From contig CM073196.1 in assembly GCA_037042915.1 (NCBI GenBank), positions 2,046,001 through 2,110,000 on the forward strand: DNA of 64,000 bases. The letters run 5' to 3'. This document shows, piece by piece, positions 1 to 64,000 of this stretch; the first letter of the stretch is position 1, and every line of letters starts with the position of its first letter. The stretch comes from Auricularia sp. M13. Its lineage: Eukaryota; Basidiomycota; Agaricomycetes; Auriculariales; Auriculariaceae. Made by a program: the position numbers and the translations under genes. The notes below the pieces were generated by a model that was not told the DNA's origin, ran no database searches, and was given only the letters and a program-made list of their open reading frames with translations.

Positions 1-598
1 TTCGACAGCAAAGTCCTCGATGCTCTGTACGTCATTGTGCGCCCGCGCGTTTGACCCGCGCGCTTACGCCTCCGGACAGCCACATCAACAGTCTGGATGA
101 CGATCTCAGCACAACTCTGACTTTCGGCCTCTCCACGCATCTCGTAGGCAAGTCAATGCAACGGTCTCGCATCGTTGCTAACACTTCAATAACGCGCGTT
201 TCTAGCCGCCGTCCTCGCTTTCGTCACGCTCCTCGCAGCAATCGCGGCCGCACTCACCCACCGCCGCGTCGCCGCGATTGTCACAGTCGTCTTTTCCGTG
301 CTCGCCGTCATATTCGCGCTCATTGCATTTATATTCGACGCCGTATTCTCCGCGGTCGACTCGGCGCATCCTGCACAATGTTGACGACGCCATCTCCGTC
401 CGCACCGGAAACGGGACCTGGATGACCCTCGCCGCCATGATCCTACTCATCATTGCCAGTGTTCTCTCCTGCATCGGCTTCGTGCGCGTCGGACGCCCCT
501 CCACGTACGTCCAGCCGCCCGCCTATATGCATCTTCTGATCCCTTCTAAACGCGCTATCAACAGTCGGCCCCTGTCTGAAAAGACGGAACGAGTCTAA
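1..598 (+). CDS. PalI/Rim9-like membrane protein, 3' part (truncated by window edge)
   Basis: This is the 3' part of a multi-pass membrane protein; the start lies left of the window. Reading from base 1 gives FDSKVLDAL, a GT-AG intron at 27-79, an exon beginning HINSLDDDL, and then a GC-AG intron at 148-205 (donor GCAAGT). The next exon has two hydrophobic segments (AVLAFVTLLAAIAAAL and a run ending FALIAFIFDAVF). A segment GNGTWMTLAAMILLIIAS follows with a third helix and a short polar tail ending at the stop at 596-598. The order 'helix, helix, short loop, G-x-W-x-T-L-A-A, helix' resembles the fungal SUR7/PalI (Rim9) family, which acts at the plasma membrane in ambient-pH signalling. Between about 345 and 360 the frame changes by one base, and no AG acceptor is available to explain this with an intron. 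The family call is by eye. Confidence 0.5.
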
Positions 599-981
599 TG
601 TCTGGTTCCTTATCCCAAAACCCCCAGTAATCGTGCAGCGCACGCATAGACACACTTACGACTTCATGCTGCAATGTTTGATTCCCAAATGTATCCATTG
701 ACCCGCCGCCTCAACTCATGGACGGTCTTATCTCTCCTTCATGTATCCTAGAGATCTTTCCTTTTCCAATCAGAACATTCTTTTTGTACAAGAAAAAATT
801 GAATTGTATTGCGTGACGAGGTCGTATGTAGTAGACTATGCTATCAAAGAATGATTGTGGGGGGAGGTCAGCAATGGATACAGGATAGTACGCGACATGG
901 CCGTAGAGTAGACGCTATTGCTACAGATGGGAGAGTCTAACAAGTCCGAGAAAACCAGCTCAGAAAAAATGTTAGAGCGCT
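599..981. other. Intergenic, tail-to-tail
   Basis: This stretch separates two convergent genes and holds their 3' ends. It is more AT-rich than its neighbours (for example around 760-850). I see no ORF with coding character and no RNA gene. Confidence 0.5.
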
Positions 982-2442
982 TCAATATCGCGTGCGCGCT
1001 GGTGGTGGTGGAGAGGGCTTCGAATAGCGTGACATTTCAGATACCGGACGGCAACGTGAATCCTCGAAATCGAATGGCGGCAGAATCGTCTCTCGTCGGA
1101 GGCGGTCAGCGAAGCTGCTGGCCTTCGAGTACATCGATACGTCGCGCGGGGTCGTCGCGTCGGTGATGGTCGCGGAGTGATCCAATTTCCAGCGAAAATA
1201 GTCGAACAGAGGCGATATCGTCCGATCGGTCACCGTAGACGGGGAGAGGTCGATGTAGCTCAAAGGTGTTTGCGGCTCCGGGGCATCCGGACGCGGAGGG
1301 TAGTCGGCGACCGACGACGGCGGGCGTGGTACCTGCTGGTCCCCAGTATTCGAAGGATTGGCCGCGAGCGGATATATGGTCCGTTTGGTGGGGAACGCGG
1401 GCACCTTGCCGCGTTTCTGCGATGCAGTCCTGGCCCATTCTGGGATGGTGGGCAATATAGAGCTGGCTGGCTCCAAAGGTCCTTCGGTGGGCGATTCTGG
1501 TTCGCGACTTCCGAACAGCGACAGCGGTCGGTCGTATCGCACTCGGGGAAAGGAAGCAACAATTGCATTGCTGTCGGAATGAGCCTCCATGCGTCTCGAC
1601 GACGTGGTCGTCTCGTCGTAAGGCAGCGGTTTCGAGATTAGCGACCGGTCGATTGGCGCACGGCGTGTCGCGGTTCGTTGAAAGAATGGCCCAGATAATT
1701 GCGACCAGATCGACACCGCTCGCAACGAACTATCCGCATCGTGGGGAGTGGAATGCGAACCGAGTTCGATGTCGTAGAATGTCTCGCCATTATACAAGAC
1801 CTTCCCTTCCGCGCCCGATTCTTGGCTATATTTCGGAGCTGCACGTTCCAGGTCGCCCACCATAGATGAACGCGAAGGGGACCACTTGAGCTCCGACACA
1901 TCATGTTCCCATATCGTGGGATCTGCGCGACAGTGAGACAAGGCCAGAGCGCCGAAAACAAGGCATGGCAGGAGCACTGTGTCTATGTCAGCGTGTCGCG
2001 TTGGACGAAGAACTGGACACGCACTGAAGAGGGCCGCGAGCCAGTACAACGAGTACAATATCTGGAACTCTTCGCACGGCCAACCGGTCACTGGATCGCG
2101 CGTCAGAGGCCGCATTGCCACAACCATCTGGCACAAGTCGTTCCGATCCACGGTCATCGTGAGGGTCACCGCTGCAACACATCAGTCGAGGAATCACTGG
2201 AAGCAGGGGACACTGACCGAATTGCATGGCTCCGAAAATGAAGCACCACGAAAGCTCGAACCAAACCCATGATAAGGCTTCCCAGCGCCGATGAATGCCT
2301 AGGCGTATGCTGCCGACGCGGTCAGTAGCTATAGAATTCCGGTGCGTGTAGCTCACAAGGAAACGAAAACGAGTGCACAAGCGGCCACAGCCAGTGCCAA
2401 CACCAATATGGGCGGTACTGGGATGTGGGTCAGAACGCGCAT
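982..2442 (-). CDS. MARVEL-like four-helix membrane protein with long disordered tail
   Basis: I chose the ATG at 2442 because it begins MRVLTHIPVPPILVLALAV, an immediate transmembrane segment. A 47-nt intron follows. The next exon has R-R-W-E-A-L-S-W-V-W-F-E-L-S-W and a second helix, then another short intron. The exon starting MTVDRNDLCQ carries helices three and four (ILYSLYWLAALFSACPV and VLLPCLVFGALAL). The remaining 280 or so residues are rich in Ser, Pro and Arg and look disordered and cytoplasmic, ending at 982. Four helices plus a tryptophan-rich second helix recall fungal MARVEL-domain proteins, which are linked to membrane apposition, but no diagnostic motif proves it. An upstream ORF from 2545 looks like a signal peptide but lies in another frame. 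Function unknown. Confidence 0.55.
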
Positions 2443-3056
2443 GGCGCCGACGCGAAGGATAAGACGTACCAGCATGACCGGCGTGCGCGCCGTCCACTAC
2501 CACAGCACAAGCAAAGCATACGAGCAAAGCATTCACAATAAGCATTAAAACTATTTAATAATATCAGTAACAGCAGACCAGTGCCACTTAGAGATCATCG
2601 CACCATGGAGCATTAAACGTAGGACACGAAGGGGATTCATCGTTGGCCAGGCGGCGAGTCGACGACGGGAGTAAGGAGCGAGGGGGAGGAATTAGCAGAA
2701 GAGAGAAATGAAGCGACACACCGCGGCCATTTTATCCGGCCCGAGTGGCACTGTGGTGGATCAAACAACACGAACTGTGGTGGGACGGGACCACGCCTAC
2801 GCGCTCGCGGCAACCACCGGCGCGTTGTTTTCTTTGCTTCGGAAGCACGTGCTAACGCACATTCAGGATTGTGCGCGGGCATGCACCGGTAAGGGCGTCC
2901 AGAGGAGAACATGCATCATCCCCATTCCATGGATATTGCTACGTACATGGCATGCGAAGATGCAGTGGAAAGATCGTGAGTGCTGAGGCAGCGTAATGCG
3001 AGTGTGCGGCGTATCGTATCCAGAGAAAGGGTCCTGCACCGGTGCAGAAAAACACC
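2443..3056. other. Intergenic; upstream region of the MARVEL-like gene
   Basis: About 600 bp lies between two minus-strand genes. It should contain the promoter of the gene ending at 982 and the 3' end of the gene ending at 3057. Several short ORFs exist in different frames, but none shows a domain or consistent coding character. Confidence 0.4.
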
Positions 3057-4690
3057 TTACTTGCGCGGAGGGCGGGCTGGCCGCTTGCCTGTCGAGTTGA
3101 AAGCCGACAGGCCCGACAAGTTGAGAGGCGGGGGACGATGCTTGGTCTTTGGGCTTGCAGGCTTTGGGCGAGGCGCCGGGGTGGCGCTTCCCTGCAATGC
3201 CAAAGGTTTCAAGCCGCCCGCAGAAGGCGACGTAGTGGATGAAGGAGAAGACGACGTCGAACTAGACGGGCTGGAAGCCCCACTCTGGGACGCAGGCGCA
3301 TCAGAGCTCGGGCTAGCCGATTGAAGGGAGTCTCCCTGCGGGACAGCCTGTGTCTGCAGGCGAGGCAGTAATTGGGGATAGAGAGGGGGCGTGTCGGAGA
3401 GCGATTTTGGAGTCGGCACATCGGATGCACGGGCGCGCTGTACAGCGGGGGTTGCAATCGCAGCAGCGGGCTTCTGCGGCGAAATGTCCTTGCTCGATTG
3501 CTTCTGATGCAGAATGGCGTGTGGCTGGATCCCAACGGTGTACACGGGAATTTGCTTCTCCTGAAAGGATCGGCTCGTGGGACTGCTGGGGCCGCTCTTG
3601 AGCTCTTGCTGGGACGAAGCAAACCAAGCGACGTCGCGAGTCGCAGTCTGCCAGATCCTAGCGTTGTTGGCAGCGCTTAATAGCGTGGATACGACGAGGC
3701 GACAAGATAAAGGAACACTTAACCGGCGTCAGTTAGCAGTCTTCGTATTCGCGACAGAACATACTGGTCACGGTGGACAACCATGTAAAACCTTGCACAA
3801 CCGAAGCAGACGTGCAGGCATTCTCGTGCACTTTGAAATTCCATGAGCCACCAATTGCTGAACGGTGACAACGGCCATACCTGCCAGTGAGCACAGTACA
3901 CTCGGTCCGGTGGCCGTGAAGGCTGCGGCACCAGCTACGAAGACAGCTGAGATCAAGGAAGAAATCGATAGGAATGAGCCACATATGCTGAGCACGAAGA
4001 ATAACGCGACCCAGGTAACTACAGGTATTGTGAGTTTTCAGGTCTGGACCCTAACAACGCTGGACAACGCCGTACGTACCCTCGAACCAAACGCGGCTCG
4101 TTACAGCTGTCTTGCTCAACAGTTCAATGGGCACCCTAATGACAATTAGGCGAATTAACTGCAGCAGACCGTGTGGCGTACACCGTGAACACGACGAGCA
4201 TCCGAGGACGGATTCAACAATTAGGAAAGTGTCGACTTGGACAAGAGTCGCAGGAGCTGCTGGGAACTGCGTTTCCGTGATATTCCACGCTGCAAGCACT
4301 GAGACGAGGATGCAGCAGATAGAGAAAAGAGCTACGTCGCAGCTCAGTGATTGTTGTGAAAGGCGGTCTCCAGGACAAAAGAACTCACTGAGTGCGACGT
4401 AACGGGCGACAAGGAAGGCGTGCATGATGAGGAGAGGGAGGGAGATGGAGCCAGTCCAAAGAAAATGTAGGATTATATCGGTAAGAGGGACGTGAGGGCC
4501 ACGGCGAGAACCACACCGACGGCTGAAGCGGATGGACGGGAGGCAAGATCTCGCTGAGTGCATCCGGTGACAACCGCCACGCGAAGATAGCCTCCGAGGG
4601 ATTTCACCACACGCTTCGTGTTGCCTGCCCCAACGCCAGTTACCGCAGGGTCCAGAGAGCATGTAGCTTTCGTGTGCTGCATCTATATCG
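3057..4690 (-). CDS. Multi-pass membrane protein with Ser/Pro-rich tail, function unknown
   Basis: Several hydrophobic segments lie in order on the minus strand: around 4510 (SAVGVVLAVALTSLLP), 4430 (ILHFLWTGSISLPLLIMHAF), 4320 (DVALFSICCILVSVLAAW), 4215 (a helix before a Cys-rich stretch), and 3980-3850 (FLSISSLISAVFVAGAAAF and a further helix). A C-terminal region of about 160 residues (3545-3057) is very rich in Ser, Pro and Ala and ends RPARPPRK. Six or more helices followed by a long polar tail would fit a receptor or transporter. I recognise no family signature, and the frames do not join cleanly by eye, so exon borders and start are uncertain. The best start candidates are ATGs near 4682-4660. 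The upstream gene ends at 4756, which leaves under 100 bp for the promoter. Confidence 0.45.
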
Positions 4691-4755
4691 TGACAAATGT
4701 ACAGTAATGCCGCAATGTACAGTGGTCCTGATACAATCAATATAAAAGATGGAGA

Positions 4756-7700
4756 CTATGGTGTCCCAAACCACTTCGGACTTCCCGGTCTCGACGGCGG
4801 GTCAGCAAATGGGTCACCATCCGGCCACTCGACATCCAATGTGCCGAAGCTCTCGTCACTGAGGTTGTCGTCCTGACTCAAGCTTTCATCCATCAAGCTT
4901 GTGTTGGTAGTCCAGTCGATGGATGAAGGCAAGTCGTACGTGCTTCCAGGCGTGAGGAGCGGTTCGGTGTCGTGCAGAACAAGGTCGGGTCCTAGGAGAC
5001 CATTTCCTTCGTGAGAGAGAGGTGCATGCCCATTGGCAGGGTCAGGTGTCGACGTGGGCGGTGGGTCGTGGAAGGTGGCAAAAAGGGATGGCGTCGAACG
5101 TAAAGGCGGTCGTTTGGCCAGCGACCCCGAGCTGGTGAGGTGGCGTACAAAGCAGACAACAACGTCAGACTCATCGCGTGCCAATTGCAAGACAAGCGTT
5201 TGGGCCCGCGCTGGTCGCAACCTCGGATCCTTGTAATAAAGATCTAAACAATCCATCAGCCCAGGCGCTATAAGCAAAGTATACGATAATCGTACCACAG
5301 ATGCTCCCCACGGCTCTTGCTACTCCTATTCGTACATCGACGATGCGGTCGTGGGCTAATAGAGATAAAGCTTGCCACATTTCCGGATGATCAAGCTCAG
5401 AAACTGTGCGCCCATCGGAACATATGGCTGCGCGTTCATCCGAGCAAATGGCCACGCAACAGGTCGTGTAGCTATCATCAATTTCAGTATCGCGAGTTGA
5501 TATCCAAGGACGAATACTTACGTATGGCGATCTCGAAATGAACTGCTCGAGGCCAAGGCCGCAAGCTCCCGCCGCATGGGCTCAAGATGTGAACGGGACT
5601 CGTAGAAGCAAGTTGCCACCTGAATTGAATCAGCATACTGATAGCGCAGGAGACACCGTGGGCTAACCTGAGCGATAGCTGACTCTCGAACAGCGGCGAC
5701 AGGGTCACAAAGGGCTCTGAACAGCAAGCTCCGTACTGTGTTCCAATGCGAGCCCAGAAGCAACGAAACTTCGCTGAGGTGGCCGGTCAACACCTCACGT
5801 TCCCGCCAGCCGCGTAATCGATTCATCCAAATATCGTCCAGCTGTGCAGCAATATCGTCCCGGTCTCGCTGGGAGAGCGACCTGAGTAGAAGAGGCAGGC
5901 AGTCGAGCGCCTTGAGTCGAATGTCGCCGTCATCGGACCATACAGACCGCCGCCATATTGGTACAAGATCCTGACTTGCGTGCTCCTGGCCAATGATGTT
6001 GGCGACCTCTCCCAAGCTCGCAGCGATCGTGCGGCGGACTTTGTGCGTGGTACTATGCGACAGAAAGACATAGAAGTCTCGTAACTCCGGCCAGCGTGAC
6101 TTGCCCAATGTCAGCGCCACAGCCGGAAAGTTGAATGCGCATGTGAGCTCGCGCGATGGGTCACGGGAAGACGAGGAAAAGTTCGACAGATAAACCTGTT
6201 TGAAGAAATTGTCGTTTCCCCACAGGCCGTCGGCAGCGGACCGCATTGCCCAGCTAGATGAGTCGCCGAGGTAAAGGTTCAGAATCTCCGCTGGAGGCCC
6301 ATCTGGATCGTGGATAAAGGCGTATATCACCTCCCCAAGAACTTCCAGAACAGATGCTCGTACTGTTTCGTTGTCGTCGTTGGCGAACTTAGGCAAAACG
6401 TCCAGTGCGAGAGCTCGTCGTTGAACCGGTGGCAATCCGTTCAAGATGTTTGGCAATGTAAAGATGGCGGCCTGCCGAACGTTCCATGTGCTGTCGTGGA
6501 GCCACCGCTCAAAGAGTGGCAACTACAAGCATCGTCAACATCGGCAAGCTCCCCAAGATTGGAACATACCAGCCAGGTTTGTAAGACCTCCAACGGCACT
6601 ACTTTGGCCAGAGCACCAAGTGCCAATGTAGCTTCGCGGCGTACCCAGAACTCGGGGTCATCCTGAACGCGCGCAACCTCTTCCACAAAGCAGGTCTGAA
6701 TCTCTTGCGAGATAGTTTCCACTGCTACAAATAATCAGCTGGCGCCTGAGCTCAAGAACCAAAGACGAACATTGTGTGGTCACTGTTGCGATGAGGCTCA
6801 TACACGATAAACGCCCTATGGCGGCATCGTCGCTCGTGATGCCTTCGTCCAACTCCACCCGCGTCCAGTCGGCGGGTTGCTCGCGCCCAGGAAGATGCTC
6901 AAGCATTGGATCACGGGCCTCGCCGCCCTGTGGGAACGGTGTTCCAGGGAAGAGCGCCTGAACCGTATTCGCCTCGGCATCGGAGGGGCGAGGTGGAGAA
7001 GCTGTTTGGGACTCGAGATCGAGATTTTGAGCGCGGAAAACGCCCTGGGGTGGGAGAGCGATATGGCTGGGTGGTGCGGAACGGGAGAATGCGTGGGCTG
7101 ATTCGCTGAAAGGTAAAGGAGGAGGAAGGTCGTGACCGGGAAGAGTCGTCAAAGAAGTTCGGGTGGGAGATTGAGATATAGATGTTGCTGTAAGTGTAGG
7201 GGATGTAGGCGTGGCAGAAGATGTAGTGGTATGGTCAGATTCAGGTGCTGGTATTCGTTCGACAGGACCGGCAGGCGTTGCTGCCTCAGCGCCTGAGGCG
7301 CCGCCGGGCTGGCGTGGCAGTGCCTGCGCACCATATCGGGAAGGCGAGGGTATACGGGAGATGCTTGTGAACGAGGTTGACGCCCCCATGTCGTCACCTG
7401 GGCTAGACTCGTCCACGACCGGACGAGTCTGGGGATTGTCCGCTGCAACATGAGCTGTAAGATCTATTACAGCCAGCGCATCGCCCGGACTCTCCATAGC
7501 AGCTGGTCTCGAGACCGAAGGACTCGCCGCCGATGGAGCAGGGCGTTCATCAACAGCGAAGAAGTCATTGTCTGACGTAGTCATCGAAGCAGAGGACGAC
7601 AATGCAACTTGGTGAGCACTTCGAGAAGTACTCGCAACGTCCGAGGCCGTCGCAGCGGGAGGGAGAGGGACTGTCGGCGACGCATCCTCTGGTTCGTAAT

Positions 7701-9107
7701 TGCCAGTCGGGACCGACGAATCATCACCAAGAGAGCCTGCAGGCGGTTGAGCCGATGAGGATATTGGTGCCCCAGGACGCCGTGATTGGTTCGATGCGTT
7801 GGGCAGCGCAAGCTCCCCTACGGTTTCTGGAACCGGCAACAACGTCGGAAAATCGAATCCATTCGAGGTTGTCGCGACTGAGGCCGAGTGAGCGTCAGGG
7901 GCGGGAGCCTCAGTAGCGTTCGACAAGCGGGGTTCGTCAGGCTCAACCGCCGCAGTAGGTCCAGACGGGACGTTTGCCAGTGGCTGCGCCCTTTCTGCCT
8001 CGTCAGCTTGCGCGCCGTCAACGTACTCCAGCCGGCCGAGACCAACGATGACCTCGTAAACAAGCTCGGCTTCTATCAGCTTGCGCGTCGGCGCGTCCAG
8101 TATCCTGGAGTCGCCCGCAGGCCACCAGTTCGGCGAATGGAGCCTGTTGAGGAGCTCGACGACGGCGGCGCGCGCGTTGGACCCGACGGTCGTGTGCGGG
8201 TTCATGAGCAGCGAGCCGAGCAGCGGCGTGAAGGACATGACGGATATGACGGGCGGGTCGCGCTCAGCGTCCGGGACGTCGTCGGTGTTAACTTCGCAGT
8301 GCTAAGGGCGATCGCGCGGACGTCAGCCAGCCATCGGGATGTAATCATCGCGCTGCGAGATGACGCATACCGTGAAGAACCACCATATAATGTCGACGAT
8401 GCCGGCGACGAGCACCTCCTTGACGGCGTCTGCGGCCGGGCGGGCGGGCGTGTGAGCGGGTGGCGGGTCACGCGCGGGGATGTGCGGTGCACGTACCGAT
8501 ATCCGTTGCCAGAGGATTAAGCAGCGGCAGTATGTAAATGACCGCGTCTCCCGGCGGCGCATCTGGCAACAGCGTCGGCAGCTCGCGAGCAATGTACAGC
8601 CTGGCCTCGCGATGAGCACGACGATGGGCGGCGCAGGGCAAGACGAGGCGCATACCTGTGAAAGACCGAGTTGCTGTTGGCGAAAAGATACACTCGCTCG
8701 ACGACCGACAGCTCGCCGTCGAAGCAGAGCTCCAGCGCAGGGTCTTCCGTCGCGGGCGGTGAGTCCTCGGCCGCCTGCTGCTGCTGCTGCTGCTGCTGCG
8801 CCTCGTCCTCCGACGGTATGGCAAGCCGCAGCGGGGCCATGTCCCGGCGCGGGTGGGCCGTGTCCGAGGCGTCCGCAGACGGCTGGGACAGCGGCGAGAC
8901 CGCTGGCGGGACGTCCAGGCGCGGGGTGGCCAGACCCTGCGATTCAGGTTCGCTGCTGGCAACGCCAGGCTCAGGCTCAGGCCGTGCGGGGGGCGACGCG
9001 CTTCTCCGCACGGCCGGCAACGACGAGGACGGGAGCACGGCAGCGTCGACCTCGAGCACGGGCAGGGCCTGCGCAACGGCCACTATCTGGCTCATAGCGG
9101 AGGCCAT
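4756..9107 (-). CDS. HEAT-repeat protein, PP4 regulatory subunit 1 (PPP4R1)-like
   Basis: This is a multi-exon gene of roughly 1,100-1,200 codons. The ATG at 9107 starts MASAMSQIVAVAQ. The first exon holds an Ala/Pro/Ser-rich region with a run of eight Gln (about 8785-8810), then the segment ELSVVERVYLFANSNSVFHR, which matches the family's first helical repeat. A long low-complexity insert (8050-7200) follows. From 6720 downward there are typical HEAT repeats, including WVRREATLALGALAKVVPLE, W-N-V-R-Q-A-A-I-F-T-L-P and ESAIAQVSPRCLLR. The C-terminus is acidic and ends WFGTP. In animals this scaffold binds the catalytic subunit of protein phosphatase 4 and directs substrate choice; that role is inferred here from family resemblance. 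The large disordered insert is longer than in animal PPP4R1. Confidence 0.65.
8770..8805 (-). repeat. CAG trinucleotide run encoding polyglutamine
   Basis: A run of CTG on the plus strand (CAG on the coding minus strand) encodes eight consecutive glutamines in the N-terminal region of the PPP4R1-like protein. It is a pure codon repeat and therefore prone to length change. Confidence 0.8.
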
Positions 9108-9299
9108 CTTGCCTCCACGCGCAGCTCTGCTGGTGAACGGCCAGACGCGGGCGCGCGAGCGGGTCGCGCAAAAGGTACGGAACCAAACCCCAACACACGC
9201 GCTCGTGATGTACTTCAAATGGGAGCAGGGGGGGTCGTCATTTCATTGCATGTGTCACATCTATCTTGCCGCTTGTGTTACTACTCTAGTACTGAAGCG

Positions 9300-11138
<1,839 letters not shown>

Positions 11139-11209
11139 GGTTGCGGGGAGCGGTGGAGAGTTGTGTGAGTTCAAGGTCCAGAACAAGTCCGAAGGTCCGG
11201 AAGCAAACC

Positions 11210-11221
11210 GAGAGTATATAG
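11210..11221 (-). promoter_or_regulatory. TATA box of the aspartate aminotransferase gene
   Basis: The minus strand reads TATATACTCTC here, about 75 bases before the ATG at 11138. Position and sequence fit a TATA element. Confidence 0.5.
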
Positions 11222-11419
11222 GGGCAAAGCCATTAATGAGGGAAACTAATGTGCGAGTGTACAAATCGAAACAGCGAGACGAGATATGGACAGCGTGGCC
11301 ATGTCCTCCAGCAGCCCAGCACGGAAGGGGAGCCAGCGCCGGGTCCGTCGGCCAGCACGCGCGGGGGTCGTTGAGCCTGGCAGTGGCGCCGGGGCTCGTG
11401 CGGTCGTGATCGGGCGGGC

Positions 11420-11754
11420 TCAGGTCGTGGTCATCTTGGACGCGACGGTGCGCTCGGCCTCAAGGCGGGCCTTGTTGCGCGAGAAGGCCTCTTGCCGGCA
11501 GTCCTCGAGCTTGTTGCAGCTGTGGTGCTCGGGCAGGCCTGCGTAACGTTAGCGACGCTGATACGGGCGCAATGGCAGGTACTGACGGTGCTGCAGGACG
11601 GGTCAGCGCTGGCCGGGTCAGGCTCTGGAACTGGAAAAGAACTCACGTCGCCGCAGAAGTGGCTCTGGCAGTGGCTGCAGGTGCCGACGATGCGCAGCGC
11701 AGCATGGTTGCACTGCTCCTCGCCCTGGAACTGGCAGCGGCGCTTGGCGGGCAT
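11420..11754 (-). CDS. Small AN1-type zinc-finger protein
   Basis: Two exons are joined by an intron of about 105 nt. The ATG at 11754 starts MPAKRRCQFQGEEQCNHAAL. Exon 1 runs to F-C-G-D, and exon 2 continues GLPEHHSCNKLEDCRQEAF and ends VASKMTTT. The cysteines and histidines (C-x7-C-x10-C-x2-C-x4-C, then H, H and C in the second exon) follow the AN1 zinc-finger spacing. The product is about 75 residues, so it is essentially one finger plus a basic/acidic helix. Fungal proteins of this kind (Cuz1/Tmc1 relatives) have been linked to the proteasome and metal stress, but this one lacks extra domains that would show its role. Confidence 0.75.
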
Positions 11755-12655
11755 GATTGCGGGCTGGCGGGGACTGGCGGCGGCGGCGAGCGAGGGCGTG
11801 GGCGGGCGGAGAGGCAGGCGGCGTGCAGAGAGCTGACGCGGCCTGTACAAGGAACGCTGTCCAGTGTTCAGACTCAGCCGGCTCTCTTATGCCGTCCCGC
11901 CGCGCCGTTTCCGCGCGTATCTGGCCCCGCAGAGCCAATGCGAAACAGTTCGAGCTCACCGTCGCTGCCACCGCCGCCGACGCCGTGACCGTCCTCGCCG
12001 CCGCCGCCGCCCTGGCCATCGCCGCCTTCCTGCCTGTGCGCCGGCCCCGGCGCTGAAGCGTATCGCTGATGGCCCCTTCCGAGCCCAGTCCCCGCTGGCC
12101 GCCGCGCCACGTGCTGCTCTCGCGATAGCCGGGCTCTGTTGTCTCGGGCGGGCGTCCAGTCGCGTCCTGCGCGGTGCATGCTTCCGTCTTCGCTCCGTGC
12201 GCCACAGCGCTCAATCCGTCCCCGCAGAGTCTCTCGTCGCCCTTCCGCCGCTCGGCCTCCAGCTCCAGGTCGTTCGAGGCTTCCGCTGGCCGCTATTTCT
12301 GCCGCTCTCCACCTCGACCCGCTTCATTCCAGCAGAGCACTGTCGCGACCTCGTCATCAACGAGGCCCTTCACCGATGGAACGTCCGCTACTACCTCGCT
12401 GTCTTGACCAGCTCAGGCCCACCAATACACGTCGTCTTTGAAGTAACCGTCGCACGTCCACACACACTCTAAGCTTCATTAACGCCTCGCAGAATACCCT
12501 GCCTCCCTTTCCGGTCCTATTGGACTGCTACCGGACGCTGCGCCCGCTCCTCTGGCCACAATGAGATGCACATGTATGTATATCCGATATCCAATCTATA
12601 CTGCGAGGTAGACAACATGAGAGCGCGAAGGGATTCCATTACAGTACACAGTATA
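11755..12655. other. 900-bp gap with doubtful plus-strand ORFs
   Basis: The right part upstream of the AN1 gene should hold its promoter; the left part is the 3' side of the next minus-strand gene. On the plus strand an ATG at about 11889 opens a 56-codon frame (MPSRRAVSARIWPRR and a hydrophobic Ala-rich end) that could be a small membrane protein or the first exon of one. A second open frame at 12174-12407 is Ser/Arg-rich. Neither shows a domain, so I do not annotate a gene. Confidence 0.4.
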
Positions 12656-15600
12656 TCACTCCTCGTCGTACGCCAATATAATATCCGCATAATTTTCGAG
12701 CTCGTCGTCCGCCTCGCCCGCCTCCGTCGCCTGCCGCTTGGGCTTGGCCGGGGGCGACCGTGGGGAAGCGAGAGACTCCTTGCGCGCGTGCGACTCCTTG
12801 CGGGCGTGCATGCTCAGGCTCGACCCCTTGCGCGAATGCGTGCGCTTGGGCGTCCGGTCCTTCTCCGAGTCCGTCGTGTCCACCGTCGCCACTCCGTCGT
12901 CCACGACCTGCGGCACATGCTGCATCGACGGCGTGGCCTTGTGGAGGTAGCGCTTGCTGCGCACACGCGGTGCCTTCTGCAACAGGATCGACGTTTCCGG
13001 TACGCTGTCCGCACGTACGGTCTGCGAATCTTCTGACCGACGCCGCGACGACACCGCGGGCGCCCGCCGGATGGAGGTCTGCCGCACGCCGGCCCCGTCA
13101 GAGACGAAAGGATCGGGGTCGGTCGTGGTTGCGCCATGATGGTGCAGGGGCGCGATAGGTTCATCTTCCAGTTCAGCGATGGTGGCCGGCATTGTGACTG
13201 CGCGCTCATGCGCTGGAGCGGCTGGAGGGGGTGCGCTATCGGGCGGCGAATCAGGGACTGACACCATTTCCCAGCCCTTGCTCCGATGCGATGGCGACTC
13301 CTCCGGGGCTGCGGGCAGCTCCGGCGCAGTGACCGCGCTTTGCAGCGACGACCGCTGCGAGCGAGGTGTGCGACGCACCCCATACTCGGCCTCGGATTCA
13401 GAGGTCAGCGGGACACGATTAGGATACCCTCCACTGCGCCGCAGCGGCACGAAACGTCCACCATCGGACTCGTGCATCGGCGCAGGCGAACTAGAGCGCA
13501 CGACGGGCGACTGCAAGCTCGTCGAGACAGACGATACCGACGAACGCTGCGAGCTGCGCGGCTGGGAGTCACCCGAGCGTCGTACATGAGCCCAACGGTC
13601 ACCCGAGGGCGTCGGTGACCGCGAGCGGCCGAATTTGTCGGAGGCGTGATGAGCGAGTTGGCGTTGAGCCGCAACGGCTTGGGTCCAGTTTTCTTGGGCG
13701 TCGAGTTGGTCAACGCGGCGAAGGCGGCCTGGATGCTTTGGGCACGCGACATCGACTCGGGCGATGGCAGACCGGACGAAGTCGTCTTTGGCGACATCGG
13801 AGGCGGACTTGCGATGCCAGGCGGGGTGACACTCGGCTTGAAGAACTTTGGCCGCGGTGGAGGCACGTAGTCACCGTAATCTCGACCGAGCGGATAAGAG
13901 TTACGCTGGAAATCGTCGTGCTCCTCAGACCACCCATAACTATCCCGGCGTCCCCACGTGCTGAGCGAGCTGGCACGAGCATGTCCATCGTTGGGTTTCG
14001 CAGGCCCAGTACGAGATGTTAAAGCATCGACCGCTTTGATCCTCCAGTTGGTGCCCGCCTTGGCCAGAGTGGCAGCCGTGTCCGAGTCGCGCAGCCGTTC
14101 TGCATACGACCACAGGCTAGACACCGCAGTCTGCGACGAGTCCGTAGATGTGCGTGGTTCTGATGCAGTGTCCGACGGCGCAGATGGTGCTGAAGGCGTT
14201 GACGCGGCTCTTGGAGTCGTCAGAGTCTTCCACATTGACGCGGTGAGGCCAAATGTCCGCGCATTGGGAGTTTTGGCATTGTCGGCCTCCTCCTCGGCGC
14301 CTGACGTCTCCTGCACAGGCTGCAGCGACGGCGCTGTCAGACCCTTCCATAACCTGCTGCTCAGGCTACTAGCCGCTCCGTTCTGTTGAGCGGGCGGTGC
14401 TTTTACGGGATGGTGGTCAACGGGACTCTCGTCCTCCGTCTCGGTCTCGGAATCCAGTGCACTCAGACTTGGTCGACCCAACTTCAAGACTGTTTCGCGC
14501 AGGGTCTTGCCGATTGTTGAGGTCGTTGCTTTGGACGCTGTCGCTGGCAATGTAGGATCGGAAAACATGCCCGCACAACGCCGCATAGCGATATGCAGGG
14601 CAAAATCGATGATGTTCTCGATACCGGTCTCGTTAAGCGGGTAGCTCTGCATCAAGTGAATGGCCTGCATCATGGCCTCGGGATCCGGCGCGTCCAACGA
14701 CGCAGGCGCAGACTGTCCAGGGCATAGCCTAGAAAACCATTTAGAGATAGCTCAAAGGAACCGTTTTCCTAGACTTACCGCAGGAGGCGCGTGCGTTGTT
14801 TGACGAGCATGCTTGCACAAATGTCCACCAGGTACTCAATTTTTGGCATATTTCCCGCCTGTATCATCGGGCAGGTGAAAAGGGAATCCCAGATCAAGCA
14901 CGTTGCGGACAACGGGAAGGTGCTCGAAAGGATTGGGGTCAGCCATCGACTGCTGGAGTCAGTACCATTTTCTTGATGAGCATGAAGGCTCACAATGAAT
15001 AGTGAGGCAGAGCGGGACTGAGTCCGTGCCCGTCCTGCATGCGAAGTGAGGAATGGACATGAAAAGGCATTGAGAGAGCTTACAAGAGCGCCCAGTAGCT
15101 CAGGGTCCACCCATGAAAGTCGTTGAGCGATTGCGGCTCGCCAGCGGTCGCATCCCTCGTCCGTCCACAGGTCCGAGAACTCTGCTGAAACCTCTTCCAA
15201 CAACCAGAATGAGTCGGCCTCAACATGACACACATCTACATCGTCCGTGGTCTGGATCAGAGTCGAATAAATAGGGATGAGGATGGAAGGTAGATGCGAG
15301 GGCGGTGTCGAAGGATGTAAACATGTGTAGATGTAGAGCAGGCGTAGAATGGGCGTGGATGGGCTCGGTTCCGTCACAGGCGGTGTCGTGAGGGAAATTT
15401 GAGGAATATCCGTGGCATCTCCGTTGACTTGTATTTCTGGCTGTGGCCGACTATGACGATTCATGATCATCCACGCACGCTTGTCGACCTCAGTTGCACA
15501 ATCAATCCGAATGTCGTCTGCGGCCGAGGGATCGAAGGGGTTCAGAGGGGACTGGACAGGATGCTCCAGAGAGTCTGGCAGCATCCCAGGCAACGCTCTG

Positions 15601-16810
15601 GAGATGCTCAGCAAGCTTTGGTCTTGCGCGGACAACGGGCTTGCTGGCGCCGGCAGCCCTTGCAACCGAGTGAGCAGTCGTCGCGCGAGATCCTGTGTAT
15701 GGCAATGAGGTCCAGCATTCAATGTAGTTATTCTCAAGTCGCACATAGTATTCATCGCGTTTTCGTGAATTGTGCTCTTGCCATAGTGCGCGGTCGGCGG
15801 GCAACGTGTTTAGCATTAGCCTGCAGGTATTTTGTTAGATGACGGAATGGGCTCTAAGGACAGACTTGCCGCCATGATAACGGACGAACCCAAGGCGGAT
15901 CGTCAACCAGACCTGACGCCGTTAGCCTGGCCGAGCCGAAACATATTGCGTAGCACACCTTGAGCAGCAACGCGCCGCAGGATATTGAGGTCGACGACTT
16001 GAGGGGCATTCTCATCAAATAGCGCCGCCAGCCACATGAGCCTAACAACGCGACGATCAGGGAGTGCGAAACGCGACTGTGACAACACGCACTTGTCACG
16101 CGAAGACAACGGGGGATGCCAATCCAGGCCGCTGGCCAGGGCAATGCGCGCAAGATAGTCATCTATCTCTTGCCGAGGTGGTATGCGATCATCCAGGGCA
16201 CGGACAATCTGCAAGCAGCGCCTTGAGCTTCTGGCGGCTCGGCTGACGGAACGCTCACGATGTCGGGGACGCATGCCTGCGGGGCGTCTGCAATGGCGAC
16301 GGCAAAACTAGCGCCGTAGTGCTGCAGCAGATTGTCTCGCAGCGTGCGCAGCTCTGCAGATGAAGACATGAGCAGAGTTGTCCAGAGCGCTAGCCCGTGT
16401 GGTCGCGCACCCGGACAGTCTGTGCGCGGCGCCGAGTAGATGAGTGCGCACACGCTCTCGTATATGGGCGAGTCTGGCGTGAGCCTTGTTGTGGTGAGTT
16501 CTCCGAGCCGGTCGAGCAGTCCGCCGCAGTAAGAGCCCAGCAGCTCGTAGACGTCGCCGATGCCGTCCTCCTGCATAACGCGGCGGGTCTGCATGCGCGC
16601 GCCGTCGACATCGTTCTGCAGCAGCAGGTGGATGATGTGCTGGCGCTGCTCGCGCGAGGCGGCGTCCTTCTTTTCCAGGAGCGCCCCGAGGCTCTGAGCC
16701 GCCGCACGCAGCTGGGACTGCACCGAGCAGTGAGCACCGCGAATAACGGCCTAGAAATAAATGCTGCGGCGCACCTTGACCCGCTCTGGCTCCCAGTGCA
16801 TGCTGGCCAT
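12656..16810 (-). CDS. IST1-domain / degenerate TBC-domain protein, apparent fusion
   Basis: The ATG at 16810 gives MASMHWEPERVK, an intron, then SQLRAAAQSLGALLEKKDA, the start of an IST1 domain. The IST1 domain (Vps4 regulator of ESCRT-III) continues through ARMQTRRVMQEDGIGDVYEL and ESVCALIYSAPRT to RALDDRIPPRQEIDDYLARI (about residues 10-210). A 51-nt intron (16092-16042) leads in frame to LMWLAALFDENAP and the start of a TBC domain (LRRVAAQG, LNTLPADRALWQEHNSRKRD, VEADSFWLLEEV, and onward to about 14780). A tail of about 650 residues rich in Ser, Pro and Arg follows to 12656; a 41-nt intron near 13540 joins its two frames. TBC domains normally activate Rab GTP hydrolysis, but the arginine and glutamine fingers are not seen (I-R-I-D-C-A-T; no Y-x-Q-G-M). 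Alternative: two genes, with the TBC part starting at ATG 16037. No stop separates the parts. Confidence 0.65.
15821..15869 (-). other. GC-AG intron within the TBC domain
   Basis: The reading frame joins PLSWR to LMLNTLPADR only if a 49-nt intron with donor GCAAGT and acceptor CTGCAG is removed. GC-AG introns are a known minor class. This one falls inside a conserved stretch, so the junction is well fixed. Confidence 0.65.
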
Positions 16811-16955
16811 CGTGGCAGCGATCAAGGACGGGGTGAAGCGAGGGCTATGCGACAGCTAAGAAAGGAGCGTGCGGCAAGCCCGACAGCCGCTGGGCATCAA
16901 TCCAGCTCTCTCTTTCTTCCTCTATCACCGGCGAGCGTACAGCCGGCACGCAGCC

Positions 16956-17699
16956 ATGAGCGACCCGCCCAGCGAGCAGGACCCGCTGCTGCCTGCGTCT
17001 GGCGGCGAGGACGCTGCGGCAGGACAGGCGCTGTCGCGGCGCAGCCAGTCCAAGCAGTGGCTAGCCGAGCGGCTCGACTCGCGCGCCATGCACATTTCCG
17101 TGCTCGTCCTCGTCTTTGTAGACATCTCGATCGTAGTCGCCGACCTGTCATACACATTTCTCACAGAGCGCTGCCCGCCAGACACTGGTCCCAGCCCGCA
17201 GTGGCTGCACGTCCTGCAAATCGTCTCCCAGCTCATCACCACGCTCTTCCTGCTCGAAATTCCCCTCGAAATATGGGCATTTGGCTGGCACTTCTACAAC
17301 CCAGTCAGATTTCCCCTCCATGCCTTTGATATGGCAGTTATCATTGCAACATTCGCGTTCGAGATGGTGCGGCCGCGCGGCGCTCGCGCTCCTTCCGTTC
17401 CTCTGACGCGCGTTTCGAAAGGTGTTGTCTGGCAAAACGCGCGAAATCGCAGATCTCGTCGTGCTTCTCCGTTTGTGGCGTCTGGTGCGACTTGCGGGAG
17501 GTGCGCGTCGTGGACACCGCATGGGGTGCGCATAAACTCATGTCGCATGTCAGGGGTCGCTCTCGGTGTTGGCAAATTCCAGGAAGACGAACTGGCCGAC
17601 CTAAAGCTCGAGCTATCCGAGAAACGTCGTGAACTCGAGAGCACGCAGCAAGAACTCCAGCTGCTGCGCCAGCGGTTAAACGCACAAGGCACAGAGTAA
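16956..17699 (+). CDS. Voltage-gated proton channel (Hv1 family)
   Basis: Exons are 16956-17366, 17422-17500 and 17554-17699, giving 211 residues. After a polar N-terminus (MSDPPSEQDPLLPASG) comes a voltage-sensor domain without a pore module. S1 is ISVLVLVFVDISIVVADL, with the Asp at the place of human Hv1 D112. S2 is LITTLFLLEIPLEIWAFG, with a Glu like E153. S3 is LHAFDMAVIIATFAFEM, with an Asp like D174. S4 is ADLVVLLRLWRLVRLAGG, carrying the Hv1 signature R-x-W-R-x-x-R. A heptad-rich C-terminal helix from ELADLKLEL to LLRQRLNAQ would form the dimer coiled coil. Such channels release protons when the membrane depolarises. Introns of 55 and 53 nt have clear branch points. It starts 145 bp from the divergent IST1-TBC gene. 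Confidence 0.93.
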   Translation: MSDPPSEQDPLLPASGGEDAAAGQALSRRSQSKQWLAERLDSRAMHISVLVLVFVDISIVVADLSYTFLTERCPPDTGPSPQWLHVLQIVSQLITTLFLLEIPLEIWAFGWHFYNPVRFPLHAFDMAVIIATFAFEMVRPRGARAPSVPLTRVSKGVVWQNARNRRSRRASPFVASGATCGRCASWTPHGVRINSCRMSGVALGVGKFQEDELADLKLELSEKRRELESTQQELQLLRQRLNAQGTE

Positions 17700-17795
17700 C
17701 TTGGAGTTCACGGACTGGAATAGACGTTGAGGGCCGGAAACTGTAGCGTAGCACACAATAATCCAATGATATGATACTTAATAGGAGGCGCAACA

Positions 17796-20043
17796 TCACT
17801 CCTCTTTCCTACCGCCCTTCCCGGGCGACGAGGATTTGGCTGCCGTTGCTGCATCGGGTTTCTTGGGCAAGACGCGGAATCCTTTCGCCTTCCTTGCCTT
17901 CCGCAATCCCTCGGCGATGAGTTCTTTGTCCGCTGCATCGTCAAACTTGACCTCCTCCTCGTCCACATCCATCGCGTCGCCCGCGCCATCTTTGCCGTTA
18001 GCCTCAGCAGCCTCCTTCTTCTCCTGCTGCTTCGAGCGGGGCATAACCTTGAACTTGGCTACGAAGAAACCGTCCATGTTGTGCACATGTGGGTAGAACC
18101 GCCGCGTCAGGTTCAACTTGTCGCTGAACACCTTGCCGCGATACCGAGTGTAGCCCTCCCGGCCGAACTCGATACCTGTGGGAAGGAGGCGCACGTTCGG
18201 CCGCTTGCGCAGCGCGTAGTCGACCACCGCCTCGTTCTCGTCAACGGTGACAGAGCACGTCGAGTAGACCACGACGCCGCCAGTTTTGGAGTGAGAGTCA
18301 ACGCTGTCGATGGCGCACAGGATGAGCTGCTTTTGCAAATGCGAGAGCAAGGTGAAATCGCGTTCGGACTGCAATGATCGTCAGGCCGTGCTTCATGCAA
18401 GAGAATCAAGTAATGACTAACCTTGTTAACCTTGACACTCGGGTCTTTGCTGATGACGCCGGTACCACTGCAAGGCGCGTCGAGCAGCACGCGGTCAAAG
18501 CCACCCATAACCTTGGGGAACTCTCGTCCATCGTAGTTGCACACGACAACATTCTTGCAGCCGAGACGATGGATGTTCGCCGTTAAGCTCTTCGTCCGCG
18601 CTTTGTTGGCGTCGTTGGCGAACACCAGACCCGTGTTTTGCAGCAGAGCAGAAATGTATGTCGTCTTGCCGCCGGGCGCGGACGCCATGTCAAGTATCCG
18701 CTCGTTTGGCTGCGGCGAAAGGGCGATGACGGGAAGAAAAGACGACGCTGCTTGCAGCATGTAATGGCCGGCAAGATATTCGGGCGTCGCACCTGCGCGA
18801 TTGCTTAGAATTAGCAAAAAATTAAAGTGAAATAGGAAGTAAAAGAGATGTGGCACACCAATCGGCACCGAGCTCTCGAACACTTGCAGACCAACGTTAG
18901 TCCACTTGCCGATGGGCTCGAGATTGACACCTCTGTTTATCAGGGCTTGCGCGAGGTCTCTTCTACGGGTGCGCAATGTGTTCGTCCGTATCGTGACGGG
19001 ACGGGGAACCTCGTTCGCTTCAAAGAATTCAATCGCCTGGCCAGATGTGAGCATCAGTACTATACCAGCAATGGTCCCCATACCTCTGCGACCGGGAAAA
19101 TATGGAAAAGTTTTTCGGCAAGGAATTCGTTGTAGCCATAGTACGTCCCGATGTCGGCAATAATCTGCTCAACATATTCGGCACGCGACCTAGATTGAGC
19201 GAGATGAGCGAGAAGCAAGCCTATAATCTGGAGCAGCCAGCGCACCTGCCCTCCTGGCCGTATTTCTTGAAGTTGCTCAGGACGATGGCGCACGAGCGCA
19301 TGCGCTTGTACACTTCTTGGGGGTCCTCTGTCAAGGCGTCCTTGCGTTGCTCGGCAGTAGGCAAGTCAAATGGCTCGAAATCCTCGTCAAAATCGTCGTC
19401 GTCGTCCATGGCGCCTTCCTCTTCCGCGGCTTGCAGTTCGGCGGCAGCCAGCGCGGCCTCGCGCGCGCTTTTTGCGTCCAGTGCGCGCGACTTGGCTTCC
19501 ATGTTGCCGATCGTTACGCGCCCGTCCTCATCACCGCTCCCAGAATCGTTGGAGTCGTCTTCAGCGTCAAATGTCGCGTCGGGATTGGGGTCCTCGTCCT
19601 CGGACCAGTCGAACTGTTGTTGCGGCCCATTCTAAACAGGATATAAGCAGACACGAGTATCCACTGAGATGGCACTACCTGCAATAAATCGTCACTTTGA
19701 AGCGTCAGATAATGCGGAGAGCAAGATAAAGATGCACGCACTCGTCGCCAGAAAGCTCCTGAGCAGCGAAAGACTCGCTATAAAAACCGCAACTCTTTCA
19801 GCACTCAAAATGTGCAATGGGCGGAATGACACACAATCCTTCGTCGTCATCCTCGTCCGTGCCATCCGAGTCGCCAGCCACGGCTTTTTGCTTGCCCTTC
19901 ACCGGCTTGGATTTCTTCGCCGGCCGCTTGGGCAGCTCAGCGTCTGAGGCTTTGCGTTTCCCCTTACGCGCGGCAGAGCCAGTGTTGCTCGCGTCGAAGA
20001 GCGCGACGGGGTCTCCCTGCTTGTTCTTTGCGCGGCGGCCCAT
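17796..20043 (-). CDS. NOP2: 25S rRNA cytosine-C5 methyltransferase NOP2
   Basis: This nucleolar enzyme makes 5-methylcytosine in large-subunit rRNA and is needed for 60S assembly. The ATG at 20043 opens a basic Lys-rich nucleolar region ([19 protein letters not shown], then an acidic D/E stretch). The catalytic domain follows: [19 protein letters not shown], the SAM-binding loop [17 protein letters not shown] (about 18690), [19 protein letters not shown], and then the two cysteine motifs DAPCSGTG (about 18465) and [15 protein letters not shown] (about 18245). In this family the TCS Cys attacks the base and the PCS Cys assists release. [18 protein letters not shown] closes the domain, and a Lys/Glu-rich tail ends at 17796. 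It is convergent with the Hv1 gene (about 96 bp between stops). Confidence 0.93.
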
Positions 20044-20362
20044 GCTGGTCGAGAAAGCAGAATTTGCCGGCGTCTGCCGGAGACGTGCTCCTCGCCACCG
20101 ACCTCAAGCTGGCACCTTCCCCTTATTCTGCACACTCTCAATTTCGAGTGTCACGCTCCTCGTAAAGTCGACGGTTTTTTTTTCCCTCATATTTGACCTA
20201 ATGCGGACCGGGGTGCGGGACGTCCGACGGCGACCCTGTGGCCTTGTACACGCTTCGACGCGTTGTTCAACCGCAACATGCAGAACCCGTATGTAAATGA
20301 TAACATACTGCGACCCTCCTGGGGCACAGTGAGACTCGGCCGCGAAGAAAAAACTCAACTCT
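20044..20362. other. Intergenic upstream of NOP2
   Basis: This should carry the NOP2 promoter on the minus strand. A T9 run on the plus strand at about 20174-20182 is the only simple-sequence tract. I see no coding frame. Confidence 0.4.
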
Positions 20363-20608
20363 TCATCCCTCGGTCACCTCCACTCGCATGATTGCGACCC
20401 TGCGAGGCACATACCCATGTGATGTGGCGTCGCTGAACGTTATAGGGATTGTATCCACAAATGGAACAGTCGGTACGCCGAAGACTGCCTCTTGAGTCGC
20501 TCTTGCTGGGTCTTCTAGGTTGTTGATAGTCGTTTGGGCAGCAGTCGCCACAGGCGTGCGACCTGCAAACAATGACACCGTCTCATCGATGGCGATCTGT
20601 GAGCGCAT
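20363..20608 (-). CDS. Small ORF of unknown function (81 codons)
   Basis: An ATG-initiated frame reads MRSQIAIDETVSLFAGRTPV and ends RRVAIMRVEVTEG. It is neither low complexity nor a shadow of another gene, and sits between two minus-strand genes. I recognise no family. It could be a short protein, the last exon of an unseen gene, or chance. Confidence 0.3.
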   Translation of the reverse strand: MRSQIAIDETVSLFAGRTPVATAAQTTINNLEDPARATQEAVFGVPTVPFVDTIPITFSDATSHGYVPRRVAIMRVEVTEG

Positions 20609-20713
20609 CTAGTCACGCACAGGTGCACTACCTAGTCTGTTTATTGTGGCGCACATCTGGTTGTCTAAAGCTAAAACAAGTTAATGGTACAACAAAGCGT
20701 TATTTGGCTAGGT

Positions 20714-21472
20714 TAGCCAAGTCGGAGACCCAGCGCGATGCCCGCAATGAACGTCGCTCTCGGCTGGAAATCTGTAGAGAGGAAGTTGACCAGCCAGTTC
20801 CAGAGTGAGCCAAGAGTCGGGGGCTTCTTTTTCCTGTGAGCGGGTCGGTGCGGTAGAAAAGCTGCTCAAACTTGGACCCAATGCGTTGCCAATCGACACG
20901 AACGACAGAATTGATGCTCAGGTACTACAGAAGCATGTGAGCGATGGGTTTATTGTGCTAGCACATGGACAATCATACCTGCAACAGGACAAAGACCCCA
21001 CCGACGGTGAAAGCGATGATCTTGGCACCTGTTGCGATGCGGTCATGCGGTGAGTCGCAGACGAATGCGCGCAGCGTGCGTACCTTTCTTGACGAAAACG
21101 CCGGCACAGAAACCGCATACGAGTCCAAAGGACAGCTCGAGAGGGGCAAGGGAGGATTCCGGCGGCGGAGGCGGCTTCGCAGCGTCATCGAGCGCGGGAG
21201 GCGGCGATTGTGCTACCGGGGACGCGGGCGTGCTAGACCCAGCTGTCGCGCGTCGTTCATATGACCGCACTGAGACTGATTGTGCGCGTACGTTCTAGCT
21301 GGACGCGCGGCCGCATGAGCGTGCTAGCACCGAGCGCGGCCGTGCCCCATGCCGCATAGCGCAGAACGCGCGCTGCGGGCCGGGCGGTGTGCCTGGAAGA
21401 AGCAACGACGCGCTGCCTGAGCAGGGTCAGGGGTGTGCGCGGCGCAAGCAGCGGTGAAAGGTGCAGAAGCAT
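20714..21472 (-). CDS. FUN14-domain mitochondrial outer-membrane protein
   Basis: Five exons join cleanly. The ATG at 21472 starts MLLHLSPLLAPRTPLTLL, an Arg-rich, acid-free N-terminus of the kind that directs proteins to mitochondria. A Pro-rich linker precedes the FUN14 domain. Its first helix region is LSFGLVCGFCAGVFVKK, and after an intron come GAKIIAFTVGGVFVLLQYLS and NSVVRVDWQRIG. A glycine-rich last helix, FIAGIALGLRLG, ends the protein at 20714. The double-glycine helices and the G-F-C-x-G motif are typical of FUN14/FUNDC1 proteins, which in animals act as mitophagy receptors; the role in fungi is less clear. The product is about 185 residues. It is divergent from the AIG1-like gene, with 116 bp between the two ATGs. 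Confidence 0.85.
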
Positions 21473-21532
21473 GGACTCGGAGAGAGTGACGCCGGCAGTG
21501 TCCGACGGTCTGGTCCCGGGCTCACCAACCGG

Positions 21533-21544
21533 ACCTATATACAT
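21533..21544. promoter_or_regulatory. TATA-like element in a shared bidirectional promoter
   Basis: CCTATATACAT lies between the divergent FUN14 and AIG1-like genes, about 47 bases before the plus-strand ATG and about 65 before the minus-strand ATG. TATATA is nearly palindromic, so it could serve either direction. Confidence 0.4.
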
Positions 21545-21588
21545 AGCAGAGGGGCTGCGTGTTGTCTCACTCTCCTTCCCCAGCGCCA

Positions 21589-22601
21589 TGCTGCCCCGCG
21601 CCCTCGTCCATGCCTCGGCGCTCGCCGCCATGTCCTACGGCTACCGCGCGCTCATTGCCATGGTCTCCTCTGGTGCGCCCCCCCCCCCATTGCTGCCCCC
21701 TCTGGACCGGCTCACTCGTCGCGTCGCAGCCGAGGCCGGGAACTGGATGCTCAGCCAGCGAGGCGGCATGTTCCAGTTTCTGACCATCTGCGCGTGCGTG
21801 GCCTTCCACCGCCCTGAACTGTGGCGACAATGTCTCACGCAACCGCAGCCTCGCCGTCGCATGGCTCACCACCTTCCTCGCATTCCTGCAGTCTCTGGCA
21901 CCGGGCATCGCGTGTAAGCACCGCCGATGCGCCATCCAGCGCCCACCGCTCGCTCTCTAACCCGCTTGGCGCGCAGCCATCGCCCATGCAAAGCGCGCGC
22001 TTGCTCTTGTGGCGCTCCCCACGTCTATGATTGTCACAGAGGTCTACTGGCCGCTTATCTTACTCGCCCCGAGCCTCATCGCACAGGTCGACCTCTCGCC
22101 CGGTGAGGACGGGAAACCGCCGCCAGCAGCGTTCATGTACCCGCTGCCGCTGCCGCTGGACCTTGCGCTGCACGCCGTGCCGCTCCTTGCGCTTCTCGTC
22201 GACTTTTTCGCCTTCGAACACAAGTACTCCCGTCGGGAAGCAGTCCAGAGTGGCCGCATTGCAGCCCTGTTGTCAGGCCTCGCGTACGGCGGATGGGTCG
22301 AGTGGTGTGCAAGCGCAAACCGCACCTGTGCGTACCTTGTTATTATTTGACTATTCGAAGCCCGTCTGGTTAACACGTGCTCGCCGCTGCCCCAGTCCCT
22401 TATCCCTTCCTGAACGTGCCCGTATACATCAGAGTGTGTATATACGCCGTCGCCACCTGCATCGCTCTCTTCTCCTTCTGGTTCGTCAACAGCCTACACC
22501 CCGTGCCCGACCCGATGGCGTCAAAATTACTGGACGACGAGGACAGCGACGACGCGTTTGGGATCGACGAATGGGTCTGGTTCCATCGCATCCGGCTGTA
22601 G
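21589..22601 (+). CDS. FAR-17a/AIG1-like multi-pass membrane protein
   Basis: Four exons. The ATG at 21589 gives MLPRALVHASALAAMSYGYR; exon 1 ends at GMFQFLTICA. The next exons encode AVAWLTTFLAFLQSLAPGIA and then ALALVALPTSMIVTEVYWPL. The long exon has D-L-A-L-H-A-V-P-L-L-A-L-L-V-D-F-F, matching the conserved His-containing helix of the AIG1/FAR-17a family. The last exon begins PYPFLNVPVYIRVCIYAVAT, the family's closing motif, and ends WFHRIRL. In animals AIG1 and ADTRP are threonine hydrolases of fatty-acid esters of hydroxy fatty acids, and the conserved Thr and His would be the residues to test here. About six membrane segments. The last intron uses donor GTGCGT. A run of 11 C lies inside exon 1. 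Confidence 0.8.
21678..21688 (+). repeat. C11 homopolymer inside a coding exon
   Basis: Eleven cytosines in a row encode the prolines of S-G-A-P-P-P-P-L-L-P-P. It is the longest C tract I noticed in the window and lies in frame. Confidence 0.85.
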
Positions 22602-23002
22602 CATCTTCATTGCATGCAGTCCCCACCGATCTCCCCCGCAGGTATATTGTCTCGCTGTGTTTCCGCGTGCATATGTATTCGATTTGTAGCACCCCGGAGG
22701 TCCACGCTCTGTTTACCCTACTGCAACATGGATATAAATACCTTTCATCCTGCAAAGACAATGCGTGAGCGTTGTTGAGGCTCTTCCAACCTGGCGCTAC
22801 ATGTTGCTCCGAGAGCCCACCTATACGGCGGTGGCACGCTCCGAGCCATACAATCTGGTACAACAGGTCGCCGGTGCGATCAATCGACCCTGCGGTAACG
22901 AGGACTCGCTCTGCTCTTTCGACCCTGCAGAAACGAGACCAAGGCGCGTTGCTTCGCCTCCAGATCAACGTTTGATACGCAGGGCTGACCTGAACCCTGT
23001 CC
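22602..23002. other. Intergenic, tail-to-tail
   Basis: This lies between the stops of the AIG1-like gene (+) and the F-box-like gene (-). Short ORFs in several frames have no domain. I see no RNA gene. Confidence 0.4.
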
Positions 23003-23978
23003 TCATGATGTATTGCGGAAGCTAACAGACGTGTATAATTGTCGACCCGATAGCCACAACTCGCGCCCCTGCTGAATGTCGGCAATATCAAAGTCGTCAA
23101 AGTTATCGAGCTGTTCGTCGTGCCCGAAATTGCTATCGTCGAGCCAGACACCGGGTTCCTTGTGTGTAGCGGCAAATTGGCATACAAACGCGAAAAAGGT
23201 GTCGACGGCCGTGTTTGGGGTGTACGCCGTGCGATAGAGTACCCTTCGAAGGCCGGGATAGCGTAACAGGTCCTCCATAAGCTAGTACCGCGGTCCAGGC
23301 GGCAGGTCGTGCGCAACGGCGACAATGACGTGCGTCAGCCGCGGCGCGCCGAGGCGTGAAACAATATCCAGCGGCGTGCGCGCCGACCATGTCATGTGAA
23401 GGTGCGTGCATTCCTCAAGCAGCGGCTGGAGATTCGGGGGTTCCTCGTCCCACCCGTCTGTAATGAAAACCATCTGGGGTCGAATCGGCTTCTGGGCATG
23501 CAGGAATTTGGAGACCTCGCAGGCGTGGCCAGCCAGGTAAACAAGATGAGAAAAGGATGGCACGAGTTGTCCGGGATTCGTTCCCACATTGATCCTCGTG
23601 CTGAGAAGAAGCACCTGTGTGTGTGTAATGGGAGTTTCCGCGAGGCGTGCAAGTCACGAGATGCGCTCCAGAGCACCAGGGCTGGCCCTAATGACAACGA
23701 AGCGATATAAAATGCGCAACAGAGTAGGTCTACAGGCCCGTGACAGCGAGCACAAAGAATGCAAAACCCTGCAAAACCCTCCTGTTGTTGATCTCGTTGT
23801 GTACCGCCAGCTCCAGAATAGATAGCACTAGCTTCAGTGGTAGATCACAAGGCAATGGTTCTTTGTAAGAGGGTGGACATGCAGGACCAGCGGTAGTAGC
23901 ACCTTGAAGAACACGGTTGGCTGAGGTTGAATCATGCCACAGCTTCCGCTTTGAGCGCTTAGCGATCGGCCGAGTCAC
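23003..23978 (-). CDS. F-box-like protein of the expanded agaricomycete type, possibly decayed
   Basis: The first segment, CDLPLKLVLSILELAVHNEI (about 23840), resembles the F-box start common in large basidiomycete families. Downstream come RILYRFVVIRASPGALERIS, HLVYLAGHACEVSKFLHAQK, LEECTHLHMTW, RLGAPRLTHVIVAVAHDLPP and MEDLLRYPGLRRVLYRTAYT, ending at 23003. Proteins of this layout usually bind Skp1 and present targets to a ubiquitin ligase. The frame is interrupted: a TGA follows ERIS and a TAG (23282-23284) lies between GPRY and LMEDLL, yet the peptide sense continues in the same frame after both. Short introns of 57 and 46 nt can be drawn around them, but the second would delete conserved-looking sequence. 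The N-terminus is not fixed. Confidence 0.45.
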
Positions 23979-24031
23979 TCAAACTTTTACATCTCCTCCC
24001 TTGCACCCATTCGCGCTCAACGACGGACACG

Positions 24032-25676
24032 ATGGCCTCTGATGCGCCGACGAAGCAAAAGCTATGGGGAGGACGCTTCACGGGCAAGACAGACCCACTG
24101 TATGCGAGCACGAGACTCGAGCATCGCGCGTTGCTAATTGCATTGGCAGAATGCACGCGTACAACCAATCGTTGCGGTACGACCAGCGCATGTACGATGC
24201 AGATATTCGCGGCTCGATTGCATACGCGCAAGCTCTGCAAAAGCGCGGCATTCTTACTGCGCCGGAGCTGGAGAAAATGGTCAACGGCTTGAAGGCGGTC
24301 GGTCAAGAGTGGAAGGACGGCACGGTGCGCGTGTCATTCGAATGCTACGCGCTCAAATGCTCAATTGTTTGCAGTTTGTGATTAAGGAAGACGATGAGGA
24401 CATCCATACTGCGAACGAGCGCCGCCTCAGCGAACTCATTGGCCCGCTGGGAGGAAAATTGCACACCGGCCGTTCGCGCAATGACCAAGTCGCGACCGAC
24501 ATGCGTTTGTGGCTCCTCGACGAGCTGACCGAACTTGAGAAAATGGTCAAGGGTCTCATTTCTGTTCTGGTCAACCGCGCCGAAAAGGAAATCGACGCTC
24601 TCATGCCCGGTTATACGCATCTCCAGCGCGGACAGCCCATCCGATGGTCGCATCTTCTCCTCTCATACGCCTGGTCTTATCAGACAGATCTACAGCGCCT
24701 GCGAGAGCTCATCCCACGCGTCAGTGTCTCTCCGCTTGGCTGTGGCGCACTGGCTGGCAACCCATTTCTCGTCGACCGCGAGTTTCTGGCCCAGGAACTC
24801 GGCTTTGCGAGTGTCGCGGAAAACAGCCTGTGGGGTGTTGCGGACCGCGACTTTATCGTCGAATTCATGATGTGGGCCAGCCTTACCATGACGCATATGA
24901 GCAAAATGGCGGAGGACTTGATCATCTATTCCACGGCTGAGTTTGGCTTCGTCCGCCTCAGCGACGCGTACAGGTACTCGTGGTGATTATCGATTTATTG
25001 TTGCTGATGCACGTTGCAGCACTGGTTCGAGTATGATGCCCCAGAAGAAGAATCCGGATTCCCTCGAGCTCCTGCGGGGCAAGACGGGTCGCGTGTTTGG
25101 CAATGTGAGTATGATCTATCGAAGACCAGTTTCCTGGACTAATGACTCGTGAAGATGTCGGGTTTCATGATGAGCCTCAAAGGTTTGCCTTCGACATACA
25201 ATAAGGATCTGCAAGAAGACAAGGAACCGCTATTCGACAGTCTGGACACCATTTCTGCGTCGCTCCGCATAGCGGAGGGTGTCATCGCCACGCTAGATAT
25301 CGATGCAGACAAGATGCGTGCGGCACTTACACCTGATATGCTCGCGACCGATCTCGCAGACTATCTGGTCCGCCGAGGGGTGAGACTCAATCCTCTTTGT
25401 ATGTGTTTGCGCTGACACAAATCTACTTGATAGACACCTTTCCGTGAAACTCACCATATCTCTGGCCGCGCTGTTGCACTTGCCGAAGCAGAGCGCAAAC
25501 CTCTTTCAGCGCTTACGCTGCCGCAACTTCAAAGTTTAAGCCCAAAATTCGAGGCGGACGTCAAATCCGTCTTCGACTTCGAGGCCAGCGTCGAACGGAG
25601 GGATGCAATTGGAGGTCCTAGCCGTCGGATGGTCGGACGGCAGATTGCTGCGTTGCGAAAAGTGCTTGACTCGTGA
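24032..25676 (+). CDS. Argininosuccinate lyase
   Basis: The enzyme cleaves argininosuccinate to arginine and fumarate, the last step of arginine synthesis. The ATG at 24032 starts [16 protein letters not shown], the family's hallmark N-terminus. After an intron comes [19 protein letters not shown], then a long exon with [33 protein letters not shown], and the catalytic-loop region. Exon 4 has [20 protein letters not shown], the fumarase/aspartase superfamily signature carrying the catalytic serine. [20 protein letters not shown] follows, and the C-terminus ends AALRKVLDS at 25676. Five introns (24107-24150, 24325-24370, 24972-25019, 25104-25152 and 25379-25434, approximate) are all GT-AG. The length is usual for the family. 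Confidence 0.95.
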
Positions 25677-26011
25677 GTGTTGCGCGAATGAGAGTCTTTT
25701 CCCATTTGGGTACGAAGATCCCGATGATGTGTTCCTTGTCGATCACCCAAAAATAGTCCGTGATGGCGGCCTCCTATGAACATACAGTGAAAGTAATTTA
25801 CTCTGTACAGTACCTAGTATATCTGTTCAATTTCATACTCAAGATGTTGACCTTCTCCGGTGAATCGCGCATCAAAGGCATCCTGGGCGGTGGTGTGGCG
25901 GGGATGTGCGCAGGGGACTGCGCGATTGGCGCGCCGGGATATAACTAGCAACATAGCCACCCTCCTCCCCTTCCTCCTGCTAAGTATCGTTCCTTCCTGT
26001 ATCGTCAAACC
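25677..26011. other. Intergenic between argininosuccinate lyase and syntaxin
   Basis: It holds the 3' end of the lyase and the promoter of the syntaxin gene. An alternative ATG at 25842 lies in a frame that does not join the syntaxin exons. Confidence 0.4.
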
Positions 26012-27329
26012 ATGTCTGTACGTCGCTTCCAATCTGTTTCGCCTGCTAGCTAACAGTGGCCTTCAGAATTACGACAGGTGAGCAAGAAGACCCTCGCCGT
26101 CGATTCCTTCTCACTGACAGCTTTCGGTCAGAAATTACTCGCAAGATGGCGGCCATTACGAGATGAGTTCCTTGAATGCCTCGCGCAGTAACGACAATCT
26201 CGTGTCGCGCGGTGGCCAGCAGTCAATGGAGGTTTTTTATGACGAAGTGCGTAGTTTCTGCACCTCGCCAGCTGCCGCTGAGCACATGTCGCGTTCACTC
26301 TCCAGATCTCGTCCATACAAGATTCTATTCGTACATTCAATGCCAACATTCTCAAGATCTCGGAGCTACATACGCGCTCGCTGAATAGCATGGACGAAAC
26401 TGCCGCCAAGCGGATCGGTGGACAGCTTGAGGAGCTCATAGACGAGACGAGCCAGTTAAGCAACGATTTGAAGAAGCGCATTAAGAATCTGGAGCGCCAG
26501 GGCGGCAGCAGCGGTCCAGAGGGTCAAGCCCGCGCGACCCAGGTGAGGGTCTCATGGCCACAGTCGGCTTCAATTTAACACGGGCTGGTACAGACGGCGT
26601 TTGTCAAATCCAAGTTTCTGGAGAGTATACAAGGCTACCAACAGGTAGAACGCGAGTACCGTACCAAGTACAAGCAGCGTATCGAACGCCAATTCAAGAT
26701 TGGTAGGTTCTGCCTTTACGCGTGGGCCGCTGAGTTGACCACAACGTACAGTCAAGCCCGACGCAACCCCTGAAGAGGTCAAGGCGGTGGTTGAGAGCGA
26801 TGACGCGCAGATATTTGCACAGGATGTAAGCTCACTGCTATCCCCGCACCGAACTATACTAATTGCGCGGTGTGCTGTAGCTCATGAATTCCAACCGCTT
26901 GGGACAGTCGCGCGCTGCCTATCAGGAGGTACAAAACCGCCACGCTGACATCAAGAAGATAGAGAAAACTCTCATAGAGCTCGCGCAACTGTTCAATGAT
27001 GTACGCTGGTGTTTAGGATAAGAAATGACGGCTGAGGCTGACTCGCTTGCAGATGTCTCTTGCTGTGGAACAGCAGGACGAGCAGATAGATGTTATACAC
27101 CACACCGCCATTGACATTGACAACAACGTCCAGCAAGGGTGAGTTGTGCCTTTCCAGGTCTCGGCTGGAGGTTGAAGTACGTTCGAGGTTGCACCACACG
27201 GAAAGCGCGGTCAAGTCTGCTGCTGGGGCGCGCAGGAAGCGTTGGATCTGCCTGTGGATCACCGTAATCGTTATCATTGTCATCATCATAATTGTGCTCG
27301 CACAGATCCAGCCCTGGCGTCAGAAATAA
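26012..27329 (+). CDS. Plasma-membrane t-SNARE syntaxin (Sso1/2-like)
   Basis: I chose the ATG at 26012 because it is the only one whose exons join in phase: ATG-TCT, a tiny 11-nt exon, then RNYSQDGGHYEMSSLNASRS. The Habc region contains GGQLEELIDETSQLSNDLKK and Y-Q-Q-V-E-R-E-Y-R. The SNARE helix includes VQNRHADIKKIEKTLIELAQ, then L-F-N-D-M-S-L-A-V-E-Q-Q-D-E-Q, with the central Gln of a Qa-SNARE. A single C-terminal anchor, WICLWITVIVIIVIIIIVLA, ends the protein at 27329. Sso-type syntaxins pair with SNAP-25-like and synaptobrevin partners to fuse secretory vesicles with the plasma membrane. There are about seven introns. Confidence 0.9.
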
Positions 27330-28042
27330 TTGTTGCCCCAAGGAATGTCGTAGTATACTGCGTTTACGTGGTAATCCAATTTCCAAAAAGCTCCTCTCCT
27401 ATGTAAGCATAAGAAGAAGAGGGAACAGAAATGAATGGAGTCATTTTCAACGCGAGGTCTGTCTGTTCGGGAGGCAGTCGCACGGATGGGACGATAAAGC
27501 GTAAACCCTCGAAACTCATCCACAGAGCCGCTCGATGGTGGTTTCCTAGCTTGCTCTTCACGGGCGTGCTCGACCATACAGCCCGTGTGGCGTACACTGT
27601 GGTTTAAGAAGGTATGCACTAAGCGTCGTCCTCCGTAGCTCGAGAAGTATGCGATATGGCGTGTCCAACTTGGCAAACGAGTTGAAGGCTTCAAGACGAG
27701 CTTGAGAGAGACCCAGCAAACGCGCAAACCGTGTTGACAGTAGGAGCAACATGCATTTCCAGATTCGCCTCGAATCAGAGCAGGATCCGTTCACAAAGAA
27801 ACCCTCAAGTTGCGAAGCAGTGACCACAATTCATCAGATCCACGGCTCGGGCACCGTGCGCAGGTCGAATGCCCAGGAAGTAGTGCTCCCTTATGCAGCC
27901 ACTGAGAGGCCGTCATTAAAGCGCCAATTCTCGGAGCGCATAAGAAAGCCTGAATTGGGCGCCACGCGCGTCGCGGATGTTGGAAGGGAAAGAGCATGAA
28001 GGCACGCGTTTTGCCGGTGGCTTTTCATCTTTTTCTCCTGCG
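27330..28042. other. 700-bp gap upstream of EF3, no confident gene
   Basis: It contains the 3' end of the syntaxin gene and the EF3 promoter. On the minus strand an ATG at 27752 opens 64 codons (MLLLLSTRFARLLGLSQARL), and on the plus strand a frame runs 27751-27999. Neither shows a domain, so both are left out. Confidence 0.4.
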
Positions 28043-31000
28043 ATGAGCCCGGACATGGCGGCGTCGTTTCCTGCTCTTCTAGACGCGATCAAAACCGCGC
28101 CCACCGCTCCGGATGCCACCGCTGCTGCCGATGCCATGGCCCGAGCAGTGTCTACCACCGGGCTCGCGTCCTTGACGTGTGTGCAAATTTCGAGACCGAT
28201 CGCGTCCGGCTCATACCAGATAGTGACGAGCTGGTGTTGGACACTTTGCACGCATACGCAACGGTCTGTTTCACCACTGCACAGTCCGTGCTCATCCTGA
28301 GACTGTCGTTCGCAGGATAAAAAATCAGGATTTGCCCGCGAAGGCGCTGCCATCGGCGTCAAGGCGCTGTGCCAGTGTCTGGGCCCGGCCGCGCTGCCGC
28401 TCTTGCTTTCCACGTTGCCAGACATGCTGGACCTCCTCTCGGATAAGGGAGACGTCGTCCGCACAGCCGCTAACGGTGCAATCAAGGCCCTGATCAGCTT
28501 GACGCCGGTCGAGGCGATAGACAGCGTTATGCACGTGCTCAGCGCCAATCTGAAAGCCTGCAAACAGTGGAAGGGCAAGGTCGGCTGTCTCAAGGCGATG
28601 GGCATGCTTGTCGACGGCAAGGGCGAGGAGGAGAAGGACGAAATCGCGCAAATGCTCGGCATCCTGCTTCCGTTGGTCGAGGACGCGATGCATGACACAA
28701 AGCAAGAGGCAGGTCATGCGTCTCAATATACATGCGAGAGTTCTCATCGATCCTAGGTTGCAAACGCCGCCTCCAAGACTGCGATAACTCTTTGCAACAC
28801 CCTCCCCAATCCCGACCTTCGGCCACATATTCCACTCCTTATATCTGCCATGGCTTCTCCTGCGGAGGTACGCTCGTCCCCCTTCTTTTGTACATTGTCG
28901 AGATAGCTCTTCAGGTGCCCAACACGATCAAAGCACTTTCCAACACGACATTTGTCTCAGAAGTCACTTCTCCCTCGCTCGCAATCTTAGTCCCTCTCCT
29001 CAATCGTGGTCTCAATGAACGCAGTCTCGAGGTTCAACGGCGCACAGTCGTCATCCTCGAGAATGTGTGCAAGCTCGTACGCGACCCAGCTGTTGCTGCA
29101 AAATATCTAAGTGGTCTGCTGGATGGTGTCGAGAAAATCATGACGGGTGCAAGTTTCCCCGAGGTGAGCAATCGAGCCTTTCTGCCCCCTCAGACCTTTC
29201 ACTCATATCATTGCAGGTCCGGGCGTTTGCTACTTCCACGCACAAAACGCTGGTCGCGGCCGGCGCATCGACAGATTATAAACCTGCTCCGACACCACCT
29301 GTCGACGCGACCTTCGCCTCGTGGACCTTCGCGCTCTATTACCTGAGCACCTGGTCGTGCCATCTCCAAATACTCCTGGACTCCCGCCGCAACCATTCCA
29401 TCGCCTGCTTGGTGAAACCCTCCAATTCGTTTCGAAACTTACCGCGACTCTCATCCAAAGGCGCCAATACCGCGATGCCGCAAAGTGGCAGCGTTGTGTA
29501 GGCAACTTCCTCGGTCTGTAAGTAGACTTCCTCATGGCGACTTGTCGTCTGCTCAATCATTCAAACAGGTGGCTTCAACCTGGCGGTGGTGCAAAGGAAG
29601 GACAGGAGTTCGCGGAGAAGGCACGCAATCATTTCTGGCAATTGGACAAGGTAAGCCTACTGGCAGACGCCGCCGTCAGTCACCTTATGCCCTGTAGGCC
29701 AAGCACGCCGTTGCAAAGACAACGACTGAAGACGGCGAGGAAATAATTTGCGATATTCTATTTTCGCTCGCATACGGCGCCCTGCTACTCCTCTCGCATA
29801 CCACACTGCGCCTGATCAAAGGCCACCGATACGGCATTTGCGCGGCGAATGGAGCTGGTGCGCCATAGTCCCGTCATCCTGGTCGTGATCGCTCAACTCG
29901 CCGTAAGGAAAATCGACTCTTCTCAAGAGTATCCGAGATGGCAAGGTACGATGCGCATCCAGCAGACAGTGTGCCCGTAAGTATTGACATGCATCAGGTC
30001 GAAAACTTTCCGCCTCAAGATCAGCTTCGCGCGGTCATGGTCGAGCATTCTCTGCAAGGCGAGGACGGAACACTCCCCATCATCGACTTTATCGCAGCTG
30101 GTATGGCAAATTGATATGTGCACGGACTTGCGCTGACCATGGCTAGACAAGCAATTGGCGGACGTCTCGAGAGATAGCATCAAGGCTCAGCTCTCGGAGG
30201 TCGGTTTTAGCGAAGAGCTTCAAGCACAGAGCGTGGGCAGTTTGTCTGGCGGTTGGAAAATGAAGCTTGAGCTGGCGCGTGCCATGCTCTACAAAGCGGA
30301 CCTGCTATTGCTTGGTAAGTGATAAGGTCTATCTGCTTTACTTACTGACCGTTACGCAGATGAGCCGACCAACCATGTGCGCACTGCAAAAAGTCCCTGC
30401 GAAGGCGCTGACTTGTGCATAGCTCGACAGAGCTTCAGTCAAGTGGCTCGAAGAATATCTGATATCTCACAAGAACATCTCCTGCCTCATAGTAAGCCAC
30501 GATGCTGGGTATGTACAGTGAATATAGCTGCGTGATGATGAATGCTGAGCTTTTCTTTGAGATTCCTGGATAACGTCACCACCGACATTATTCACTACGA
30601 GGATAAAAAGGTAACATCGCTTGCTTGCTTGTGGCTACTGCGCAGTGCTAACCACCTTCGTAGATCGTATACTATCCTGGACCTCTCTCGAACTTCGTTG
30701 CTCAGGTCCCCAGCGCGAAGTCATACTACACGCTTGCTGCGACAACTGTCAAGTTCTCTTTCCCACCCCCCGGATCTCTCATGGGCGTGCGCTCCAATAC
30801 TCGAGCGGTGAGCGCAACCTACTTCAAGATGTGATCCAGTTGACTAAAGCGTCCCAGATTTTGAAGCTTTCAAACTGTACCTACACGTATCCCGGTCGGG
30901 CGACGCCCAGCCTATACGATGCAAGCGTTGCTTTGAGTTTGTCCAGGTGCGTGAACTCGTGCAATTGCTGCACGTTATCGCTCATTGTTTCACAGCCGAG

Positions 31001-32543
31001 TTGGCATCGTTGGTCCCAATGGGGCTGGAAAATCGACCATGATCAAGCTTCTCACAGTGCGCAGCATATAGGACCGTTTGCATCGGCTTACATTGATTCA
31101 GGGCGAAGCAGAGCCGCAAGTGGGGACCGTGTACAAGCACCCATCTTTGCGTATCGGCTACGTCTCGCAACATGCAACACATCACATTGGTTCGTCGATG
31201 CAGTGTTCATCCGCCAGCTTCTCATTGTCGTATAGAACGCCATCTGGAGAAGACCGCCATCCAATACATGTGAGCTCGGAGAGTCGTGGTTTAGCTGTTG
31301 CTAACGCTCTATAGTCAATGGCGATTCCAGGACGGGCATGATCGTTCGTAATCCCGTTCGCTTCTCGAAGCAACCTTTCTTACGAGGTAACCTTAGGCGA
31401 GGAGTTAGAGAAGGCGACACGCGTGATGACGGCTGAAGACCAGGCAATGATGGACACAGAGATCGTGGGAAAGACCGGGCAGAAGCGGAAGATTGAGGCA
31501 AGTACTGGTCCGCGCGCAGCTCGTAGTCTAACCTGCCTTCTCAGATGATCATGGGCCGGCAAAAGCTGAAGAAAACGTTGCAGTACGAGATCAAGTGGAA
31601 AGGCTTAGACCACAAGTTCAACACGTGGATGCCTCGCGAAGACCTCCTAGCTCGTGGATTCGTCAAGCTCGTACGACAGTTCGATGACTTGGAGGCGTCT
31701 CGCGAAGGTGAGTGGGGTTTCTTCCCTGGTATTACGAGGCTGCTGACAACATGGCAGGTGCTGCCACACGCGACACCAGGTCGGACTTGGTCCGTAAGCA
31801 TCTCGAAGAAGTTGGTCTCGACGGAAACATAGCCCAATACAACGAACTTGGCAGTCTGAGTGGCGGACAAAAGGTCAAGGTTGTCATTGCTGCGTCGCTC
31901 TGGAACAAGCCGCAGGTTCTTGTCCTAGGTCAGTTTCGGTTGCTAGCTTATCTATCGATATTCTGAGCGCGCACAGATGAGCCAACAAATTTCTTGGACC
32001 GCGACGCCCTCGGAGGTCTTGCGGTGGCCATTCGCGATTGGGGCGGCGCAGTTCTCATAATCTCTCATAATGATGTCAGTCTAGGTATCCATTTGTTTTC
32101 TGTGCATCAACTAAACGTGCTCGCAGGAGTTTGTGTCCGCCCTTTGTAAGACTTGCCCTCAATGAGGATAATTCGCTCATTGTGTTCAACCAGGTCCCGA
32201 GATATGGAGCATCGAAGGCGGACGCATCACTCATAAAGGCAAGGCTGCCGTCGTGGAGGACGCCTTTGCAGATTCCAAGGGTACATCTCTCCGGGGCACG
32301 CCGAAGGGCACTCCTGCTGGTTCTCATGCCGCCACGCCGCTCGCTTCAAAAGCTGGCACACCGGCTGTAAGCGGAGCCGAGGACGGTGCTGTCGTGGGTA
32401 CCGAGGCTGGCGAGGTCAAGCCTAAGAAGAAGAAGAAGCTCACGCGTAATCAAATGAAAGTGGTAGAGGAGCGTAGACGGAAGCGCAAGCTGGACTGGCT
32501 CATACACGGTGGCCCACGACCGGAAGATACTGATAGCGATTGA
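28043..32543 (+). CDS. Translation elongation factor 3 (ABC-F ATPase)
   Basis: EF3 is the fungal ribosome-bound ATPase that releases deacylated tRNA from the E site. The ATG at 28043 starts MSPDMAASFPALLDAIK. HEAT repeats follow (for example NLKACKQWKGKVGCLKAMGM and VPNTIKALSNTTFVSEVTSP). The first ABC domain has the Walker A motif AANGAGKST, split by an intron near 29858, the signature LSGGWKMKLELARAM, and D-E-P-T-N-H-L. The second has VGPNGAGKST (about 31010), a chromodomain-like insert (YEIKWKGLDHKFNTWMPRED, about 31590), LSGGQKVKVVIAASLWNKPQ, and D-E-P-T-N-F-L-D-R-D. The tail is Lys-rich (KPKKKKKLTRNQMKVVEERR) and ends at 32543, as expected for ribosome binding. More than ten short introns. 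Confidence 0.94.
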
Positions 32544-32912
32544 TGCAGATGCACAGTGGGTGTTCTTCGGCATCGAGTATATTACCGGATAGACTACCAT
32601 AGACTCGTAGATTTTGTTTTCACAAATAGTTTCGGACGTACGGTTTTCATAAACACTTGCTCTGTAGTGACCAGAGCGCGCCTGCTGGTCGAAACGGCCA
32701 AGTATTGTGGCTGAGCGCTGAGCTTTAGAGCGCGCTAAGCGTGACTGCGAAGAATCTGTCTGGCCGCTTTTCGCTAATAGCGAAAAGCAAGAAATCGACC
32801 CATTTGCAGACCCAAAATATTAATCGATTGCGCGTAGTCGGAGCGCGCTAAGGAATAAGTTTTAAAAACTGTATATGTATCAATTGATCAAAGTGTCGTA
32901 GATAACCTAGAC
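32544..32912. other. Intergenic with short repeats, upstream of the tRNA
   Basis: It holds the EF3 3' end and an AT-rich stretch. GAGCGCGCTAAG occurs twice (about 32728 and 32841), with a related AGAGCGCGCC near 32683. A 23-bp perfect hairpin lies at 32766-32788. I see no ORF with coding character. Confidence 0.5.
32766..32788. repeat. Perfect 11-bp inverted repeat
   Basis: GCTTTTCGCTA, one A, then its exact reverse complement TAGCGAAAAGC. It could form a hairpin in DNA or RNA. It lies 125 bp before the tRNA and 220 bp after the EF3 stop, so a role in 3'-end formation is possible but not shown. Confidence 0.8.
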
Positions 32913-32999
32913 GGTCTTGTAGCTCAGTGGTAGAGCGTTGTACTTATGCGGATAACTCTTGTTATGCAACGGCCGAGGGTTCGACCCCCTCCTGGACCA
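32913..32999 (+). tRNA. tRNA-Ile (anticodon UAU) with a 15-nt intron
   Basis: The cloverleaf has acceptor GGTCTTG with CTGGACC (one T-T mismatch), a D arm GCTC/GAGC, and anticodon stem TTGTA (32938-32942) with TGCAA (32965-32969). The anticodon is TAT at 32945-32947, and an intron at about 32949-32963 sits in the canonical place after position 37. A five-base variable loop and T arm GAGGG-TTCGACC-CCCTC complete it. The A box (TAGCTCAGTGG) and B box (GGTTCGACCCC) are present, and a TTTT terminator follows at 33002. The flanks C-T-T-A-T and A-T-G-C match eukaryotic tRNA-Ile(UAU), which usually has an intron. Base 37 is G rather than the usual A if the intron is placed this way. It reads AUA codons. 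Confidence 0.78.
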
Positions 33000-33019
33000 T
33001 GTTTTAACAGTAGATATTT

Positions 33020-33917
33020 CAAGAGCTTCTCTTTTTTCCTTGGTGTGCCAGTCTTCTCGTAGTTTGTGACTCAATTTTATTGAAGTCCACGTCAATTAAC
33101 AGTTTTATTCAGGCTCAGTCCATTTTTGCTGACCTCAATACCTGTCTTGCTTGTTTCGGTCATTGTGGCTGGCGCTGGCTTGGTCTGTTTGCCCATGGGT
33201 TTTATGCCGCTTCACTGAGCACTCAGCCGACTCAGCATACAGTCAGTGCGCTGTTTACCCTTGGACTGACACTTGGTGAGGGTTATGTGCTTCGGGCTGT
33301 TCGGCTTGGGATACAACCTTCACACTACTCTCTACCCACCTAGGGGGTGAGATGACCTCAGTGGATACCCAATTCGGCTTGGTGAAGGTTCCTTACCCTC
33401 AGACCGTGGTTCTACAGCTCCTGCTGCGCCGTACACACCACGCACCAGTGTTATTACACTCAGGTCGTGCTATGGGACCCCTTGTGCCTTTGGTGTTGGT
33501 TCCTACATGCATGCAGGGACATCTAGGTCTGTCTTGTATACCTGCCCAACACCCTCCATAGGCACATACATCCTTCATTCCTTTCATCTGGAGTTGTTCT
33601 GTGCCTTTGGCAAGGTGCTTTGCTTTTTCTTGGCCCTCCCTTGACTTTCTTTACCCAATTGCTTTTGCTTGCTTCTGCTTACCCTTATGACCTTGCCCAT
33701 TTCTTTTCTGCATTTTGTGCAGCCATTCACAATGGTTCCAAAGGCAGATTGGTGAGTCAGGCCTCAGATACTGCAAGAAATGCAAGACATTGAATAAGAT
33801 TAACAAAACCTATACAGTAAATGCTGAACAGCAGCACAAAATCAAGTTGGGGTACCTTCTATGCCATGCTGAGAGCTATTGGGGGCAGGTGGTGTCACAG
33901 AACTAAGATGGCTCAGC
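33020..33917. other. Anomalous non-coding block beside the tRNA; candidate repeat insertion
   Basis: About 900 bp between the tRNA and the next gene differ from the rest of the window: T-rich on the plus strand with many CTT/TTGC runs, no clean coding frame and few CpG-rich codons. A 63-codon frame near its right end (33715-33906) contains Y-C-K-K-C but no recognised domain. I find no terminal repeats or target-site duplication by eye, so the element class is open. Integration beside tRNA genes is common for several mobile families, which is only circumstantial support. Confidence 0.35.
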
Positions 33918-36298
33918 TCATGCTTCTTTAGCTGCCTGCAGGTAAGACTCAAACTCAGAACACCTCATATGGAACACACTCACCAGGGAATATATAGCTT
34001 CATTGACCTTCAGCATTGGTGCCAGCTTTCCGAGGACGGAGTTGAATATTTCAGCTGAGTGATCTTGCAGGCGTGAATTAATCTTCTCTATGAGTCCGCT
34101 GATGATAGGTTTGAGTTCTGCGTGAATCTCTTCAACAACAGCCTTTGAAATGTCGTCCTTCGTGCTGTCTACCGGCGGTGCATTGGCTGCCTGCAGTGCA
34201 GCAAGTCCTTGCTGTAGAACGGTGATGGTCTCGGCCTGGGAAGCAGATTTTTTTTTCAACTGGGCAGCAGTCAGTATCATACTACGACAGTGAACGTGTT
34301 TCACCTCTTCGAGCTGCTGTTTTGTCGAAACCACCAAATTTTTATAGTCGGCCTTGGCTGCTGCTGCGTCCCGAGTCACGGCGGCAACGTCCGCTCGAAG
34401 GTTGTTCAACAAGGTCTCCAGCTGTGCGCGCGCGGATCGCTCATTTTCCACAAGGTCCTTGTTGGCCGTAGTCACGTTCTCAAATTCCTCTCTGAAACCT
34501 GCCTGGATGTCCGCCAGCTGGTCGTTCGTAGCAGTGCGCTCCTTCGCGAAGCTGGCCTCGACGAAGTCCTTCAGTGCGGCGAGGTCTTTCTCGATGACAT
34601 GGACGGCAGGGTATAATTCTTTGTTGACCCTTGGCGCAAGTAGGGAAGTCAGCTCGGCAGCAGCCGTGAGCGCTGCTTGGTCTGCATCGATACGCGCAAT
34701 CTCGCTCGTGATCTTCTTGTCGAGGGCCTCAAGATATTGTTCAAGCTGAGTCGTGAGGTCGGACATCTCTTCAGTTCCAGTCTTGCCCTGGATTGCTGCG
34801 CGCAGGCCTTCAAGACGGCTCTCGACTTCGGTGGCGACAGCGGATATCACGTCCTCGTAGATTTTATTGACCACCTGGTCAACTGGATGAGGACATGCAC
34901 ACTACCATCGATCAAGGACTTACTTCCGCGTCCGACAAATTGACCGCGCGAGCTTGCGGAGGTGGGTCCACTTCCAGATCATCCACCATGTTCTCATCGC
35001 CATCGGGAGTATGCGAGGAAATAGCACTCGAGCCCGACGCGACGTTCGAAACTTTGCGGTCCAGACGCTTCAGTTCTTCGCGCATTTTCCAGTAGAAATG
35101 TCGAACGCCTTCGTCGGTGTCTGGTAGTTGGCCTGGTCTTGGAACAGGCCAGAAGTCCGCAGTAATGAACTCCTGGAGGAGAACATCGTATTTCTCGGAT
35201 GCCTCGGCAAGGCGCGTGGTCTCGTCCTGGACAGAGGCTTCAAGCATGTTCTGCAAAGGGCCGGCCGCCTGTGCGAAACGTTCCGAAGCAAGTAGCGATT
35301 TGCGTAGCTGTAACTCCTCCTCGACCTCTTGCTTCTCCTTGAGCGCGCGCACCAGCTTTGCAAAGCCCTCGACTCTGTCGATCCACCTCCGCCTTTGCTC
35401 CTCGACAGGAATGTCAGGCGGCGGGGCGTGCGTACCCATAATGCTCTGCATAATCGACATGGTGCTGGCACGAGGGACGGTCGGTGCAGCGAATTGCTGT
35501 GTTGAAGAGGACGATATGGTCGGTGCAGTAACCTGCGCAGCAACAGGGGACGGCGGCGGACGCGCAGCTCCTGACGCCACTGTGGCAGATGGCGGAGGCG
35601 GCGGGGGCATGGCTACGCTCGGCGAAGGGGGCATCGTGGATGGCGGACGAGGCAGAGACGAAAGGGAAGTGCGTCGTTGGGACTCCGCGACTGGCTCGCC
35701 GTTGCGGTCCGATGAAGGAGAGTTAGACGCCTGAATATTTGAACGCACGGTCGTTGTTTGGGCGATGGGCTGGTCGGATATGCTTCGCCTTTGGACGGGC
35801 GTCGATCTCACCGTGGGTGAGTACTGTCTCACATCCCCACGCAGCTGCCGAGGCGGAGAATCTGCGCGCGGTCGTTTGCGTGGTGGACCCAGATCGTCGT
35901 CGCCGGGCCTATCATCCCTATACCTATAGTCTCTTGGTCTGCTGTCCCTCGCTCTATCGTCCCTCGCTCTTTCATCTCTCGAGTAGAAATATTGGCTAGA
36001 AGATCGATTGTAGGATAGTTGCCTTTGACGGTGCTGTTCGTATAGCTGGTCCGGGTCTGCGTATCTCAACGCCTCGCGCCATTCGGATGACCCAGGATGC
36101 GCAAAGCGACAGATTTCGGGATTGTGTGGCCCTCGGCTTGATACGTAGTTGCCAGCTTTATCAAAGTACTGCGGAAATTAGGACAACCATAAAGACGTGC
36201 ACGGTGCTCACATGGCATGGCCTGGGTCGCATCTTGGTGCGTGGTTTGGAAGGAAGAATATACCGGCCCAGGCCGGCTCCATCTCGACTGGGCACCAT
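33918..36298 (-). CDS. Long coiled-coil protein with RD/RE-rich and Pro-rich N-terminus
   Basis: The ATG at 36298 gives MVPSRDGAGLGRYILPSKPR. A second exon contains Y-F-D-K-A-G-N-Y-V-S, then PEICRFAHPGSSEWREALRY, a C-x-F-x-H pattern like the end of a CCCH zinc finger. An Arg/Asp repeat (about 35960-35900) and a Pro/Ser-rich region follow. From about 35400 to the end the protein is largely heptad-patterned helix, for example LVRALKEKQEVEEELQLRKS and EMSDLTTQLEQYLEALDKKI, ending AIYSLAAKEA. Introns at about 34910-34866, 34304-34257 and 33984-33937 preserve the frame. I do not recognise the family. Zinc-finger remnant, RD repeats and coiled coil together suggest a nuclear or RNA-linked scaffold, but that is a guess. 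About 700 residues. Confidence 0.6.
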
Positions 36299-36944
36299 CT
36301 CACTATGAGTAGTCAGCGGGACGCACTCCGTACGCCTGATTTCGCTCCGAGGTCGCGAGGTCTAAAGAGCTTTACCCTATGAGTGACGTTGGCTTAAGTA
36401 TTCAACAATTTGCAAGCTGCCTGTCAAGACTGAATACAGCAGTCTGTCTGAATGCCAACTTGGCATTCAGCTTCGTAACCAGGGTCTGCACACATTTGGC
36501 TCGAAGATTTCCCTATTCTGAATCGCCTTGCTCGTGCCGCTCGCGAAAATATCTAGCGCCCGCATATTTCAGCTCATGTGGTCTCACACCAGCCAATGCT
36601 GGAAGCTTGACCCACAACGTCTGGGGGGAGGGGTGGACTCGAATTTCTTGTGGCACGACTATGTGGGAAGTTAAGCGCTTTTCGTGCGTGAAAACGGCCT
36701 CGCACGTCGTGCACCAATGTGGGAGATTGTGTGAAAACCACTTGGCGAGTACGTAGTGACTCACGCCGCCGGAAGTTGCTGGTGCGCCTAGTCATCGATA
36801 CAAGCTACATGCGACTGTGAGCGTTGCCTGCTCATCGCTATCGACCTGATCGTAGGTTGCGGTTCGGCAACTTACATAATACTGCGATAATACGTGCACA
36901 AGTGTGACCACGGCCTCTTTGACGTGTGGCGCTGGCGGTGTCAT
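36299..36944. other. Intergenic with a doubtful zinc-finger-like ORF
   Basis: The gap lies between two minus-strand genes and should hold the promoter of the coiled-coil gene. On the minus strand (36764-36513) a frame contains WCTTCEAVFTHEKRLTSH, which has the first half of a C2H2 finger (C-x2-C-x12-H), but the second His is too far away and the frame has no ATG. It may be an exon of a small gene or chance. Confidence 0.35.
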
Positions 36945-38857
36945 TCATATGTTGTACTGTACAATTACAACTTGACGAATGAAGTTTCGAGGCCATGACC
37001 AAAGTCCCAGATGCAGATCTGCTCCTCCCCGCACGATACAACCTAAGTCGGCCATGTTAACAACATCGAAGGATGTACTCGAGAGCACCTTGCCTTTGTG
37101 CAATCGAAGCCGACAGAAAACGCGACCAGGGTGCCCGCCCGTCAAGTCGGCGATGAGCGCTCCGGTTTTCCTATCCCACATCTCGTAGACAAGGGTTAAT
37201 GTGACGCAAAAATGGAGATTCAAAATGCTAGAGCTAACCTTGACGGTTCCATCGTAGCTTCCACTGAAGCACATGTCCTCGCCGAGCGCGACGGACCGCA
37301 CAAGCTCACTATGCATTTCCCTTTCCTTCCGTCTGCTCCACCGTTGCCGCGCGCCTTTACTGTATCTCGCATTCGCGCCACATTTCTCGCAGGCAGGGCA
37401 TAGCACGGGGACGTGAGCGGGCCGCGGAACAAGATCGGAGCTCGTAGACCAGCTGCCCAAAGGATTGGTGATGTTGAGAAGGCGCAGATGTTTGTCGGAA
37501 GACCCGCTCAAAACAAACGGAGGAGCAAGGTCAATTGACGCTATGCTGTGGTCGACAAGGTGAGTAAAGTTATTTATGCAGGCAAGTCGTTTGCGCACCC
37601 TCTGGTGTGGTGTTCTTCAAAAGAATGTAAGATAGAACCTGTATCCGCGTCCCAGACACATATAGAACGGTCACCAGACGCCGAAGCTATTTGGTTGCCA
37701 GAGATCGCGACTGCGTTTACGGAAGCTCGGTGTGACTTCAGGACGAGGTGTGGCTTCAAATCAGGGAATAGGTAGGTCCGCACGGTGGCATCTGGGGACA
37801 GTTAGCCTTCTTGACGGCCTCTGCAAAGTCCAGAGCCCACCTTTTGAGCAGGAAACAAGACGAGTGTAGTCGAAGCGGACACAGAGGACGCCGTCCAAGT
37901 GGTCTCGAAGGACCTTCAGAACCTGGCCAGACTGAACGTCCCATACGACGACTGACATATCACCTCCTGCAGATGCAAGATATTTCCCATGAGCGCACAA
38001 GCTCAAGACACTGCCGGTATGCGCCCCTGCTAGTATGCGTTCGACGGAGCCGTTGGACAGATCCCACTGGCGAACGGTGGTGTCTCGCGATCCCGTGAAT
38101 AGCACTTGTCGGCCATCGGCAAACGAGTAGAGCTGGAGACAGTAAATCGTCGCCGAATGGCCGCTGGGCATGCCGCGCGACTGTAGCGTTAAGAGTCTGT
38201 AGGATCCCTGGAGAAATCGCGAGCGCAAGACGGTGCGTGTCTGATAGAGCAGCTTATAGTCCGGTTTGAGGTAACGCGGAGTGGGGCCCATCGAACGCAA
38301 TGGCTCGTCTGTCGAATCCCATAGCTCGTCGATGGGTGTCTGGCGGTCAAGCATAGCGGCCAGTGCGTCTGCATAGTCGTCCTCGTCCTCGCCCACACCC
38401 TCGTCGTCCTCGCTGTGCTTTCGGGGTCGGAGACCAAGGAGCTGGCTCTGGCGAGGGTTGGTGTCCTTCCACTCCCAGCCGCGGGACATGCACAGGTTCT
38501 TCCAGAGAAACGAGTCGCTGGTCAGCGTGTGCCAGCGCCGGCTGACAGCGCCGCATGCGAGCAGAGAGGGGTACGGAAGGAAGCTGAGGACGTGTAGAGC
38601 CAGCTCGGTGGGCAGAAGCTGGGCCTGGACTGAGTGCATGCGCCAGGCAGGTTGGCTGGACGTACGCCGATAATATCGCGCTGAAGGGACTGTGAAATCT
38701 GCCTGTGGACCCGCACAAGGCAGTCGCGTGGAAGGGACATAAGCAGCTGCAGCGCGAGCTGCTCGCGTTGCTCGACGTCCGCGTTGTGCATGACGACGAG
38801 CCTGTGGTGCCGGCAGAATGCGGCGCGTTCGTGGTTGTCATGTCCGAGTCCGCTCAT
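36945..38857 (-). CDS. F-box and WD40-repeat protein
   Basis: The F-box is AQLLPTELALHVLSFLPYPS, continuing to V-S-R-R-W-H (about 38600). A linker with an acidic stretch follows, then WD40 blades, each with a GH...WD pattern: V-L-F-T-G-S-R-D-T-T-V-R-Q-W-D, KYLASAGGDMSVVVWDVQSG, NQIASASGDRSICVWDADTG, F-V-L-S-G-S-S-D-K-H-L-R-L, and MCFSGSYDGTVKMWDRKTG. The end at 36945 follows RQVVIVQYNI. Proteins of this layout (Met30, Cdc4, Pop1) are substrate receptors of SCF ubiquitin ligases. An intron of about 45 nt before the F-box joins an N-terminal helix, LALQLLMSLPRDCLVRV. The start is the ATG at 38857 or the one at 38791; the first would overlap the start of the divergent neighbour. Confidence 0.85.
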
Positions 38858-39862
38858 TGGTCGCCGGCCCGCCACGCGCGCGCGCTGCTGGCATATCTAC
38901 TGCTGAAGCTCAAGTTCTTTATAATATGGGTGCTCAAGGCGGGTCCTATGCCGCAGCACGTCGCCTTCGTTATGGACGGCAACAGGCGGTATTCGCGCCG
39001 CAAAGGCATTCTCGTCAAACAGGGACACAATGAAGGCTTCACCGCACTCAGACGCGTTCTTGAAATCTGTTTTAGAATGGACATTAAATGCGTGACGGTC
39101 TACGGCTTTGCGCTGGAGAACTTCAAGCGTTCGGAGGAGGAGGTCGCGAATCTCATGCAGCTCGCGAAGGACGGCCTGAACGGATTCTGTGAGCATGAGT
39201 ATGTCGCCTGCTCGAGCACGTTCTCTTGCCTGACGCGTTCTCAGCGATTTACTGCAGGCCAACGGCGTGCGTCTAAACATCCTCGGCAATAAGAGCCTCC
39301 TCCCGCTTGACCTGCGCGAAGCCATCGACCGAGCAGAGAATCTCACCAGACACAACACTCGGTATGAAGGCGAGCGAGGCCGTCACCGCTGCACGCTCAT
39401 AATGTGTCCAGGTCGATTCTGAACATCTGCTTTCCGTATGGCTCGCGGCATGAAATGTCCTGCGCCATCGGAGAAACTGTGCGGTCTGCGCTCCATAACG
39501 GTGCATCGCCGGGGTAAGTTCGTCCTGCACAGCGTACCAGTCTCTGACTCCTAACCCGTGCGCAGAGACATAACCGAGCGGGACATTGACGCAAACCTAT
39601 TCACATCCCGAGGACTGAGTCCGCCGCTGGACATTCTCATCCGCAGCAGCGGTGTGAAGCGATTCAGCGACTTTCTCTTGTGGCAGGTATACAGGCCAAT
39701 CTCCGCGCTCAACATGAGGCTAAGTCATTGCAGTGCTCAGAGAACACGCAAATACACTTTACGCCGACCTATTGGCCAGAATACGGCCTGCGGGACTTTG
39801 GTCCGGTCATTCTTGATTTCCAGAGGCGGGTCTGGTCGAAGCGGGTCGGGAGTCGTGAATAG
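38840..39862 (+). CDS. cis-Prenyltransferase (dehydrodolichyl diphosphate synthase, Rer2/Srt1-like)
   Basis: This ER enzyme extends farnesyl diphosphate with isopentenyl units to make the dolichol precursor for glycosylation. The ATG at 38840 starts MSESAHWSPARHARALLAYL with a hydrophobic helix, then MPQHVAFVMDGNRRYSRRKG, whose Asp in M-D-G-N-R-R is the catalytic residue. FTALRRVLEICFRMDIKCVT and VYGFALENFKRSEEEV follow. After two introns come RLNILGNKSLLPLDLREAID, SRGLSPPLDILIRSSGVKRF and S-D-F-L-L-W-Q. A last intron (acceptor TTGCAG) restores CSENTQIHFTPTYWPEYGLR, giving the family's closing W-P-E-Y motif and ending VGSRE at 39862. About 280 residues, usual for the family. Confidence 0.9.
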
Positions 39863-40181
39863 CATTGTGTACCATAGAGGAAGGTCCTAGAAGGCGCTCG
39901 ACGTGTAGAATTCAGTGCATGCATTGACCGAGCACTGGAAGGAATATTCCAGACCCGGGGATTCGTCTTCCGCCGGGTTCGTTCGTTCTCTCGGCGCAAG
40001 GTCATGGAAAGCTCTAGAATGACTGCAGCAAGCTACAAATACCAGGCCTCGCGATGCTCTGGTCCTCACTCTTAGCACTCGCGATATCGAATCACCACAC
40101 ACCGCGCTTACTCGTAAGTCTCTCCGTCGCTTGCCCACTGCGAGCCTCGGTCGCTCATGCTTTGCCACTGCAGACCGCACC
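39863..40181. promoter_or_regulatory. HSP90 upstream region with heat-shock elements
   Basis: Two matches to the heat-shock element are visible. At 39936-39953, GGAAGGAATATTCCAGA holds the inverted pair GAA-nn-TTC plus an adjoining half unit. At 40006-40019, GGAAAGCTCTAGAAT holds GAA units spaced by the usual five bases on either side of CTC. A TATA-like ACAAATAC lies near 40035, about 145 bases before the ATG at 40182. Heat-shock factor control of HSP90 is well established, so the placement is as expected. Confidence 0.65.
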
Positions 40182-42715
40182 ATGGCCACAGAAAGCTTTG
40201 GCTTCCAGGCTGAGATCTCTCAGCTGTTGGACTTGATCATTAGTGCGTACGCTCTCGCAGTCGCCCTTCATCCACTGTCGTGCTGACCGGCGGACGCCAG
40301 ACACGTTCTACTCCAACAAGGAAATCTTCCTGCGCGAAATCATCTCGAACGCCTCCGATGCGCTGGACAAAATCCGCTACCAGTCGCTGACGGACCCGTC
40401 TGCGCTCGAGTCCGAGCCTGAGCTCTACATCCGCATTACGCCCAACAAGGAGCAGAAGATGCTCTCCATCCGCGACACGGGCATCGGCATGACCAAGGCC
40501 GACCTCGTCAACAACCTGGGCACCATCGCCAAGTCTGGCACGAAGGTATGCATGTCATGTTCTGACTGTCGGACAGGTGCTGACATATGGTAGGCATTCA
40601 TGGAGGCGCTCTCGTCCGGCGCCGACATCTCCATGATCGGCCAGTTCGGTGTCGGCTTCTACTCCGCCTACCTCGTCGCCGAGCGCGTGCAGGTCATTAC
40701 CAAGCACAACGACGACGAGCAGTACATCTGGGAGTCGGCCGCAGGTGGCACATTCACGATCACGCCCGACACCGTGAACCCTCCTCTGGGCCGTGGCTCT
40801 GAGATTCGCCTCTTCTTGAAGGAGGACCAGCTCGAGTACCTCGAGGAGAAGAAGATCAAGGACATTGTCAAGAAGCACTCGGAGTTCATTTCGTACCCCA
40901 TCCAGCTCGTCGTCACCAAGGAGGTCGAAAAGGTTCGTTTCTACAGATCGCACCGTTGCCTGGCAATGCGCTGACGGTCGCATGCAGGAAGTCGAGGATG
41001 AGGAGGAAGAAGCGAAGGAAGAGGACGAGGATGGCAAGGCCAAGGTCGAGGACGTCGACGAGGACGAGGACAAGAAGAAGAAGACGAAGAAGGTCAAGGA
41101 GAAGACGACGGAAAACGAAGAGCTCAACAAGACCAAGCCCATCTGGACTCGTAATCCTCAAGACATCACCGCCGAGGAGTACGCCGCCTTCTACAAGAGC
41201 CTCACGAACGATTGGGAGGATCATCTCGCCGTCAAGCACTTCTCGGTCGAGGGTCAGCTCGAGTTCAAGGCCATTCTCTTCGTTCCCAAGCGGTGTGTTA
41301 TTGCGTCCATCTCTTCGCCATTTGAGTAGCTGACATTGGATCCAGCGCACCCTTCGATCTCTTCGAGACCAAGAAGAAGCGCAACAACATCAAGCTCTAT
41401 GTTCGCCGCGTCTTCATCATGGACGACTGCGAGGAGCTTATCCCTGAGTACCTCAATTTCGTCAAGGGTAAGCATCGGCTTGGAGTTTGGCTGCCGTACG
41501 CGTGCTTACAGACTTTATCTAGGCATTGTCGACTCCGAGGACCTGCCGCTTAACATCTCGCGCGAGACGCTTCAGCAGAACAAGATCCTGAAGGTCATTC
41601 GCAAGAACATCGTCAAGAAGTGTCTGGACATGTTCAGCGAAATCGCCGAGGACAAGGACAACTTCAAGAAGTTCTACGAGGCGTTCGGCAAGAACATCAA
41701 GCTCGGCATCCACGAGGACTCGCAGAACCGCTCCAAGCTCGCAGAGTTCCTTCGCTTCTTCTCGACGAAGTCGCTCGAGGAGCAGATCTCCCTTAAGGGT
41801 ATGATGTTTTCTTTGTTTTTAGTTCTGCTTTTACTGATCCTTGTTTTTAGACTATGTTACTCGCATGCCGGAGATCCAAAGTCCATCTACTACCTCACTG
41901 GCGAGTCGCTCAGCAGCGTGCGCGAGTCGCCGTTCCTCGAGGTGCTGAAGAAGAAGGGCTTCGAGGTTCTGCTCCTCGTCGACCCCATCGACGAGTACGC
42001 TGTGACGCAGCTCAAGGAGTTCGAGGGCCACAAACTCGTTTGCGTGTCCAAGGAAGGCCTCGAGCTTGAGGAGACCGAGGAGGAGAAGAAGCAGCGCGAG
42101 GAGGAGGAGAAGCAGTTCCAGGACCTCTGCAAGGCTGTGAAGGACGCCCTTGGTGACAAGGTCGAGAAGGTTGTCGTGTCTAACCGTATCACCGACTCGC
42201 CCTGCGTTCTCGTTACTGGCCAGTTTGGCTGGAGTAGCAACATGGTAAGCACCCTCCGATTCTCTGTAACTCTTCACGCGCTAACGTGCAGTGCAGGAGC
42301 GTATCATGAAGGCACAAGCACTTCGCGACTCGTCGATGTCGTCTTACATGGCATCGAAGAAGACACTCGAGCTCAACCCGCACAATGTGATCATCAAGGA
42401 GTTGAAGCGCAAGGTCGCCGAGGACAAGGCTGACAAGTCTGTCCGGGACTTGACGTTCCTTCTCTTTGAGACCGCTCTCCTCACCTCTGGGTTTACGCTC
42501 GAGGAGCCGGTTAACTTCGCCAAGCGCATCCATCGTATGATTGCGTAAGTCTTTGTTTAGCGAGAGTTTTGGAACTTGTGCGCTGACGCCCACCCCATAG
42601 CCTTGGTCTTGATGTCGACGACGAGGAGACATCCGCCCCGGCTCCTACGGCGGCGGCCTCGGAGCCTGTCGAAGAAATTTCGACGTCGGCATCCGCGATG
42701 GAGGACATAGATTAG
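40182..42715 (+). CDS. HSP90: Cytosolic HSP90 chaperone with variant C-terminus
   Basis: This ATP-driven dimeric chaperone folds kinases and other client proteins. The ATG at 40182 starts [20 protein letters not shown]. The N domain has [20 protein letters not shown] (with the catalytic Glu), [20 protein letters not shown] (ATP-binding Asp) and [14 protein letters not shown] (lid). A charged D/E/K linker lies near 41000-41110. The middle domain includes [20 protein letters not shown] and [15 protein letters not shown] (catalytic Arg region). The C domain ends with an acidic tail. The last residues read SASAMEDID rather than the usual MEEVD that TPR co-chaperones bind. About seven GT-AG introns of 45-65 nt. 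The AHA1 co-chaperone gene lies at the right edge of the window. Confidence 0.96.
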
Positions 42716-43336
42716 ATTGGTGGTTGACTACGTTTTCGGGCTTTGTGGGTTCTTTGCATTGCATAGTCGTCGCATTTTCTCTACATCTATCGAGCTCAGT
42801 AGTAGGTCCTTGTAACAAAAGCTATTATTTCTCCCTCTGCAAGTGAATATGAACCGTGAGCAATCTTTGTGTCCTTGACAGTCGAGTCAAATTCAAGTCA
42901 AATCTGTCTCGTGTGGAAGTCCAAACATTCTGACCAAATTCTGACTGCGCTCGGAGAAAGTGGTCAAACGATACTCTCCAATACTTATTGCCGTCCTTTG
43001 ACAAGCTGCATGAACAACACCAACGCTCCGGCGTACCCTCAAACAGAACTGTTTTAAATTGAACGGTCGCGACGCGATCGAGCCGCACGCGTCGAGGGCC
43101 GATCAGAAGATGGCCAATTGCCGAAAGAATGCGGATCTGGAAGTGATTTGTCACACAAGCAAGAACATCAACTCCGCCAGTTCCAAACATTCTGACCAAA
43201 TTTGAGCCTTCTCCCCAAAGGATGGCCCTTGTTCCGGATAGATTTTGCACCAACTTGATACTCTCAAAGGATGGCTTGTTCTTTAATCTCGCTCTTTAAT
43301 CTCCCTGGTTATAATCGCCTTCTGCGCTCGCGTTCC
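42716..43336. repeat. Gap with a 21-bp direct repeat
   Basis: TCCAAACATTCTGACCAAAT plus one T occurs exactly at 42920-42940 and again at 43182-43202, in the same direction. Shorter matches accompany the copies (GATACTCTC at about 42973 and 43257; AAAGGATGG at 43216 and 43267). I see no coding frame. The block may be part of an internally repeated non-coding unit. Confidence 0.55.
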
Positions 43337-43986
43337 ATGTCTTCCTCCAGCACTTGCGTACTTGGTTCGCCCATTTCGTTCACAGCATCATCTCTGCCGC
43401 GAGCGGTTTGTCCTTCTTCTCTGCTGCATGTTTGTCTGTGAGACTTACGGTGGATTTTTAGGGAAACGCGTTCAAAACGCGTCTGCTGCGGAGATGCTTG
43501 TCTGAGGACCAGCATGAAGCCCGTCGCGACCGTCTTGCTACTCTCAGGCAAGCGTCGCGCCGTAAGCACTGCTCGAGCCCGTGCTGCTGTTTCTGGGTCT
43601 CTGACAACCCAGCCCGCACTTGCTGGTCTATGTTCAACCGACCGTCTGCGGCTCTCAGCCATTCCGATGCGGTATCGCATCCTCGACGTTCCAGGAGGAC
43701 GTCCAAACAGCTGCCTAAGCTGTCCCTGACCAAGCCTGTAAGGCTTGTAACGCCCCCACCTTCCTCGGAGGAAGGGGACGAGTTACTCTCGCCATTCTGC
43801 TTTATGCGCCCATCGTCGCCGACTCTCTTTTCGGCTGACAATATTCCGCGTACGCCCGTCTCTGCATCCACGTCGCAGATTCCCCCGGTTTCTCCAATAG
43901 AGCTCCCATTCCAGCTCAGACAATTCTCAACTACGAGTACACCCCCGGTTACACCAAAGTCCTCGTCTCCGCCGCTGCCGTTCTGA
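43337..43986 (+). CDS. Small basic, Ser/Pro-rich protein of unknown function
   Basis: The last two exons look real. An exon with FKTRLLRRCLSEDQHEARRD is followed by a 52-nt intron with GTAAGC donor, CTGAC branch point and CAG acceptor (about 43562-43612). The next exon encodes CWSMFNRPSAALSHSDAVSH, KLSLTKPVRLVTPPPSSEEG and a Pro/Ser-rich end, stopping at 43984-43986. An upstream ATG at 43337 can be joined through an intron of about 113 nt, but the first exon is uncertain. No family recognised. Confidence 0.4.
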
Positions 43987-44331
43987 AACCGGCCCATACC
44001 CTACTGTCATTATAATGTACCATCTCATCGTGCTCTCGTCGCCTCGCCATCACTGCTCTCGTCTCATCTCAACTCCCACATCAATACTTCTCTCTTGCAT
44101 TGTCCACTCTATGGCTGCCTGGCATTGTTTTGAATTATGGGTTTATATACTTGCTCGTTCGTATATTTTACATACTATGTTGTCACCGTCACCATCTCAG
44201 TATTACCGAGGAAATATCATTCTTTTGGAAATGTATACGGCAGTTCGACCGTGCTCTGACTCGATCTGAGCTCGACCGTCAACGGCCGAAAGCCACCGCT
44301 CCACAACTTGACGGCACTCGTCTACTAGTAC
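43987..44331. promoter_or_regulatory. Upstream region of the phosphoserine aminotransferase gene
   Basis: A TATA-like TTTATATAC lies at 44142-44150, about 185 bases before the ATG at 44332. A long frame in the ORF sense (44100-44450) is only a shadow of the gene's first exon. I see nothing else. Confidence 0.4.
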
Positions 44332-45741
44332 ATGGACCGCGCAAACGTCGTCAACTTCGGTCCTGGGCCTTCGGCGTTGCCTCGCGATGTGCTCGAGGAG
44401 GCCACAAAGGCTCTGGTCAACTTCAATGGGACAGGCATGGGCATCGCTGAGATTTCGCACCGATCCAAAGACTTTGGCGCTGTGATCAAAGGGCTCGAGA
44501 ATGACATCCGCGACCTACTCGTCGTGCCCGAAACGCATAGCATCCTATTCATGCAGGGCGGCGGCACCATGCAGTTCTCCGCCGTAGTGCTCAATGCGCT
44601 TGCGAGGCACAAGCTGCTTCACCCGGACATGCCAGACGAGGAGCGCGTCATGGACTTTGTCATTACTGGCAGCTGGAGCAAGAAGGCTGCGGACGAAGCT
44701 CGCAGGCTGGGCGGCAAGGCGAAAGTCAACGTCGTCGTCGACGCTCGCCAGTTCTCAGCCGACGGCAAGTCGTTCGACAACATCCCACCGCATGACAAGT
44801 GGAACCTCTCCACGGACCCTGTTTTCGTCTACTATTGCGAAAACGAGACTGTGGACGGCGTACAGTTCTCTCACCTGCCTGGCCCGACAGCTTTCCCGCA
44901 CTACCTGCTCGAGCAAGGCGGACGCAACAAATTCACCCCGCTCATCGCAGACTACTCATCATCGTTCCTCTCGCGCCCAATACCTCATCTTGCTGAGCAT
45001 GCCATCATCTATGCTGGCGCTCAGAAGAATATCGGTCCCTCTGGTCTTACCATTGCCATCGTGCGCAATGACCTCCTTGTGGATGTAGATGCTGCAACGA
45101 AACTCGGCGCGGCCCCCGTACCGCTGATGCTATCGTACAAGGTCCTCGCCGACACCCATAGCTTGCACAACACCCCGCCTACCTTCGCCGTGTACGTTGC
45201 CAGCTTGGTGCTCAAACGTATCAAGGACCTTGGCGGTGCAACATACATGGAACAGTTTAATGAATCGAAGCGCCGCATGTTGTACCATGCCCTAGAGCAG
45301 GGCGTTGATGCTGGCGTCTTCAAGATGAAGGTTGCAGAGGGAAGCCGCAGCTGGATGAACGTCACGTTCTCCATTGAAGGCGAAGGCCTCGAGCAGCAAT
45401 TCCTCGACGGTGCTTCGAGGCGCGGCCTATTACAATTGAAAGGGCACCGGTACGTACGATTGTTCCGCGCGTGCAAGTCTCATTGAGCGGGCAGATCTGT
45501 CGGAGGTCCGGCGCATGTTTAAAATCTGCTATTAAATGGATTCTGACTCTGTGTTTCAGGCATACGCGTATCTCTATACAATGCCATCACGGAGGAGGAG
45601 GTGGCGTTGCTTGTGGCTTACATCCACGAGTTTCTGAACCAGGTGGACCCTGCACTGCCGGACATGCCAGTCTCGACGGATCCGACGCCGGCGACAGCGA
45701 TCCCTGCACCAACAACGGAGTTGCCACAGCCAGAAGAGTGA
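44332..45741 (+). CDS. SER1: Phosphoserine aminotransferase
   Basis: This PLP enzyme converts 3-phosphohydroxypyruvate and glutamate to phosphoserine in serine synthesis. The ATG at 44332 starts MDRANVVNFGPGPSALPRDV, the family's N-terminal motif. GIAEISHRSKDFGAVI and ILFMQGGGTMQFSAVVLNAL follow, the latter holding the phosphate-binding loop. YAGAQKNIGPSGLTIAIVRN (about 45020) contains the lysine that binds PLP. The first exon is unusually long, about 1.1 kb. A single intron near 45449-45560 leads to RISLYNAITEEEVALLVAYI. The G-H-R-H-T-R-I joint is shorter than the common G-H-R-S-V-G-G-I-R. The C-terminus carries a Pro/Thr-rich extension ending QPEE. It is convergent with TRM9 (46 bp between stops). 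Confidence 0.94.
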
Positions 45742-45787
45742 TCCGTCCTCGCCCGCCCGAGGAGCCAAAGCGGGCGGGAGCTGACGC

Positions 45788-46689
45788 TCATTCCGTCCGT
45801 GCCCATCTGCGTATCTCAACATACCAGTTGGAGCGTTCCCACCCATGTCGAACAATTTCAACACCCTGTGTACTATTTGGCGCGTCCAGCGCAGAACCAA
45901 CAACCAATCCAAGACTTGTAGCAGCATCATGGACCAGTCGTAGCAGCTCTCCGGCTGCAAAAAGGTGGTAATAGCGCTGAAGCACGGCAGGTTCTTCGGC
46001 GGTGGTCGCACTGGAGTGAACCCAGGGCACGAAGACGTCCTGCGCAACAGCACCATCGTCGTGTTGCTTGGGGACAGAACGCTTCGACAGAGAGTCTTGG
46101 TCTGTAGCCCAGACGTAAATGAGAGCTCGACCGTGCCGAGGGGAGACCGCACGTAAGAGCGACTGTAACCGTTCTGATTCAGTATCGAGGCACTGGCAAT
46201 GACGGGAGAACATTCCTCGACAGCGAGCCTGCGTCTTGCTGGCGTTGCCAAGTGGTGTAAGCATGCCACGCTTATGGCGTGGTCCTAGAGGCCGTGTGGT
46301 TAGAGCCGCCATGCGGATGCGGGCACAGCACAGAAACGACGAACGAACACGCCCGGCCGCCAACAATCGTCAAGCGCATCAGCAAGCACGACATCCCGAG
46401 GCGCATCACCGGCGCCCTTTGCGATTTCAAGTAGTTTAACGCTGCGGTCCAAGCCCACAGTGAACACGCGGGGATGGCCCAGGGGGAGGTATTTGCCATT
46501 GCCGCATCCGCTATCGAGCCCGATGCTACCCGCTGCCAGCGAGGCCATGAACTCGGCAATAACTGGCCAGGGTTTGTAGCGCGTCGAGGAGAAATGACTA
46601 GCGATCGTATCATAGACCGCATGCACATTCGTCTGCTCGAACGTGGCTGGATCGTCGTCTGGGACCTCTGTGGCTACAACGGCGGGCAT
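45788..46689 (-). CDS. TRM9: tRNA wobble-uridine carboxymethyl methyltransferase (Trm9-like)
   Basis: This SAM enzyme completes mcm5U at the wobble base of several tRNAs, together with Trm112. The ATG at 46689 starts MPAVVATEVPDDDPATFEQT. The segment VHAVYDTIASHFSSTRYKPW is the family's N-terminal signature, followed by the SAM loop LDSGCGNGKYLPL, VGLDRSVKLLEIA and VLADALDDCW. A second part contains LHHLATPARRRLAVE (from the conserved I-H-H), then LLRAVSPRHGRALIYVWATD, and the C-terminus WERSNWYVEIRRWARTE, in which N-W-Y-V is the typical ending. The join around 46230-46190 is not resolved cleanly by eye. It shares its upstream region with the divergent NEDD1 gene. Confidence 0.85.
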
Positions 46690-47754
46690 GCTGGATCAGA
46701 ACAGTGTTGGATATCTCGCCAAGTGAATAGACTGTGGCGACCGAACTCGAGGAAGTCGAAGGCTCGAAGCAATCGTTCTCTGAGAGTCTGACGGTGCTTT
46801 GATCGATGGCAACAAATCTGCAACACACGTGGGAACATTCTGTTGTCGTATGGCAATCCTCATTTGGGAAGATATCGTAGAGTACAGAGTGGTGATAGTA
46901 CAACGAGAAGTACACTGATGTACACGCTATAACAAGGTAGTTACTGTAGCAGAAATGGTAGACGGGAAAGGAATGAACGTGGGTGGTCGGCACTGGGCAA
47001 AAGGGAGGGCATAGAGAACGACCAAGACTAGTCCGACACAGCCCAAGGCACTGGCGGCAGGTCTGATGGCGGCCTCTGTGGTGTAGTGGGGATGTCTCCA
47101 TAGTCCTGTTCGATGAGAGCGAATTCGAAAGCAGGCTCAGGGTCCCCTTCGCTCGGACTTTGCGAGCGTCGCGCGGAGTCGCGCGTTCCGCGGCAGCATT
47201 TGTTATACTGCGTCTGCCTTCGCCTCTTCTTCGCCTTGCGGACGCGTCCAAACGCGTCGTTTGTGGCTGGCGAGAGAAAGCAGCAAGCGGGGCTGAAGCA
47301 GATGTGGCGGCGGCGACTCTGCGTCGGTTTGCTATCGCTGGGGCGCCCCTGGCGGACGGCCCGAATCTGTCATAGTAGTCAGAACCGTGCAAGATGAGAG
47401 GACTGTGTCCTCACCTTGGGCTCGGCAAGCTCAATGGCAGGCAGCAGGGGCGGTGGGTCGGAAGGCATGTATGGGGTGCGGGCGCGATAGATGGGGAGGC
47501 CGTGGTTGCATTTCTCAGCTGGGATTTATGTGCTGCTGCAGTCAGGTGCGAGAAGCGCCTTATCAAAATCAGACGCCGCGACCTCAGTCGACGACTGTGC
47601 AAGCCCTAATCGGGATGCGTGGGAAAGCCCAGCGGCACGACTTCGGCTCGGCAGTTCGGCGCGAGTCCGACCGCACGTGATCGTGGTTGAACGCGCCAAA
47701 CGCGGGGTTGGAAATCTGATCCCTTTTCCTCCGTCCTCCGCGTCTGACGCCACG
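46690..47754. other. 1-kb divergent intergenic region with a minus-strand open frame
   Basis: It separates TRM9 (-) and NEDD1 (+) and should hold both promoters. A minus-strand frame is open from about 47392 down to 46610; its first ATG is at 47101 (METSPLHHRGRHQTC, Cys-rich, no domain) and it would overlap the TRM9 start. Plus-strand frames here are equally featureless. I do not call a gene. Confidence 0.4.
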
Positions 47755-49932
47755 ATGAGCTCCAAGCCCGCTGCACTCGCCGTCGTGACAGGAAGCGAGC
47801 TCGTATGGCTGGATGCGAAGCAGGCTACGGCTGCGCCTCTTTCTAGAACGACTCTGGCGACTCCCACTGCGTTTGCGGCAGACGGCCCAACAGTTTATGT
47901 TGCGTCTGCGCATGGCGTTGCAAAGTATGGGCGGGACTCTGGCGTGCATCTGTTTAGCCACGGCCAGGAGGACGAGGCGTCCGCGCTCTGTATTGGCGGT
48001 AGCGGCACCGTCTTTGTCGCTCGCGCAAACTCGATCTGCGTGTACGACCCAGGATCCCTCGAGCCCTCGCAGATGCTCGAAGGCCATTCGTCACCAATCA
48101 CTTCACTTGCACTCTCCAACGACGGTGTCTTGCTCGCATCAACCTCGAAGACCGTTCATGTTCACGACCTGTCCAACGCGTCACGCACGATTCTCCGAGG
48201 GCTGCCATGCCCGAATGCGGTCGCTTCTTGCGCAACTTTCCACCCATCGAGACCAAACACTCTCTTTGTCGCCATCTCTCGGCAGCTGGTCATATACGAT
48301 ACAACGAAGCCCGCGGGACCTGCCAAAGTAGTCCAGATCGGCGGTTCGTCCAGCGGGGACATCGTCGCTATCGACTGCAGCCCATTCTCAAAGAGCTTGC
48401 TGGCTGTGGCTTGCTCGGGCGGCATCGTTGGTATCGTGGATTTGGACAAGGAGAAGTCGTGAGTTTTGTTCATGCGCGCTCTACACCCACTCAGTGCTTC
48501 ATATAGCCTCGTCAAGACTATTGACACCAAGTCCCGCTTAACGTCCCTACGGTTTCAGCCAGACGCCGCTGTTATAGTGGTAGGAACAACAGATGGACGC
48601 TTGCAGTACCATGATCTGCGTTCGACCGACAAGCAACCGCACGTCGTGGCCGTCGATAAACGCGGCGGCGCTGTTCTCGGCTTGGCTTGGCCGGTAGGAA
48701 CTAATGTTTGCGACATCATATGGGTTCTAACTCTGAGTAGAAGGTTGGCAAGCACGTCAGTAAACCGTCCGTGGCATCTACTATCAAAGCGCCCATTACT
48801 TCGTCGAAGTCTGCTGTTCTGCAAGAACGAAGGAGTCCTGCGCAAGCGGCGGGTCTATCTAAAGGCAAATCGAGCAGCCCAACGACCAGCACGACGCTCA
48901 ATGGTACGACGAAGAGCATGTTCTCACCCGCTAAAGCGGCAGGAGGTGCGTTTGTTGTGGTTTCCGTTGCAAAATAAGACTGACAACTATTCAGCACATC
49001 GGCCTGCATTTGCAGCGAGCAAATCCGCGCCTGACGTAGCGTTGCGCGTAGCACGAGCGGCGAAGGAGAATGCACCAACCGCGCGACCGTCTCCGTCTCT
49101 CAGAATATCTCCGCCAAAACCTTCATCGAAACCAGAATCCGCCGCGGGTAAGGTATCTCTGCAATCCCGACTAGTTGCCCGACCCGTGGATAGAAAGCCC
49201 CGCACCTCGTCTTCATCGCAGGCTTCCACTCGCATTTTGACATCTCGACGGATATCTAGCACGACAACGTCCAGTCGTACTTCGGGCTTACCGAGCCCAT
49301 CCTTTCCGTCTGAAAGCGAGCTCAGCTCGTCGCCATCCCGCAACGCCGATTCCAAACGGCGGGATGTTCAAGCGTTGGGACTCGGCACGCCTGGTCCGCG
49401 GCGCCAGCCTGCGCGTCACCGACCCTCAACCTCTCCCCCGCACTCTATTGTGGAAGCAGGAGCTGCGTACGACGAAGAGGACAACAATACTATAATTCAA
49501 TTCGCAAAGACATTGGCCCGCGAGCCTGACCGGGTGCCATCCTCCGCATCCACGGCCGAATCAATTTCGACAGACAACGTCACAGCCGCCGCCACCGCCA
49601 ACCTCCAGTTGTCCCCTGCACGTCGGCCACAGCCTTTTGTCGACATGTCCCCCGTCCGATCAGCATTGAATAACTCGCCACAAGCCTCGCTGCGCGCCTT
49701 CATGCAGGAATTGGCAACAAAAGACGACATCAAGGGGCTGCATATGGATCTGATTCGCATGGGCATGGCATGGAAGGTGTGTTGTGCGCTATTGGTCTGG
49801 TTCATATGTGCTCATGAGCCGTAGAGCGAAATGCGAAGCCTGATGGACCAGCACTTGGGCGACCTATCCAACCTGCGCCAGGAGAATGCTCAGCTGAGGG
49901 AGGAGCTGCAACGTCTACGGAATCGTTATTGA
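47755..49932 (+). CDS. NEDD1/GCP-WD-like gamma-tubulin recruiter
   Basis: The N-terminal half is a WD40-type propeller: LEGHSSPITSLALSNDGVLL, C-A-T-F-H-P-S-R-P-N-T-L-F-V, IVAIDCSPFSKSLLAVACSG, LTSLRFQPDAAVIVVGTTDG and LQYHDLRSTD. A long Ser/Pro/Arg-rich middle (48800-49600) follows. The C-terminus is diagnostic: after LRAFMQELATKDDIKGLHMD an intron joins to EMRSLMDQHLGDLSNLRQEN and a short coiled coil ending EELQRLRNRY. This matches the C-terminal helix by which NEDD1 binds the gamma-tubulin ring complex to nucleate microtubules at spindle poles. The ATG at 47755 is the first in the propeller frame. FAN1 follows in the same direction 141 bp later. Confidence 0.82.
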
Positions 49933-50073
49933 TATTTTCACACGTTGATTGTTGTCCCTGTGTATGACCTTGCAATGTATATGACATGATCACGCCGTAG
50001 CGTCAACGCGTTTGTCGGAGTTCGTTTCGCGTCTGAGACCGCAAGTTGCTTTCCGCCACAACCTGGGTTGGAC

Positions 50074-53000
50074 ATGGCACGCAAGCCCACGCTCACCGAT
50101 GCCGCGCTCTTTTACGTCGAGGATTTGGATGGCTTACAACCCGTCTTGGCGGATGTGCCAGAGTCTGCTGCCACCAGCGGCCCGGACGCTCCCAAGTACG
50201 AGTCAATGTATGTGGTTATACTCATAGGTTGGTGCATTCTTGGATATGTGAGCGTGCCGCTGACTCTCCATGCAACAGAAATACTAGACGCTGTAATTCC
50301 GAACGAGGCTTATCTATTCTCGCAAGAGGAGCTCGATTTCTTCTGCCAATTCGATCGGTTATCTTGTGAGTATGCCCTGCTGCGCTTCTCTTGACAGACG
50401 TTTACTGACATCGGATTACTTCTAGACGCGGCCAAGTATCTGCTTCTGCGCCTTTCCTTGCGCAAGGAAGGCAAATGGCATAGTCTATCCGGTCTCGACA
50501 ACTCTTACTACGCTGACTTGGGCCCGCTTCTTCCCGCTGCAATGGCAGAACTCAGTGGACAACAACCTACTCCATCGGAGGATGCCAGGCCTCTTAGACC
50601 GAATCAGCCCGTGAACGAGATCATCGACCTGACCGTCGACGATGACGAGCTGCCGCCAACCGCTCCTTCGTCGTCGAGCCAGGGCGCCGCTGCTTTCTCT
50701 TCCCTCGTCACCGCAACTACGGAGTCTGCCTCTCACCGGCCTCCGCCTCCACTCTTCGCACAGGGCGAACTGTCTGCCGAGCTTTCCGATTTGCTTCAAT
50801 GCCTCAATAAAGAGCAGCTCAAGCAGATAGCAAACCAGCTGAAGGTGGACAAGGTCAACAAGAAATCCGTTAGCACATTTCTGTCGGCGCTCCTGCGTGC
50901 GTACTGACGCAAACAGCGAGACGAGTTAGTTTCCAGCCTGCTCGCATACGCAGCGTCGCAATCGACATTGACCGGCGAGCGCGGCCCACTCAAGCAACTT
51001 ACGCTCAACTTTCATCGAGGAAAGAAAACCTGTCAATCTGATCTACTACGGCTAAAGATCATGAAGATCCTGGGTGATTTCTATTACGGCGCACGCCGTG
51101 CAACTGTGCTCAACGGCTCTGCAGGACACGCCATTAAACTGGAATCTCATGTGCTCGTCTTCCTCAGAAGACTGCAGATTGTTTTTTTTAGAGCGTGAGT
51201 TGCTGCACCAGTGCGTTCACGCAGATCGCTGACCTGCCTCAGGACGAAATATGCGGCCGATTTATTCTTGCCGTCCATCCTCGCAAAAGCGAAGAAGAGA
51301 AACTACGCAAAATACGAGTACAAGAGGACTGACAGCATATTTCCTTCGCGGGAACGGTTTCTGAGTTATGTGGATGCATTGATTATCGAGTCCGAAATCG
51401 ATGACCTGCTGGATGGGTTCGGGCCTATGTACCAGCCCAAGACTAAGGCGGCTAAGGCCCATGTCAAGTCTATCAGCACTACGCCTCGCCAAGACGCTGC
51501 GCAGAGAGCAAAGGAGCTCGCGTCGAAGGCATGGCTGCAGTGGGATCTGCTCGTGACGGAAGCCGAGGACAATGGAGTAGTGGAAGAACCATTTCTAGCG
51601 CGATTTCACCCAGGCATGTTACATCGCCTGATAATTCGAGTGCTCATATGAATTACCAGGTCACGTTTACACTCGGATACTTCACAACGGATGCCGGGCG
51701 CTGGGCATTCTGAAGGTTCGTTTCTGCTGCGAGGCCAGTCCTTTCCCGCCAACAGGGTTCCAGGATTACAAATCCGAGATCACTGCGTTGAAGTCATTAC
51801 TGGGTCAGACCGTCTGGCGGACCAGTAAACGAGGGTACGTCTTTCTGTGCTCTCTGCTGTGCATGTACTACATACTGGTGATCGCTAGCGCTTGGTACGA
51901 ACGACTTGCAGTTATTTATACGCAGTATGCCAAGGATCGCGCAATTCTTGACCAGGAAGACCAGGAGAAGTTTGTGGACGAGGAGATGCCACATCTCCAT
52001 CTTGCCCGCGAAATCGTTCTCAGAGGGCTTGACGATCCACATACCCACCTTGGTGCGACATAATGTGCTTTGCTAGGCCCTCACTCATGTTGGTTGCCAG
52101 TCTGGCGCGTAACCTTGGAGAACCGTATTGCCAAGCTCGAAAATCGTATGAAATTACCGAAGGAAGAGCGATACAAGGCTACGAGAAGATTGAAAAACCC
52201 ACGCAAAGTCTATTTCCAAGGCGATAGGGTGAAACCGCGCGAGGAATCTCCAGCAAAGGGCACTTTGCCATTCGGAGGCGCACGAGCTACTCCCGTGGGC
52301 CAGGAGGAACCAGTACGTCTTACCTTCACACGGAACCGCGTGAAATTGAGTCCCCCTGCTACAGTGGACGGGGAAGTCGATCTGGGTTGGGGAGAATGGC
52401 CTGCACATTTCTGTGGAGGAGCTAGCGATCGAGTGGTATGCACGCAAAGGATTTAAAGCAGTTCATTCTGAAGGCGCGTTTGCTGCCTGGCTGCTGGCCT
52501 CTTCTAAATTGATATCTAGGTCGTGTTGTCACATCGATATTCGCACTGTTATTCTGGGACATCCTATTTTCTCCTATACCGGGCGGTGCGTATAACATCA
52601 CGATTCCCTCGCCACGTCTAACGTGAATATCAGCGTTTGAGACCAAGTTTCAAAACGCGCCGTTAGATATCTTCCATGACACCTTTTTCCAATCTCGTCG
52701 AGATTTGATAGAACGACGTCTACAAGAACTCGAGGCGGGCCAAGCTCGCAAGATCCTTGAAGAGGTGGACGACAGAGAGCGACCGCGCCAAACGGTCTGC
52801 ATCGGCATGCGATGGGACAAATTCTCAAAGGAGGACCTCGGCGACATCGTGGACTGTCTCGGGGGGGAAGCCATCTCTGTGATCTGCCGCATTCTATGCC
52901 AGGATTACTCAGGAAGGAGCTCTGGCGTCCCGGATTTGCTTGCATGGGATGTCGTCAACGGGAAGGCAAAGTTTGTTGAAGTGAAGGGGTACGCTGCACA

Positions 53001-53398
53001 CAGAATTGCTACTAGAACGACTCACGAAGGTACTCACAGGCCTGGGGATTCCCTCCGGGAGAACCAACGCGTGCGTCAGCCTGTTTCCCCTACATTCACA
53101 GCTAATCCTCAACCAGCTTTGGATACACTGCCTGCTGAGCGCAGGGGTTGACGTAGAGTTATGCCATGTCGAGGAGAAGGACAGCGAGAAGGCAAAAGCG
53201 CGCTCGAAATCGCGTTCTCGAAGTCGAAAGGTGCAAGTGGATGACGAAGATTCTGCGCAGGAGTCCAACGCCGAGTCAGGCTCTGACGATGACGCTGGTT
53301 ATGAACCTTCGCAGGAGTCCCCTCCGCGCAAACGTCAAATGAAACGAGCGACGCCGCCGAGAAAACGTTCGCGTCCGTCTCCTTCGCCCGAGTTGTGA
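50074..53398 (+). CDS. FAN1: FAN1-type structure-specific nuclease
   Basis: This nuclease cuts 5' flaps and crosslinked DNA. The ATG at 50074 starts MARKPTLTDAALFYVEDLDG. The N-terminal part has EELDFFCQFDRLS and LLLRLSLRKEGKWHSL; a SAP-like helix pair follows (LLQCLNKEQLKQIANQLKV, about 50800). The middle is TPR-like, and contains YEYKRTDSIFPSRERFLSYV. The C-terminal VRR-NUC domain has V-C-I-G-M-R-W-D-K, then YSGRSSGVPDLLAWDVVNGK and FVEVKGPGDSLRENQ (an intron splits VEVKG from PGDS), holding the P-D and E-V-K active-site residues. A basic nuclear-signal tail (KRQMKRATPPRKRSRPSP) ends at 53398. No UBZ finger is seen at the N-terminus, unlike in animals. Over a dozen introns. Confidence 0.92.
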
Positions 53399-53563
53399 TC
53401 ATGCTGTCATCATGTTTGTTCTGGTCTATGTATTCGTGATGGTATTATGAGATGTACTCGTTGAGCAATGTGTATCGTATCGTTAACATCATTTGAAGCT
53501 ACAGTGCGACAGGTGGAGATTAATAAATATGCGAGACAGCGTCCAAATGTAAATGCGACAATG

Positions 53564-56500
53564 CTACTGTGAATTCGGGGTCGTTCGCTTTCGTATCGAC
53601 TTCCGTAGGGAGAAACCTTTAGACGGTGCGTCGTCTTCTCGAGCGCGCAACTCCCGTAAGCGACGCTCGCTCAGATTCGTCGCCATTCTCCGGGCGGCGT
53701 AACCACCTTCCTCCGTGTCGAAGTTGAACCCTGTTCGTGTTGACGAGCGCAGGCCCGTCGACATGTCCGTGCGGCTTCCAGCAAGCGAACGTTGAGAATG
53801 TCGCGTGGGTGCGGGCGAGCGTGACTGAGGTGGGATAGCGTCGACAGAGTGCTGTGACTGATATTGTATCTTGTACAGGTTGTTCCAGTGGCCACCGATG
53901 AGAGGGTCGTTCAGGATATCCCTCTCAGGTTGGAATTTCCTGACCATGCGAAGTATATCCAGATCGTCGGGGAAGAAGATGGACCTGGCAGCCTTGTACA
54001 GGTAGCGAGGCGCCAGAGCCAGGATAATGGTGATCGTCAGGCCGAGCCAGAAGTAGGCCGCTCGGAATAATGCGTAGGTGTTCCCGCTGAATGCCACATG
54101 AGTCAAACACCGCGCAGCGCAAGGGAACAGCCCTTACTATGAGTAAGTGAAGAGGAAGCTGGGTTTAAAGACCGAATATACGGCCTGCCTCGTGATCAGT
54201 GACCTCGCACAACACAGAAGACGATATGAAAACACACAGTAAATATCCAGATGAGGACGGGCCCGACACTAACGGCGAAGACCACCCACCACGTCCATGC
54301 GTGGGTGTTTAAACCATTGAATGCGCTAGCAGACATCACGGTGGCAATAACCCTGCGAGTGACATGCATGAGGGAGATGCTTGTCGTGTCTGCGACGACA
54401 CTCACATCACGGAGCTGAACTCATACATCCCGACTTCGTATCCGTCATGTCGTGCGGACGTCGAGAAGTACGTGTATAGCAAGATGAAGAAGATGACAGC
54501 AGACTGCAGGCAAAAGCTTCAGTAAATACCATTGGCGCGGGTGGGACCATACCTGATAAACGGCTTCGAACATGAAAACGAGGAATAGCTTGATACCAAA
54601 CCAAGTCTTCTCTCGTCCATAGTGATAAAGCTCAGGTATCTTCACAAGGATATCATCGTCTAGTAGAAGTAATGAGCAAGCAGACAGCAATGAGAAAACT
54701 CCATTACCTATCAGTCGATCGAATAAACCAATTGCAATGACAGGGGCGATAGTCCACAAGACATTCCATAGTAGCAGATAAGTGTAGTCGAAGACGCTGA
54801 ATATGGTCAGCATCGGGCGACGACATGCGAAGATCACTGACTATGTAGTACTCCATTGACAGTATATCTGGAACCAGAACAGTATCCCGATGCAAATGAG
54901 ATTCTTGTAGAAGAAATTGACGATCCTATCCCGCTGTTAGTAAACTCTTTGGTTTAACACGGTACGCACATGTTCCCGTTCCGATAGTATGCCCAGTGTC
55001 CGTGAACAAACAATAGCCGCGTAAGGAAGCGGAACTACGTGACGGTCAATTGCGAGGCCCCATGTAGAGTCAAGACTGCAACGTACTTGGGCTATGGCAT
55101 AATCAGACGAATTGACTGCCTGAAGGCCCTCTTCGCCGATGATGCCAACACCAACGTCCGCGGCCTGGATCATGCTGACATCGTTGGCGCCATCCCCGAT
55201 AGCCAAGGTCATAGCTTGGAGACCATCCTTCACTAGCTTGACCACGAGGGCCTTCTGGAGCGGGGACACTCTGCAGCAGACGACAGCCTCGCAACGCGTA
55301 GACAGCGCAAGCAAGAGCTCCTTCGTAAATTGTTCTTCCTCTCGGAATGCCTGTGGATGCCGTTAGTGTGAGCGCGACGGCTATCTGAGCAAACTTACGT
55401 GTCCAAGCGAGCCACCATCGATTACAAGAACAAAGCCTCCAGGCCGTTCGCCATTATGCTCTCCAACGATGTGCGAATAGCCGCCAGAAGACATTGATCT
55501 CCGTGACGGAGGCCTTTGGGGTTGCTCTGGCTCGATTTCATGAGGCGCTATTTCCTCCATCTCCAAAATGCCCTCATTCGGGAAGAACTCTTCCACAGCA
55601 TCGCGCAGCTGCACATAGGTCGACTTGTGCTTGCCGTACTCCTTTCCGTCACGGACGATGATGAGATTGGAGTCGCGCGCAATGAGATTTGTGCTATAAC
55701 CGATGGCTTCCGGCGAGTCAGTTTGGTGACACTGCAAGCAGGTTGAAACTCACATATCGCAGTCTCAAGCTTATCGCCGGTCGCAACCCAAACCTTGATC
55801 CCAGCTCGCTTCAAGTGCGCGATCGCCTCCGGCACACCATCCTGAAGACGGTCCTCAATGGCAGTGGCACCAAGCAGACGAAGGTCGCGCTCCAACTCCT
55901 CAGACACGGCTTCAATCTTCTCTTCACGGTTCTCGATAGCCACGGTTGCCTCATGGTAGCGTTCAGTCCACGCATCGTAATCATTGGCTGCAGGAATGAA
56001 TCAGCGCAACCTAGTGGAGGCGTACAAAGAGGCGTACGATTGATGATCTTATAAGCAAGGCAAAGGGTTCGCAAGCCATCAGAGGCAAAGTCCTCGAGAT
56101 GGCCCTCGGTTAGCTTCTTCAAGTCGTCCTTTCCGGGGGCAAGTCGCTCGAAGATGACGTTGTCCGCGCCTTTAGTAAACAGCACGATTTTGCGCTCATC
56201 GTCCAGGCGGCGCACCACGACGCTCATCCGCTTGCGCGCGCTGGTAAAGTCCAGGACTTCGAGGAGCTCCCACTCCTGCACATCTCCCGGACTGAACGGT
56301 GACTGCATACGCAGGATTTCGCGGTCACGACCAAGGAACACGAAACCGACGTCTGCTGCAGCCTGCACGAGTGCAGCCTCGTCGGGCTCTGAGCCTTGTA
56401 CGTGATCGCCTGCGTCTTGCTGTCTACGCTCGCGAGAACCGAATGACAGAGGGAGAGGCAAGTGAAAAAGCCGTTGAGCATGCGCGCGTGCTCGCTAGTC

Positions 56501-58633
56501 GAATCAGCCGCGTCTCGCAAGTCAGAGTCGAGTTGGGCGTCCTTGAAATGCATAAGGACGCCATCGGAAAGGCCGACATTCTGGATGGGTTCCAGAGGAT
56601 ATTCCTCCGGGATGTCGGCATGCGAGCGTGAACCGTCGCGTGCGTGGAAGTTCGAGGAGATGCCTGATGGCTCAACGGAATGGCCACCAGCGGGAGGCCG
56701 CATTTCGTCGTCGCCTTTGTAATGCCGTCCACCGACACTGCACTGGCGGAATACCATAACATTCTGTAGGCAAAGTAAGGTAACCTTCGTGAACGATGTG
56801 TGTGCGTGCAAAGTACCTGGGTCAATGTCCCGGTTTTGTCGGAGAAAACATATTCAATCTGGCCAAGGTCATCGGACAAGTTCCAGCTTCGAGCAAGTGA
56901 CGCCGTATCCGTCTTCTGGTACCATATATCGTAGTCGAAGTAGATAAAAGCTGCCTGGACTGTTCGAACGGCTTCGATCGAGATGTAAAGAGAGATGGGT
57001 ACGACGTTTTGGAACGTAATCAAGGCATTGCTGAATTTTGGATTAGCAGCGACACCAAGGCGCCAGTATCCCTAAGCTGACGTACCCAAATGTAACCAAA
57101 CCGTTGATCCTGGGATTATCGCCGCTGGTGTTATCGCCATAGAACCAATATTCCTGGCGCTTCGTACCACGGTGTTCTAGCACCGACTCGACAATGGCGC
57201 ATACGACAGCAATGACACCGAGCAGGGCCAGGTTGACGAACCTATGGTGGCGCGCATGTCAAAATCACGTTCTCGAACGCGATCGAGCGGACCGTACTCA
57301 CACCTGTGGGTTCATCTGCCTCTCAACCCTACTGCGCTTGCTCGGCGTTTCTCCAGAGTTCAGAACAATCTTGGTGTCGACGCCGGTGAACATAACGACA
57401 CCGATGACCCAGGCGGTGTTTCGTAGGACGGTTCCTCGCAGGAGCACAGTTTGCATGTCGATCGGATATTTACCGTCCTTGGCATGCACGGCGGCCGAGA
57501 GTTTGTACATGTTCTCCGTTGGACGCTCAGCCTCGATGATGAACGCGCGCTCCGGGTCTGCACAGTCACGCGCAGAACGCAGATGCGAGAGTTCTTCGAC
57601 AGCATGCCGGCTCTTGAGGTTGGTTTCGCCGTCCAAGTTCTTGGTCTCGACATAGGCGACATTCTCGTCCTCAGACGTAGCGCAGATGACGATATCGGCC
57701 GGGAAGGGCTCGTCATTCATGATCTTGACAAAGTCGCCGACGCGGATGTCCTCCCAGATCGTTTCCTTCCAGTACGGCGCGCCGGAGTCGGGATCGTAGT
57801 TGTCCGTGTCATCGTCATCATCCCCTGAGCGGGAGTTCTGCGGTGTCGTGGACGCTGCAGAATGCTCACTGTTGTTGGGCTGATTGGGCTGAGGGACAAT
57901 AATGGTGTTATCCGGTTGTTGAGGAGTTTGCTTGTCTTGGTTGAGCTCCTTGGCGGCTTCCGGGTCGTGTTTGACGCGTTTGCGGCGCCGGACGCGGGCG
58001 CGGCTGGCGAGTTGAGTCAAGCCACGGACAAAGGTCTTGCTCTTTTCCTCTGTGCCGTTCGCGTTCTTGTAGTGGCCGCCGGCGAGCACGAGTGTGCGCG
58101 AGTAGTTGACGCGGCGGTCGGACTGGTGGCGCTTGACGTCTTCGTAGCCGTCCTTGAGCGCAGTAATTAAGAGAACAATGATGAGGGGGAGCACGACGAG
58201 ACCGGGAGAGATGGTGGAGAATCTGGGGAAGAACTGAAGGATGGCAATCGCTAAAGGCATAGATGGTTTAGTGCGGGCTGCAAGCGAGGTTGAGATTACT
58301 GTACCTGCAAAGAAGCTTTGCGGCAATCCGTCAGCGGTGGCTGCAGCGGCAGTGGGAAGCTAGGGCTCACATATTGGCGATGCGGCGAAACTGCTCGAGC
58401 AGGTTCCTGGGCAGGAAGGTGACGATGGTGTACTTGGAGGTCAGGACCTGGTTCGTCGCAAAGACGTGTCTGCCGTGCAGCCTGCCCTTGTGGTCGCGGG
58501 CGTCGCTGGGCAGGTCCTGGTTCACGTAGATGGTGCGCGCCTCGCCCGGCGCGCGCTTCCGCGCGAACAGGGCGGCGACGTCGAAGTCGGACAGCCGCTG
58601 GTACCACGGGCGCTGTCGCTTGCCCTGCGCCAT
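53564..58633 (-). CDS. P4-ATPase phospholipid flippase (Dnf-like)
   Basis: P4-ATPases move phospholipids to the cytosolic leaflet. The ATG at 58633 starts [40 protein letters not shown] and [12 protein letters not shown] mark the family N-terminus. The A domain has N-L-D-G-E-T-N-L-K; the P domain has [16 protein letters not shown] (phosphorylated Asp, about 56830); the N domain has [20 protein letters not shown] and [23 protein letters not shown] and [19 protein letters not shown] follow. The second half has the C-terminal helices (for example [19 protein letters not shown]) and a Ser/Arg-rich tail ending TTPNSQ. An acidic, disordered insert lies at about 57980-57800 in the A domain. The fit is best to fungal Dnf proteins, which need a Cdc50-type partner. 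About 1,500 residues. Confidence 0.93.
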
Positions 58634-58907
58634 GGCCGCGAGAGTGTACGGTGTGGGCGGAAGAGAGCTGCAGCTGGGGCCGAACAGACAGCTGACAACG
58701 ACACGGACTTTTTGCAGTGACCGTGCTGACGACTCTTCGGCTCGGCCCCGGCTCGGAATTGGGATCCAAACTCGCTCCTCCGCTCACTGGACCCTTGCAA
58801 TCGCGCGCGTACTATACAGCAAACCCCAACTACTAACTACAAGCTTCGGACAAGAAACCACAAAAAATCCAAGGCTTTGCCAGGCCTCCTTCTGTACGCA
58901 CTGACGC

Positions 58908-60594
58908 TCAGCGAACCTGCCATCTTCTCCGCGGACTGGGGCTGCGAGAATGATAATCATGATCACGGCCGCCGTATGGCCTGCGCTCCCTCTCAAACCT
59001 CCCGGACTCGCCGCGGTAGTCACGATACTTGGCCCGGTACTGGATTGCATCCCTGTCACGAGGTCTGTATCGTTCGTCCTCGCGCTCGCCACCGCTGTGC
59101 TGCATGGGCTACGTACAACCTGTAATCAGCCTGGGCTACTCAGGATGCTTGATTTTCTGGACGAACCTGTCTGAATCTTTGTTCGCGTTCACGTCGCCGA
59201 TCTGGTTCGCGACGACGCTCCGGCTCGCGATGACGTTCCGCTTCGCGACGATGCGACGTAACCCGCTGCTTCATTTCGCGACGACGACGACGAAGTTCAA
59301 TTCGATGCTCGCCCAACCTGTCCTCCCCTGGTCTAGGGCCTGAAGGAAGCACAGCTCGTCCCTCGTCTCTTGACAAAAACTGCGATCTGCCATCAGCCAA
59401 AGGAGAATTGAAGACAGCGCCGGCGAAAAAGGGAACGACCACTTGCCTGCCAAATGTTCGACCGATCGCCGTTCTGTCTTTCCTCGGCGCGTAGCTGGCG
59501 AATCCTGAGCGCGCGGCACGTCGCGCAGAAGCGCCGGTCTGCGCGGTAGTGCGCGATGTACAGGAACCAGCACCTCGCGAGCTCGCGTTTGCACAGCTCG
59601 CACGTCCACGGCGCCTGCGTCTCGTTCCCGTCGTCCTGGCGCAGGATGCCTTGCGGCAGCAGGCCGTTGCAGCGTAGTTGTCCCACTGGAACGGCCGCAT
59701 ATCGCGCACGAGCGCGATGTAACGCACGCTCTGCGCCTCCAGTTCGCCCTGGGCGATCCACCCGTTCCGGATGAAGTGCTCCCAGAGCGCGCGGATGTAG
59801 CACACGTCGCGCGCGGCAGCAAGGAGCATGGCGTTGGGTAGCGGGCGCTCTTGCCAGCGCTCGTGGTATGCCTCTGCGATCCGCGCCGACGTTGAGTGTG
59901 ACGCGTCACGGTGGTTCCTCAGGGGGCCCCAAACTCACCATTGCGTCTGATAAATGGCAGCTTGTGTTCTGCCATGCAGCGCACAAGGCCGTTTAGCCTG
60001 TGTAGAAGGACATAGTCTCTTCCATGTCCCTGCATGTCCTGGTGGTGGATGAAAGGGCGCAACCGTGCGAGTTGCTCGCGACTGCCCTCCCCACGCATCC
60101 CTCGACTGCTGATATCCGCAATTTGCATATCCAGTACGCCCTCGATCTCGACTCCATAGCCGTGCTATCACACAAGAAGAGGTTAGAAAACCCGAGGTTC
60201 AGATTATGTATAGACATGAACACACCATGAACTCGCTCGCGTCCATGCGCCCGTCAAACATGACCTTCTTGATCTCGGGGTTCCTAAGCAGCTCAAAGAG
60301 CGGCTCGAGCGTATCGCGGTCAAAGGCGGTGGCGTCGACAATGTAGACGACCCCGTCTGGACCGCAAGAAACGTTGATCAGAGACATGCTCCCGCCAACG
60401 GCGCCTAGCTGGTAGCCTTCGCAGTCCAAGAATATATGCGTCGCATACTTGAGCTCGCGGACGGCATCCTCCAGCGCTATCTCGTCCGCTACATGCTGGA
60501 ATTGCACGGGCGGATAATCAATCGCGGGTTCAATCGCGACGGGTGCTGCAGGCTGGTCCACAACCTGGACGGGCACATCCGGTTCGCCAGACAT
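58908..60594 (-). CDS. 3'-5' exonuclease-domain protein (EXD1/RNase D-like) with Arg-rich tail
   Basis: The ATG at 60594 starts MSGEPDVPVQVVDQPAAP; an ATG at 60672 would add 26 residues with a hydrophobic stretch. The DEDD-type fold shows ATHIFLDCEGYQLG (motif I, D-x-E), LINVSCGPDGVVYIVDATAF, then IKKVMFDGRMDASE (motif II). A later exon has MQIADISSRGMRGEGS and RLNGLVRCMAEHKLPF, then MLLAAARDVCYIRALWEHF (motif III Asp). The residue four before that Asp is Ala, not the Tyr seen in RNase D. A Cys-rich segment (WTCELCKRELARCWFL, then R-F-C-A-T-C) could bind zinc. The tail is a run of R-E-P/R-R-E repeats, and an intron (59138-59092, approximate) leads to a last exon ending RRRWQVR at 58908. Proteins of this type trim or bind RNA; activity here is unproven. 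Confidence 0.7.
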
Positions 60595-60672
60595 TGCTAG
60601 ATGCACTGAGAAAGACTGGATGATGAGGAAAGCGAATGTGGGTGTCCTCCGGGGCATCTTTCCGGTGAGCAT

Positions 60673-61035
60673 AACAATCCTTTATAAACTTCGGTCACTG
60701 GGATGAAACCCGGCCCGTTGCATGTTGCTTGCATTGAACCCGAGAAGGGGGCAGGGAACAAAGCACCATTGTATGAAGATGGTGCGACACTGATGCTCCA
60801 TCATCCTCAATTCCGGTCTAGAGAACGATGTAGGATTGAAGCGAGGATAGAGAGAGGAAAACAAGCTAACGAGCGACTGGAGCACACAAATTATGAACAA
60901 GTGCCAAAACCGCAGTATCCGGCGCAGAGGACAAAGGAGACCAAGGAGCGTGTGGAGGGGCAAATCGGAGCAGTAACGAGCTAAGAGGCACTGACATGCC
61001 TCCCGGTTTTGTAGAACAGAACTCCTCGCGTACGC
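60673..61035. other. Intergenic between septin and exonuclease genes
   Basis: It holds the 3' end of the septin gene and the upstream region of the exonuclease gene, both on the minus strand. The longer frames have no domain. I see nothing else. Confidence 0.4.
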
Positions 61036-62391
61036 TCACGAGTTCTGCGACGGCCGGCTCGAGGCATCCTTGAGTGCAAGGAGCTGCTTCGAGCGGAATG
61101 CCTCGTAATGGATCTGAGCGGTCGTCTCGATCAGGTCTTGCAGGTGTGTGCTAAGAGCACGTCATGTTAAAACGGCATTTCAGGAAGGTATATGTCAACC
61201 GTACCGAGTGAGGAAGTTGCGCAGGTAGTTGAACTCGCAGTGCTTCTCGTCCTCGACGTTGATAACACCCCAGCGGTTCTTGCGCCCGCGAACGGTCTTG
61301 CCGTCAATGATCACGTTGCGCTCGGAACCGACGATGGCAAAGGGAATCATGTTCTGTGCAGTCCGCCATGTTTAGCGCATCCAACGAGGACTAGAAGCAA
61401 CTAACCCGGATGCTCTCGTTGAGCTGCAATTCCTCCGTGTCGTTCTCATCCGTGTCAAAGGGATAAAGACGGATGTTGTGGTACACCAGCTCCTCGCGGA
61501 TCTGCATGACAGGTCAACATGAGGAAACCAGGAGCCCGCAGGACTAATGTAACATGCCTTCTGCTTGAAGGCCTCGCGCTCTGGCAGGGTAAGCGAGTCG
61601 GACTTGGCAATGACGGGGACGACGTTGACGACTTCCGAGAGCTTCTTCAGAACGATCACATCAATGGCGCGCAGGTTGTGGCCAGTGGGCGAGATGAAGT
61701 AAAGGCAGCAGTGAATACGCGTGTCCTGGATGTAGCGGTCACGCATGGCAGTGAGCTCCTTGCGCAGGTAGGCACTGTGCTGGTCCTGCAGCAGTCAAAA
61801 GTCATGTTAGCCGCTGCACTAGAAGCACGGCGAAAAAACCTGGAAATGGCACGAACCTTGATATACTTGATGATGGGGTCCCAGCTACATGCATGCCAGT
61901 GAGCGACGAAGGTCCTGCCGCGCGACTGAGAGCATTTCGAGCGCACCAGTTGTCGTTGTTGATTTGGTCGCCGTACCCGGGCGTGTCAACAATGTTCAGA
62001 CGCAGCCTCACGCCGTTCTCGACAATGACTGGGCAGGAGATAGCAGGCCTCAGCAAGGTATGGCTTGGGCGGTGGGCGCAAGAACTGACCGTGGGAGACA
62101 GTCTGGATTTCCGTCGTTTGCCTGACGGGTTCCTGGGCCTCGAGGCGGCCCTTGGAGTCGATGAGGTGCGAGGCAAAGATGGTATTGATGAGGGTGGATT
62201 TGCCCAGACCCGTCTGGCCTGCGGCGCGGGGTGAGGCGCTGGGCTGGGTGGGCGGTAGCAACGGACTGACCGACGACCATGACATTGAACTGGAAGCCGC
62301 GCTTGAGCAGCTTGTGCTCAATCTGGCGCGTGATGGAGTCGAAGCCGACATAGGACGCGGCGCGAATTTCCTCGGGCGTGGCGGCGGCCAT
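61036..62391 (-). CDS. CDC10: Septin, Cdc10-type
   Basis: This GTP-binding cytoskeletal protein assembles into hetero-oligomeric filaments at the septum. The ATG at 62391 starts MAAATPEEIRAASYVGFDSI; an ATG at 62463 would add 24 residues. TRQIEHKLLKRGFQFNVMVV leads into the P-loop GQSGLGKSTLINTIFASHLI, which is interrupted by an intron. Then come LNIVDTPGYGDQINND (G3), CLYFISPTGHNLRAIDVIVL (septin-specific), VIAKSDSLTLPEREAFKQK (G4), and R-G-R-K-N-R-W-G-V-I-N-V-E-D (septin unique element, G-x-x-x-x-x-W-G). The short C-terminus ends SSRPSQNS and has no coiled coil, as in Cdc10-group septins. About seven introns. It is divergent from AHA1 (290 bp between starts). Confidence 0.92.
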
Positions 62392-62680
62392 GGCGTGCGA
62401 CGGAGAGACTTTGGTGTTGGACGACGGAGAGAAAAAGTCCGGCGGGTGCACCAACAACGCCAAACCGCGCGAAGCTTCCGCCTGTGCGCAGATAATTTAT
62501 ATTTTACATGGGATTTTTTATCAGTAATTATATGCATGGGCAGCAGGCCACCAGCGTCTGCTCAACGTCAGAGCGCAGGCGGGTCGGGTTGACGCGCCCT
62601 TGGAATGTTCTCGAGCGCCGGGCGCGTTGCTTTAAGCCGCGCGAGGAGATTCCCACGCCCCTCAACATTTCCCTGCAAGC

Positions 62681-64000
62681 ATGTCGTCGATGGCAAGTCC
62701 CTTTGTGGCCAACTACCACTGGAAGTCCAAGGGCGTCACGCCCTGGGCCGAGGAATGGTTCAAGCGCGAGCTGCCCCTGCTCTCCATCCAGGACACGCCC
62801 GGCAGCGTCAAGATCGACAAAGTCACGTCCGTCGACGGCGACGCAGAGCTGGGCAACCGCAAGGCCAAGTACGCTCGCCTGCCGCTGTGCGTGCGATGGC
62901 CGTACTGACGCGATCGCACGCACAGGCTGCTCGCGATATTCGATTGCAAGGTAGAGCTCGACTGGTCCGGCACAACCGCAGACGGCAGCGAGGTCAAGGG
63001 CAAGCTCGTCATTCCCGAGGTATCGCACGAGACCACGCTGGACCAGATCACGGATTACCAGGTCAGGCCCCCGTCCTGCATTCGCCTGCATGCACAAGGC
63101 TGACGACCGGACAGTACAACTGGACGCTCTCCACGCCGTCCAGCGCCCAGGTCGACGCGCTCTTCCAGTTCGCGCGGAAGAAGCTGCCGCCCCTGCTCGA
63201 GGCGACGTTCGCCCGCTTCCCCGCCGACCTCCTACAGACCCACGGCGGCGATCTCACTATCAAGCCGCAATCCAACGAGCCCAGCCGGAACGCGACACCC
63301 ACGCCTGGCGCCTCGTCCTACGCCCCCGCTCCCCCGGCTGGCGCAACACAGGCGCCCGCCCAAGAAAAGCCCAAGAAGTCGACAACCAACACCTCCACCG
63401 TCACCGTCGAATCGACCTTCATGGCCAGCGCCGCCGACCTGTTCAACATGCTCACGGACGAGAACCGCATTCCCATGTGGTCGCGCGCTCCTGCGCAGGT
63501 GAGATTGTTCCTTCCATTTCAGCGCAGTTGTCCTACAACCCGCTGCAGTCCAAGGTCGAGCCCGGCGGCGCGTTCTCCCTCTTTGGCGGCGGCGTCAAGG
63601 GCACCTTCGCATCGATCAACCGGCCGACGCAGTTTGTGCAGAACTGGATCCTCGATAATCCCAAATGGCCGAACGGTACGCGTTATCGATATTCTTCCGC
63701 TGAAGACTAGACAAGCCAATCTCGCGTAAAAGGCCATAGTGCAACGCTGACGACCTCGCTGGATCAATCGACCGACTCGACGACTGTCAAGTTCGCGCTC
63801 GACGGCGTGCCGAAAGGCATGGAAGAGGAAATCGAGCGCAACATCGAAGGCTACTAGTTCGTGACCTGCCTCGCTGCCCTGCGTTCCCATTCAACGCTAA
63901 TGCATCTCGCGCTGCAGCATTCGAGGTCTCAAATCGATCGGGTACGTGGCTCTACCCTACGTCCGCCGTGTCGTCTCGCCACCCAGCCGTGCGCCCTCGC
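62681..64000 (+). CDS. AHA1: AHA1, activator of HSP90 ATPase (3' end beyond window)
   Basis: AHA1 binds the HSP90 middle domain and speeds ATP hydrolysis. The ATG at 62681 starts MSSMASPFVANYHWKSKGVT. The N domain continues PWAEEWFKRELPLLSIQDTP and, after an intron, IFDCKVELDWSGTTADGSEV, KGKLVIPEVSHETTLDQITD. A Pro/Ala/Thr linker follows. The C-terminal START-like domain has ESTFMASAADLFNMLTDENR, GAFSLFGGGVKGTFASINRP and FVQNWILDNPKWPNG. The following exons read STTVKFALDGVPKGMEEEIE, then G-Y-Y joined over an intron to IRGLKSIG, close to the usual end of the protein. The final codons lie at or beyond the right edge. The N-terminal N-x-N-N-W-H-W motif of AHA1 is reduced to A-N-Y-H-W. Confidence 0.9.

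Follow-up and report, generated by a model that had tools for sequence, protein, structure and literature searches.

A probable single gene for an IST1-type core and a TBC1D13-like domain in Auricularia sp. M13

Does this locus of Auricularia sp. M13 encode an IST1 domain and a TBC-like domain in one protein, or have two neighbouring genes been joined by mistake? The locus lies in a stretch of 64,000 nucleotides, termed here the window (C4:2046001-2110000), within a 52.1-Mb genome of 14 contigs. All parts of the proposed gene are on the minus strand, where the IST1 and TBC peptides quoted in a first-pass annotation were also found. That annotation read 14770..16810 as an apparent fusion of the ESCRT-III regulator IST1 with a TBC domain. 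Judged from the sequence, a single IST1-TBC gene starting at ATG 16810 is the best reading of the locus, and we consider it probable. Both part families are known, and what may be new is that they are combined and that the TBC domain lacks both finger motifs. The first-pass annotation knew of no described IST1-TBC protein, and targeted searches of open-licence papers turned up no description of the combination, although such proteins may sit unremarked in public proteomes. A search of the same literature for IST1 together with Basidiomycota and ESCRT found nothing.

The gene was rebuilt by hand with GT-AG introns and one GC-AG intron. The proposed whole gene spans 12656..16810, as delimited by its spliced translation, Pfam matches, a coding-signal profile and a stop in the tail frame, and at least 10 introns interrupt its coding sequence, whose 3′ tail is uncertain. 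The IST1 module (16093..16810) is made of exons 16810-16775, 16717-16411, 16353-16259 and 16208-16093, and introns 16774-16718, 16410-16354, 16258-16209 and 16092-16042 belong to the IST1 part and the junction. The TBC1D13-like region (14729..16041) was recognized from TBC1D22B in the PDB, the Pfam TBC profile and a provisional human TBC1D13 sequence. The TBC part carries introns 15958-15913, 15869-15821 (GC-AG), 15744-15693, 15083-15035, 14993-14950 and 14778-14729. The rest of the TBC1D13-like part and a long serine/proline-rich tail, marked by the coding profile and the tail-frame stop, occupy 12656..14728. The start at 16810 thus stands as proposed in the first pass, but the gene continues well past 14770, through intron 14778-14729 and the tail to a probable stop at 12656.

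Two of the TBC-part introns deserve comment. The GC-AG intron (15869-15821, minus strand, G/GCAAGT) is required to hold the TBC frame. For intron 14993-14950, an acceptor at 14953 was given up for the one at 14950, which yields a YSFRW block that presumably corresponds to FAFRW in the human protein. With acceptor 14950 the Pfam TBC match reaches 24.7 bits, compared to 19.0 and 21.9 bits for earlier products of other lengths. The older acceptor lies behind the exon coding scores, the own-genome search with the TBC segment, the Pfam scores of a 787-residue product and the TBC structure search reported below.

The N-terminal module contains a complete Ist1 domain. With a 57-nt intron removed, the 185-residue IST1 segment matches the Pfam Ist1 profile (PF03398) at 118.2 bits in one stretch, over profile positions 1-161 of 164, and a 526-residue product gives 114.6 bits, also in one stretch, against a cut-off of 33.6. 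When this intron (16354..16410) is retained, the match is 96.4 bits in two stretches, in the 787-residue product, whose length differs from that of the 526-residue one. The intron is in phase, lies within the IST1 domain and shares its codon and phase with an intron of a second IST1 gene described below. The first-pass call of an IST1 domain was right, but this intron had been overlooked. Human IST1 structures (3frs and others) were matched in a PDB search at E 3e-11, with a query still holding the 57 nt.

One further Ist1 locus was found in a genome-wide search, on contig C1 (C1:7192600-7193118). Its spliced product is 271 residues long and scores 199.4 bits against the Ist1 profile. The two IST1 proteins are 36.3% identical over 179 residues in an ungapped spliced alignment (E 4e-32), the figure of 28% obtained at another stage coming from a search that read through introns. 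Three introns are common to both genes in codon and phase, after codons 12 (phase 0), 114 (phase 1) and 146 (phase 0), and C1 IST1 has extra introns after codons 15, 88 and 196. Judged by these gene structures, the IST1 copy in the window arose by duplication at the DNA level and was kept intact. A retrocopy origin was rejected on account of the three shared intron positions.

The two IST1 copies differ at their C-terminal ends. It has been described that IST1 binds MIT proteins via two MIM elements (PMC9477494). C1 IST1, the separate full copy to which the window copy is second, ends with a MIM2-like LPDLP and a MIM1-like LTKRFEALK. In the window protein, a scan with strict MIM1-like and MIM2-like patterns found none, either across residues 1-886 or along the tail frame. 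A relaxed MIM1 pattern gave two matches, at residue 79 in the core, where C1 IST1 matches too, and at residue 258 in the TBC part. The window protein therefore has the core domain in common with IST1 but is without a detected MIM1/MIM2-like C-terminal tail and runs on into the TBC-like domain instead. If real, it would be an IST1 paralogue that gave up its MIT-binding tail.

The Ist1 domain and the TBC-like domain lie within one spliced frame. The last IST1 exon contains no stop, and if it is left unspliced the next stop of its frame comes at about 15903, within the TBC coding sequence. The frame across the junction is free of stops for 882 codons to 13660 when spliced and for 899 codons with 16092-16042 retained, which bears out the first-pass observation that it stays open either way. 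However, this openness is less telling than it had seemed. The stretch 16115-15960 is open in two frames out of three, the IST1 frame included. Dinucleotide shuffling, repeated 2000 times, left any one frame free of stops for 78 nt in 54% of cases and for 210 nt in 17.7%, rates that stand before the one-in-three for matching frames. Frame openness as proof of fusion was dropped after this shuffle test.

Coding signal at the junction was scored with a profile trained on 3,994 codons from 11 other long open reading frames of the window. The best coding frame is unchanged from 16180 to 15980 in all the scoring intervals listed, and the modelled frame scores best in 10 of 11 exon stretches, the exception being an exon of 41 nt. 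With the junction intron retained, its coding score is slightly positive, at 2.2.

The candidate junction intron itself (16042..16092, 51 nt, phase 2, after codon 184) reads GTGCGT...TTAG and has a CTGAT branch-like site, and it fits in phase as had been proposed. No counterpart position was found for it in C1 IST1. Its splice score was computed from 15 other introns, all hand-placed, of which nine belong to the IST1-TBC gene and six to C1 IST1. The score of 11.94 is the sixth lowest of the 16 introns (range 6.44-18.04); about two GT-AG pairs in each kb of the window score at least as high, as do four within the spliced coding sequence. Among 66 donor/acceptor pairs around the junction, the three with the highest scores all lead into the TBC part: 15958-15913 with the junction intron retained, one pair inside the TBC part, and then 16092-16042, which is the best of the 66 with its donor in the spacer.

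Several arrangements other than one fused gene could underlie these observations. Two tightly packed genes may have been wrongly joined, one encoding a second IST1 whose end comes from an alternative splice or falls within the TBC sequence, and the other a TBC1D13 that starts at an internal ATG (16035..16037). We regard this as unlikely, though the joined-genes alternative raised in the first pass keeps some weight beside the one-frame gene model, which is the best supported on present sequence evidence. A TBC1D13 protein would be expected to begin near ATG 16037: a PLNP motif lies 115 residues from M16037, to be compared with P101-L102 in the human protein (PMC12311110). At positions -3 and +4 this ATG has C and T, compared to A and G at ATG 16810 and T and C at the start of C1 IST1. 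Start context was accordingly dropped as an argument for fusion, since the C1 IST1 start is no better than ATG 16037. Splices that give a stop also exist: nine of the best 14 of the 66 pairs do so, the highest-scoring being 15917-15821, inside the TBC part, at 11.43 versus 11.94, and 16092-15998 (9.79) leads those listed stop-giving pairs whose donor lies in the spacer. However, the top spacer-donor splice yields the fusion, and the IST1 ends found in the splice tables fall within TBC coding sequence. The spacer from the IST1 core to ATG 16037 is moreover only about 75 nt, in which a 3′ end together with a promoter would hardly fit.

It is also conceivable, although improbable in our estimate, that both forms are made: a fused transcript and, begun at the internal ATG, a product with the TBC part alone, by way of an internal promoter or of leaky or re-initiated translation. 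Agaricomycete read-through transcripts offer a comparison. As described in one study, read-through RNAs join neighbouring genes in several agaricomycetes, and in Plicaturopsis crispa 717 of 9,073 transcribed loci (7.9%) are in such transcripts, the co-transcribed genes also being transcribed on their own (PMC4503453). The present locus resembles these cases in its neighbouring frames on the same strand, which could be carried on one RNA. In the published pairs, several stops in all frames separate the open reading frames at a mean spacing of 364 nt, whereas here a single frame is open across about 75 nt. An assembly or sequencing indel at the junction, putting two frames in register by accident, is very improbable: an unexplained frame change near 13600 in the same gene speaks for it, but the best coding frame is constant across the junction.

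The second module appears TBC1D13-like. In a search of solved structures, the segment from M16037 matches TBC1D22B best (6d0s, E 2e-8), followed by TBC1D22A and Gyp1. The Pfam RabGAP-TBC match of 24.7 bits (E 2.2e-5) is just below the cut-off of 25.2 and covers only the second half of the domain, profile positions 106-214 of 216. No match was found in NCBIfam. Against the provisional human TBC1D13 sequence, the segment scores 63.5 bits at 22.7% identity over 353 columns, compared to a maximum of 26.9 bits in 200 shuffles, TBC1D13 being the one human TBC protein scored in this way. The likenesses to TBC1D13 are the PLNP in the N-terminal part and the EADxF and RWL...IWDSLF blocks. The differences are the missing IxxDxxR and YxQ motifs, the long tail and the position behind IST1. 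In a MAFFT alignment, which is poor over the domain's first half, the PLNP is not opposite the human HPLNP. Human TBC1D13 is a Rab35 GAP whose HPL motif (P101-L102) binds the retromer subunit VPS29 (PMC12311110). TBC1D22 and Gyp1, which belong to the RabGAP class, resemble the window protein in the TBC-like domain and give the top sequence match among solved structures, but another locus of the same genome, L004, is closer to them by eye, with IEIDVPRT and YVQGIND. In the own-genome search, the TBC segment matches no locus but its own.

Neither of the finger motifs IxxDxxR and YxQ was found in a pattern scan of the 345-residue TBC segment, in which the position of the Gln finger is aligned with S or H. 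As a control, six frames of 11 loci in the same genome, which represent 8 separate TBC places among the roughly 11 listed, were scanned with the stricter patterns IxxDxxR[TL] and YxQG; introns split these control genes, so that absences among them are not firm. Both motifs occur in one frame at four of the eight other TBC places (L004, L005, L010 and L014), and L007 has both in two frames. L006 has YxQG only, the C9 place (L009/L011/L013) has IxxDxxR only, and L008 has neither, given the stricter patterns and the interrupting introns. Because these three places miss motifs too, a motif that a mechanical scan fails to find need not have been lost. The TBC-domain exons of L006 (C5) and L007 (C10) look nearly identical, and a recent duplication is possible.

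Ordinary GAP activity of the TBC half is doubtful on these sequence features, because both IxxDxxR and YxQ are absent and the Pfam score falls just under the cut-off. It is more likely that this half would serve as a non-catalytic Rab-binding or scaffold domain. The first-pass proposal that the chain is linked to Rab control is only partly supported, because neither finger motif was found in the TBC segment. If real, the protein would be a TBC1D13 that works without GAP chemistry.

A mechanism can be proposed from these features. One mRNA and one two-module trafficking protein would be made from ATG 16810. The N-terminal module would be a paralogue of IST1 with the ESCRT-III-type core retained but no counterpart of the MIT-binding tail, which binds VPS4, for example. 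The second would be the only TBC1D13-like domain detected in the genome, with both catalytic finger motifs missing. The IST1 core might then dock the protein on ESCRT-III (CHMP1-type) polymers or on endosomal tubules, while the TBC-like part might bind a Rab, retromer or both, acting as a scaffold and not as a GAP. This specific scaffold function is put forward tentatively. It is perhaps the case, and we advance the idea with equal caution, that in a fungal lineage a duplicated IST1 came to serve as targeting arm for a non-catalytic TBC1D13, with a Rab-binding pseudo-GAP in place of the MIT-recruiting tail. If this is true, the state of ESCRT-III polymers and the identity of a Rab, perhaps also of retromer, would be read by one chain at the endosome.

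If the gene is real and expressed, one protein would carry an ESCRT-III-type core in direct linkage with a Rab-binding domain. The same TBC1D13 source describes the retromer retrieval sub-domains of endosomes as physically separate from the ESCRT-marked degradative ones (PMC12311110). Given that description, a natural IST1-TBC fusion would be a lead to a functional link between the two. Among prokaryotic and viral contigs, the TBC segment gave 24 and 1 pattern matches, respectively, with no confirmed relative, and the IST1 segment gave 12 pattern matches among viral contigs, again with no confirmed relative.

Downstream of the TBC1D13-like region, the best coding frame of the tail changes between about 13640 and 13580 on the minus strand. 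Fourteen candidate introns, such as 13602-13562 and 13602-13547, would join the tail frames, and none of them is compelling. Were the tail joined by one of these, the predicted length of the fused protein would be roughly 1,200 residues. The change may reflect either an intron or an assembly indel, and the sequence of the IST1-TBC gene may carry an error at this point. The junction is not touched by it.

Upstream, about 144 nt lie between ATG 16810 and a divergent ion-channel-like frame, compared to the roughly 75 nt of the spacer before ATG 16037. This neighbour (16860-17699, plus strand) has a weak Ion_trans match, at 21.5 bits against a cut-off of 25, and is possibly a voltage-sensor protein (Hv1-like). 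Beyond it, at 17796-19168 on the minus strand, lies an RsmB/F-type rRNA methyltransferase gene, which scores 93.5 and 146.4 bits in two frames and which we take to be NOP2/NSUN-like.
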